Assembly: GCA_025057455.1 (NCBI GenBank)
Contig: JANWWY010000011.1
Span: 1-40,926 of the forward strand
DNA from: Aquificaceae bacterium
GTDB taxonomy: Bacteria > Aquificota > Aquificia > Aquificales > Aquificaceae
DNA: 40,926 bases
Direction of reading: 5' to 3'
Below, one piece after another: positions 1-40,926 of the stretch. Position 1 is the stretch's first letter; each line of letters begins with the position of its first letter. The notes under the pieces are model-generated. The model saw only the letters and a list, made by a program, of their open reading frames with translations. It made no database searches and had not been told where the DNA came from. Made by a program: the position numbers and the translations under genes.

Positions 1-282
1 GAAGAGGGTTTTAGAGTCAGAGTTGTAAACATGGCAAGCTTTGAAGTCTTTGAAACCCAAGAAGAGGAATACAAAAGAAGAGTTCTTCCACCAGAGGTCA
101 GAAAAAGGGTTGCGGTGGAAGCAGGAAGGGGTTTATGCTGGTACAAGTACGTGGGTCTGGACGGTCTTGTTATAAGCCTTGAAACCTTCGGAAAATCCGC
201 ACCCGGTGATGTGCTTATGGACTACTTTGGCTTTACCGCAGAAAAGATATTAAGCAGGGTTTTAGAGTATATCAAAGCGTAG
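1..282 (+). CDS. tkt: Transketolase, C-terminal end (partial)
   Basis: The reading frame is open from the first base, so this is the last 93 codons of a gene that starts outside the window. Transketolase moves two-carbon units between sugar phosphates in the pentose phosphate pathway, using thiamine diphosphate. The fragment matches the C-terminal transketolase domain: a stretch reading VVNMASFEVFETQ, then an LPPEVRKRVAVEAG segment, a conserved W-Y pair and the GLDGLVISLETFGKSAPG segment. It ends with a helix (AEKILSRVLEYIKA) typical of the family. The catalytic and cofactor-binding parts lie upstream and cannot be judged. The ATG at 31 is internal, not a start. dapA follows after 22 bases. 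Confidence 0.9.
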   Translation, partial: EEGFRVRVVNMASFEVFETQEEEYKRRVLPPEVRKRVAVEAGRGLCWYKYVGLDGLVISLETFGKSAPGDVLMDYFGFTAEKILSRVLEYIKA

Positions 283-291
283 CAATGGTGT

Positions 292-297
292 TATAAT
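292..297 (+). promoter_or_regulatory. -10 box of dapA (TGTTATAAT), leaderless spacing
   Basis: A perfect TATAAT preceded by TG-N (extended -10) ends 7 bases before the dapA ATG at 305. No Shine-Dalgarno sequence lies between. A start site 6-8 bases downstream of the box falls on or next to the ATG, so the mRNA would be leaderless. No clear -35 box is seen. Confidence 0.6.
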
Positions 298-304
298 CTT
301 TTGC

Positions 305-1198
305 ATGTTCTACGGTTCAATAGTCGCTCTCATCACACCCTTCAAAAATGGGGAGGTTGACTTTAAAGCTTTGGAAAACCTCATAGACTTTCATGTAAAC
401 AATCAAACGGATGCCATACTTGTGTGTGGCACAACAGGAGAGTCGCCAACCCTTACCTTCGAGGAGCATGAAAAGGTGGTAGAGCATGCGGTCAAGTATG
501 CAGGAGGCAGGATAAAGGTTATAGCAGGAACTGGTGCCAACGCAACACACGAAGCGATAGAGCTGACCTCCCATGCCAAAAAGGTTGGTGCGGATGCATG
601 CCTTCTTGTGGTGCCTTACTACAACAAGCCTACTCAGGAGGGTCTTTATTGGCACTTTAAAACGGTGGCGGATGAGGTGGACATACCCATAATCCTCTAC
701 AACATACCCTCAAGAACGGGCGTAGAGATTTCTCCCGACACCATATATAGGCTCGTCAGCGATTGTCCTAACATTGTAGGTTCTAAAGAGTCAACGCCAA
801 ACATGGACAGGATATCAGAGCTGAAAAGGCTTTTAGGTGATAACTTTACCATACTCTCGGGAGATGATTCGCTCACACTGCCCATGATGGCACTGGGTGC
901 CAAAGGTGTTATATCCGTAGCCAACAACGTAATGCCAAGAGAGGTAAAGAGCATGGTAGACTACGCTCTAAAGGGTGATTTCCAGAAGGCAAGGGAGATG
1001 CACTACTATCTTTTTGACCTTTTCAAAGTGCTTTTCATAGAGACAAACCCCATACCAGTTAAGACCGCATGCTGGGCTCTCGGCATGTGTGAAAAGGAGT
1101 TTAGACTGCCACTTTGTGCCATGAAGCCTGAAAACGAGAGAAAACTCCTTCAAACTCTAAAAGCTTACAACCTGCCAGTGGTAAGAGGCGATGGATAA
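305..1198 (+). CDS. dapA: 4-hydroxy-tetrahydrodipicolinate synthase
   Basis: This enzyme condenses pyruvate with aspartate semialdehyde, the first committed step of lysine and meso-diaminopimelate synthesis, so it feeds both protein and peptidoglycan. The 297-residue length is typical. The (beta/alpha)8 barrel landmarks are present: CGTTGE with Thr43-Thr44, the PYYNKPTQEG loop, Tyr132 in LYNIPSRTG, Arg137, and the Schiff-base lysine Lys161 in VGSKEST. These agree closely with the Escherichia coli positions. The start at 305 is chosen because the protein begins directly with FYGSIVALITPF, as usual. The gene is preceded by an extended -10 box only 7 bases away, and overlaps the next gene by 8 bases, so it probably heads a short operon. 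Confidence 0.96.
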   Translation: MFYGSIVALITPFKNGEVDFKALENLIDFHVNNQTDAILVCGTTGESPTLTFEEHEKVVEHAVKYAGGRIKVIAGTGANATHEAIELTSHAKKVGADACLLVVPYYNKPTQEGLYWHFKTVADEVDIPIILYNIPSRTGVEISPDTIYRLVSDCPNIVGSKESTPNMDRISELKRLLGDNFTILSGDDSLTLPMMALGAKGVISVANNVMPREVKSMVDYALKGDFQKAREMHYYLFDLFKVLFIETNPIPVKTACWALGMCEKEFRLPLCAMKPENERKLLQTLKAYNLPVVRGDG

Positions 1199-1583
1199 GA
1201 TTCTACTTTTCCTAAACTCCGCCTATCTTGGTCTTGGGTCTTTCTTCAGCTTCTATGTGGCACCGACCCTGTTTAGAGTTCTCCAAAAGGAGCAGGCTGG
1301 TAGCGTAGTAGAGAGAGTTTTTCCCGTATACTTTAGCCTTGGTCTCGTCGTTTCCGTAATAACTCTTTTGATAGGGCTGAAGCTTGGTAGGCTTATCTTT
1401 CTACTTGCACTGGTAAATGCGGTGCTCCATGCCTTTCATCTTTTTTACATACTTCCTACTGCGCATAACCTTAAGCCGGTGGACTACGGTGCCTTTATGA
1501 AATGGCATGGCATATCCATGGGTGTAAACTTGCTTAGCCTACTAACTACTCTTGTATTGTGTATCGTCTTGATAAAAAGATGA
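1191..1583 (+). CDS. DUF4149-type integral membrane protein
   Basis: The product is a 130-residue hydrophobic protein with about four membrane segments (roughly residues 5-27, 43-61, 66-88 and 105-127). The pattern of an N-terminal segment followed by FYVAPTLFRVL and a further AG-x-VVERVFPVYFSLG block is what I recall for the DUF4149 (TMEM205-like) family. No enzymatic function is known to me. It starts inside the end of dapA (8-base overlap) and its TGA overlaps the ATG of the next gene, so it is translated within the dapA unit. A second protein of similar layout lies at 18281-18682. The family call is by eye and moderately sure; that it is a membrane protein is clear. Confidence 0.75.
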   Translation: MDKILLFLNSAYLGLGSFFSFYVAPTLFRVLQKEQAGSVVERVFPVYFSLGLVVSVITLLIGLKLGRLIFLLALVNAVLHAFHLFYILPTAHNLKPVDYGAFMKWHGISMGVNLLSLLTTLVLCIVLIKR

Positions 1584-1954
1584 TAGAGCTAAGGCTTTCC
1601 ATGCTTCCTGTGCCAAAGAGCAACCGATACATACGCAAGAAGGGAGGCAAAGTATTTAAACCACCAAGGGTAAAAAACTGGGAGGTAAGAGCCCTATGGG
1701 AGATTAAGGAACAGTACTCGGGTGAGCCCATTGAAGGTAAGATTTCCATATATGTGGAGCTACTCCTGCCCAATCACAGAAGAAGGGACATAGACAATAT
1801 GTTAAAAAGTCTTTGGGACATATTAGAAAAGGGTGGCGTAATAAAAAACGACAGCCAGATATACGAAGTAAGAACCATAAAGAAGGTGGTAAAGGGACAA
1901 CAGGGAACGGTTGTAAGACTTGGAGCTTTTAAACATGGCTTTGAAAATTCTTGA
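1580..1954 (+). CDS. rusA: RusA family Holliday junction resolvase
   Basis: RusA resolves four-way DNA junctions during recombination. The 124-residue protein carries the family's acidic cluster RRRDIDNMLKSLWD and the later KNDSQ motif. Counting from the chosen start, Asp70, Asp72, Lys76 and Asp91 fall at the same numbers as the catalytic residues known for Escherichia coli RusA (120 residues), so the enzyme looks intact. The ATG at 1580 forms an ATGA overlap with the previous stop. An in-frame start at 1559 would add seven residues inside the upstream gene and is less likely. The family is mostly carried by phages, but here it sits between metabolic genes with no phage genes nearby and looks like a resident chromosomal gene. 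Confidence 0.9.
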   Translation: MIELRLSMLPVPKSNRYIRKKGGKVFKPPRVKNWEVRALWEIKEQYSGEPIEGKISIYVELLLPNHRRRDIDNMLKSLWDILEKGGVIKNDSQIYEVRTIKKVVKGQQGTVVRLGAFKHGFENS

Positions 1955-2561
1955 TAATGCACTTCTCTCGCATAAGATAAACCTCATAAGGAATAAGCAT
2001 GCATCGTCCGAGGAAATCAGAAGAGCGGTAGAGGATGTTACCGTCATATCCCTATCCCATATGGCTCAGCTTTTTCCCGGAGAGGAAAGGGAGATAGAAA
2101 CACCCATGGGGAATTATACCTTTGAGTTCATAATGGAAGAAAAAATAGTGTTCGTATGCGTACTCAGGGCTGGCATTCCTATGCTTAACGGTGCTCTAAG
2201 GGCACTTCCAAAGGCAAAGGCGGGGTTTGTAGCCATAAAAAGGGATGAAGAAACCCTAATGCCCAAGCTCTACTATTGGAGGCTTCCAGACCTTACCAAC
2301 AAATTTGTGGTAGTCCTTGACCCCATGCTCGCCACAGGAGGAACCCTTAGCCTAACCATTGACCGATTAAAGGAAGCAAAACCAGAAAGGATTATGTCCC
2401 TTAATCTTGTGGCTTCACCAGAAGGCTTAGAAAGACTGCTATCTTCACATCCAGATGTAGACTTCTTCGTCGTAAGGGTAGACAGAGGTTTAAACAAAAA
2501 GGGATACATAGTGCCAGGTGTAGGAGACTTAGGAGACAGGCTCTTTAGTGAAGGTCTCTGA
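1935..2561 (+). CDS. upp: Uracil phosphoribosyltransferase
   Basis: Upp converts uracil and PRPP to UMP in pyrimidine salvage. The 208-residue product begins KILDNALLSHKINLIRN and carries the PRPP-binding motif DPMLATGGTLSLTIDRL near residue 130, plus the C-terminal uracil-binding segment YIVPGVGDLGDRLF. All family landmarks are present and the length is normal. The ATG at 1935 is chosen over the earlier in-frame start at 1920 because the family begins just before this motif. The gene overlaps the end of rusA by 20 bases, so it is probably the last gene of the dapA unit. Its stop region overlaps the convergent NlpD-like gene by 17 bases. Confidence 0.95.
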   Translation: MALKILDNALLSHKINLIRNKHASSEEIRRAVEDVTVISLSHMAQLFPGEEREIETPMGNYTFEFIMEEKIVFVCVLRAGIPMLNGALRALPKAKAGFVAIKRDEETLMPKLYYWRLPDLTNKFVVVLDPMLATGGTLSLTIDRLKEAKPERIMSLNLVASPEGLERLLSSHPDVDFFVVRVDRGLNKKGYIVPGVGDLGDRLFSEGL

Positions 2562-3924
2562 TGTATTCAGTAGGGTCCAGTGGTATGCCCTCCTTGTTTC
2601 TCAGTTCAAACCTGAGGATGCAATCTTCAGAGTTGTTCTTTCTGCCCAATCTGGCTATTACCTGACCCTTACTAACCCTGTCTCCCCTTTTTACTAAGTT
2701 CACTTCGTTATGAGCGTAGAGGGATATAAAGCTTTCGTGTTCCACAATTATCATGTTGCCATAAGCCTGAAGGTCTCCACCGCTGTATATGACCCTACCA
2801 TCCTCCACGGACCTTATGGGGGTGGAGCAGGGCGCAGATATCTCTATACCCTTTGGTACCTTTGTTATCTTACCTTCTACTGGCAACGGTATGCTTATAC
2901 CAAGGTTTATGGATGGCGTGCTTACAGTCTTTTCCTTATCTAACCCAGAGAGCACTTGCCTTTCTTCTCTTCTGCTAGTTGGTGTTTCCTGTGGTGTTTT
3001 GACGGCCACCTCTCTTTGAGGTATCTTCACCTTAGTGCCAGCCTTTATAAATTTGCCCTTGAGCTCAGGATTTAACCTCTCCAGTTCTTTCAGAGGTACG
3101 CCAGTAACCCTTGCCACATCCTTCAGTCTTGCACTTCTCTTAACAACGTATACATCGTGTTTTTCTTCTTTGACTTCCCTGCTTGCCTTTTGGACTGGCA
3201 CTTTTACCTGTGTCCCAGGATTTAGCCACTTGCCCTTAAGCTCAGGGTTTAGCCTCTCAAGCTCCTTTAGAGATATTCCCGTGGCTTTTGACACATGTTC
3301 TAGCTTTCCTCCCTTTCTGACTGTATAAAGCTCGTAGTCTTCTTTTTCCGCAACTGCCTTTCTTTCTGGTGGTAACTTTACCTTGGTGCCTGGCTTAATA
3401 AACCTGCCTTTAAGCTCGGGGTTTAACCTCTCTAACTCTTTCAGAGGTACACCTGTGACCTTAGATACATCGCTGAGCCTTCCACCGCGCTTAACAGTGT
3501 AAAGGTAAGAGTCTTCTTTGGTTTGTTGCTTTTCCTCTTTTACCCTTGATACAGCCTTGGCTGGTATTTTTATTTTTTGACCCTCAACGAGCTTATCACT
3601 TTTTAGGTTGTTAAATTCCCTAAGTTCTCCCGCATCCACACCAAAGCTTTCCGCTATTTTTTGAAGGGTATCCCCCTTTTTCACCTCGTAAATTGCGTAC
3701 TTTTCCACTTTTCTTGAAGCTTTGACGGGTATGCATATTTTTTGCCCAGCCTTTAACTGATGCTCTTTAAGGCCTTTGTTGGCGGATTTTAGACTCTTTA
3801 GGTCTACGCCTTCTCTCCTTGATATCTTCTCGAGCGTATCCCCTTCCTTAACAGTGTAATTTTTACACTCTACCGCAAAGGAAAGACTTACGCTAATACC
3901 TAACAGTAAAATCCCTTTCCTCAT
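2545..3924 (-). CDS. NlpD-like envelope protein: five LysM domains and a degenerate LytM (M23) domain
   Basis: The 459-residue protein has a signal peptide (residues 1-17), five LysM peptidoglycan-binding domains (about 21-66, 77-121, 140-185, 198-243, 257-302), a Ser/Thr/Pro-rich linker and a C-terminal LytM/M23 fold (about 350-455). Active M23 peptidases use a His-x3-Asp and an His-x-His motif. Here the first site reads KGIEISAP and the second CILRFELR, so the zinc ligands are missing. In NlpD and EnvC such inactive domains activate amidases that split septal peptidoglycan, and I infer the same kind of role. A strong Shine-Dalgarno (AGGAGGTG) precedes the ATG at 3924, inside the end of acyP. 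No lipobox cysteine is seen, so unlike Escherichia coli NlpD it may not be a lipoprotein. Confidence 0.88.
   Translation of the reverse strand: MRKGILLLGISVSLSFAVECKNYTVKEGDTLEKISRREGVDLKSLKSANKGLKEHQLKAGQKICIPVKASRKVEKYAIYEVKKGDTLQKIAESFGVDAGELREFNNLKSDKLVEGQKIKIPAKAVSRVKEEKQQTKEDSYLYTVKRGGRLSDVSKVTGVPLKELERLNPELKGRFIKPGTKVKLPPERKAVAEKEDYELYTVRKGGKLEHVSKATGISLKELERLNPELKGKWLNPGTQVKVPVQKASREVKEEKHDVYVVKRSARLKDVARVTGVPLKELERLNPELKGKFIKAGTKVKIPQREVAVKTPQETPTSRREERQVLSGLDKEKTVSTPSINLGISIPLPVEGKITKVPKGIEISAPCSTPIRSVEDGRVIYSGGDLQAYGNMIIVEHESFISLYAHNEVNLVKRGDRVSKGQVIARLGRKNNSEDCILRFELRNKEGIPLDPTEYIRDLH
3019..3507 (-). repeat. Three tandem LysM-coding repeats
   Basis: LysM domains 3, 4 and 5 of the NlpD-like protein (3370-3507, 3196-3333, 3019-3156) are close copies with a period of 58-59 codons. 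All contain LKELERLNPELKG followed by a PGT/AGT-x-VK-x-P end. Domains 1 and 2 are clearly more divergent, so these three come from later internal duplication. Confidence 0.85.
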
Positions 3925-4165
3925 TTTTTGGCACCTCCTTTAGGACCTCCATGCGGTCTACTTGAGCCGCAGGCGGACCCTTCCACAGTTCTTTTAGAAA
4001 GCTCCATACAACTTCCTTATCGCCCTGAACAAAAACCTCTACTCTTCCGTCAGAAAGATTCCTAACCCATCCCGATAATCCGTAGCTATCCGCTAACCTT
4101 TTTGTAAAAGCTCTGTAGCCCACTCCCTGCACTATGCCACTTACGTAAACTCTAAGGGCTAACAT
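3893..4165 (-). CDS. acyP: Acylphosphatase
   Basis: Acylphosphatase hydrolyses carboxyl-phosphate bonds in small acyl phosphates. The 90-residue product shows the signature GIVQGVGYR with the phosphate-binding Arg18 and the catalytic Asn36 in GWVRNLSDGRVEV. Length and order match the family. The frame stays open to 4402, but that extension has no family similarity and runs through the divergent promoter and the rlpA signal region, so the ATG at 4165 is used. A TAAAAT box 7 bases upstream and no Shine-Dalgarno suggest a leaderless message. The 3' end overlaps the NlpD-like gene by 32 bases, so the two are probably co-transcribed. Confidence 0.92.
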   Translation of the reverse strand: MLALRVYVSGIVQGVGYRAFTKRLADSYGLSGWVRNLSDGRVEVFVQGDKEVVWSFLKELWKGPPAAQVDRMEVLKEVPKNEERDFTVRY

Positions 4166-4172
4166 TTTAAGA

Positions 4173-4178
4173 ATTTTA
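4173..4178 (-). promoter_or_regulatory. -10 box of acyP (TAAAAT), leaderless spacing
   Basis: TAAAAT on the minus strand ends 7 bases before the acyP ATG at 4165, with no Shine-Dalgarno between them. It lies back to back with the rlpA promoter. Confidence 0.5.
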
Positions 4179-4194
4179 TACCAGAAAAGATAAT

Positions 4195-4224
4195 TTGAAA
4201 AGTTTACATGATATGTGGTATTAT
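4195..4224 (+). promoter_or_regulatory. Promoter of rlpA (TTGAAA-18-TATTAT)
   Basis: TTGAAA at 4195-4200 and TATTAT at 4219-4224 are separated by 18 bases and lie 31 bases upstream of the rlpA ATG. The resulting leader contains a TAGGAGGTAG ribosome binding site, so this promoter makes a conventional leadered message. Confidence 0.55.
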
Positions 4225-4255
4225 TAAAAAGTCTCACTCTGTAGGAGGTAGTCTC

Positions 4256-4681
4256 ATGCGAAAAGCTCTTCTGTTGCTTCTCATGTTGTGTTTTTCTACT
4301 GCTATGGCTCAAAATTGCAAAGTTTCTGAAGGCACTGCCAGTTGGTACGGGGGAAAGTTTCACGGGAGGAAAACGAGCTCTGGAGAGATGTTTAACAAAC
4401 ATAAATACACAGCCGCATCAAGGGATTACCCCATAGGAACCTATCTTCTGGTGAAAAACCTAAGAAACGGGGAAGATGTAGTAGTCCTCGTAACGGATAG
4501 GGGTCCCTGGAAAAAGAGTAGGATAATAGACCTCTCTAAGGCTGCTGCGGAAAAGCTGGGTTTTTTGGAACAGGGCACTACAAGAGTTCAGATTATGCCT
4601 CTATTCTGTGTTGTTAAAGAGGATGCAGTGGGCGAGCAAGAGTATGAAGAGATAATAAAAGAACTTCTCAACACTCTGTAA
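4256..4681 (+). CDS. rlpA: RlpA-type septal-ring protein / lytic transglycosylase
   Basis: RlpA proteins act on peptidoglycan at the septum; some are lytic transglycosylases for glycan strands lacking stem peptides. The 141-residue product has a signal peptide (about residues 1-18), then a double-psi beta-barrel: EGTASWYGGKFHGRKTSSGE, a YTAASRDYPIGTYLLVKN segment and VTDRGPW followed by IIDLSKAAAEKLG. Asp in VTDRGP and the preceding segment are as in the family. There is no SPOR domain and no lipobox, so it is a short periplasmic form. A good Shine-Dalgarno supports the ATG at 4256. It lies next to the NlpD-like gene, which fits a shared role in cell-wall splitting. The end overlaps the convergent radical SAM gene by 14 bases. 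Confidence 0.88.
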   Translation: MRKALLLLLMLCFSTAMAQNCKVSEGTASWYGGKFHGRKTSSGEMFNKHKYTAASRDYPIGTYLLVKNLRNGEDVVVLVTDRGPWKKSRIIDLSKAAAEKLGFLEQGTTRVQIMPLFCVVKEDAVGEQEYEEIIKELLNTL

Positions 4682-5477
4682 GAGTCCTGTTTACCGCAAG
4701 GGTTCCGCACCCACCTAGCCTGTCCCTTCTGAAACGCGTGGATAAGGTTACCCTTATACCGTAGGTTCGCAAAAGCAGGAAAAACCTTTCATACCTGCTA
4801 TCATCTACATCCTTGTAATCTTCAACCGTTCGATTGTATCTTAGCAAGGTTGCGCTTACACCCAACTCTTTAACAAGCTGCGCAAAAGACTTAATCTCGT
4901 CCTCTGAATCGTTAACCCCCTCTAAAAGAAGATAGGCTAAGCTAATGCTCTTCCTCTTCCGGGCAGAAAGTTTATTCAACGCTTCCCTTAGAGTGTTTAT
5001 GAGTTCCTCTAAACTTCCTGCACTCGGGATGAGCCTTTTTCTTTTATCTTCTTTTACGCTATGAAGGGATATAGTCACGCCTCTATGAGGAAGCTCAATA
5101 AGCTCCCTTAGTTTGCTGGTAGGATGCCCCGTTGTGTAAAAGCTTACGCCCAAACCCAAGCTTTTAAAGTGCCAGAAGGCTCTTTCCACATTAGACCAAT
5201 TCATAAGCGGTTCTCCTATGCCAGCAATGGCTATCTTTTTTATGGGCAATCTATCTTTCAGTATGGTGTATTGTCCAACTATTTCCTCCGCAGTGAGATT
5301 TCTGACAAGACCCTTACTACCAGAAAGGCAAAAAGGACAACCCAAAGCACAGCCTACTTGAGTGGAAACGCACAGAGTATCGCCCCTATAAAAGACGGCC
5401 TCTACCGTGCTTTTATCAGAAAGCTCAAAGAGAAATAAGTGGTTCAATTCACTGCTCAATTCCCGCGAGAGTTTCAT
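4668..5477 (-). CDS. RlmN/Cfr family radical SAM methyl synthase, short form
   Basis: RlmN methylates C2 of adenine in 23S rRNA (A2503) and some tRNAs by a two-cysteine radical SAM mechanism. This protein has TLCVSTQVGCALGCPFC with Cys36 (the equivalent of RlmN Cys118) and the 4Fe-4S ligands Cys43, Cys47 and Cys50. It also has the GIGEPLMN motif and the second catalytic cysteine, Cys257, in GGCGTLAVN. It has only 269 residues, while RlmN usually has 340-385; the N-terminal helical accessory domain is missing. It may therefore be an alternative RlmN or a relative with another RNA target. It starts 29 bases inside ricT, so it is the last gene of the accC-holB-ricT unit. Confidence 0.85.
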   Translation of the reverse strand: MKLSRELSSELNHLFLFELSDKSTVEAVFYRGDTLCVSTQVGCALGCPFCLSGSKGLVRNLTAEEIVGQYTILKDRLPIKKIAIAGIGEPLMNWSNVERAFWHFKSLGLGVSFYTTGHPTSKLRELIELPHRGVTISLHSVKEDKRKRLIPSAGSLEELINTLREALNKLSARKRKSISLAYLLLEGVNDSEDEIKSFAQLVKELGVSATLLRYNRTVEDYKDVDDSRYERFFLLLRTYGIRVTLSTRFRRDRLGGCGTLAVNRTLTEC

Positions 5478-6315
5478 TCTCTATAAACCTCGCACAACAA
5501 CCACCACAGGTCTTACAATGCTGGATAGCCCTTTCATAACCTTTAGGAAGTACTTCTTGTAGGTTTATCTCCCTTTTGGAGTCTTCTGAAAGTAAGGTAA
5601 TCCTCCACTTTATGGGGTCTATGTGCATGACCTTGTAGGTTTTGCCTTCAAAGCATATCTCGCTTTCTACTTCTGGAAGTATAGACTTTACAAGATAATT
5701 TTCTCTTTCAAACACCAAACAGCACATGAGTCTACCGCATGGACCTGTAAACTTTTGAGGAGAAAGAGGCAGATTTTGTTCCTCTATGTCTTTAAGGGAG
5801 ACAGATTGAAACTCTTCTTGGAATCTCACGCAACATGGTATATCACCGCATGTCCCCATCCAACCCATCATTTGTACTGCATCTCTGACACCTACCTGTC
5901 TCATCTCTATTCTCTTTTTAAAAATCTTGGCAAGGTCCTTAACGAGATTCCTAAAGTCCACTCTCTGGTCAGAGGTGTAGTAGAAAAATATTTTGCCTTT
6001 GTCCAAAGGAATGTAGGTCCTTATTAGCTTCATATCAAGCCCATGCTCTGTTATCTTCCTTTTGCATACTTCCATGGCTTCATGCGCTATTTCCTCGTTT
6101 TCCTTCATCCTTTTTATGTCTTCTTCCTTTGCCTTTCTAAGGAAAAGGGCTTTGAGTGCTGAAGGCTCCCTTGAAGTGCCTAAGACTTTTACCACTTCTT
6201 CACCTTTATCAGAATGCACTACCAGAAGGTCACCCCTGGATACTTCCTCTTCCCATACGCCATCAACCTGCAGAACCTTGTTGGTATCTTGAAAGCGCGC
6301 CTTTATATAAGACAT
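5449..6315 (-). CDS. ricT: PSP1-domain protein RicT (YaaT)
   Basis: RicT is a cysteine-rich PSP1-domain protein. In Bacillus subtilis it acts with RicA and RicF in an iron-sulfur complex that influences mRNA maturation, sporulation and competence. This 288-residue protein has the PSP1 core (GVRDAVQMMGWMGTCGDIPCC, GPCGRLMCCLVFE) and a further CKTCGGCC cluster near the end, so the metal-binding cysteines are abundant. The start at 6315 gives 8 bases between the AGGAGG and the ATG; the earlier ATG at 6319-6321 would lie almost on it. The gene directly follows holB, an order also known from Bacillus (holB-yaaT). It overlaps holB by 53 bases. Confidence 0.9.
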   Translation of the reverse strand: MSYIKARFQDTNKVLQVDGVWEEEVSRGDLLVVHSDKGEEVVKVLGTSREPSALKALFLRKAKEEDIKRMKENEEIAHEAMEVCKRKITEHGLDMKLIRTYIPLDKGKIFFYYTSDQRVDFRNLVKDLAKIFKKRIEMRQVGVRDAVQMMGWMGTCGDIPCCVRFQEEFQSVSLKDIEEQNLPLSPQKFTGPCGRLMCCLVFERENYLVKSILPEVESEICFEGKTYKVMHIDPIKWRITLLSEDSKREINLQEVLPKGYERAIQHCKTCGGCCARFIENETLAGIEQ

Positions 6316-7234
6316 TGGCATTACCTCCTCTTAATTGAAAAAGTAAAAGACTTAACCTTAAACCCTTGCTTAAATATTCTAATCCCATTGATACTTTGTC
6401 AAGAGCCTGCTTGTCTGCCAAGCTCCTATTTTCCACATACCTCCTGTGTAGTAAAGCTTGCACCACTCTCAAAAGGTCATACTGTCTGTCTTGTTCCCAT
6501 TTTTCTACTTCAAGAACCTTTTTGTAAAAGGTCAGCACATCCCCTTCCAAAATTGCCCTTGCGGTACTCAGAAGCTCCTTATCCTCCTTTAGTTTCATAG
6601 CCATCTTTATGCTACCTTCGGAAAGCTCTAACAGAATATCGTCATTTATGCCCGTTATCTCTTTTAGCTCTTCCTGTGTCAGCGGTGGAACTTCTAAAAG
6701 GAAGCTTCTGGATTTTACTGTTGGCAGAATCTTTTGAAGTTTATGGGTAACAAGTAAGAAATGTGTATCTTCTGGAGGTTCCTCCAAAACTTTAAGAAGG
6801 GCATTCTGGGCATACTGGTTCATGCTTTCCGCAGGCTTTACAAAAACTACCTTTTTTCTAGAAAGTGCGGGACTAAGATATACAAAATCCTTTACAGCTC
6901 TTATTTGGTCTATCTTTATCTCCGCCTTTTCTGGATTAAGATAGATAAAATCTGGATGGTCTCCGCGTAAATACAGATACACGCTTTTACCCCTTTTGTC
7001 TTCGCCATAAAACATAAGCTCCTCTATGCTCTTGTGACGAAAACTTTTCATATGCCTGCATGACTCACAACTTCCACAAGGAGGATATTTGTCCTCAAGA
7101 CACAAAAGTGCCTCCGCAAACTCAAGAGCGAGCTCCCTTTTGCCAATACCTTCTTTGCCGTAAAAGATGATGGAAGAAGGTACTCTGCCTTGATAAAACA
7201 TACCACTTAAGAACTTCTTTAACCTTTCCCTCAT
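6263..7234 (-). CDS. holB: DNA polymerase III subunit delta'
   Basis: Delta-prime is the stator subunit of the clamp loader that places the sliding clamp on DNA. The 323-residue protein has an AAA+ fold with Walker A GKEGIGKR (residues 26-33), the four-cysteine zinc module (Cys45, Cys53, Cys56, Cys59) and the AQNALLKVLEEPPEDTHFLLVT segment that is diagnostic for DnaX/HolB proteins. The frame is open to 7462, but that part is the antisense of accC, so the ATG at 7234, which shares one base with the accC stop, is used. accC upstream and ricT downstream are in the same unit. Confidence 0.93.
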   Translation of the reverse strand: MRERLKKFLSGMFYQGRVPSSIIFYGKEGIGKRELALEFAEALLCLEDKYPPCGSCESCRHMKSFRHKSIEELMFYGEDKRGKSVYLYLRGDHPDFIYLNPEKAEIKIDQIRAVKDFVYLSPALSRKKVVFVKPAESMNQYAQNALLKVLEEPPEDTHFLLVTHKLQKILPTVKSRSFLLEVPPLTQEELKEITGINDDILLELSEGSIKMAMKLKEDKELLSTARAILEGDVLTFYKKVLEVEKWEQDRQYDLLRVVQALLHRRYVENRSLADKQALDKVSMGLEYLSKGLRLSLLLFQLRGGNANVLYKGALSRYQQGSAG

Positions 7235-8565
7235 CAGAGCATTAGCTCCTCCACAAATCTTATGTGGTGTTTGCCTTGCTGGAATTCTCTGCTGGAGAGA
7301 ACCCTTTTGTGCAAATCTAAGTTTGTCTTCAAACCTTGACCGGATATGCGAAACTCCTCTAGGGCTCTTAGGGTTCTTGCTATGGTTTCCTCTCTCGTCT
7401 TTCCCCAGCATACAAGCTTGGCAAGAAGTGAATCGTAATAGGGGGGCACCGTGTATCCACAATAAAGATGTGTGTCCACTCTTATACCATAACCACCCGG
7501 AAGGTAAAGCTCCTCAACCTTTCCCGGCGATGGTAGGAAGGTGTTGGGGTCTTCCGCATTTATTCTACACTCTATGGCATATCCAACCTTTTGTGGTCTT
7601 TCCTTGCTGAGCTTTTCGCCCCTGGCAATCCTTATCTGCCACTCTACGAGGTCTATGCCGTAGACCATTTCTGTAACTGGATGTTCTACCTGTATGCGTC
7701 CGTTCATCTCCATAAAGTAAAAGTTTCCATCTTGGTCCAGTAGAAATTCAACCGTTCCCGCACCTTCGTAGCCTATTTCTCTACAAAAGCTAGCCACCAG
7801 GCTTTCCATCTGCTTTCTTTTTTCTTCTGTGAGTGCGGAGCTTGGGGCCTCCTCTATGAGCTTTTGATGTCTTCTTTGTATGGAACACTCCCTTTCGCCG
7901 AGCGTCAGAACATTACCGTACTTATCGGCCAGTACTTGGATTTCTATGTGTTTGGGGTTTATTATGTACTTTTCTATGTAGAGCCTGCCATCACCAAAGG
8001 CTACCTCTGCTTCTTGCATGGCCAGAGGAAACTTTTCTCTTAGCTCTCTGTCGTTGTTAACTACCCTTATACCTCTTCCACCTCCGCCAGCTGCGGCCTT
8101 TATAACCACGGGATAGCCTATTTTGCTGGCAACCTCCATAGCTTTTTGAAAATCCACTGGACCATCGCTACCCGGCACAAGGGGGATACCTACCTTTTTT
8201 GCCACTTCCTTCGCCTTAACCTTATCCCCTATTAGCTCAAGGGTTTCTGGTGAAGGTCCTATGAAAATCTTTCCGCTTGCCCTGACAATCTCCGCAAATT
8301 TGGAATTCTCCGATAGAAAACCGTAGCCTGGATGAACCGCATCTGCGCCAGAGACTTCAATGGCAGACATCACCCTTGGTATATCTAAATAACTCCTTGA
8401 AGGTTCCGCAGGTCCTATGCATATACTTTTGTCCGCAAGCTTCGTATGCATACTGTTGGCATCCGCTTCTGAGTATATGGCTACGGTCTTTATACCCATC
8501 TCCCTGCAAGTTCTCATAACCCTTATGGCTATTTCGCCCCTATTGGCTATTAGAATGGTTTGCAT
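7234..8565 (-). CDS. accC: Biotin carboxylase (acetyl-CoA carboxylase subunit A)
   Basis: Biotin carboxylase carboxylates the biotin of a carrier protein using ATP and bicarbonate, the first half-reaction of acetyl-CoA carboxylase. The 443-residue product starts ILIANRGEIAIRVMRTCRE and shows the ATP-grasp glycine loop AAAGGGGRGIRVV, the GERECSIQRRHQKLIEEAPS segment, and MNGRIQVEHPVTEMVYG with the catalytic Arg and Glu. The length is as for AccC. Aquificaceae also use close paralogues in pyruvate or 2-oxoglutarate carboxylation, and with no partner gene nearby that alternative cannot be excluded. It is divergent from ubiX, with a 38-base gap that holds both promoters, and no Shine-Dalgarno is seen. 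Confidence 0.9.
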   Translation of the reverse strand: MQTILIANRGEIAIRVMRTCREMGIKTVAIYSEADANSMHTKLADKSICIGPAEPSRSYLDIPRVMSAIEVSGADAVHPGYGFLSENSKFAEIVRASGKIFIGPSPETLELIGDKVKAKEVAKKVGIPLVPGSDGPVDFQKAMEVASKIGYPVVIKAAAGGGGRGIRVVNNDRELREKFPLAMQEAEVAFGDGRLYIEKYIINPKHIEIQVLADKYGNVLTLGERECSIQRRHQKLIEEAPSSALTEEKRKQMESLVASFCREIGYEGAGTVEFLLDQDGNFYFMEMNGRIQVEHPVTEMVYGIDLVEWQIRIARGEKLSKERPQKVGYAIECRINAEDPNTFLPSPGKVEELYLPGGYGIRVDTHLYCGYTVPPYYDSLLAKLVCWGKTREETIARTLRALEEFRISGQGLKTNLDLHKRVLSSREFQQGKHHIRFVEELML

Positions 8566-8572
8566 TGGGAAT

Positions 8573-8578
8573 ATTTTA
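8573..8578 (-). promoter_or_regulatory. -10 box of accC (TAAAAT), leaderless spacing
   Basis: TAAAAT on the minus strand ends 7 bases before the accC ATG at 8565. The intervening sequence has no Shine-Dalgarno. Confidence 0.5.
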
Positions 8579-8591
8579 CATCCAGAGGCTC

Positions 8592-8597
8592 TACAAT
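8592..8597 (+). promoter_or_regulatory. -10 box of ubiX (TACAAT), leaderless spacing
   Basis: TACAAT ends 6 bases before the ATG at 8604 and no Shine-Dalgarno is present. The spacing supports choosing that ATG over the one at 8616. Confidence 0.4.
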
Positions 8598-8603
8598 TTT
8601 TCT

Positions 8604-9179
8604 ATGTCTAAGAGAATGGTAATCTGTATTACTGGTGCCAGCGGTGCAGTTTATGGATATAGACTTTTGCAAGTTCTTACGTCAATGGATTTTAATATAG
8701 ACCTTGTTGTGTCCTCTTCAGGCTGGGTTGTTCTCAAGCAAGAGTTAGACGTTACGAAGCACAAAATACTTGAGGAATTTCCGCAGGTAAGAATTATACC
8801 GGAGAAGGATATAGCCAGTCCAATAGCCAGTGGCTCAAGACTTATAAATTATAGGGGTGTTTTAGTGACGCCTTGCTCCATGAGCACCTTAGCCCATATA
8901 GCCAATGGCACAAACCAAAACCTGATACATAGAGTTTGTGAAGTAGCTCTAAAGGAACGCGTCCCCCTTCTTCTTCTTGTACGTGAGGCTCCTTATTCAT
9001 TAGTCCATTTAGAAAACATGCTAAAAGTAGCAAGAGCCGGTGCGATTGTTTTGCCAGCAAGTCCAGGTTTTTATCATAGACCAAAAAGCCTTGCGGAGAT
9101 TATAGACTTTGTAGTAGGAAAGGTTCTGGACAGTTTAAGGATAGAGCATAACCTTTACAGAAGGTGGAAGGAAGAATAA
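8604..9179 (+). CDS. ubiX: Flavin prenyltransferase UbiX
   Basis: UbiX joins a dimethylallyl group to FMN, producing the prenylated flavin used by UbiD-type decarboxylases in quinone synthesis and related pathways. The 191-residue product has the N-terminal FMN-binding ITGASGAVYGYRLLQ, the VTPCSMSTLAHIANG segment and the C-terminal LVREAPYSLVHLENM and LPASPGFYHRP motifs of the family. No ubiD gene is in the window. The ATG at 8604 is preferred because of the promoter spacing; 8616 is a possible alternative. The gene is divergent from accC and is followed by a long gap, so it seems to be transcribed alone. Confidence 0.94.
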   Translation: MSKRMVICITGASGAVYGYRLLQVLTSMDFNIDLVVSSSGWVVLKQELDVTKHKILEEFPQVRIIPEKDIASPIASGSRLINYRGVLVTPCSMSTLAHIANGTNQNLIHRVCEVALKERVPLLLLVREAPYSLVHLENMLKVARAGAIVLPASPGFYHRPKSLAEIIDFVVGKVLDSLRIEHNLYRRWKEE

Positions 9180-9305
9180 GAGTATACCAAGTCTTACTAA
9201 ATAAAATGCCTCGTAACCATTTGGCTCACCATTGGATAAACCATCGTAGCTTTAACCCAAAACATGAAATAAATTTCCGCGTTGAGATGCTACTGAACTT
9301 GCAAG

Positions 9306-9360
9306 ATGCTTACTACCTTTCCCCTTTAATTTGTTTAGCGTTGATACTTTTAGTAAGCAT
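9306..9360. repeat. Inverted repeat, 10-base arms, 35-base loop
   Basis: ATGCTTACTA at 9306-9315 is the exact reverse complement of TAGTAAGCAT at 9351-9360. The transcript could form a long hairpin downstream of ubiX. No T-run follows, so it is not a standard terminator. Confidence 0.6.
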
Positions 9361-9443
9361 GCCTTAGGGAGTTTTGCATTTATTTAATCGGATACCCCTA
9401 TATAGACACTTACCTTATTGGTTTTCTCCTACAAGATTGGCGT

Positions 9444-9458
9444 ATACTCTATGAGTAT
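9444..9458. promoter_or_regulatory. Palindrome upstream of the hsp20 promoter
   Basis: ATACTC and GAGTAT are separated by TAT, giving a 15-base dyad that ends 7 bases before the -35 box of hsp20. The position fits an operator or activator site, but no regulator is known from the sequence. Confidence 0.35.
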
Positions 9459-9465
9459 TCTAAGG

Positions 9466-9493
9466 TTGACAATTTATAAAACCAGACTAAAAT
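9466..9493 (+). promoter_or_regulatory. Promoter of hsp20 (TTGACA-16-TAAAAT)
   Basis: A perfect TTGACA (9466-9471) and TAAAAT (9488-9493), 16 bases apart, lie 35 bases upstream of the hsp20 ATG. This is the most consensus-like sigma-70-type promoter in the window, so the gene need not depend on an alternative heat-shock sigma factor. Confidence 0.7.
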
Positions 9494-9528
9494 ATGTTTA
9501 TAGAAAACCTTTAAAGGAGGTGAGTGCC

Positions 9529-9960
9529 ATGAGAAGAGGACTTATGCTGTGGAGCCCATTTGCAGAAATTGAACGCATTAGAAGGGAATTTGACAGGTTG
9601 TTTGAGGAGCTCATGCCCAAAGAGGAAATTGAGAGAGTGTTCGCTCCTGCTGTGGATGTTTACGAAACAGACAAAGAAGTCGTCATAAAGGTAGAACTTC
9701 CCGGCGTCAAGAAGGAAAACGTAGAAGTTTCCATCAGAGACAACTCACTGCACATAAGGGGGGAGAAGAAAGAGGAAAAGGAAGAAAAGACTGAAACGTA
9801 TCACAGAGTGGAGAGGGTATACGGAAAGTTTGAAAGAGTCATCCCCTTACCCGTAGATGTGAAGGTGGAGGAGGCGAAGGCGGAGTTCAAGGATGGTATT
9901 CTGGAAGTGAGAATACCTAAGGCAGAGGGTGCAAAGGAAAAGAAAATAGAGATAGTCTGA
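9529..9960 (+). CDS. Hsp20 / alpha-crystallin family small heat shock protein
   Basis: Small heat shock proteins hold unfolding proteins in a soluble state without ATP. The 143-residue product has a short N-terminal arm (WSPFAEIERIRREFDRLFEE), the alpha-crystallin domain (about residues 40-130) with VDVYETDKEVVIKVELPGV, the GILEVRIPK motif and a C-terminal KIEIV tail of the I-x-I type used for oligomer contacts. The ATG at 9529 follows a strong Shine-Dalgarno (AAAGGAGGTGAG). The frame extends upstream, but through the promoter, so the longer version is rejected. It is a single-gene unit and ends two bases before the convergent murA. Confidence 0.95.
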   Translation: MRRGLMLWSPFAEIERIRREFDRLFEELMPKEEIERVFAPAVDVYETDKEVVIKVELPGVKKENVEVSIRDNSLHIRGEKKEEKEEKTETYHRVERVYGKFERVIPLPVDVKVEEAKAEFKDGILEVRIPKAEGAKEKKIEIV

Positions 9961-9962
9961 AC

Positions 9963-11243
9963 CTAATTGTGGGGGAGCCTCTCAATGGCTGCCCCCAGAG
10001 ATTTTAGTTTTTCTTCCAATCTTTCGTATCCTCTATCGAGATGATAAATATCTCTGACTATCGTGGTTCCTTCAGCCACAAGCCCCGCAAGGACAAGGCT
10101 TGCGGAAGCTCTAAGGTCTGTTGAATACACTTCAGCCCCGTATAGTTTATCTACACCTCTTACTATGGCGGTTCTGTCCCTTACGTGTATGTCTGCCCCC
10201 ATTCTCTGAAGCTCTGCCACGTGCTGGAAACGATTTTCAAAGATGTTTTCCCTTATCTCTGAAATACCGTCCGCAACACAACAGAGCACCATAAATTGTG
10301 CCTGCATGTCTGTAGGAAAGCCAGGATACTCCGCAGTGGATATGCTAAGTGGCTTAGCTTTCTCAAGACCTCTAACCCTTAAACTCCTAAGGTCCAAAAG
10401 GTCCACATGAGCTCCCGCTTCCTTTAGTTTTTCTATTATGCTACCTAAATGGTCTACCCTTATGTCTTCTATGATAACATCACCCCCCGTTATAAACCCA
10501 GCTACCATCAGGGTACCAGCCTCTATCCTGTCAGGAATAACCCTGTGTTTAAATCCTCTTAAATCCTTAGAGCCTCTTATTATTGCGGTTCTGTCCTCTA
10601 TATGTATCTCTACACCCATCTTCCTCATTACTTCCACTAAGTCCATCACCTCAGGCTCCAAGGCTATGTTTCTTAAAACACTTCTTTTCTCGCAACCGCT
10701 CAAAAGCATTAGAGCGTTTTCCGTGCCTGTTACTGTGATTACTTCAAAGGTGTATTCTACCGGTTTTATTTTCCTTAACTCAAGATTTATATAACCATGT
10801 TTTACCTCTATATGGGCACCTGCCTTTTCAAACACCTTAAGGTGCTGGTCTATAGACCTTACACCTATGGAACAACCGCCGGGCATAGAAACAGTAGCCC
10901 TTCCAAACCTTGAAAGTAGAGGCCCCATAACCAAAACGGAAGCTCTCATCCTTCTTACCACGCTATCTGGAGCCACATGGTTATCTACAGAGCCCGCATC
11001 TACGACTACCTCTCCTTCTCTACGTTCCACATGAGCGCCAAGCTCTTCAAGAAGCTCAAAGGTGGTCGCAGTGTCTAAAAGGTTTGGTACGTTTTCTACT
11101 ATGCAGACTTCACTGGAAAGAAGGCTCGCTATTAGTATGGGAAGTGAGGCATTTTTTGAACCAGAAACTCTCACCTTACCCCTTAGTGGTCTACCACCCT
11201 CTATAAGAAAACTGTTAGAAGTATATGATATGGTGTTTTTCAT
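9963..11243 (-). CDS. murA: UDP-N-acetylglucosamine 1-carboxyvinyltransferase
   Basis: MurA transfers enolpyruvate from PEP to UDP-GlcNAc, the first committed step of peptidoglycan synthesis. The 426-residue length is normal. Landmarks are [16 protein letters not shown] near the N terminus (catalytic Lys-Asn pair), the PGGCSIGVR loop with the catalytic cysteine that reacts with fosfomycin, and the C-terminal [16 protein letters not shown] with the conserved Asp-Leu-Arg. Since the cysteine is present, the enzyme should be of the fosfomycin-sensitive type. It begins 29 bases inside a 58-codon gene and is probably the last gene of the hemA unit, linking heme and wall synthesis only by position. 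Confidence 0.96.
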
Positions 11244-11391
11244 CTTTCTTGATGATTATCTTTACCACATCACCCTTTCTTGAGTAGTATATCTCCACTC
11301 CATCGTCTTCTTCCTTATAGTCTATAGGGTCAAAGGAGTATATAACCACTATTCTTCCTTCCTCTTCCACGACCATGGGGAAATCCTTCAT
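11215..11391 (-). CDS. Small 58-residue protein of unknown function
   Basis: This short gene fills the space between the Lrp-type gene and murA. Its ATG overlaps the upstream TGA as ATGA, and its end overlaps murA by 29 bases, so it is embedded in a tightly packed operon. The product starts MKDFPMVVEEEGRIVV and ends DEKHHIIYF. It is acidic in the middle (KEEDDG), rich in alternating hydrophobic residues that suggest beta strands, and has no membrane segment or cysteines. Codon use (AGA, AGG-free, ATA, GTG) resembles its neighbours. I do not recognise a family. Confidence 0.65.
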   Translation of the reverse strand: MKDFPMVVEEEGRIVVIYSFDPIDYKEEDDGVEIYYSRKGDVVKIIIKKDEKHHIIYF

Positions 11392-11687
11392 ATTCTTACT
11401 ACCACGCAGGTAAGTGCCTCTTTGACCCCCTCCAAGGAATGAATCTTGTTTATTACCAGCCTTCCAAGTTCGTCTTGGTTTTTGAGCTCTGCAAAGACTA
11501 TGATGTCGTATGGTCCCGTTACCACGTCAGCCGTTTTGATGCCTTCAAAGGTTGAAAGAGCAAGCATGATGGATGGAATTTCTCTCGGGTCAGCTTTTAT
11601 GAGCACGTAGGCTTTTATGGAGTACTCACTCTCCATCTCCATCAGCTCGGTAATGGACATAGGATAGCCTTCTCCCTGTGTTTGCAT
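11388..11687 (-). CDS. Lrp/AsnC-type effector-binding domain protein, without DNA-binding domain
   Basis: The 99-residue product matches the regulatory (RAM / AsnC_trans_reg) half of Lrp-family regulators: SIKAYVLIKADPREIPSIMLALSTFEGIKTADVVTGPYDIIVFAELKNQDELGRLV. The usual N-terminal helix-turn-helix (about 60 residues) is absent. Stand-alone RAM domains form oligomers that bind amino acids and may modulate full-length Lrp proteins or enzymes. The start at 11687 has AGGAGGT at good spacing and overlaps hemA by 62 bases; ATG 11660, preceded by GGAGAAGG, is an alternative. Its place after hemA suggests, without proving, a link to glutamate or heme supply. Confidence 0.85.
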   Translation of the reverse strand: MQTQGEGYPMSITELMEMESEYSIKAYVLIKADPREIPSIMLALSTFEGIKTADVVTGPYDIIVFAELKNQDELGRLVINKIHSLEGVKEALTCVVVRI

Positions 11688-12861
11688 CGTGTACCTCCTG
11701 AAGGAATATTTTAACCAACTTTTCCGCAGAAGAAGGCTCTTTTCTTATGGCTTCTACTACGTTGTGTATGAGCTTCCTTATTCTCGGTTCCTTATTTTCC
11801 AGCTCTTTCCAATGTTCTTTTAGTTTAACTATCAGCTCTTCTACCACCAAAAGGTCTAACCACTTCATGAATTTGCCAACCTCATCCCATACGATTATTT
11901 CCCCCTTCTCCTTTTCTCTGATTCTTTCCCTTAGGTTCTTCTCTGCCACTTCCTGAAGGTCGTCTATATCGTAGAGAAACACTTCGTCCAATTGACCAAC
12001 CCCTGATTCTACATTCCTTGGAACTGAAATATCTATGATAAACATAGGTTTGTAGTCTCTTCTCTTTATGGCTCTTTTGACCATATCCTGTGTTATTATT
12101 GGACTTTTGCTACCTGTGGATACTATAACTATGTCAAAGTCTTGAAGATGGTCTGGAAGTTCTTCAAACCTAAGCACGTGTCCTCCCAGCTCCTTAGAAA
12201 GCTCTACAGCTTTTTCGTAAGTTCTGTTGCTTATGAAAATGTGCGCATGGAGCTTTTTCAGGTATTTAGCGGAGAGCTCAGCCATTTCACCCGCACCTAC
12301 TAAGAGAACCTTGACACCAACCAGCTTTCCAAATATCCTCTTTGCCAACTCAACGGCCACATAGCTAACCGAAACGGCATTTTTGCTTATACCCGTTTCT
12401 GACCTTACTCTTTTACCCGTTCTGAGTGCCTTCTCATAAAGTCTATTTAGCACTTTCCCAGTACAGCCTGTCTCTTTAGCTATACGGTAGGCTTCTTTAA
12501 ACTGTCTTACTATCTGCGTTTCCCCTACAACCATGGAATCAAGCCCACTGGCAACCCTAAACACGTGGGCTATTGCTTTGTCTCCTTCCAGAAAGAAGGA
12601 GTTCTTCCTAAGTTTTTGGTCCACACCCTTGAGCTGAAGAAGGTCAAGAACAAGCCTGTTTATAGAATCGTAATCCTCCGCTACACCATATACCTCTACA
12701 CGGTTGCATGTGGAAAGGATCATCAGCTCTCTTATACCCCTTATAGTTTTTAGAGGTGGTAGAAGGTAGTAGGCATCTTCTTTATTACATGCGAGGAGTT
12801 CTCTCTGTTCTACTGGGGCCGTCTTAAAATTAACACCCCATACAAATATGCGATACATCAT
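11626..12861 (-). CDS. hemA: Glutamyl-tRNA reductase
   Basis: HemA reduces Glu-tRNA(Glu) to glutamate-1-semialdehyde, the first step of the C5 route to tetrapyrroles. The 411-residue product has the N-terminal catalytic motif ILSTCNRVEVYG with the nucleophilic cysteine, GLDSMVVGETQIVRQFKEAY, a Rossmann NADPH site (VLLVGAGEMAELSAKYL) and a helical C-terminal dimerisation domain. The ATG at 12861 gives the usual short N terminus (MYRIFVWGVNFKTAPV). ATG 12858 and a GTG at 12876, which overlaps the upstream stop as GTGA, are alternatives. The gene lies directly downstream of a broken cupin gene, so its transcription may depend on the promoter of that unit. Confidence 0.94.
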   Translation of the reverse strand: MMYRIFVWGVNFKTAPVEQRELLACNKEDAYYLLPPLKTIRGIRELMILSTCNRVEVYGVAEDYDSINRLVLDLLQLKGVDQKLRKNSFFLEGDKAIAHVFRVASGLDSMVVGETQIVRQFKEAYRIAKETGCTGKVLNRLYEKALRTGKRVRSETGISKNAVSVSYVAVELAKRIFGKLVGVKVLLVGAGEMAELSAKYLKKLHAHIFISNRTYEKAVELSKELGGHVLRFEELPDHLQDFDIVIVSTGSKSPIITQDMVKRAIKRRDYKPMFIIDISVPRNVESGVGQLDEVFLYDIDDLQEVAEKNLRERIREKEKGEIIVWDEVGKFMKWLDLLVVEELIVKLKEHWKELENKEPRIRKLIHNVVEAIRKEPSSAEKLVKIFLQEVHDANTGRRLSYVHYRADGDGE

Positions 12862-12872
12862 GTATAAATATA

Positions 12873-13175
12873 TCACACCACTAGAACCATAACCACCGTG
12901 TCCTCCATTGCCCGAAAGCCGTGAGGCTCTTCAGGCTCGTAGAGAATGTCCTTGCCCCTCTTTAGCCTTTCTCTCTTGTCTGTGGAACCAACAAAGAATT
13001 CAGCCTCTCCTTCCAGCACTATAGCAAGCACCCTTCGAGAAGACCTATGAATGTCTATCTTCTGACCAGACCTAAGTTAAAAAACCATACACTTTAGAGA
13101 GCTTTCTTCATGTAGGACTTCTCTTGCGGACACGAAGGGCGAAAACTTAGGTTTGGGCTTTGGTTTTTCAGCCAC
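12873..13175 (-). pseudogene. Cupin-domain gene interrupted by an in-frame TAA
   Basis: Read from a GTG at 13175 with a good Shine-Dalgarno (GGAGGA), the frame codes MAEKPKPKPKFSPFVSAREV, reaches KCMVF, then meets TAA at 13077-13079 (codon 33). It continues in the same frame as LRSGQKIDIHRSSRRV, VLEGEAEFFVG and YEPEEPHGFRAMEDT before the real stop. The second part is a clear small cupin barrel (G-x5-H and the later P-x-x-PHG motifs). A single base change to a sense codon would restore 100 residues. No start codon with a ribosome binding site lies after the TAA. Its spacing to hemA (11 bases) and to the upstream gene (2 bases) suggests an operon. A sequencing error is possible. Confidence 0.8.
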
Positions 13176-13177
13176 GT

Positions 13178-13514
13178 TTATCCTCCAAAGCAAAGTTTTA
13201 CTGCAAGGTAGACTATTAAAAGGCTCAGGAGTAGGTTTAAAAGGCCGAGCCTCCTTGCCATAGACCTAATAAAAGGGTGAATTTACGGCTATTGGTCCGA
13301 AGTAAACGTCATGAGCTAAAGAGACAAACACTACAAAGACAAGGTTTGATAAGCCCAGAAGGTAATACACATTAAAAAGCCCCGTTACGGCAAGCATAGA
13401 AAGAGTTCCGAAAGTGCCAAAAAGGCTAAAACGCCTGCCTACTCCCTGAAAGAGCTTGTCCCTTATGGAAAGCTTCCTTACAAGGGGAGAAACCACAAAG
13501 ACCAGAAAAAGCAT
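13178..13514 (-). pseudogene. CopD/DUF2269-like membrane protein gene, frameshifted and probably 5'-truncated
   Basis: The frame from ATG 13514 codes a membrane protein (MLFLVFVVSPLVRKLS, then GTLSMLAVTGLFNVYYL and VFVSLAHDVYFGPIAVNSP) and stops at 13266. One frame over, from the CCCTTTTA run near 13275, the sequence continues as FIRSMARRLGLLNLLLSLLI and a final membrane helix ending at 13178. Removing one base from the TTTT run joins the two into about 112 residues with some four membrane segments. The family usually has an N-terminal helix and a W-x-GG motif before the present start; here a stop codon lies just upstream. A link to the CopD or DUF2269/DUF4149 families is by pattern only. Confidence 0.7.
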
Positions 13515-13552
13515 GAACTCCTTCTATAGCGTGTCAAAGAAAACCCGAGGGC

Positions 13553-13558
13553 TATAAT
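13553..13558 (+). promoter_or_regulatory. -10 box of hisS (TATAAT), leaderless spacing
   Basis: A perfect TATAAT ends 8 bases before the hisS ATG at 13567. There is no Shine-Dalgarno between them and no clear -35 box. Confidence 0.55.
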
Positions 13559-13566
13559 TATTCTCT

Positions 13567-14781
13567 ATGCCTGAGTTTCAGAGCGTAAGAGGGTTTCACG
13601 ACCTTTATGGTGAGGAGTTAAAGAAGTTCAAGCACGTGTCTAACCTTATAAGGGAAAAGCTAAGAGTTTACAACTTTGAAGAAATAATACTTCCCGTAGT
13701 GGAATATGCAGAGGTGTTTCAGAGAAGTATAGGGGAGGCTACGGACATAGTGCAGAAGGAGATGTTTACATTCCAAGATAGAAAGGGCAGATGGCTTGCC
13801 CTAAGACCCGAGGGCACTGCTGGTGCGGTCAGAGCTTACGTGCAAAATAAACTCTATGCCTTAAAGCCTTATGTAAAGGTTTTCTACGAGGGTCCCATGT
13901 TTAGGTACGAACGCCCGCAAGCGGGAAGATACAGACAGTTCCACCAGATAGGTGTGGAGGTTTTTGGTAGCCTTGACCCAGTGGTAGATGCGGAACTTAT
14001 TCAGCTTGTTTACGAGATACTCTCTGAACTTGGCGTAAACGTGGTAATAGAGATAAACTCCATAGGCTGTAAAGTTTGCAGACCCAGCTACAGGGAAGCC
14101 TTGGTTAACTATCTTGAAAGCGTAGAGGGTCACCTGTGTGAAGTATGTTATGACAGGAAGGATAGAAATCCTCTTCGCGTGCTTGACTGTAAGGTACCTA
14201 CCTGTAAAGAGGCGGTTAAAGAAGCTCCCAAGATGGTGGATTATCTTTGCCAAGAGTGCAAAGACCACTATTCAAAGCTGAAGGATTACTTAAGTCTTCT
14301 ATCCATACCTTACAGAGAAAATCCATATCTGGTGCGTGGTTTGGATTACTACACAAAGACGGTCTTTGAGGCTGTTTCCACAGACTTGGATATAACGGTA
14401 ATAGCTGGTGGAAGATATGACTATCTTGTAGAAGAATTAGAAGGTCCACCCACACCCGCAGTAGGTTTCGCGGTCGGTCTTGAGAGGTTGTCCATGCTTC
14501 TGAAAGAAATTCCGCCCGAGGAGCCTCTATATTTTGTAGCACCCTTTGGGGATGTTATGGACTACTCTCTTGCGGTAGCTAAGGCTCTACGGTTAGAGGG
14601 CAGGAGGGTAGAGCTTTCTTACAGAAAGGGTGGACTAAGAAAACAGTTAGAATTTGCCAACAAGTTGGGGGCGAGGTACGTAGTGATAGTTGGTGATGAA
14701 GAGAAGGCGGGGGGTTTTTATACGCTAAAGGATATGGAAACGGGGGAGCAATTCCGTATAGAGTTTAGCCCAGCTATGTAA
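13567..14781 (+). CDS. hisS: Histidyl-tRNA synthetase
   Basis: HisRS charges tRNA(His) with histidine. The 404-residue class II synthetase shows motif 2 (FRYERPQAGRYRQFHQIGVEVFG), the RPEGTAGAVRAYV segment, the histidine-specific motif VRGLDYYTKTVFE and motif 3 (AVGFAVGLERL), followed by the anticodon-binding domain. The insertion domain has three Cys-x2-Cys pairs (CKVC, CEVC, CQEC) plus single cysteines, a pattern common in thermophile and Firmicute HisRS that may bind zinc or form disulfides. The product starts MPEFQSVRGFHDL, as is normal. The gene is a single unit with a leaderless-type promoter; its end overlaps the convergent kinase gene by 8 bases. Confidence 0.96.
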   Translation: MPEFQSVRGFHDLYGEELKKFKHVSNLIREKLRVYNFEEIILPVVEYAEVFQRSIGEATDIVQKEMFTFQDRKGRWLALRPEGTAGAVRAYVQNKLYALKPYVKVFYEGPMFRYERPQAGRYRQFHQIGVEVFGSLDPVVDAELIQLVYEILSELGVNVVIEINSIGCKVCRPSYREALVNYLESVEGHLCEVCYDRKDRNPLRVLDCKVPTCKEAVKEAPKMVDYLCQECKDHYSKLKDYLSLLSIPYRENPYLVRGLDYYTKTVFEAVSTDLDITVIAGGRYDYLVEELEGPPTPAVGFAVGLERLSMLLKEIPPEEPLYFVAPFGDVMDYSLAVAKALRLEGRRVELSYRKGGLRKQLEFANKLGARYVVIVGDEEKAGGFYTLKDMETGEQFRIEFSPAM

Positions 14782-15739
14782 AGCTAACAAAAACTGTGTA
14801 ATTTTTCCTGTATCTAAGGTTTAGCTTAAAGCGGTATTTGTCTATTATTCTTTGCACCAGTTCTAATCCTATACCCATACCAGGCCTGTCCCGTTGGCTT
14901 GTATCGTTCCTAATTATAAGAGTTCTGGCCTTTGGACATATCTTTATGTGAACAAAGCTGTTAGAATGCCTTAAGGCGTTTCCTACTAGGTTGTACAGCA
15001 CATCGTCCAAGTCTGTCCTGTCCATACGTACAAACATATCCTTCAAACTCACTTTAAGCCGTTTTTTAGCGAGTTCATCGTCAAAGTACTTTAGCACTTC
15101 TTCCACATGCTCCCTGAGATTAAGGTACTCTATGGTAATCGTCTTATCCTCTTTGGCTAAGTTGGTAAAAATGCTAAAATCCCTTTGAGCTTTTGTAAGG
15201 CCCTTTTCCATCCTCTTTAAGTTTTCGTCCTCACCGTAGGTCTTTTTCAGAAGAGCCAAAAGCACTTTTTGAGTAGCCATAAAGTTACCAAGGCGATGGG
15301 TAAGTGAGAGTATAAGCTGTCTTACCCACCCTTCCTTTTTTTCTAATTTTTTTATATATCCCTCAACAACCGCTTGATACAGAAATACAAGGGTAAGGAT
15401 GAGTAAAAACTCCAAAAATAGGATTTTCTTCATGAGGCTGTTGAGCCTTTCTTGAAAGTAATCTTCCTTTATGCCTACTTTTATAATGTTGGGCGGGTTT
15501 GTGGGGTCTTCAAAAGAATATATCCTGTAGCCGACCTCAGGAGGTTTGATGACTATCTCTTCACTACCTCTGTGTAGGGGATTACACAGATGGTTCATAA
15601 AATGAAGATGTGCAAGCCTGTAGAGGTTTTCTTCCTCTATCTTCTTTAGCTCAAAAAATACCACCAGGTTAATCAGGCTAAAGCCAACTATGAGAAGTAA
15701 GTAAAGAGAAAAATACAACCAAAACTTTTCAGCCCTCAA
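14774..15739 (-). CDS. Sensor histidine kinase with an unusual H-box
   Basis: This 321-residue membrane kinase pairs with the response regulator just upstream (11-base overlap). It has a membrane helix at about 8-29, a periplasmic sensor of about 75 residues, a second helix at about 104-124, a helical phosphoacceptor region and an ATPase domain with the N-box LVGNALRHS and a G-box MGIGLELVQRII. The phosphoacceptor is most likely His148 in LTHRLGNFMATQ, which lacks the usual E-x-x-R/T-P-L after the histidine. The D-x-G-x-G box also appears weak (NDTSQRDRPG). The signal is unknown. It ends 8 bases inside hisS. Confidence 0.88.
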   Translation of the reverse strand: MRAEKFWLYFSLYLLLIVGFSLINLVVFFELKKIEEENLYRLAHLHFMNHLCNPLHRGSEEIVIKPPEVGYRIYSFEDPTNPPNIIKVGIKEDYFQERLNSLMKKILFLEFLLILTLVFLYQAVVEGYIKKLEKKEGWVRQLILSLTHRLGNFMATQKVLLALLKKTYGEDENLKRMEKGLTKAQRDFSIFTNLAKEDKTITIEYLNLREHVEEVLKYFDDELAKKRLKVSLKDMFVRMDRTDLDDVLYNLVGNALRHSNSFVHIKICPKARTLIIRNDTSQRDRPGMGIGLELVQRIIDKYRFKLNLRYRKNYTVFVSFT

Positions 15740-16376
15740 CCTTGTATCCCCAACCTTTGTGAGAGATTATAAACCCCTCAGGTAAAAGCTTTCTTAGGTT
15801 TTTTATGTGAGCGCGGACTACATCATCCCCAACTGGTTCGTCACCCCATACGTAGTTAAGAAGCTCCTGTGTGGTTACGTACCTCCCTCTGTTCTCTACA
15901 AGGTATTTAAACATTAGCCACTCTTTTTTGCTAAATTTCACCTCTTTACCATTTACCCATACTTTACATGTTTGTAGGTCAACTTCCACATTATTTATCT
16001 TTAACCTCTCTTCCTTCACCACCCTTCTGTGCAGTGCTCTTATTCTTAGGAGAAGCTCCTTTGGTTCAAAGGGTTTGGTAAGGTAGTCGTCAGCTCCAAG
16101 GGAGAAACACTTTTCCTTATCCTCAATTCTACCCTTTGCGGTAAGCACAAGAACGGGAGTATAGTCCTTCTTATTTCTCAAGCCCTTGAGTAGCTCCTCC
16201 CCGCTTATGTGGGGCATCATAAGGTCTAGAATTATTACATCGTAGCTGGCAACCTCCAACAGGTCAAAAAACTCCCTGCTGTCCTCTATCCAATCTACAC
16301 AAATGCCTTCCAGCGTAAGGTATTCTTTTAAGGACTCCCCCAGAAGTTTATCATCCTCCACCAGAAGCACTTTCAC
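15729..16376 (-). CDS. OmpR/PhoB family response regulator
   Basis: The 215-residue product has a receiver domain (residues 1-115) with the acidic pair Asp8-Asp9, the phosphorylation site Asp51 in IILDLMMP and the conserved lysine in LTKPFEP. A winged-helix DNA-binding domain follows (VNGKEVKFSKKEWLMFKYLVENRGRYVTTQELLNYVWG and GWGYKVEG). It forms a two-component system with the kinase downstream. The start codon is GTG at 16376, eight bases after a TATAAT that lies in the last codons of radA. The pair can thus be transcribed independently of radA, probably as a leaderless message. Target genes are unknown. Confidence 0.93.
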   Translation of the reverse strand: MKVLLVEDDKLLGESLKEYLTLEGICVDWIEDSREFFDLLEVASYDVIILDLMMPHISGEELLKGLRNKKDYTPVLVLTAKGRIEDKEKCFSLGADDYLTKPFEPKELLLRIRALHRRVVKEERLKINNVEVDLQTCKVWVNGKEVKFSKKEWLMFKYLVENRGRYVTTQELLNYVWGDEPVGDDVVRAHIKNLRKLLPEGFIISHKGWGYKVEG

Positions 16377-16380
16377 AAAT

Positions 16381-17715
16381 TTAAATTATAACTTCCACTG
16401 CTTCCTTTATATGTTTTACAGGTAGGACCTCCATTTCGTCCATCTGCACATAAGACCCCCTTGGCACAACAGCCTTTTTAAAACCGAACCTTAGACCTTC
16501 CTTTAGCCTTTCCTGTGCAAAATGAACGGACCTTACTTCACCAGAAAGCCCAAGTTCGCCATAAACTATGATATCCCCAACGGGTTTATCCTTTACGGAA
16601 CTTACCACTGCAAGGGCAACTGCCAAATCTGCCGCTGGTTCATCTACTCTAACACCACCCACCACGTTCACAAACACATCTCTATCCCTTGTAAAAATCT
16701 TAGCCTCCTTTTCCAAAACCGCCAGAATTAGAGACAGTCTGTTAAGGTCAAAGCCGTGAGTTCTCCTCTGTGGTGTAGTGTATATAGCCTGTATAGTAAG
16801 TGCTTGCACCTCAAGGAGAACAGGTTTACTGCCTTCCGTGTGTGGGAAAATCACACTACCGGAAGAGCTTACTCTTTCCTGTAAAAAGAAAGCAGAAGGT
16901 TCAGGCACCTCCTCCAACCCTGAGTCGGACATCTTGAAAAAAGCTAAGTTTCCACCCGCACCGAACCTGTTTTTTACCACCTTCACCACCCTGTAAAAGT
17001 TGAACCTCTCTCCCTCAAAATACAGAACGGTATCTACCAGATGCTCTAAAACCTTTGGACCTGCTACAGCACCTTCCTTGTTTACCTGACCCACAAGGAA
17101 AAGGGGAATTCCTAGTTCTTTGCAGGCTTCCGAGAGCTTAAAGGCACATTCTCTGACTTGGGCTACAGAACCTGGTGAGGACTCAAGGTTTGAACTGTAC
17201 AAGGTTTGAATGGAGTCAACCACCAACAGGTTAGGTCTCTCCTCATAAAGTGTATCCATTAAAGCTTCCAAATTGGTTTCTGAAAAGGTAAAAAGTCTAT
17301 TGGATTGTATGCCTAATCTCCTTGCCCTTATGGCTATCTGTGAGGTGGATTCCTCACCGCTTACGTAAAGCACATTCCCGTAGACTTCTGAAAATTTATT
17401 GGATATTTGAAGCAGAAGGGTAGATTTACCGATGCCAGGCTCACCAGCCAGCAAAATTACCTGTCCTTTAACGATACCACCACCAAGAGATTGGTCTAAG
17501 CCTGTAAATCCAGTGCTTAACCTTTCTAAGCTCTCCTCTTCCCAACTTAGCACTGGCTTTGGCGTCTTTACTACTGGTTTAGCTGCGTGGGTTTTTTGAA
17601 GGTGTTTTTCCTCCACCATTGAGTTCCAAGAACCGCAGGAAGGACATTTTCCCAGCCATCTTGGGCTTGAAAAGCCACATTCTTGACAGACAAAAAGACT
17701 CTTTTCCCTTTTCAT
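16381..17715 (-). CDS. radA: DNA repair protein RadA (Sms)
   Basis: RadA is a RecA-like ATPase with helicase activity that drives branch migration in recombination. The 444-residue protein has the N-terminal zinc finger C-x2-C-x9-C-x2-C (FVCQECGFSSPRWLGKCPSC), Walker A GEPGIGKST, the KNRFG motif (VVKNRFGAGGN) specific to the family, and a C-terminal Lon-like domain (VFVNVVGGVRVDEPAADLAVALA). No catalytic Lon serine is expected. A weak AAGG precedes the ATG; a TATCTT 8 bases upstream is a poor leaderless candidate. It lies 39 bases downstream of infC. Confidence 0.96.
   Translation of the reverse strand: MKREKSLFVCQECGFSSPRWLGKCPSCGSWNSMVEEKHLQKTHAAKPVVKTPKPVLSWEEESLERLSTGFTGLDQSLGGGIVKGQVILLAGEPGIGKSTLLLQISNKFSEVYGNVLYVSGEESTSQIAIRARRLGIQSNRLFTFSETNLEALMDTLYEERPNLLVVDSIQTLYSSNLESSPGSVAQVRECAFKLSEACKELGIPLFLVGQVNKEGAVAGPKVLEHLVDTVLYFEGERFNFYRVVKVVKNRFGAGGNLAFFKMSDSGLEEVPEPSAFFLQERVSSSGSVIFPHTEGSKPVLLEVQALTIQAIYTTPQRRTHGFDLNRLSLILAVLEKEAKIFTRDRDVFVNVVGGVRVDEPAADLAVALAVVSSVKDKPVGDIIVYGELGLSGEVRSVHFAQERLKEGLRFGFKKAVVPRGSYVQMDEMEVLPVKHIKEAVEVII
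16385..16390 (-). promoter_or_regulatory. -10 box of the response regulator (TATAAT) inside the end of radA
   Basis: TATAAT on the minus strand is made from the last codons of radA (V-I-I-stop) and ends 8 bases before the GTG start of the regulator. No Shine-Dalgarno is present. Confidence 0.5.
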
Positions 17716-17754
17716 AACCTTAAAAGATAAGCTAACCTAATCATATATAGAGGT

Positions 17755-18270
17755 CTATTTTCTCTTTGGAAGCAAGGAAAACACTAAAAAATTCCCCTCC
17801 TTTTTAATGGGCGATTCCAACTGCCCCACATCAGATAACTCTTCTATTATTCTGTTTGCCAGTTTGTCACCCAACTCAGGATGTAAATGTTCTCTGCCTC
17901 TAAACCGTATCCTTATCCTAACCTTATCCCCATCCATGAGAAACTCTCTCATGTGTTTTAGCTTAACCTTCAGGTCATGTTCATCAATTCTCAGTGATAG
18001 CATCATATCCTTGACTTCAATAGCATGCTCCCTTTGCTTCTTTTTGGCTTCTTTTTCCTTCTTTTTAAGCTCATACAGAAATTTCCCGTAGTCTAATATT
18101 TTGCACACTGGCGGGTTTGCTTGTGGGGCTATCTCCACCAAATCAAGACCCTTCTCGCTAGCTATCCTCAGAGCCTCTTGGATAGGCACTATGCCTATCT
18201 GCTTTCCATTTTCGTCAATAAGCCTTACCTCCTTTACTCTTATCTGTCTGTTTACCCTATACTCCTGCAA
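17755..18270 (-). CDS. infC: Translation initiation factor IF-3, TTG start
   Basis: IF-3 keeps the ribosomal subunits apart and proofreads start codon choice. The 171-residue protein has the N-terminal domain (YRVNRQIRVKEVRLIDENGKQIGIVP), the lysine-rich linker helix (LYELKKKEKEAKKKQRE) and the C-terminal domain (LRIDEHDLKVKLKHMREFL, then RIRFRGREH). The start is TTG at 18270, supported by AAGGAGGT four bases away; no ATG or GTG precedes the conserved N terminus. Rare starts are known for infC, where IF-3 represses its own translation. In many bacteria infC is followed by rpmI and rplT; here radA follows instead. Confidence 0.95.
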   Translation of the reverse strand: MQEYRVNRQIRVKEVRLIDENGKQIGIVPIQEALRIASEKGLDLVEIAPQANPPVCKILDYGKFLYELKKKEKEAKKKQREHAIEVKDMMLSLRIDEHDLKVKLKHMREFLMDGDKVRIRIRFRGREHLHPELGDKLANRIIEELSDVGQLESPIKKEGNFLVFSLLPKRK

Positions 18271-18280
18271 GACTACCTCC

Positions 18281-18682
18281 TTAAAGATTTTTCATAAGCA
18301 CATAAAGGGACAACAAGAAGTTAGAAAAAAGCACAAAGGTTGAGAAGAAAGAAACTCTTCTAAAAAGAACCCTTTTGGGGTTATCGTATTCCACAGAATC
18401 AATATCCCCCAATCTCCTTTTATAATTTTTAAGCCAGATAGACGTCATTACATTCAGCGCAAGACCCAACATAAGAAAGAGTGCAAAAAGCTTATCATCC
18501 CCTAATATAAGATACAACACAAGTAGTAAAAAAGCAACCTTGTAGAACCTCCACAGAATTCTTCCATAGAATCTACCTGCGAGGTTTTTATTTTCTCTAA
18601 CCCTTAGTAACACAGGTGCTATCATAAACACTATGGTAAACAGAGAACCACAGTATAGGGCAAGAAATACCTCAGGTTTCAT
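18281..18682 (-). CDS. DUF4149-like integral membrane protein
   Basis: The 133-residue product has four hydrophobic segments (about 4-25, 45-61, 66-84 and 110-130). It has a basic loop before the last (WLKNYKRRLGDIDSVEYDNPKRVLFRR). The N-terminal layout FLALYCGSLFTIVFMIAPVLLRV is like that of the DUF4149-type protein at 1191-1583. Function is unknown. It ends 10 bases before the infC start, so the two are probably co-transcribed and infC may be translated after it. No clear Shine-Dalgarno precedes the ATG at 18682. Confidence 0.75.
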   Translation of the reverse strand: MKPEVFLALYCGSLFTIVFMIAPVLLRVRENKNLAGRFYGRILWRFYKVAFLLLVLYLILGDDKLFALFLMLGLALNVMTSIWLKNYKRRLGDIDSVEYDNPKRVLFRRVSFFSTFVLFSNFLLSLYVLMKNL

Positions 18683-18887
18683 AGCAGTCGTAGTCCCACA
18701 TTATTAATCCTACGTTTGTGTACAAACTCTCTATCCCGTCTTTACGTTCCATACTCTTCAGTATTAGTATAATACACGCTGGGTGAGAAATTACTCGTGG
18801 CATTGTAGCAAACCTCTGAAAAAGCTATAGGCAATAGCATAGAGTTAAGCAAGCAAAGCTACACCCCTACGCCACTTGCTTACAGTA
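18683..18887. other. Gap beside the transposase remnant
   Basis: No recognised gene. A minus-strand open frame of 43 codons (18672-18803) overlaps the start of the DUF4149-like gene, but it uses codons that are rare in neighbouring genes (CGA, CGT). An inverted repeat with 8-base arms (TAAGCAAG at 18846-18853, CTTGCTTA at 18875-18882) sits next to the transposase end. Confidence 0.5.
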
Positions 18888-19362
18888 TTAAAACTTTGCA
18901 CTCTTCACCTTCCTTACTCTGTAAGCTTTTGCCTCATGCATGCTACCATAGGTAAACCACAAGGTATACACTACTCCGTAGTAAAGCTCTTCAAACTGCA
19001 CCCTCAGTGAACGCTGTATAGGTTTTTCTTCTTCTCTGTCCAGAAAACTTTGCCAGAAAATCTTCTTATCTTCTGGGTTCTCGCTCTGTTTGTGTTTGCC
19101 ACTTGAAAGCTTCAAGGTAAGCACAGTTTGAATTTTCCAAAGCATAAACTGTCTTAGATATGAATAAACTCTTCTCTGTCTTGCTTTTCTGAATATGTGG
19201 GAAGTCTGGCGAGTGCGTGAAGTATGAGAGAATGAAGAGTGTCATGATTTGCTGGTCTGAGAGTTTTGGCTTTCTTCTTACTTTGGGCTTCGGCTGTGTA
19301 AGATTGTAGAAGGCTTTTATCTGTGATAGAACTTTGTGATACGATGTTAGAAGTTTCAACAT
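18888..19362 (-). pseudogene. Decayed DDE transposase remnant (IS982-like)
   Basis: Two overlapping frames together give a shrunken transposase. The first (from 19362) reads LKLLTSYHKVLSQIKAFYN, then VRRKPKLSDQQIMTLFILSYF. After a frameshift near 19200 the second continues IFRKARQRRVYSYLRQFMLW and TLKLSSGKHK, later FEELYYGVVYTLWFTYGSM and HEAKAYRVRKVKSAKF. The N-terminal KPKLSDxxI block and the C-terminal YG-V block resemble IS982-type transposases, which have about 290 residues; only about 160 remain. The region with the central catalytic Asp is lost through internal deletions. No terminal inverted repeats or target duplication were found. It lies in the only clearly eroded stretch of the window. 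Confidence 0.7.
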
Positions 19363-19445
19363 TCTGAAATAGGCTTTGGACCAGCCCTATGGAAGGCTTT
19401 TTACAATAGCCCTTTCACCTTCCCAATTTCTTCCCTTATAAAAAG

Positions 19446-19451
19446 TATAAT
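19446..19451 (+). promoter_or_regulatory. -10 box of the PBP1A gene (TATAAT), leaderless spacing
   Basis: TATAAT ends 7 bases before a GTG start at 19459. A second TATAAT at 19452-19457 is too close to serve that start. No Shine-Dalgarno is present. Confidence 0.55.
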
Positions 19452-19458
19452 TATAATA

Positions 19459-21678
19459 GTGCGTAAAATTTTCTTTTTAATCCTTAGTGTGGGTGTATTT
19501 CTCTTCTTATTCCTGTTTTTGGTTATTATTCTACTTTCTTTGAATATGCCTCCGGTGGAGGCTCTTAAGACCTGGAAACCACCCGTTGCTACTGTTGTTT
19601 ACGATGCAAAAGACAGACCCTTTGGAGACGTAGCCATACAAAGAAGATACTATGTACAGCTGAATGATATTCCACCTCATGTGAGAAAAGCCTTTATATC
19701 TGCGGAGGATAAAAACTTTTACAAGCATATAGGTGTGGACCCTATTGCGGTGATTAGGGCTATCGTTGCCAACATAAGACATGGCGAGGTTAGACAGGGG
19801 GCTTCTACCATAACACAACAGTTGGCAAGAAACCTCTTTTTAACTCCAGATAAGAGCCTAAAAAGAAAGATAAGAGAGGCTCTCTTGGCTCTTAGAATAG
19901 AAAGGCATTTTTCAAAAGACCAGATTTTAGAAATGTATTTGAACTACATCTATCTTGGTCAGGGTGCCTACGGTGTGGAAGCTGCCTCAAGGGTATACTT
20001 TGGAAAGTCTGTGAAAGAACTTAGCGTGGATGAGGCTGCAATTTTAGCTGGTCTTCCTAAAGCACCCTCAAGGTACAATCCCTTTAGAAGCCCAGAGCTT
20101 GTAAAGGAAAGAAGAAACTATGTGCTAAGGCGTATGTACGAGGATGGTTATTTGACTGAGGAAGAATACAATAAGCTAATAGAAAAACCCATAAGAGTAA
20201 AGTTGGAAAACAGATTTTACGGTATGGACTACTTCTTAGACTTTCTTAAGGATTATCTCGTAGATAAATACGGCGAAGTAATTCTTGCAGGTGGTTACAA
20301 GGTTTACACGACAGTAGACAGGGACCTCCAGGAACATGCAAAGGAAGCCCTAAAAAGGGGTGTAGCTAAGGTAGCCAAGGCAAACGGCATACCCTTTCTG
20401 CCAGAAGACCCTTACGAGCTTGCAAAAAGGTACGAGGAGCAGAAACCAGCAGAAAAGCCAGGGGTTTACATAGGAAAGGTTCTGAGCGTAAAGAATGGTG
20501 TTTTGATAGTAGAGCTAAAGGAAAAGCAGTTTGAAGTGGAAAGAAGGGGACTTCCCTTGGAAAAGGGAGATTACGTGCTTTTAAGGCTTTATCAAGACAG
20601 GAAAGGAAAGGAGCTTAAGGCTGAGATACTTCCAGACCTTCAAGGTGCTCTTGTGAGCTTGGATGTAAAAACTGGAGCGGTAAAGGCCATGGTGGGTGGC
20701 TATTCCTATTTAAGAAGTCCTTACAACAGAGCAGTTTATGCAAAAAGACAGCCAGGTTCCGCCATAAAGCCCATTATCTACCTTGCCGCTCTTATGAAGG
20801 GCTATACACAAGTAAGCCTTGTGGATGCATCCCCCAGAAGCTTTTATGACCCTTCCACTGGCAAGGACTGGACACCAGACAACTACGAAGGTGTAGATTA
20901 TGGACAGATAACCTTAAGAACAGCCCTTGCAAAAAGCGTAAACACCGCTACGGTAAACTTGCTTGCGGACATAGGCTTTGACTTGCCAATAGAGATTGGA
21001 AGGCTCCTAGGCATAGAACTCAAGCCCTACTACTCTATGGCATTGGGTAGTATAGAGGTCACACCCCTCCAGCTTACTTCCGCCTTTCAGGCTTTTGCCA
21101 ACATGGGTATTAAGTGCGAACCCTATTTCATAAGAAAGATTGTAACTCCAGATGGGTCTGTGCTTGAGGAGAACCAGCCAAGGTGTGAACAGGTTTTGCC
21201 TGCACAGGAAACTCGGGTTTTGGTGGATATGCTAAGAGCTGTGGTCTTGGAGGGAACTGGAGCATCCGCCAGCCTTTTGCAGAGAATAGTTGCAGGAAAA
21301 ACTGGAACAACTAACGACTATATGGATGCATGGTTTGTGGGCTTTTCACCAGACATAGTGGCCGGTGTATGGGTAGGCTTTGATATAAAGAGAAGCATGG
21401 GCAGAGGCATGGCTGGTGCAAAGGTTGCCCTTCCCATCTGGATAGAATATATGTCTGTGGCCAGTTATATGTACCCTTATACGGACTTTCCCATACCTGA
21501 TGGAGTAGTATTGGTAAACTGCGGTAAACCCATGCTTTTTGTGGTCGGTACAGAAAGTGCATGCAATGCAGAGGAACAAGCACAGCCCGACCAAAATCAA
21601 GGGAGTGAGCTTGAGGGCATAGTGGACCCCAAGTATCTGAAGAGGGAAGAAAAACCAAAAATAAAGGAGATACCCTGA
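19459..21678 (+). CDS. mrcA: Penicillin-binding protein 1A, bifunctional peptidoglycan synthase
   Basis: This 739-residue class A PBP polymerises glycan strands and cross-links peptides. After a cytoplasmic stub and one membrane helix (about residues 4-28) comes the glycosyltransferase domain with FISAEDKNFYKHIGVD (catalytic Glu), RQGASTITQQLARN and NYIYLGQGAYGVE. An OB-like insertion follows, and then the transpeptidase with the nucleophile Ser in RQPGSAIKP, S-x-N in AKSVNTATVN and K-T-G in AGKTGTTND. All catalytic motifs are intact. The start is GTG at 19459 with a leaderless-type promoter. Its TGA shares a base with the next ATG. It follows the transposase remnant and is the first gene of a two-gene unit. 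Confidence 0.95.
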   Translation: MRKIFFLILSVGVFLFLFLFLVIILLSLNMPPVEALKTWKPPVATVVYDAKDRPFGDVAIQRRYYVQLNDIPPHVRKAFISAEDKNFYKHIGVDPIAVIRAIVANIRHGEVRQGASTITQQLARNLFLTPDKSLKRKIREALLALRIERHFSKDQILEMYLNYIYLGQGAYGVEAASRVYFGKSVKELSVDEAAILAGLPKAPSRYNPFRSPELVKERRNYVLRRMYEDGYLTEEEYNKLIEKPIRVKLENRFYGMDYFLDFLKDYLVDKYGEVILAGGYKVYTTVDRDLQEHAKEALKRGVAKVAKANGIPFLPEDPYELAKRYEEQKPAEKPGVYIGKVLSVKNGVLIVELKEKQFEVERRGLPLEKGDYVLLRLYQDRKGKELKAEILPDLQGALVSLDVKTGAVKAMVGGYSYLRSPYNRAVYAKRQPGSAIKPIIYLAALMKGYTQVSLVDASPRSFYDPSTGKDWTPDNYEGVDYGQITLRTALAKSVNTATVNLLADIGFDLPIEIGRLLGIELKPYYSMALGSIEVTPLQLTSAFQAFANMGIKCEPYFIRKIVTPDGSVLEENQPRCEQVLPAQETRVLVDMLRAVVLEGTGASASLLQRIVAGKTGTTNDYMDAWFVGFSPDIVAGVWVGFDIKRSMGRGMAGAKVALPIWIEYMSVASYMYPYTDFPIPDGVVLVNCGKPMLFVVGTESACNAEEQAQPDQNQGSELEGIVDPKYLKREEKPKIKEIP

Positions 21679-22253
21679 TGAGGGAGATTCTGCTGGAAAG
21701 CACCTTCGTTAGCATAGATGTGGAAGCCACAGGTGTAGACCCGGTAAGGGCTGAGATAATAGAAATTGCCTGTGTAAGGGTAGAGGGTGGTGTAATAACA
21801 GACAGATTTTCCACTTTGATAAATCCAGGACATACACTGCCTCAGAAAATAACAAACCTCACGGGTATAACCAATGCCATGCTCGTGGGAAAGCCTACCA
21901 TGGAAGAGGTCCTACCGAAGTTTCTAAAGTTTGTGGGAGATAGCATAGTAGTGGCACACAGAGTAGAAAAGGATATAGCATTTATAGATAAGTATCACAG
22001 AAGTTTATACGGGAAGCGTTTCCGTCCACCACACATATGCACCCTCAACCTGGCAAAGAACGTACTTCCCAACTTGGGAAGGTACTCTCTTTCGGACCTT
22101 GCGGGTTACTTTTCCATAGAGTATAGTAGGATTCACAGGGCTATGGATGATGCCCAAACTACCGCTATGGTCTTCTTGGAACTTCTAAAGCTCCTTTGGC
22201 ACAGGCTTGGTGTTGGTGCATATCTTGAAGTAAAAAAGCTTTCAAAGGGGTAG
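21678..22253 (+). CDS. DnaQ-like 3'-5' exonuclease (DEDDh)
   Basis: The 191-residue product is a DEDDh exonuclease of the DNA polymerase III epsilon type. It has [11 protein letters not shown] (Exo I, Asp and Glu), [14 protein letters not shown] (Exo II, Asp) and [14 protein letters not shown] (Exo III, His and Asp). It has no clamp- or alpha-binding tail, so it may be the proofreading subunit or a separate exonuclease such as a single-strand or RNA trimming enzyme. It overlaps the PBP1A stop as TGATG and has AAAGGAGA in front, so it is co-translated with PBP1A. It ends 12 bases inside the convergent dnaJ. Confidence 0.9.
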
Positions 22254-23312
22254 TAAGTTCTTTATTTTTTCCACAAGTCCAGCCCTCGTTTCCACCCCAT
22301 CATCCCCTAATTCCTTAGCCAGCTTTTCCAAAATACCTCTTAAACTTGGTCCCACTTCCTTTGGCACTTCAATCCTAAAGGTTATTACCAGGTTTCCCGC
22401 CCCTGAAGAGGAAGGAAAGCCCTTTCCAGGTATGGTTTTTGTAGAACCGCATTCGGTGCCAGGTTGTATGAAGATTTCCAATTTTTCCCCACCAAGCCCC
22501 TCAACCTTTAAAGTTCCACCGAGGACAGCCATGGGAAAGGAAATAAACCTTTCCATGTGTAAATCCTTCCCCACCTTACGGAATACGGAGTGAGGCTTTA
22601 GAACTACCCTCAAATACAGGTCTCCACTCTCTCCACCTCTTTCCCCTGTGTGTCCAAAGCCTACCAGTTTGAGCACTTCACCCTCATCTGTGCCAGGGGG
22701 TATGCTTACCTTTATTCTGGCTTTTTTTGCTACTCTTCCCCTTCCACCGCAGGTGGGACATAGGTTCTTTATGATATAACCCCTTCCCTTGCACACAGAA
22801 CAAGGTCTTGGAAAATTAAAAATACCGCTGACTCTTCTACCAGCCCCTTCACAGGCATGGCACACAATCTTTTCGACTTGACCCTTGTAACCCAAACTCT
22901 CGCAGTCTGGACAGTCTATCCACCTTTCATACTCTATTTCCTTTTCACACCCAAAGCCGGCCTCTTCAAGACTAAGTTCAAGCTTTAGCCTTATATCCTG
23001 TCCCTTTTTTGCCCTTGGAGCTCTTCTTACTCCCTGCCATATGCTTTCCAGAAAGTCCTGTATGTATTCCATAAAATCTCTGTAGCTTTTCTCATCGCCA
23101 CTTTGAAGAATACGGTCATACTCGCGCCTTTTTTCGTCATCGGAAAGTATGTGGTATGCCTCGTTTATTTCTCTGAAACGCTCGCTTGCCTGCGGGTCTG
23201 GGTTTACATCTGGATGCCATTCTCTGGCTAACCTCCTGTAAGCCTTTTTTATCTCCTCTCTGGTGGCATTTTTGCTCACCTGTAGAATTTGGTAATAGTC
23301 CTTTAGAGGCAT
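22242..23312 (-). CDS. dnaJ: Chaperone DnaJ (zinc-finger type)
   Basis: DnaJ stimulates the ATPase of DnaK and presents unfolded proteins. The 356-residue protein has a J domain (residues 1-70) with HPD in [10 protein letters not shown], a linker without a typical Gly/Phe-rich stretch, and the zinc region with C-x2-C-x-G-x-G repeats. The first repeat is altered (CPDCESLG); the others are [16 protein letters not shown] and CPTCGGRG. The C-terminal substrate-binding domains follow. dnaK and grpE are not in the window. The ATG at 23312 has a TATATT 7 bases upstream and no Shine-Dalgarno. It is divergent from fabG. Confidence 0.92.
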
Positions 23313-23319
23313 CCATTAA

Positions 23320-23325
23320 AATATA
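23320..23325 (-). promoter_or_regulatory. -10 box of dnaJ (TATATT), leaderless spacing
   Basis: TATATT on the minus strand ends 7 bases before the dnaJ ATG at 23312, with no Shine-Dalgarno. It shares the 49-base divergent gap with the fabG promoter. Confidence 0.4.
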
Positions 23326-23348
23326 AGCAAAGACCAACAGTGTTATGT

Positions 23349-23354
23349 TAAAAT
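23349..23354 (+). promoter_or_regulatory. -10 box of fabG (TGTTAAAAT), leaderless spacing
   Basis: An extended -10 (TG-N-TAAAAT) ends 7 bases before the fabG ATG at 23362, and no Shine-Dalgarno is present. Confidence 0.5.
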
Positions 23355-23361
23355 CCTTGGG

Positions 23362-24111
23362 ATGGTTAGCATAGACCTCTCGGATAAAAGAGCTCTTGTA
23401 ACTGGGTCCACACGCGGTATAGGCAGAGCGGTAGCGGAGCTCTTGGCAAGGGCTAGTGCCAAGGTGGTTATTACAGGTAGGGATGAGCTAAGAGCCCAAG
23501 AGGTGGCAAGGGAGATAGGGGCAAACTTAGGCGCTGAAACCGTGGGCTTAGCCCTTGATATGTCTAATGCAGACTCTATAAAACAAGCTTATTCAAAAGT
23601 GGAAGGACTATGGGGGGGTGTAGATATATTAGTTAACAACGCAGGCATAACAAGGGATAAGCTTTTCCTTAGGATGTCTTTAGAAGACTGGGAAGAGGTG
23701 CTCAGGGTCAACTTGACGGGCACCTTTGTGATTACTTCATTAGCGGTAAAGGGCATGCTAAAGAACCGCTGGGGTAGGATAGTGAACATCTCTTCGGTGG
23801 TTGGCTTTACTGGTAATGTGGGGCAGGTAAACTACGCCTCTACCAAGTCTGGACTTCTGGGCTTTACCAAGAGCCTCGCCAAGGAGCTGGCTACCAGGAA
23901 CATCACCGTAAACATGGTGGCACCGGGCTTTATAGAAACTGACATGACAGCGGTTCTATCGGAAGATTTAAGGCAGGAATACCTGAAAAACATACCCCTT
24001 GGCAGGTTCGGAAAACCCGAGGACGTAGCCGGTGCGGTACTGTTTCTCTGTTCTGAATATGCAAGCTACATAACCGGCGAAGTTTTGCATGTAAATGGGG
24101 GTATGTACTAA
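23362..24111 (+). CDS. fabG: 3-oxoacyl-[ACP] reductase
   Basis: FabG performs the NADPH-dependent reduction of 3-oxoacyl-ACP in fatty acid elongation. The 249-residue short-chain dehydrogenase has the cofactor site VTGSTRGIGRAVAE, NNAGITRDKLFLRMS, the catalytic Ser in NISSVVGF, the Tyr-x3-Lys pair in VNYASTKSG, and the C-terminal YITGEVLHVNGGMY, which is very typical of FabG. It is the first gene of a unit with folK and is divergent from dnaJ. The family is large, but the combination of the RDKLFLRM and HVNGGMY segments makes FabG the best call. Confidence 0.94.
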   Translation: MVSIDLSDKRALVTGSTRGIGRAVAELLARASAKVVITGRDELRAQEVAREIGANLGAETVGLALDMSNADSIKQAYSKVEGLWGGVDILVNNAGITRDKLFLRMSLEDWEEVLRVNLTGTFVITSLAVKGMLKNRWGRIVNISSVVGFTGNVGQVNYASTKSGLLGFTKSLAKELATRNITVNMVAPGFIETDMTAVLSEDLRQEYLKNIPLGRFGKPEDVAGAVLFLCSEYASYITGEVLHVNGGMY

Positions 24112-24120
24112 TTTTTTCTT

Positions 24121-24609
24121 ATGCCCTTATGTTACATAGCCTTCGGTAGCAACGTAGGAGACAGGCTAAGCTACATATTAAAAGCTTTTGAGCTTCTCAA
24201 AAACTTCGGTCAGATAAGGAAGGTATCCACCTTATACGTAAGCCAGGCCTGGGGAAGGACAAACCAACCGGACTTTATAAACGGAGTGTTTGAGTTTGCT
24301 ACAGACTTTGAGCCTATAAGACTCCTGAAAGCCTTAAAGAATATAGAATCAACCTGCGGTAGAAAACCCAGAGAAAGGTGGGGTCCAAGGGAGATAGACT
24401 TAGACATACTCCTCTACGAAGACCACATACTTATGCTGAGCTTCTTAAGGATACCACACCTTTACCTAACCCAGAGAGACTTCTTTCTGTTTCCTCTTCT
24501 TGAAATATGCCCGGAGGCGGTACATCCAATCTCTGGACAACCCCTAAAGACCTACATGAAGAGTCTGGAAAATAATCTAAAGCCCTTTGCATGTCTTTTA
24601 CCACTTTAA
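24121..24609 (+). CDS. folK: 6-hydroxymethyl-dihydropterin pyrophosphokinase
   Basis: FolK transfers pyrophosphate from ATP to hydroxymethyl-dihydropterin in folate synthesis. The 162-residue product begins CYIAFGSNVGDRLSYIL and has SQAWGRTNQPDFINGVFEF, GRKPRERWGPREIDLDILLY (the signature with the magnesium-binding Asp pair) and the RIPHLYLTQRDFFLFPL segment. The length is normal. It starts nine bases after fabG without an obvious Shine-Dalgarno, so it probably depends on translational coupling. No folP or folB is adjacent. The end overlaps nrdB by 12 bases. Confidence 0.95.
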   Translation: MPLCYIAFGSNVGDRLSYILKAFELLKNFGQIRKVSTLYVSQAWGRTNQPDFINGVFEFATDFEPIRLLKALKNIESTCGRKPRERWGPREIDLDILLYEDHILMLSFLRIPHLYLTQRDFFLFPLLEICPEAVHPISGQPLKTYMKSLENNLKPFACLLPL

Positions 24610-25626
24610 CTCGCTTCTTTTTGCGTAGGTTTGAGGTTTAGCCTGGAAAAAGTCCGTCTTAGTGTCGTTTATGGTTCTAAACTGGTCTATCCACTTCATG
24701 GGGTTGTCTGTGATTTCTGGATACAGAGGCTTATAGCCAATTTGGCTCAGCCTCAAGTTGGACAAGTACTTTATGTATCTGTCAATCAGGTAATCGTTTA
24801 GCCCCAGTATTTGATTTTTTGTCACGTACTTACCCCACTCTATCTCCTTTTCGGTGGCAAACCTGAAAAACTCGTATACCCACTTTTCTATCTCTGGCGT
24901 AAAGAGGTCTGGCTCCTCTTCCTTTAGTGTAAGTATTATGTTTCTAAATAGGGTTACATGGGTAAGCTCATCCCTGTTTATGTATTTTATCTGTTGGACA
25001 GTGTTTCTCATCTTACCCTGCCTTCCGAGGGTGTAGAAAAAGGCAAAGCCAGAATAAAAGTAAAGACTTTCAAGCACGTAGTTGCCAAAGACTGCCTTTA
25101 TAAAGTTCTCTTCCACCGGATTCTTGATAAACTCGTTGTATAGCTCCGCTATTACCTTGTTCCTTTCCATCAAGACTGGGTCTTGTCTCCAGTAGTTGTA
25201 TATTTCGTCCGCTACCCTTGGGTCTACCACGCTTTCAAGGACAAATTGGTAAGAGTAGCTGTGAAGTGCCTCTTGAAACTCTTGAGAAGTGAGAGCCATA
25301 ACCAGCTCTGGGGCTGTTATGTATCTGGCAAACTCCTTGAGCATGTTTACCTGATAAGAGTCCAGAGCTATTAAAAAAGAAAGAACCATCTCGTAGGCTC
25401 TTCTTTCGTACTCGGAAAGCTCCTTCTCGTACTGCTTCCTGTCCTCGTGCATGGGCACCTCTTCTGGAATCCAGAAGTTGGTAAAGCCCATGGTTTTATA
25501 AAGGTCAAAAGCCCACTGGTATTTGACGCTGTTTAGCTCCATTATGTTGGTGGGGTTACCAAATACAATTCTACGCCTTGACGGTTCTCTATCGCCTTCT
25601 GGGTTAAATATTATGGTTCTATTCAT
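24598..25626 (-). CDS. nrdB: Ribonucleotide reductase class I, beta subunit
   Basis: NrdB holds the diiron-tyrosyl radical cofactor for class I ribonucleotide reductase. The 342-residue protein keeps the ligand set: Asp in IALDSYQ, Glu and His in SQEFQEALHSYSYQF, and Glu and His in INRDELTHVTLF. The tyrosine four residues after the first ligand His is where the class Ia radical Tyr is found. The sequence is uninterrupted, whereas I recall that the Aquifex aeolicus gene carries an intein. The start at 25626 has a strong AGGAGGT; an in-frame ATG at 25656 lies inside nrdA and is rejected. The gene follows nrdA after 10 bases. Confidence 0.95.
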   Translation of the reverse strand: MNRTIIFNPEGDREPSRRRIVFGNPTNIMELNSVKYQWAFDLYKTMGFTNFWIPEEVPMHEDRKQYEKELSEYERRAYEMVLSFLIALDSYQVNMLKEFARYITAPELVMALTSQEFQEALHSYSYQFVLESVVDPRVADEIYNYWRQDPVLMERNKVIAELYNEFIKNPVEENFIKAVFGNYVLESLYFYSGFAFFYTLGRQGKMRNTVQQIKYINRDELTHVTLFRNIILTLKEEEPDLFTPEIEKWVYEFFRFATEKEIEWGKYVTKNQILGLNDYLIDRYIKYLSNLRLSQIGYKPLYPEITDNPMKWIDQFRTINDTKTDFFQAKPQTYAKRSELKW

Positions 25627-25636
25627 CTTCCACCTC

Positions 25637-27928
25637 CTAAGTGGAACAGCTTTCACACTCTTCTATGTCTGTCATGGACTTGCTTCTTGTATAGTATACT
25701 GTCTTTAGACCAAGTTCCCAGGCAAGCTCGTAGAGTCTTGAAAGCGTCGGACCGTCTATCTTCTCTGGGTCTATATATAGGTTCAAAGATTGGGCTTGGT
25801 CTATCCACTTTTGCCTTACTGCGGCGGACCTTATGACCCATTCTTGGTCTATGTTGTAGGCACTCTTGTAATGCCAAAAATACTTGTCCACTTCTGGTGG
25901 AACCTGAGGGAGTATGCCCGACATGTTTTCCTCCTTGTAAAACTTGGCAAAGATTGGGTCCACCGATGGCGTGGCACCCACTATGAGGGAAGTGGACCCC
26001 GTAGGCATGAGAGCAATAAGGTATGCGTTTCTCATGCCATACTTCTTTACCTCCTGAGAAAGTCCTATCCAGTCAAACCCGTTTTTGGAAATCCTTTGGT
26101 TTTCCTCCGCAGTTCTCCCAAAGAATATACCCTTACTCCAATCTGAGCCTTCAAAGAGGGGATATTTACCCCTTTCCTTTGCCAGCTCCATGGAACCCTT
26201 TATAGCATAGTAAGCTATCATTTCAAAGAGTTTATCCGCAAATTCCAAATGCTCTTCTGACTCCCAAGCAATGTTATGTTTGACAAGGCAGTAGTGGTAG
26301 TTGCTAACGCCTATGCCTATAGACCTGTACCTTCTGTTGGTGTGCTGAGCTTCCTTTATGGCGTAAAAGTTCACGCTAATCACATTGTCAAGCATCCTAA
26401 CAAGAAGGGGAACAACCCTTTCCATGTCTTCCTTTTTGTAAACCCTTCCAAGATTTATCGAACCAAGATTGCATACTACCACATCACCAGAGCGTTTTTT
26501 ATGCACTATGGTGCCGTCTTCTAATATATGGTCTTCCAAGTGTGTGGTTACTGACATGTTTTGAACTATCTCGTGGCAGAGGTTTGAACTATATACCATA
26601 CCACAGTGTTTGTTGGGGTTTAGTTTGTTGGCGGTGTCTCTAAAAAATATGTAGGGCTCTCCTGTTTCAAAAACCACGGTCAAAAGCCTTTTCCACAGTT
26701 CAAAGGCTGGCACTTCCTTTTTGGCATAGCTTGGCAATTCTCTTTCAAGCTTTTGGTATAGCTCTTCAAACTCTTGCCCGTAGAAGTCTTCTAAGTTTTT
26801 CCCGTCCTTTACGTTCTTGCAGTAGTAGGGGTCTAACAATGTCCAGTGACCTCTCTCCTTGAGCCTCTTCATGAAGATATCTGGTATGGATACGGCTGGG
26901 TGTATGTCGTGAGCCTTTTTCCTTTCGTCGCCCACGTTGGTCTTTACCTCTAAAAAGTCCAAAATATCTTTGTGCCATATATCTAAGGTTATACTGGCAG
27001 AGCCCTTTCTCATACCAAGCTGGTCCACGTAAATCATGACATCGTTTAGTATTTTTACCACCGGTAACACCCCTGAGCTTGCCCCCTTAAATTTCCTTAT
27101 GGGTGCACCCGTTGCCCTTATCTTGCCAAGGTATATACCCAGACCACCCGCAAACTTGGATATCTGCCCTGCCTTCTGAACATTGTCAAAAATGTCATAA
27201 AGGTCGTCATCTACAGTAAGCACAAAGCATGAGCTTAGCTGTGTGTGAGTTCTTCTGGCATTCATGAGGGTGGGTGTAGCCAAGGATATCTCGTGTTTGC
27301 TGAGCGTATCGTAGAAAAGCTTGACGTATTTTACCCTTTCTTCCCTTTTCTCGGGTATGGCAAGCGTCATGGCTATGAGCATATACATTTCCTGCGGAAG
27401 CTCTATTATCTTTCCCTCTTCGTCTCTGACCAGATACCTGTCTGCTAGAACCTTTATACCCGTGTAGTTAAAAAGAAGGTCTCTGTCTGGGTCTATGTAT
27501 CTTGCAAGCTCGTTGAACTCTTCCTCTGTGTATTCCTGAAGGAGGTATTCTCCGTATATGCCTCTTTCCGCATAGGTCTTTACGAGCCTGTAGAAGCTTT
27601 CTGGATTGTAGGGCTTGTATTTGCCGTTTATCTTGTCCTTTACCTTGTAGCCTCTCAAATGTCCCACATCCTTATAGAGGTCATACAGAAGAAGCCTTGC
27701 AGCTACATACTGCCACTGAGGTCTTTCCGGTGATATCTTTTCCGCAGCTGTTCTTATGAGAAGTTCTTGGATTTCTTTGGTGGTTATGCCATCCTTGAAC
27801 TGTATTTGGGCGTCCAGTTCCAACTCCATTGGGTCCAAGTCAATGTTTTGGAAGGCAAAGCTTATAGCTATTCTGATTTTAGATATATCGAGAGACTCAG
27901 CCTTTCCGCTTCTTTTGATAACATACAT
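25637..27928 (-). CDS. nrdA: Ribonucleotide reductase class I, alpha subunit
   Basis: NrdA is the catalytic subunit that reduces ribonucleoside diphosphates to deoxyribonucleotides under oxic conditions. The 763-residue protein has an N-terminal ATP cone (about residues 1-90, [18 protein letters not shown]), so it should be shut off by dATP. Catalytic residues are visible: SSCFVLT (first active-site Cys), SNLCHEIVQ (thiyl Cys and Glu), [11 protein letters not shown] (second Cys with Asn) and the C-terminal redox pair in ECESCST. A Shine-Dalgarno (AGGAGGA) and a promoter with TTGACA lie just upstream. nrdA and nrdB form an operon. Confidence 0.97.
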
Positions 27929-27967
27929 ACCTATCCTCCTTTTTGTGTGTTATGGTAGAGGTTGATA

Positions 27968-27996
27968 AGTTTAAGACCACGACTTTGGGCTGTCAA
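27968..27996 (-). promoter_or_regulatory. Promoter of nrdAB (TTGACA-17-TAAACT)
   Basis: On the minus strand TTGACA (27991-27996) and TAAACT (27968-27973) are 17 bases apart, 40 bases before the nrdA ATG. I saw no NrdR-box pair around it. Confidence 0.6.
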
Positions 27997-28018
27997 ACCT
28001 CCCAAGACTGAGAAAATG

Positions 28019-28035
28019 AGGGGTGGCACACCCCT
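28019..28035 (-). terminator. Hairpin after the rimP-nusA-rlmD unit
   Basis: AGGGGTG and CACCCCT form a perfect 7-base stem with a 3-base loop, 31 bases after the methyltransferase stop and before the nrdA promoter. On the minus strand it is followed by CATTTTCT, so the T-tract is weak. It is the best terminator candidate in the window. Confidence 0.5.
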
Positions 28036-28065
28036 GTCCTAAGTGTCCATTTTTTCAGAAAAAAC

Positions 28066-29313
28066 TTATTCCAATCTTAAATGGGCTATAGCCTCAATGT
28101 GGTATGTGTTTGGGAAGTTATCAATCATACGAAGGCTCAAGAGCTTGTACCCACCCTTTATGAACACCTTGAGGTCTCTTGCTAAGGTTGTGGGTTCACA
28201 GGAAACATACACCAGCTCTCTTGGTCTGTTTTTTACAATAAGGCTTGCTTCACCCTCCGAAAGTCCTGACCTTGGTGGGTCTAAAAAAACCAGATCAATA
28301 ACCTCACTTGCGTGCCTTTTAAGTGCTTCTAAACTGCTTGTATGATCAAAGCTTACATTACTCACAGCGTTCATCTTGGCGTTATACTCCGCATCCCTTA
28401 TGGCTGACCTGTTCTTATCATAAGCCATAAGAAAGTGGCACCTTTGGGCTAAGGGTAGGCTAAAGAAGCCTATACCGCAGTGAAGTTCCAAACCCCTTTC
28501 AAACCTTCCTTCTGGTATGGCGTGCTGTACAAACTTATCCCACAAAAGATAGTTAGCCTGCAAGAAAGAGTCTATACTAACCCTATAACGATACTTACCC
28601 ACCTTTACAAAAGTAAAGTCCCTACCAAGGCTATATACCTTACCTCCTTTATACACACCTACACCCACCACATTTTTTGGGAGAATGGTCTCCATTAACC
28701 TTTTTATCTTTTCCTTTTGCGGTAAGTCTTCCACTATCAGTTTCACCAAAAACTCATCCTCATGAGGAGAGTAAACCACGTGCACTTCATCGGTCTTTAA
28801 CTTCTTGACCATTTCCTTTAAAGAGGGTATCAGATGATTTAAGGAAGGATGTAAGAGCAAGCAATGGTCTATTTCCACAATGTTGTGACTTCTACGCTCA
28901 AAAAAGCCTAATTTGTTTTCTTGCACCTTAAACTGTACCCTAACCCTATAGCCGAACTCTTCAGAATGTAAAGTAGGTTCAACCCCGTTTAATTTTATCT
29001 TTCCTATTCTTTCGAGGGTTTCAAGAAGCATCTCTTCTTTTACCCTTATTTGGTTCTGGTATTGCATATGTTGAAGCTGACAACCCCCACATCTGCCATA
29101 GTAGGGGCAGGGAGCATTCCTTCTTACGGAGGATGGCAGTATTATCCTGCTAGCCCTTGCCAGTGCATAGTCCTTTTTTTCCTTATATACTTCCGCCTCC
29201 ACCATCTCCCCGGGTAGTGAGTACTCAACCATAAGACTCTTTCCCTCGGCCTGCGCCAAGCCATATCCACCATACAAGAGCTTTTTTATGTAGAGGTTTT
29301 TCAAGACTTTCAT
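28066..29313 (-). CDS. rlmD: TrmA/RlmD family rRNA (uracil-C5) methyltransferase
   Basis: These enzymes methylate C5 of uracil in 23S rRNA (RlmD, U1939) using SAM. The 415-residue protein has an N-terminal TRAM RNA-binding domain (about 1-58), a 4Fe-4S site (CPYYGRCGGC plus Cys in IDHCLLLHP), the SAM-binding LELHCGIGFFSLPLA, FLDPPRSG and the catalytic cysteine in VYVSCEPTTLARD. The domain order is that of RlmD, though RlmCD or a tRNA-specific paralogue cannot be excluded. Its ATG overlaps the nusA stop as ATGA, so it is the third gene of the rimP-nusA unit, where infB is found in many other bacteria. Confidence 0.88.
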   Translation of the reverse strand: MKVLKNLYIKKLLYGGYGLAQAEGKSLMVEYSLPGEMVEAEVYKEKKDYALARASRIILPSSVRRNAPCPYYGRCGGCQLQHMQYQNQIRVKEEMLLETLERIGKIKLNGVEPTLHSEEFGYRVRVQFKVQENKLGFFERRSHNIVEIDHCLLLHPSLNHLIPSLKEMVKKLKTDEVHVVYSPHEDEFLVKLIVEDLPQKEKIKRLMETILPKNVVGVGVYKGGKVYSLGRDFTFVKVGKYRYRVSIDSFLQANYLLWDKFVQHAIPEGRFERGLELHCGIGFFSLPLAQRCHFLMAYDKNRSAIRDAEYNAKMNAVSNVSFDHTSSLEALKRHASEVIDLVFLDPPRSGLSEGEASLIVKNRPRELVYVSCEPTTLARDLKVFIKGGYKLLSLRMIDNFPNTYHIEAIAHLRLE

Positions 29314-30293
29314 CTCAGTTTTGACAGAGCCTCAAAATCCTCTTCAGACATAACATCTATGTGCCATCCTGTAAGCTTGTTGGCTAACTTCACGTTTACA
29401 CCATGTTTACCTATGGCAAGAGAAAGTTTATCCTTGGGAACTGCAACCTCAGCTCTTTTATTTCTCCTGTCTATCCTTATCTTGGAAACGGGTGCCGGTG
29501 ATAGGCTCTTCTTTATGAGCTCTTCTTCGTCCGCTGTCCACCTTATAACGTCTATTCTCTCGCCTGAGAGCTCCTCTGTTATGGGTGCAATCCTTGAACC
29601 TCTCACGCCTACAACAACGCCTACAGGGTCAATCTTTGGGTCTTCCGCATGCACCAGCACTTTTGCCCTTTCTCCCGGCTCTCTTACTATGGCTTTTATG
29701 ACCACATCACCGCTACCAACCTCTGGCACCTCATGCTCTATAAGCTTTTTAAGAAAACGGGGATGAGTTCTTGACAAGATTATCTCGTATTTTCCCCTCT
29801 TTCTCCTCACGCTCAAAAGTAAAGCCTTGAGCCTCATACCGGGTTTGTACTCTTCCTTTCTGATTTGCTCCTTCTTTGGAAGGATGCCCACTACTTTACC
29901 CAAGTCTACAAGCACATCACCCTCTTCGGTGACCCTTCTCACAATACCAAAAACTACCTCCCCTTCCCTCTCTAAATACTCAAGATAACCCCTTTCTTCC
30001 TCTGCCCTTTCCAGCTCCTTCAAAAACTCCTCCTTTGCTGCATAGGCCGCTATCCTGTTTACATCCTCTGTGGATATATCCAAGGGGAACTTAACCTCCT
30101 CACTGTTTTTCCTCCTAACTACGAAGACTTCTATATGGTCTTCTTCCAGATTTACTTCAAGGTTTTCCCTTATTCTCTTATCCTTTTTTATTGCCAGGGC
30201 TATAGCATTCTTGAGAGACCTTTCCACAACCCATTCTGGCAGGTTTTTATCCTTTGCCACCTGTTCTATGAGCTTTTTGAGGTTTTTTACCAT
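29310..30293 (-). CDS. nusA: Transcription termination/antitermination protein NusA
   Basis: NusA binds RNA polymerase and RNA and modulates pausing, termination and antitermination. The 327-residue protein has the N-terminal polymerase-binding domain (about 1-103), an S1 domain (GEVVFGIVRRVTEEGDVLVDLGKVVGILPK), KH1 (VGVRGSRIAPITEEL with RIDVIRW) and KH2 (AIGKHGVNVKLANKLTG). It ends soon after KH2 and lacks the acidic repeats of the 495-residue Escherichia coli protein, as in many thermophiles. A GGAG lies close before the ATG, and it overlaps rimP by 7 bases, the usual rimP-nusA order. Confidence 0.95.
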   Translation of the reverse strand: MVKNLKKLIEQVAKDKNLPEWVVERSLKNAIALAIKKDKRIRENLEVNLEEDHIEVFVVRRKNSEEVKFPLDISTEDVNRIAAYAAKEEFLKELERAEEERGYLEYLEREGEVVFGIVRRVTEEGDVLVDLGKVVGILPKKEQIRKEEYKPGMRLKALLLSVRRKRGKYEIILSRTHPRFLKKLIEHEVPEVGSGDVVIKAIVREPGERAKVLVHAEDPKIDPVGVVVGVRGSRIAPITEELSGERIDVIRWTADEEELIKKSLSPAPVSKIRIDRRNKRAEVAVPKDKLSLAIGKHGVNVKLANKLTGWHIDVMSEEDFEALSKLR

Positions 30294-30760
30294 TTCTCCA
30301 ACTCCAAGTTTGCCCGTGCTATGAGGGATAGAGGAATGTGATATTCCTTGCCCGTATCTTTTTCCCTCAGTTGTAGTATACCCTCCTTGAGGGACTCTAT
30401 ATAACCCTTTAGCTCTCTTTTACCCTCTACGGCTTCTCTCATTATGAGTCTTACGAGCCTGCCTTGGAAAAATTCAAAGTGGGATGGTTTCGTAAGTTCC
30501 CTTGTTAGACCGGGAGAAGAAACTTCCAGCATGTAGGAGACTGGTATGATGTCCTCCACATCCAACAAAGCGCTTACCCTTTTGCTAACTTCCTCACAAT
30601 CACCTATGGTTATACCACCTTCCTTATCCAGTATTATCCTCAGCACCCAACCTCTCTCAGACCTAAACTCCACATCGAAAAGCTTGTAGCCCATACTCTT
30701 AACTATTGGTTCTACCAACATCCTTGCCTTTTCTTCTATTAACTTTTCTTGCAGTTGCAT
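30287..30760 (-). CDS. rimP: Ribosome maturation factor RimP
   Basis: RimP assists maturation of the 30S subunit. The 157-residue protein shows the N-terminal domain (VEPIVKSMGYKLFDVEFRSERGWVLRIILDKEGGI), the DCEEVSKRVSALLDVEDII block and the diagnostic YMLEVSSPGLTRELTKPSHF, followed by a small beta-barrel domain. It is the first gene of the rimP-nusA-rlmD unit. A TATAAT ends 9 bases before the ATG at 30760 with no Shine-Dalgarno. It is divergent from the MoxR gene across 38 bases. Confidence 0.94.
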   Translation of the reverse strand: MQLQEKLIEEKARMLVEPIVKSMGYKLFDVEFRSERGWVLRIILDKEGGITIGDCEEVSKRVSALLDVEDIIPVSYMLEVSSPGLTRELTKPSHFEFFQGRLVRLIMREAVEGKRELKGYIESLKEGILQLREKDTGKEYHIPLSLIARANLELEKW

Positions 30761-30769
30761 GGTTTTACA

Positions 30770-30775
30770 ATTATA
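30770..30775 (-). promoter_or_regulatory. -10 box of rimP (TATAAT), near-leaderless spacing
   Basis: A perfect TATAAT on the minus strand ends 9 bases before the rimP ATG at 30760, leaving at most a leader of about one to three bases. Confidence 0.55.
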
Positions 30776-30782
30776 GCACTGG

Positions 30783-30788
30783 TATAAT
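30783..30788 (+). promoter_or_regulatory. -10 box of the MoxR gene (TGGTATAAT), near-leaderless spacing
   Basis: An extended -10 (TG-N-TATAAT) ends 10 bases before the ATG at 30799. It lies only 7 bases from the oppositely oriented rimP -10 box. Confidence 0.55.
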
Positions 30789-30798
30789 TCTGATAATC

Positions 30799-31710
30799 AT
30801 GGATGTGGAAGCTATAAAAACAGAAATAAGTAGAGTTCTAAGGGGGAAGGAAGAGGTTATAGAATATGCTTTGATATGCCTTTTATCGGGAGGTCATCTA
30901 CTCCTTGAGGATGTGCCTGGCGTTGGTAAAACCACCTTAGCCCTTACCATGGCAAGGGTATTGGGGCTCTCCTTTTCAAGGGTTCAGTTTACGAGCGACC
31001 TTTTGCCCTCTGATATTTTAGGTGTAAGTGTATACGACCAATCGAAGAAGTCTTTCGTTTTCAAGAAGGGACCCATCTTTAACAACTTAGTCTTAGCAGA
31101 TGAAATAAACAGGGCTACGCCAAAAACGCAGAGTGCACTGCTGGAAGCTATGGCGGAAGGAAAGGTTTCCATAGATGGTATAACCTACGAGCTTCCACAG
31201 CCCTTTTTTGTAATAGCAACTCAAAATCCCGTAGAACAACATGGCACATACCCCTTACCCGAATCTCAGCTTGACCGCTTTAGCATGAAGTTAAGCCTGG
31301 GATACCCAGACCCGGAGACAGAAGCTCAAATAATAAGGGGAGAGAACCCTCTAGAAAAGGTTGAAAGGCTCAAGTCTCTGATAAAGGTTCAAGAACTAAT
31401 ATCCACCATGGACAGCATAAAGAGGTTCTATGTGTCCCCTGAGGTGGCAAGGCTCGTTGTAGATATTGCACAGGCTACCAGACAACATCCTGGCATTATA
31501 CTGGGCGTTTCTACGAGGGGATTGATACATCTTATCAACTGTGCTAAGGCGATGGCTTACATTAGGGAAAGGGATTTCGTGGTTCCAGAGGATGTGCTTG
31601 AGCTTGCTCCCTACTGCTTGTCTCACAGGATAATTATCAGAGAAGGTGAATCAGCGGTTGCAATAATACAAGAAATAGTAGAAGGCTTAAAAGCCTCATT
31701 GAAATTTTAA
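30799..31710 (+). CDS. MoxR-family AAA+ ATPase
   Basis: MoxR ATPases act as chaperones that help activate or assemble protein complexes, often with von Willebrand factor A proteins. The 303-residue protein has Walker A EDVPGVGKTTLALTMA, Walker B LVLADEINRATPKTQSALLEAM, sensor 1 IATQNPVEQHGTYPLPESQLDRF (the arginine-finger region) and a C-terminal lid. The usual partners (DUF58 and VWA-domain proteins) are not adjacent, which is atypical. The ATG at 30799 is chosen; an upstream in-frame ATG lies within antisense rimP. A short palindrome (AGGCTT-AA-AAGCCT, 31683-31696) lies in its last codons. Confidence 0.93.
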   Translation: MDVEAIKTEISRVLRGKEEVIEYALICLLSGGHLLLEDVPGVGKTTLALTMARVLGLSFSRVQFTSDLLPSDILGVSVYDQSKKSFVFKKGPIFNNLVLADEINRATPKTQSALLEAMAEGKVSIDGITYELPQPFFVIATQNPVEQHGTYPLPESQLDRFSMKLSLGYPDPETEAQIIRGENPLEKVERLKSLIKVQELISTMDSIKRFYVSPEVARLVVDIAQATRQHPGIILGVSTRGLIHLINCAKAMAYIRERDFVVPEDVLELAPYCLSHRIIIREGESAVAIIQEIVEGLKASLKF

Positions 31711-31733
31711 CAATTTTTTCATCAAATGCGATG

Positions 31734-31739
31734 TATAAT
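31734..31739 (+). promoter_or_regulatory. -10 box of the OmpA-domain gene (TATAAT)
   Basis: TATAAT directly preceded by TG ends 30 bases before the ATG at 31770. A strong AAAAAGGAGGTGG site follows, so the message has a leader. The -35 region is T-rich and not consensus. Confidence 0.5.
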
Positions 31740-31769
31740 ATGAATAAAACCTAAAAAGGAGGTGGTAGC

Positions 31770-32456
31770 ATGAAGAAGGTTGCTCTCGCTCTGGTTCTCA
31801 TATCTGGTGTTGCCATGGCACAAGCAAAGAAGGACAGAAAACCTCTTGACCCCTGTGGCAGCCCTCAGGAAGTTTTTACCAAGTATATGCTGGACAAGTG
31901 CTACAAGGGCTATTTTGACGCCATAATGGAAAGCAGAAGGTTGGCGGAGGAAGCAAGCAAAAAAGCGGATGAAGCTAGCAAGAAGGCTGGAGATTTGGAG
32001 GGAAGGGTTAAAAAGCTTGAAGGTATAGCGGACGACCATGAAAGGAGAATAAGGGCATTGGAAGGGAGACCAGCTCCTGCACCTGCACCTGCACCAAAGA
32101 GGGAGGAAGGAGTTGGTCCATACAAGTGGCAACTTGAAGAGGTGGGTGTGGTTCTCTTTGACTTTAACAAGTTCAACATAAAGGCATCTGAGGCAAAGAA
32201 GCTGGACGACATAGTGGAAAAGCTCAAGGGTGAAAGCAAAGAGATTTTGGTGGTGGGTTTTGCGGATACCAGAGGTACAAGCCAGTACAACTTCAACCTG
32301 TCCATGTGGAGGGCTCAAATGGTAGCAAGCCACTTGGCAAGGAAGGGAGTGGACATAGGTAAAATAAGGGTTGCATCCTACGGTAAGGAAGTGGCAGACC
32401 TAATAAGCCCAAAACATGCACAACAGAGGGCTGTAAGAATCTATCTTGTTAAGTAA
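31770..32456 (+). CDS. OmpA-domain periplasmic/outer membrane protein
   Basis: The 228-residue protein has a signal peptide (about residues 1-18, ending AMAQA), a short segment with two cysteines, a coiled-coil helix with AEEASKKADEASKKAGDLEG, an Ala-Pro linker and a C-terminal OmpA peptidoglycan-binding domain. The last includes VLFDFNKFNIKASEAKKLDD, VVGFADTRGTSQYNFNLS and RVASYGKEVA. There is no lipobox, so it is not a Pal-type lipoprotein, and it has no beta-barrel. It may tether the outer membrane or a partner to the wall, much as the coiled coil of a Braun-type protein does. It has its own promoter and a strong ribosome binding site, which suggests abundant expression. It ends 16 bases inside the convergent aminotransferase. 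Confidence 0.9.
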   Translation: MKKVALALVLISGVAMAQAKKDRKPLDPCGSPQEVFTKYMLDKCYKGYFDAIMESRRLAEEASKKADEASKKAGDLEGRVKKLEGIADDHERRIRALEGRPAPAPAPAPKREEGVGPYKWQLEEVGVVLFDFNKFNIKASEAKKLDDIVEKLKGESKEILVVGFADTRGTSQYNFNLSMWRAQMVASHLARKGVDIGKIRVASYGKEVADLISPKHAQQRAVRIYLVK

Positions 32457-33562
32457 TCTCTAATCCTTCTGGCACCCTCTTTGAGGGTGCCACCATCCTT
32501 TGCAAAGGATATTCTTATGTATTTTTCCGTGTTATTCTTCCCAAAATCTATGCCAGGTGTTACCGCCACTCTTGCCTCTCTTAAAAGCTTCATGGCAAGT
32601 TGGTAGCTGTCTTTAGTATATTTGCTTACATCCAACCATACGTAGAAGGCTCCCTCTGGAAATGCATCTATGTTACCCACCCCTTTCAACTCTTTCAGTA
32701 TTATGTCTCTTCTTTTCTTGTAAATTTCCCTTACCTGAAGGAGGTAAGCGTAGTCAAAAGCTCCTAATGCTGCGTATTGGCTTAATGTAGGTGGGGATAT
32801 GTAGAGATTTTGCAGTATAAGCTCAGCCTTTCTTACCATGTCTTCGTCTGGCAGTATTGCCCAACCTAGTCTAAAGCCTGGCATACAGAAAGCTTTGGAA
32901 AACCCATTTATAACTATAGCCCTTTGACTGAATTCAAGAGCTGTGTGCTCCCTTTTGTCATAGACAAGCCCATGGTATATTTCATCACATATGAGGTAGA
33001 TATTTCTATCCTCGCAAAACTGGGCAAGAGCCTTTAGGTTCTCTTCTTCGTAGAGGCTACCTGTAGGGTTCGAGGGTGAAGAAATATGCACCGCCTTAAG
33101 ATTTTTCAAATCCATAAGGTGCTCGGGCTTTATCTGATATTTAGTACTCTTGTCTACCTCTACGAAGAGCGGTTGGATGTCTAAAATGTGGGCAAAGTTC
33201 TTATAACATGGATAGGATGGGTCGGATAGAGCTAAAACATCCCATGTATCAAGTAGTAGTGCATATACCATAAGAAAAGCGGAGGAAGTTCCCGTGGTGA
33301 CCACAACCCTTGATGGGGAAATATCCACACCGTAGTATTCGTAATAATGCCTTGCTATTTCTTCCCTTAGTTCAATAATACCCAAGCTGGGAGTGTAGGA
33401 ATATTTCTTTTCCCTTATTACTCTTTCCAAAGTCTGCAAAACTCCTGGAGGAGGGTCTATGTCTGGTTCTCCTATTTCCATATGCACCACATCCTCCATT
33501 TGGTAAGCTTCCTTTAGAATATCCATAACGAGAAAAGGGCTCACATTATCAAGCCTTCCCAT
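32441..33562 (-). CDS. Class I/II pyridoxal-phosphate aminotransferase
   Basis: The 373-residue protein is a fold-type I aminotransferase. It shows HMEIGEPDIDPP, SYTPSLGIIELREEIARHY, the TTGTSSAF cofactor loop, HISSPSNPTGSLY (Asn), ICDEIYHGLVYD (Asp and Tyr), the Schiff-base lysine in INGFSKAFCMPGFRLGW and the substrate Arg in YIRISFAKDGG. It resembles aspartate/alanine/aromatic aminotransferases of the I-gamma type, but the substrate cannot be told from sequence alone. It starts 14 bases inside the FlgJ-like gene and has only a distant GGAG. It probably shares that gene's promoter. Confidence 0.92.
   Translation of the reverse strand: MGRLDNVSPFLVMDILKEAYQMEDVVHMEIGEPDIDPPPGVLQTLERVIREKKYSYTPSLGIIELREEIARHYYEYYGVDISPSRVVVTTGTSSAFLMVYALLLDTWDVLALSDPSYPCYKNFAHILDIQPLFVEVDKSTKYQIKPEHLMDLKNLKAVHISSPSNPTGSLYEEENLKALAQFCEDRNIYLICDEIYHGLVYDKREHTALEFSQRAIVINGFSKAFCMPGFRLGWAILPDEDMVRKAELILQNLYISPPTLSQYAALGAFDYAYLLQVREIYKKRRDIILKELKGVGNIDAFPEGAFYVWLDVSKYTKDSYQLAMKLLREARVAVTPGIDFGKNNTEKYIRISFAKDGGTLKEGARRIRDYLTR
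32471..32510. terminator. Two hairpins in the convergent 3' region
   Basis: GGCACCCTC and GAGGGTGCC (32471-32479, 32483-32491) form a perfect 9-base stem with a TTT loop. Three bases further is the 16-base palindrome ATCCTTTGCAAAGGAT (32495-32510). Both lie in the last codons of the aminotransferase and just after the OmpA-domain gene. No T-run follows on either strand, so termination is uncertain. Confidence 0.4.
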
Positions 33563-33824
33563 CTTTTATATGCTCCAGAATAAATTTTGCTATGCCAATA
33601 CCGCCCGCTTGGGCTAACTTTTTGCTTAGATTTTCCAGAAAGCTATCGTAGTATAACCTTGTATCGAAAGATTTATCCTCCAGCATGGGCTTAAAAGCTT
33701 CCTTTAGCAATTCCTTTAGCAGGATGGCTTCAAACTCAACTGCGGTACTTTTTTTGTCCTTCTTTATAAGCTCTTGATAGTTTAAGCTATGAACCGCGTA
33801 TGTGAGTTTTTTGCTTATATCCAT
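33549..33824 (-). CDS. FlgJ-like flagellar rod-binding protein without muramidase domain
   Basis: The 91-residue product matches the rod-binding domain of FlgJ: AVEFEAILLKELLKEAFKPM, then YYDSFLENLSKKLAQAGGIGIAKFILEHI. FlgJ caps the growing flagellar rod. In enterobacteria a C-terminal muramidase domain is fused to it; here the protein stops after the rod-binding part, as in several other lineages, so another enzyme must open the wall. It is the only flagellar gene in the window and implies that the organism is motile or had motile ancestors. It is separated by 16 bases from the divergent Omp85 gene and has a TATAAT 8 bases before its ATG. Confidence 0.82.
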   Translation of the reverse strand: MDISKKLTYAVHSLNYQELIKKDKKSTAVEFEAILLKELLKEAFKPMLEDKSFDTRLYYDSFLENLSKKLAQAGGIGIAKFILEHIKDGKA

Positions 33825-33828
33825 TGGT

Positions 33829-33838
33829 TAAAATTATA
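33829..33838. promoter_or_regulatory. Overlapping divergent -10 boxes (flgJ-like and Omp85 genes)
   Basis: On the plus strand TAAAAT (33829-33834) ends 6 bases before the Omp85 ATG at 33841. On the minus strand TATAAT (33833-33838) ends 8 bases before the FlgJ-like ATG at 33824. The two hexamers share two base pairs, in a gap of only 16 bases, and neither gene has a Shine-Dalgarno. Confidence 0.5.
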
Positions 33839-33840
33839 CT

Positions 33841-36441
33841 ATGCTACTGATATTGCTTCTCTTTTTCCCCTTAACCGTTCTCTCGCAGGTTTTCATAATT
33901 TCTAACTATCCCTTGAGGAAGAACAACTTGGAAAAAGTAATAAACATGGATAACTACAAAGAAATAGTTCAGGTAATAAGAAGCGTTGAAGATGTGAAGG
34001 ATGTTTATTTGATGGAGGAAGAGGACAGAATCTACATATACATAGAACGATACCCTATAGTTAGGAAAGTACACATAAGGGGAAATAGAACAGTGCAGAA
34101 AGAAGAAATCCTATCATACCTTGGGCTTTATGATGGTATGCCGTTGCGTGCTCCTGAATTTGACGAAAAGGATGTGGAAGAGAGAATAAAGAGGCTATAC
34201 AGAGATAGGGGCTTTTTGGATGTCTCTGTGGGTGTAACCATAAAAAGGGATGAAGAAGGTTATTTGGAATTGTTTATCGGAGTGGATGAGGGAAGTGTGT
34301 ACTTTACCGAAGGGGGCGTATACAAGGGCTCAAGCTATGAGCCTTCCCTTCTTGATTTGAAGATAGGACTTGTAAGAGGAAGAGTCTACAAGGAGACCTT
34401 TTTTAGCGAAGGCGTCTTCCCTTTGCAGGATTTCTACAGAAAGGAAGGTTTCTGGGACAGTTTTGTTTATTACGAAGGCGTAGAAAAACTCAAGTTAGAA
34501 AAACCCTTTTTTAGAGTGCTTCTGCCCCACGATAGGACCTTAGGTAAAAGGCCGCTTGGCATACTGGGGTCTTTCTTTGAAGGTTTGTCAAACCTATTTA
34601 ATCATCCACTGTATACCATGAAAGCCTTTGCTGGCAAGGGCTACGTTGCCAGGCCAATTTTTCAGATTATAGAGGGTAATAGGTATCAAGTTTCTTGGGA
34701 GGGTGCAGAATTCTTTAAGCCTTACGAGCTAATAAGATTTACCGGACTTGAGGAAAAGGGTGTAGACCCCTTTTCTCTGGAGGAAGCCAAGCAGGAGCTT
34801 GTTAGAGCCTACCACAGGAAGGGGTTTTTTGATGTGCAAGTTGAATACAAGGTGGAAGACTATAGAATAAACTTTACAATACAGGAGGGGAAAAGGTACA
34901 CAATTGTTGGAAACGTATTGGAAGGGGAGTTTTATGACGAGGATAAGCTGGAAGCCTTACTGGATAAAAGGCTGAAGGAGCTTTCTGCAGAGGGTTATAC
35001 CTTGGCTGAGGGCAAGTTGGAAAAGGAAGTTATGAAGAATCTTAGGGAAGTAAAGGTAAAGCTGGAGATAGAGCCTGGAAAAAGGCAAATACTGAAGGAT
35101 TTTGTATACAAAGGGGATAACAGAGTAATAAAGGGTATATTTAAAAAGCATAGGGAAAGACTACCCACCATATTCAACACAGACCTCGTAGAGAGCCTTA
35201 ACTTGGATTTGCAAAGATACTTTCTAAGGGCTGGTTTCATGGAAGGTGATTTTGATATACAGGTAGATATTCAAGAAGACGATAAGAACCTTTACTACAC
35301 ATACATCTATACTGTAAAAGAAGGACCCATATACCAATTAGGTGAGACCATCTATTACGGATATGAAAGGACAAAACTACGTGAACTTTCCTACATGACA
35401 GAAAAGGCTAAAAACTACTCAGAAACCATCAACGATAAAACTCTCCACAACATGCTAAACAGTGGTATATTCACCGGTGTTTCCATAGATACTTTTTTGG
35501 ATAAAGAAAGAAAGTTAGTACACCGTTTGGTGCAAATCTCTGAAGACCAGCGAGGTATTTTTGACCTTTCTCTGGGATACAACACAGAAGAGCTCCTTTC
35601 TTTAGAAACCTTCTTAGGCTTAAAGAATCTGTTTGGTGTTGGTGTTACATCTGGGTTTAGATACAGAAAAACGGGAAAGAGGGAACTATACGATTTGAGC
35701 TTACAAGATGGCTTCCTTTTTTCCAGCAGGTATTGGTTCAAGTCTAACCTCTTTAGAAGCTACGAAGAGCACAAGAGTTACGAGTTGAACTCTAACGGAT
35801 ATAACCTTCAGTTAGGTTATAGGATAACAACTAACGCTTCAGTGGGACCCGTCATAAGTCTTCTGAAAAACAGGGTTGACGGGCAAAATTACCACCTGAG
35901 GAAATATGGACTCTTCTACATAAGAGAGTTTAAGGATGACCCCTTTTCTCCACAGAGATTACACTACAACAGCATAAACCTTAGCCTAGCTGAGGGTGAT
36001 GCCAGATATACAAAGTTTGACCTGTCCACTTTCTATGTAATACCTGTTAAGAGCGGTTTTAGGCTGAGCTTTAAGGTAGCTGGCGGAGCTGTGTGGGGTG
36101 ATGCACCCATCTTTGAAAAATTTTTCTTGGGAGGTATTAGAGACCTAAGAGGCTACTCCTTTGAAGAAATAGGTCAACCAAAGGGTGGAAAGTACTATGG
36201 CTTTGGTAGATTAGAATTTATATTTTCCCTTAAAGGTCCTTTTATAGGTGTTCTCTTTGGCGATGCTGGTGCGGTGGGTGACAAGTGGAGCTATCTTGCC
36301 AAAAATATAAAGGGAGATTTAGGAATGGGGTTTGGCGTAAATACGCCTTTGGGTCCTGTAAGATTGGACTTAGCATTCCCCATAGAGAGAAAATGGTTGG
36401 ATAGGCATAGAATATACCTATCGGTAGGTTATTATTACTGA
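33841..36441 (+). CDS. Omp85-family outer membrane protein (BamA/TamA type)
   Basis: Omp85 proteins insert beta-barrel proteins into the outer membrane. The 866-residue product has a signal peptide (about 1-15), a long periplasmic region of POTRA-like repeats and a C-terminal 16-strand barrel (about 530-866). POTRA signs are VRKVHIRGNRTVQKEEILSY, RIKRLYRDRGFLDVSVGV, AYHRKGFFDVQVEY and FVYKGDNRV. The barrel contains FFLGGIRDLRGYSFEEIG, with the conserved RGY/F turn, and ends in alternating aromatic residues (LSVGYYY). No lpxD, skp or bamD gene is near. Both BamA and TamA are possible. The start at 33841 lies 16 bases from the divergent FlgJ-like gene. Confidence 0.9.
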   Translation: MLLILLLFFPLTVLSQVFIISNYPLRKNNLEKVINMDNYKEIVQVIRSVEDVKDVYLMEEEDRIYIYIERYPIVRKVHIRGNRTVQKEEILSYLGLYDGMPLRAPEFDEKDVEERIKRLYRDRGFLDVSVGVTIKRDEEGYLELFIGVDEGSVYFTEGGVYKGSSYEPSLLDLKIGLVRGRVYKETFFSEGVFPLQDFYRKEGFWDSFVYYEGVEKLKLEKPFFRVLLPHDRTLGKRPLGILGSFFEGLSNLFNHPLYTMKAFAGKGYVARPIFQIIEGNRYQVSWEGAEFFKPYELIRFTGLEEKGVDPFSLEEAKQELVRAYHRKGFFDVQVEYKVEDYRINFTIQEGKRYTIVGNVLEGEFYDEDKLEALLDKRLKELSAEGYTLAEGKLEKEVMKNLREVKVKLEIEPGKRQILKDFVYKGDNRVIKGIFKKHRERLPTIFNTDLVESLNLDLQRYFLRAGFMEGDFDIQVDIQEDDKNLYYTYIYTVKEGPIYQLGETIYYGYERTKLRELSYMTEKAKNYSETINDKTLHNMLNSGIFTGVSIDTFLDKERKLVHRLVQISEDQRGIFDLSLGYNTEELLSLETFLGLKNLFGVGVTSGFRYRKTGKRELYDLSLQDGFLFSSRYWFKSNLFRSYEEHKSYELNSNGYNLQLGYRITTNASVGPVISLLKNRVDGQNYHLRKYGLFYIREFKDDPFSPQRLHYNSINLSLAEGDARYTKFDLSTFYVIPVKSGFRLSFKVAGGAVWGDAPIFEKFFLGGIRDLRGYSFEEIGQPKGGKYYGFGRLEFIFSLKGPFIGVLFGDAGAVGDKWSYLAKNIKGDLGMGFGVNTPLGPVRLDLAFPIERKWLDRHRIYLSVGYYY

Positions 36442-36465
36442 TTAGGTATCACTACCATATTGATT

Positions 36466-36618
36466 TTACTGGCTTTTGCGAAATCTCTGTTCCATTTTCT
36501 CTCTATAGGACTCTATTTTTTCTTTCCTATGTTGAGGGTTGCTGAAGTATATGAGGCTGAGAAGTAGGGAAATGGTAGCTAAAGATATGAGAATTAGCAA
36601 AACGAGGTTTTTTCTCAT
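36466..36618 (-). CDS. Small membrane protein at the end of the cox operon
   Basis: This 50-residue product has one N-terminal membrane helix (MRKNLVLLILISLATISLLL, then SLIYF) and a charged tail (HRKEKIESYREKMEQRFRKS). It follows coxA by 31 bases on the same strand. It may be a small subunit or assembly factor of the oxidase, like the single-helix subunits known from other oxidases, but I recognise no family. The ATG has no nearby Shine-Dalgarno. The only candidate, AAGGAG at the coxA stop, is separated from it by a perfect hairpin, which could bring the two together. Codon use is like that of the neighbours. Confidence 0.6.
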   Translation of the reverse strand: MRKNLVLLILISLATISLLLSLIYFSNPQHRKEKIESYREKMEQRFRKSQ

Positions 36619-36626
36619 GTTTTAAG

Positions 36627-36642
36627 GGGGGCAGAAGCCCCC
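36627..36642 (-). promoter_or_regulatory. Hairpin between coxA and the small downstream gene
   Basis: GGGGGC and GCCCCC form a perfect 6-base stem with a 4-base loop (TTCT on the minus strand). It lies 3 bases after an AAGGAG and 8 bases before an ATG. No T-run follows on the minus strand, so a role in translation or RNA stability is as likely as termination. Confidence 0.5.
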
Positions 36643-36649
36643 AAACTCC

Positions 36650-38269
36650 TTACTGTTTTTTGTGCTGTTTTTCGAGCCACTCATAGTTGTACGGGTCCCA
36701 GTCTTCAGGCATGTGGGGTATTTTGTCAAAGTTGTGAGGTGGTGGTGGAGATGGTACAAGCCACTCAAGGGAAGGAGATTGCCAAGGGTTTCCATCCGCC
36801 TTCTTACCAAGCTTTGTGGAGAGAATTAAGTTGGCGACAGCTACAAGTATACCAAATCCTAATATCATAGCACCGTAGGTTTGGAGTTCGTGAAGTCTTA
36901 TCCAGCTGTCTATAGCAGGGTAGTCCGCATACCTCCTTGGCATACCTTCAAGACCAACTATAAACTGAAGGAAGTAAAAGAGGTTTGAACCTATCATAAT
37001 AAGCACCAGGGCTATCTTTGCCCAGAGCTCGCTGTACATCCTTCCAGTAAACTTAGGATACCAGTAGTGGAATCCACCAAAGGCAGCCAAGGTAAGAGCC
37101 ATTCCAAGCACATAGTGGAAGTGTGCCACTACAAAATGAGAGTCGTGCACTGCAATATCAAAGGCAGGAAGCCCAAGAGGTATACCAGTAAGCCCGCCTA
37201 TGAGGAACATAAATATGGCACTTAGAGTATACAGCATTGGTGCGGTAAACCTTATAGAACCCTTATACAGGGTAAAAATCCAGTTGAATATCTTTATACC
37301 AGTTGGCACGCCTATAAGCACAGTGGTATAGGAAAAGAGTATTCTTATCCAGTCTGGCACACCGCTGGTAAACATGTGATGTATCCAAACCATAAAGCCC
37401 AGAATAGCTATGCCCCATATGGCAAATATCATGGAAGTCTTCCCAAATATCTCCCTTCTGGAAAAAGTGGCTATCATCTCCGATATGAGACCAAAAGCAG
37501 GAAGTATCATCACGTAAACAACCGGATGAGAGTAGAACCAGAAGAGATTTTGATAAAGAAGTGGGTCACCACCCCTTGTTGGGTCAAAAAAGGCTGTTTG
37601 GAAGTATTTGTCCATGAGAAGCATGGTAACCGCACCGGCAAGGGCGGGAACTCCAAGTATTTGAATTACGTTCATGGCAAGAAAAGAGTGCAAGAAAAGG
37701 TTCATTTTCTTAAGGGTTATACCTGGTGCTCTCATGGTTAAGTTGGTAACCACAAGGTTTATGGCACTGGCAAGAGAGGAAGCACCGAGGAGGTGTATGA
37801 TAAGTGTATAGAAGGCAACAGGACCTGCGTTATCGTTTAGTGAGAAGGGTGGGTAGCCAGTCCACATCATCTTTATGTGGTTGCCAGGAAGAAGTGTAAT
37901 AATTGCAAGAACACTGGCTGCAAAGAAGAACCAATAGCTCAAAGCATTTAGCCTTGGAAAGGCAACATCTCTCGCACCTATCATAAGAGGAAGAAGGTAG
38001 TTACCAAAAGAACTCCATATACCCACAGCCCACCAGAACTGCATGATAACGCCATGAACAGTCAAAGCTTGATTGTAAGTATCTTCAGACATATACTGAA
38101 GTCCTGGCTGGTAAAGCTCCATCCTAACGGCGAGGGCGGATAGTCCAGCTATCAGGAAGAAAATTAGGCTTGTAACACCGTACATAATGCCTATCTTCTT
38201 GTGGTCCGTGGTAAATATCCACTCTTTTAGCCCTGCACTAAAATAGGGTCTGTAACCGACGGCAGCCAT
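36650..38269 (-). CDS. coxA: Cytochrome c oxidase subunit I, A2 type
   Basis: Subunit I of the aa3-type oxidase holds heme a and the heme a3-CuB centre that reduces oxygen. The 539-residue protein has about 12 helices. Seen are the heme ligands (HGVIMQFWW; VVAHFHYVL), the CuB His-Tyr pair in YSHPVVYVMILP, the His pair in WIHHMFTSG and the K-channel Thr and Lys in GVPTGIKIFNW. Helix VI has YSHP in place of the GHPE of A1 oxidases, so the D-channel glutamate is replaced by the YS motif of the A2 subfamily. The D-channel asparagine near RLNALSYW is also changed. The ATG at 38269 has AAAGGAGGTG. Confidence 0.96.
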   Translation of the reverse strand: MAAVGYRPYFSAGLKEWIFTTDHKKIGIMYGVTSLIFFLIAGLSALAVRMELYQPGLQYMSEDTYNQALTVHGVIMQFWWAVGIWSSFGNYLLPLMIGARDVAFPRLNALSYWFFFAASVLAIITLLPGNHIKMMWTGYPPFSLNDNAGPVAFYTLIIHLLGASSLASAINLVVTNLTMRAPGITLKKMNLFLHSFLAMNVIQILGVPALAGAVTMLLMDKYFQTAFFDPTRGGDPLLYQNLFWFYSHPVVYVMILPAFGLISEMIATFSRREIFGKTSMIFAIWGIAILGFMVWIHHMFTSGVPDWIRILFSYTTVLIGVPTGIKIFNWIFTLYKGSIRFTAPMLYTLSAIFMFLIGGLTGIPLGLPAFDIAVHDSHFVVAHFHYVLGMALTLAAFGGFHYWYPKFTGRMYSELWAKIALVLIMIGSNLFYFLQFIVGLEGMPRRYADYPAIDSWIRLHELQTYGAMILGFGILVAVANLILSTKLGKKADGNPWQSPSLEWLVPSPPPPHNFDKIPHMPEDWDPYNYEWLEKQHKKQ

Positions 38270-38284
38270 GATGATGCACCTCCT

Positions 38285-39001
38285 TTAAAGGTTTTGTTTA
38301 TCTGAAGGGTTATTGCTTTGCACGCCCTGATTCAACCATTTTTCAAATTCTCCTTTCGGCACTACCTTTAACACCGCAGCCATCTTAGAATGTTGTGTTC
38401 CACAGTATTCCCTGCAGAATACCCAATAGTCTCCTTGTTGGTTTATCTGGAACCACAGGTGAGTTATCCTACCAGGGACGCAGTCTTCTGTAACCTTCGC
38501 TGGATGCACATAAAAGGAGTGTATTACATCCCTTGAGGTGCATAGTACCTTTATGGGCGTGTCCTCGGGTATGTAAGCCTTGAACATGTCGTTTACCTCT
38601 TCTGGCTTGAGGTATACATTGGTTTCTGGGTTTACCACGCTGTTGAAGAAGGAGTACACCTTTTTACCGTTGGGATATTCAAATTCCCAACCCCACATAA
38701 AAGCGGTTACCTTTATCTCTAAGGCATTTTCTGGAGCATTCCTTTGAATCCTGTAAAAGGCAAAGCTGTGCGTAGCCAAGTATATAACCACTATGGTGGG
38801 TATTATAGTCCAGAGTACTTCCAGAGCTTTGCTTTCCTTAACCTCTTGGGCCTTTTCATTTACACCCTTCCTGTAGCGGTATTTAATTAGAAAGTAAGCC
38901 GCAGGAAGGAAAACTACCAAATAGATGACTACGGATATGAAAAGCCATATCTCGTACATAGTCTGCCAGTAGTTGGCAGGGTAGGCAAGTATTTCCTTCA
39001 T
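38285..39001 (-). CDS. coxB: Cytochrome c oxidase subunit II
   Basis: Subunit II takes electrons from cytochrome c through its dinuclear CuA centre. The 238-residue protein has two membrane helices (about 15-38 and 60-82) and a periplasmic cupredoxin domain. It carries the aromatic electron-entry patch FMWGWEFEYPNG, the His of DVIHSFYVHP and the CuA cluster CREYCGTQHSKM (Cys-x3-Cys-x3-His-x2-Met). There is no fused cytochrome c domain. A good Shine-Dalgarno is present, and its ATG overlaps the stop of the SCO gene as ATGA. coxA follows after 15 bases. Confidence 0.96.
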   Translation of the reverse strand: MKEILAYPANYWQTMYEIWLFISVVIYLVVFLPAAYFLIKYRYRKGVNEKAQEVKESKALEVLWTIIPTIVVIYLATHSFAFYRIQRNAPENALEIKVTAFMWGWEFEYPNGKKVYSFFNSVVNPETNVYLKPEEVNDMFKAYIPEDTPIKVLCTSRDVIHSFYVHPAKVTEDCVPGRITHLWFQINQQGDYWVFCREYCGTQHSKMAAVLKVVPKGEFEKWLNQGVQSNNPSDKQNL

Positions 39002-39795
39002 TGGTGCACCTCCTTTCTATACCTGTTATAAAAGTATGCAAGGGAAAAGGTCCCTAAGACACCTAGCAATCCAAGCCCTGCAAATATGAGGGTTGGGTCT
39101 ATTACATACCTGCTCCTCGTATGGTCGTAGCGGTAGCAGGCAAGGATAGCCAGGTCTACAATCTTGTTTATGGATGGCTTTTCCCTCTGAGCATCTATAA
39201 AGGCTAAGCTCACATCCTTTTCCCTAAGATAGGGTCCATACAGGTATCTCATTACTTTTCCATCCTGGGATAGGAATACGGTAACATTGGGATGGATGAA
39301 TATCTTGTCTCTGTCTATGTAGTAGAATTTGTAGCCAATAGACTGTGTCAACTTTCTTATGTCATCTTTTGACGCAAGCCCCACGAGCCAGTTTTCGGGC
39401 ATTTCCAAAGTGCCAAAATTTTTGAGCATAAACTGCTTCATAGTCTCCACATTATCCCTTTCGTCAAAGGAAAGGACTACATATCTGTAATCTTTGGGTA
39501 GTTTTTTTGAGACCTTATATAGGTTCTCTGCAGTTATGGGACACACCGTGTCACAGCTGTAGTAGCCAAGGAGAAGAGCGGTGGGTTTACCCCAGATAAA
39601 ATCTTTTAGGTCAACCTCGCCTTTCAGAGTTTTCACCCTTATGTTGGCTACATGCCTGCCTATGTATAGGTCTTCTTGAATTTTAACTACGCTCACATCC
39701 TGTTCACCGTAATAGCTGGTATACCTGCCATACTCGTAAGGCTCCCGCGCAAAAACAGAGGCCGAAAGTATAAGGGAAAGAAAAAGTAACCTCAT
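38998..39795 (-). CDS. SCO1/SenC-family copper chaperone
   Basis: SCO proteins deliver copper to CuA or reduce its cysteines during oxidase assembly. The 265-residue protein has a cleavable-looking signal (residues 1-16), a thioredoxin fold with the copper motif YYSCDTVCPITAENL (Cys-x3-Cys) and the His ligand in IFIHPNVTVFLSQDG. It also has a C-terminal membrane helix (about 233-255) followed by YNRYRKEVHQ. Most SCO proteins are anchored at the N terminus, so the C-terminal anchor is unusual. It sits between subunits III and II, with ATGA overlaps on both sides, a placement that fits service to CuA of the adjacent coxB. Confidence 0.93.
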   Translation of the reverse strand: MRLLFLSLILSASVFAREPYEYGRYTSYYGEQDVSVVKIQEDLYIGRHVANIRVKTLKGEVDLKDFIWGKPTALLLGYYSCDTVCPITAENLYKVSKKLPKDYRYVVLSFDERDNVETMKQFMLKNFGTLEMPENWLVGLASKDDIRKLTQSIGYKFYYIDRDKIFIHPNVTVFLSQDGKVMRYLYGPYLREKDVSLAFIDAQREKPSINKIVDLAILACYRYDHTRSRYVIDPTLIFAGLGLLGVLGTFSLAYFYNRYRKEVHQ

Positions 39796-40574
39796 GCCAA
39801 GCTACCTATAAGGTAAGCACTGCTTGCTACAAGAAGCCACATGATGTCCACGAAGTGCCAGTACATGGTTATGGCCTTTATGTAGGTGTGTCCCTTGTGC
39901 TGAGTAGCCTTACCAGTCAGAAGCAGGTATATAGCCACTATCATGGTAAGAAGCCCGACCACTATGTGGGAGGTATGTATGCCAGTAAGCATGTAAAAAC
40001 CAGTGCCATACATGTTGGAACCCAGGGTAAAGCCACCATGCCATAGGTGAAGCCACTCCATCACGTGTATGACCATAAAGGCAGAGCCAAGGAGCATGGT
40101 CACAAACACAAAAAGGGCGGAGAGACCGTTTTTACCCTTCTCAAAAAACTTTTCCGCCAAAGCTATGGTAGCACTGGAAGCCCATAGTATAAAGGTCAAA
40201 ATCAAAGGTATAGTTAAGTTCATATCCTTCGGTATCCACTGGCTCCATACTTCCGCGTGGGTAACCCTTGCCATGTAGAAGCCAGCAAACATGGTGCCAA
40301 ATATGACCACCTCGGACACTATGAAGAACATCATAGCGGGCATACCAAGACCCTCTTCATGTCCCTTGGAGAAGAACTCGTTAATCCAGCCCATTACACC
40401 CAGCACAAAAAGAACCAGGCTTACACCCCCAAATACAAGGGCTAACATGGGCTTTTGCCACACCATCAGAGCTATGAAGGTCAAGGGGACAAGAAGAACC
40501 GCAAGACCTACTGGCAGGGGCCAATAGCTGTACTCGTGTTCCCCCAGATGATGGTGCACCTCGTGCTGTGCCAT
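39792..40574 (-). CDS. coxC: Cytochrome c oxidase subunit III
   Basis: Subunit III stabilises the oxidase and supports proton uptake. The 260-residue protein shows seven hydrophobic segments, with FFIVSEVVIFGTMFAGFY (conserved Glu), WASSATIALAEKF, VIHVMEWLHLWHGGF, GIHTSHIVVGLLTM and YWHFVDIMWLLVASSAYLIG, which are typical of the family. It is the first gene of the operon, unlike the more common II-I-III order. A strong AAAGGAGGT precedes the ATG at 40574. It overlaps the SCO gene by 4 bases. Confidence 0.95.
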   Translation of the reverse strand: MAQHEVHHHLGEHEYSYWPLPVGLAVLLVPLTFIALMVWQKPMLALVFGGVSLVLFVLGVMGWINEFFSKGHEEGLGMPAMMFFIVSEVVIFGTMFAGFYMARVTHAEVWSQWIPKDMNLTIPLILTFILWASSATIALAEKFFEKGKNGLSALFVFVTMLLGSAFMVIHVMEWLHLWHGGFTLGSNMYGTGFYMLTGIHTSHIVVGLLTMIVAIYLLLTGKATQHKGHTYIKAITMYWHFVDIMWLLVASSAYLIGSLA

Positions 40575-40613
40575 GCTTTACCTCCTTTATTTAACTCGTT
40601 TTCAGAACATCTA

Positions 40614-40643
40614 AATATAAAAAACCTGTACATGGCCAAGCAA
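40614..40643 (-). promoter_or_regulatory. Candidate promoter of the cox operon (TTGCTT-18-TATATT)
   Basis: On the minus strand TTGCTT (40638-40643) and TATATT (40614-40619) are 18 bases apart, and the predicted start lies about 30 bases before the coxC ATG. The -35 box is imperfect and overlaps one arm of an inverted repeat. Confidence 0.4.
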
Positions 40644-40656
40644 ATAAGATTTGCTT
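40638..40656. promoter_or_regulatory. 19-base inverted repeat over the cox -35 region
   Basis: AAGCAAAT (40638-40645) and ATTTGCTT (40649-40656) are perfect 8-base arms separated by AAG. The site covers the candidate -35 box of the cox operon, as an operator or activator site would. The cognate regulator is unknown. Confidence 0.45.
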
Positions 40657-40926
40657 ATATTACTATAAGAGAAAACGGCTCTTCATAATATGATTTTTCT
40701 CAGAGAATCTATGCCATACAAGATAAACAAAAGGCATAAAACCGCCTCGTCCAACACCGTAAGATTGATAGCAAGTTATTTTGGTATGAGTCAATACCAG
40801 GCAAGCCTTCATAAATGCTTGCTGAATATTTGGGTAGTGTTGTAGGTATAGCGTCAAAGAATGAGTAAGGATTGCTGTATCCAATAGATGGCTTAACGTC
40901 TTCCAACACACCCACACACCCCCGTA
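40657..40926. other. Window end, no recognised gene
   Basis: Two overlapping minus-strand open frames (40663-40917 and 40709-40915) run off toward the window edge. Neither shows a known motif, a ribosome binding site or the AGA/AGG-rich codon use of the other genes. It could be a decayed mobile element or the edge of a gene outside the window. Confidence 0.4.

Follow-up and report, generated by a model that had tools for sequence, protein, structure and literature searches.

A 16-bp gap between divergent flgJ-like and Omp85-family genes as a predicted minimal two-way promoter in Aquificaceae

Two divergent genes separated by only 16 bp raise a double question: can so short a gap hold a promoter for each of them, and does such an arrangement mean that the two genes are regulated together? 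The case studied here lies in the genome of a heat-loving Aquificaceae bacterium (phylum Aquificota), where a gene encoding a flgJ-like rod-binding protein faces away from a gene encoding an Omp85-family protein. The initial annotation of this locus had proposed a bidirectional promoter coupling a flagellar rod factor to outer membrane assembly in an either/or way. The window analysed (40,926 nucleotides) is the whole of contig C2 in an assembly of 1.42 Mb, and the genome-wide analysis was carried out on 1.416 Mb, i.e. nearly all of the genome. Genes were called with a simple home-made caller, based on a coding-potential model that ignores promoters, and the start codons used below rest on these calls.

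Anatomy of the gap and identity of its neighbours

The following features are used throughout the text.

33549..33824, minus strand: 91-aa rod-binding protein, flgJ-like (Pfam PF10135 at 23.5 bits, slightly below the cut-off of 25.1)
33825..33840, no strand: predicted two-way promoter, corresponding to the entire intergenic region; its ten-base core is invariant in nine genomes
33829..33834, plus strand: -10 box TAAAAT of the Omp85 gene, starting at -12 from the ATG (genome-wide TANAAT peak at -12 to -15)
33833..33838, minus strand: -10 box TATAAT of the flgJ-like gene; it decays in a relative without flgJ and on the omp85 side of a split pair
33841..36441, plus strand: 866-aa accessory member of the Omp85 family, with POTRA domains and a barrel (PF01103, PF07244)

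The flgJ-like gene is the only one of its kind in the genome, which also has five Flg_bbr_C matches and flagellar rod/hook genes; these genes and flgJ are missing together in one relative (G049). The Omp85 protein of the window scores 171 bits against the BamA equivalog TIGR03303, i.e. below the cut-off of 297, while a protein encoded on another contig (C44), whose gene has a Shine-Dalgarno-like sequence, reaches 491 bits and is the canonical BamA. The product of the window's gene is therefore not the canonical BamA, and it is best called a second, accessory member of the family. This type of Omp85 is present in most of the genus and missing from two near-complete relatives there.

The 16 bp between the two genes (TGGTTAAAATTATACT) are the whole intergenic region: both ATGs are flush with its edges, the minus-strand gene running from 33824 and the plus-strand gene from 33841. 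The plus-strand TAAAAT and the minus-strand TATAAT overlap by 2 bp (33833-33834), as the initial annotation had stated. A leaderless gene is expected to have TANNNT about 12 bp ahead of its start codon, and the signal is found at -12 for omp85 and at -14 for flgJ. With +1 placed 7 bp past the last T of the -10 box, the predicted plus-strand start is A33841 (leader of 0 nt) and the predicted minus-strand start is 33826 (leader of 2 nt). The leaderless spacing proposed on both sides is thus borne out, as far as box spacing can tell, with predicted leaders of 0-2 nt. On the minus side, the spacing exceeds the ideal by 2 nt here and by 1 nt in most relatives. Upstream of the ATG, three in-frame codons are open for the plus-strand gene and one for the minus-strand gene, the stop of the former being the TAA inside its own TAAAAT. 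Stop codons therefore close both frames just upstream and bar starts further out for either gene. No Shine-Dalgarno sequence is present in the 16-bp gap and no clear -35 element was found at the locus. A proper TG at -15/-14 (extended -10) is absent from both boxes of the window's own copy; it is seen at the gap copies of several relatives.

Taken singly, a TAWAAT placed 12 bp ahead of an ATG has no significance in the 41 kb window (2 found vs. 0.79 expected). The combined motif TANAATTATANNATG was found once and never in 100 shuffles, so the interlock ahead of an ATG exceeds chance. Moreover, TAAAATTATANNATG occurs in five copies in the assembly (vs. 0 for the reversed control), one of them on an apparently contaminant contig.

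Short divergent gaps across the genome

Throughout the genome, TANAAT shows a sharp peak at -12 to -15 from ATG starts (62, 59, 65, and 34 genes at these positions, vs. 3-12 per position further upstream). This peak is observed both in-frame and out-of-frame; the TAA stop contained in TAAAAT is therefore not its cause. Gaps of 0-13 bp are absent from the 191 divergent gene pairs, 26 of which are separated by 14-20 bp; co-directional pairs with a gap of 0-13 bp number 258. The 52 genes bordering these 26 short divergent gaps have a -10 box at -12 to -15 in 98% of cases and a Shine-Dalgarno sequence in 4%, the corresponding values for genes at divergent gaps of more than 100 bp being 39% and 34%. 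Boxes on both strands were found at 25 of the 26 short-gap pairs, compared with a mean of 1.5 and a maximum of 6 in gap shuffles; the single exception (C63:23319) has one box only. The pairs concerned include MreB//RelA-SpoT, RdgB//GatB, DnaG//HemD, LptF/G//GcvT, cytochrome c assembly protein//AcpS, and amino acid kinase//DAHP synthase, and no function is common to them. Since about 25 unrelated housekeeping pairs share the same design, the short-gap architecture is a packing style and not a pairwise regulatory device. No clear -35 signal was detected genome-wide at any spacing, and TG at -15/-14 is enriched (22% vs. about 5%).

The geometry of the boxes is itself characteristic. In the short gaps, they are usually 3 or 4 bases apart. 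Offset 4, i.e. the 2-bp interlock of the window, is present at 42% of the short divergent promoters vs. 8-12% of the co-directional ones (p = 7e-7), and offset 1, the symmetric -10 common in E. coli, is found at 35-50% of promoters whatever the context. When offset 4 is combined with two leaderless starts, the resulting gap is 14 bp, the smallest seen. In the window, the predicted divergent starts would be 15 bp apart at ideal spacing, or 17 bp if both lie at the ATG. The gap thus departs from the commonest arrangement of 18 bp, which is a preference and not a requirement. The 18-bp symmetric pattern was also considered as a marker of the phylum, and dropped because it was too noisy relative to its control. 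As a separate observation, the 22-bp gap at C20:14666 (AGCTTATAATTATAAGCCTGAA) has a -10 core that is a perfect palindrome (TTATAATTATAA); this core lies between divergent genes, closer to one of them.

Conservation, natural losses and exchange of partners

The initial annotation had named a poorly conserved gap, in relatives that keep the gene pair, as the observation that would count against it. The gap withstands this check: in the nine genomes keeping the flgJ//omp85 pair, the ten-base core TAAAATTATA is invariant at 10 of 10 positions. It is the longest invariant run in an alignment of 954 columns, the next longest being 5, and its flanking regions are 37% and 50% identical. Other short gaps are conserved in a like manner. 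At rdgB//gatB, 13 genomes were examined; the gap is 15 bp in 11 of them, including one with a different divergent partner, and some gatB copies carry the core variant TACAATTATA; at mreB//relA, the core is TAATATTATA in most genomes.

The interlocked motif between facing ATGs was found mostly 11-20 times in the window's genus (reversed control: 0-4), with only 2-3 occurrences in two members of that genus (G049 and G055), and 8-16 times in genus g7 (reversed control: 0-3). Other genera of the family exceed the reversed control weakly, and in other families of the phylum the motif is not above it. In sampled parts of two further genomes, short gaps were present at only 1 of 31 divergent pairs (G026, 240 kb), fewer than in the window's genome, and both boxes at only 2 of 5 pairs with gaps of 13-20 bp (G030, 400 kb). 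In G049, the interlocked arrangement is lost at all three loci examined (L010, L233, L247) and such motifs are very few overall.

We then considered the relatives in which the pair has been broken. In G049, which lacks flgJ and the rod/hook family searched, omp85 retains TAAAAT and the minus box has decayed. In G053, which lacks the window-type omp85, flgJ retains TATAAT and the plus box is broken by a 1-nt insertion. In G051, an insertion splits the pair: both boxes persist at the flgJ copy, and the omp85 copy keeps the plus box and has lost the minus one (TATAAT to CATAAT). In these three cases, which are the only ones and each a single event, a box decays when its own gene is gone; each box therefore behaves like a promoter for the gene on its side. 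At the G051 locus (L170, around 1417-1500), the core promoter is apparently duplicated where the pair is split by about 70 bp.

Partners can also be exchanged. On contig C28 of the window's assembly, omp85 lies opposite rpiB with the same core between them, and in genus g7 an apparent aminotransferase start lies opposite omp85. C28 is apparently a contamination from a related species. On this contig (L033, 1-13978), 12 of 15 genes have copies with 65-89% identity on other contigs.

Explanations of the architecture

The explanation that we regard as probable takes the gap to be a bidirectional core promoter of minimal size, one of about 25 in this genome, reflecting genome compaction. From the positions of the boxes, we infer that RNA polymerase carrying the housekeeping sigma factor would bind TAAAATTATA either way round. 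The plus-strand box TAAAAT would direct it to a start at or beside the first base of the Omp85 ATG, and the minus-strand box TATAAT to one lying 0-2 nt from the flgJ ATG. The two mRNAs would then be leaderless or nearly so and would be translated without a Shine-Dalgarno sequence. The -35 element would be dispensable, and the extended -10 (TG) would aid many such promoters. For two leaderless genes, a pair of interlocked -10 boxes suffices as spacer DNA, which would set a floor of about 14 bp. The best reading of the class is therefore a genome-wide, Aquificaceae-typical set of bidirectional promoters that are minimal and leaderless on both sides, and their geometry would set the minimum spacing of divergent genes.

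RNA polymerase can occupy a shared core in only one orientation at a time, and some steric exclusion must exist. An either/or switch, in which occupancy one way blocks the other and the pair is selected for coupling flgJ and omp85, would agree with the common base pairs, which exclude simultaneous occupancy, with the retention of pair and core in nine genomes, and with the competition that can appear in E. coli once one direction is strongly activated (PMC12825309). It does not sit well with the identical design of about 25 unrelated housekeeping pairs, nor with an accessory omp85 that uses the same core opposite rpiB (on the contaminant contig) or an apparent aminotransferase (in g7). Furthermore, five bidirectional promoters of E. 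coli show no competition at basal activity and compete only under such strong activation (PMC12825309); for this reason, we consider such a switch quite unlikely. Of what the initial annotation proposed, the shared two-way core, its conservation and the predicted leader spacing of 0-2 nt stand. That the architecture exists in order to couple flagellum and outer membrane is rejected on the strength of the generality of the design, the exchange or loss of partners and the accessory nature of this Omp85, and the absence of basal competition in E. coli also speaks against it. A broader version, in which competition at the interlocked leaderless promoters of these ~25 loci is a selected regulatory layer linking or buffering unrelated divergent genes, is unlikely.

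It could also be that one box only is a real promoter, the opposite one arising by chance from the symmetry of -10 elements, with the other gene driven from inside its neighbour. Symmetric -10 boxes are indeed frequent in any context, but they are of the offset 1 type, whereas the offset 4 interlock is specific to divergent pairs, and each box is kept with its own gene and decays without it. In addition, the sole sigma-70 promoter-like site in 33600-34100 falls within omp85 on the plus strand and is no better than expected by chance. This explanation is accordingly very improbable. The near-palindromic form of TAAAATTATA and its invariance in relatives retaining the pair would also suit the operator of a regulator. 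However, the core keeps a fixed distance to the start codons, fits the genome's -10 consensus, is placed between unrelated housekeeping genes, and differs by locus where a -10 tolerates change, as in the mreB//relA core and some gatB copies. An operator instead of a promoter is thus rejected, its probability being negligible in our estimation.

Each half of this architecture has precedents. Bidirectional promoters with symmetric -10 elements were described by Warman, Grainger and colleagues (PMC10268837, PMC12825309), and the promoters considered here resemble them in having opposed -10 boxes with common base pairs and no required -35. The start sites predicted in the window, 15-17 bp apart, would also fall within the 7-25 bp that define bidirectional promoters in these studies. 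In contrast to those promoters, the prevailing offset here is 3-4 (starts about 15-16 bp apart at ideal spacing) instead of the commonest 18 bp, or 10 or 23 bp; each direction has a coding product that is apparently leaderless; and the promoter takes up the intergenic region entirely. The text of PMC12825309 does not contain the term "leaderless". Zheng 2011 (PMC3160421) described leaderless genes whose -10 box, TANNNT, lies about 12 bp ahead of the start codon; this survey gives 20.7-32.4% of leaderless genes in the two Aquificae genomes where it detects them and shows Aquifex aeolicus as an example. The same signal is found here at the same distance, but that work deals with single genes, unlike the facing, interlocked pairs of the present study. 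In Deinococcus-Thermus, -10 regions are adjacent to ORFs (PMC12340547), and the -10 directly against the ORF with a leaderless mRNA, which is predicted here from sequence, is similar; that work concerns another phylum, and the words divergent, bidirectional, and intergenic are absent from its text. We found no paper joining bidirectional promoters and leaderless genes in this way in the open-access literature. Thus, bidirectional promoters and leaderless genes, including those of Aquificae, are each known, and the predicted doubly leaderless combination appears to be a new form of both.

If the starts map as predicted, this family of thermophiles would provide many two-way promoters of natural origin and nearly minimal size, about 25 of them in this genome, with a coding, leaderless product in each direction. 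Three questions would then become directly open to experiment: the least DNA with which a bacterial promoter can work, the occurrence of competition between opposed polymerases at native promoters, and the factors that determine the minimum spacing of divergent genes. For the bacterium itself, about 25 pairs packed in this manner point to economy in gene packing and not to a particular connection between a flagellar and an outer membrane gene.
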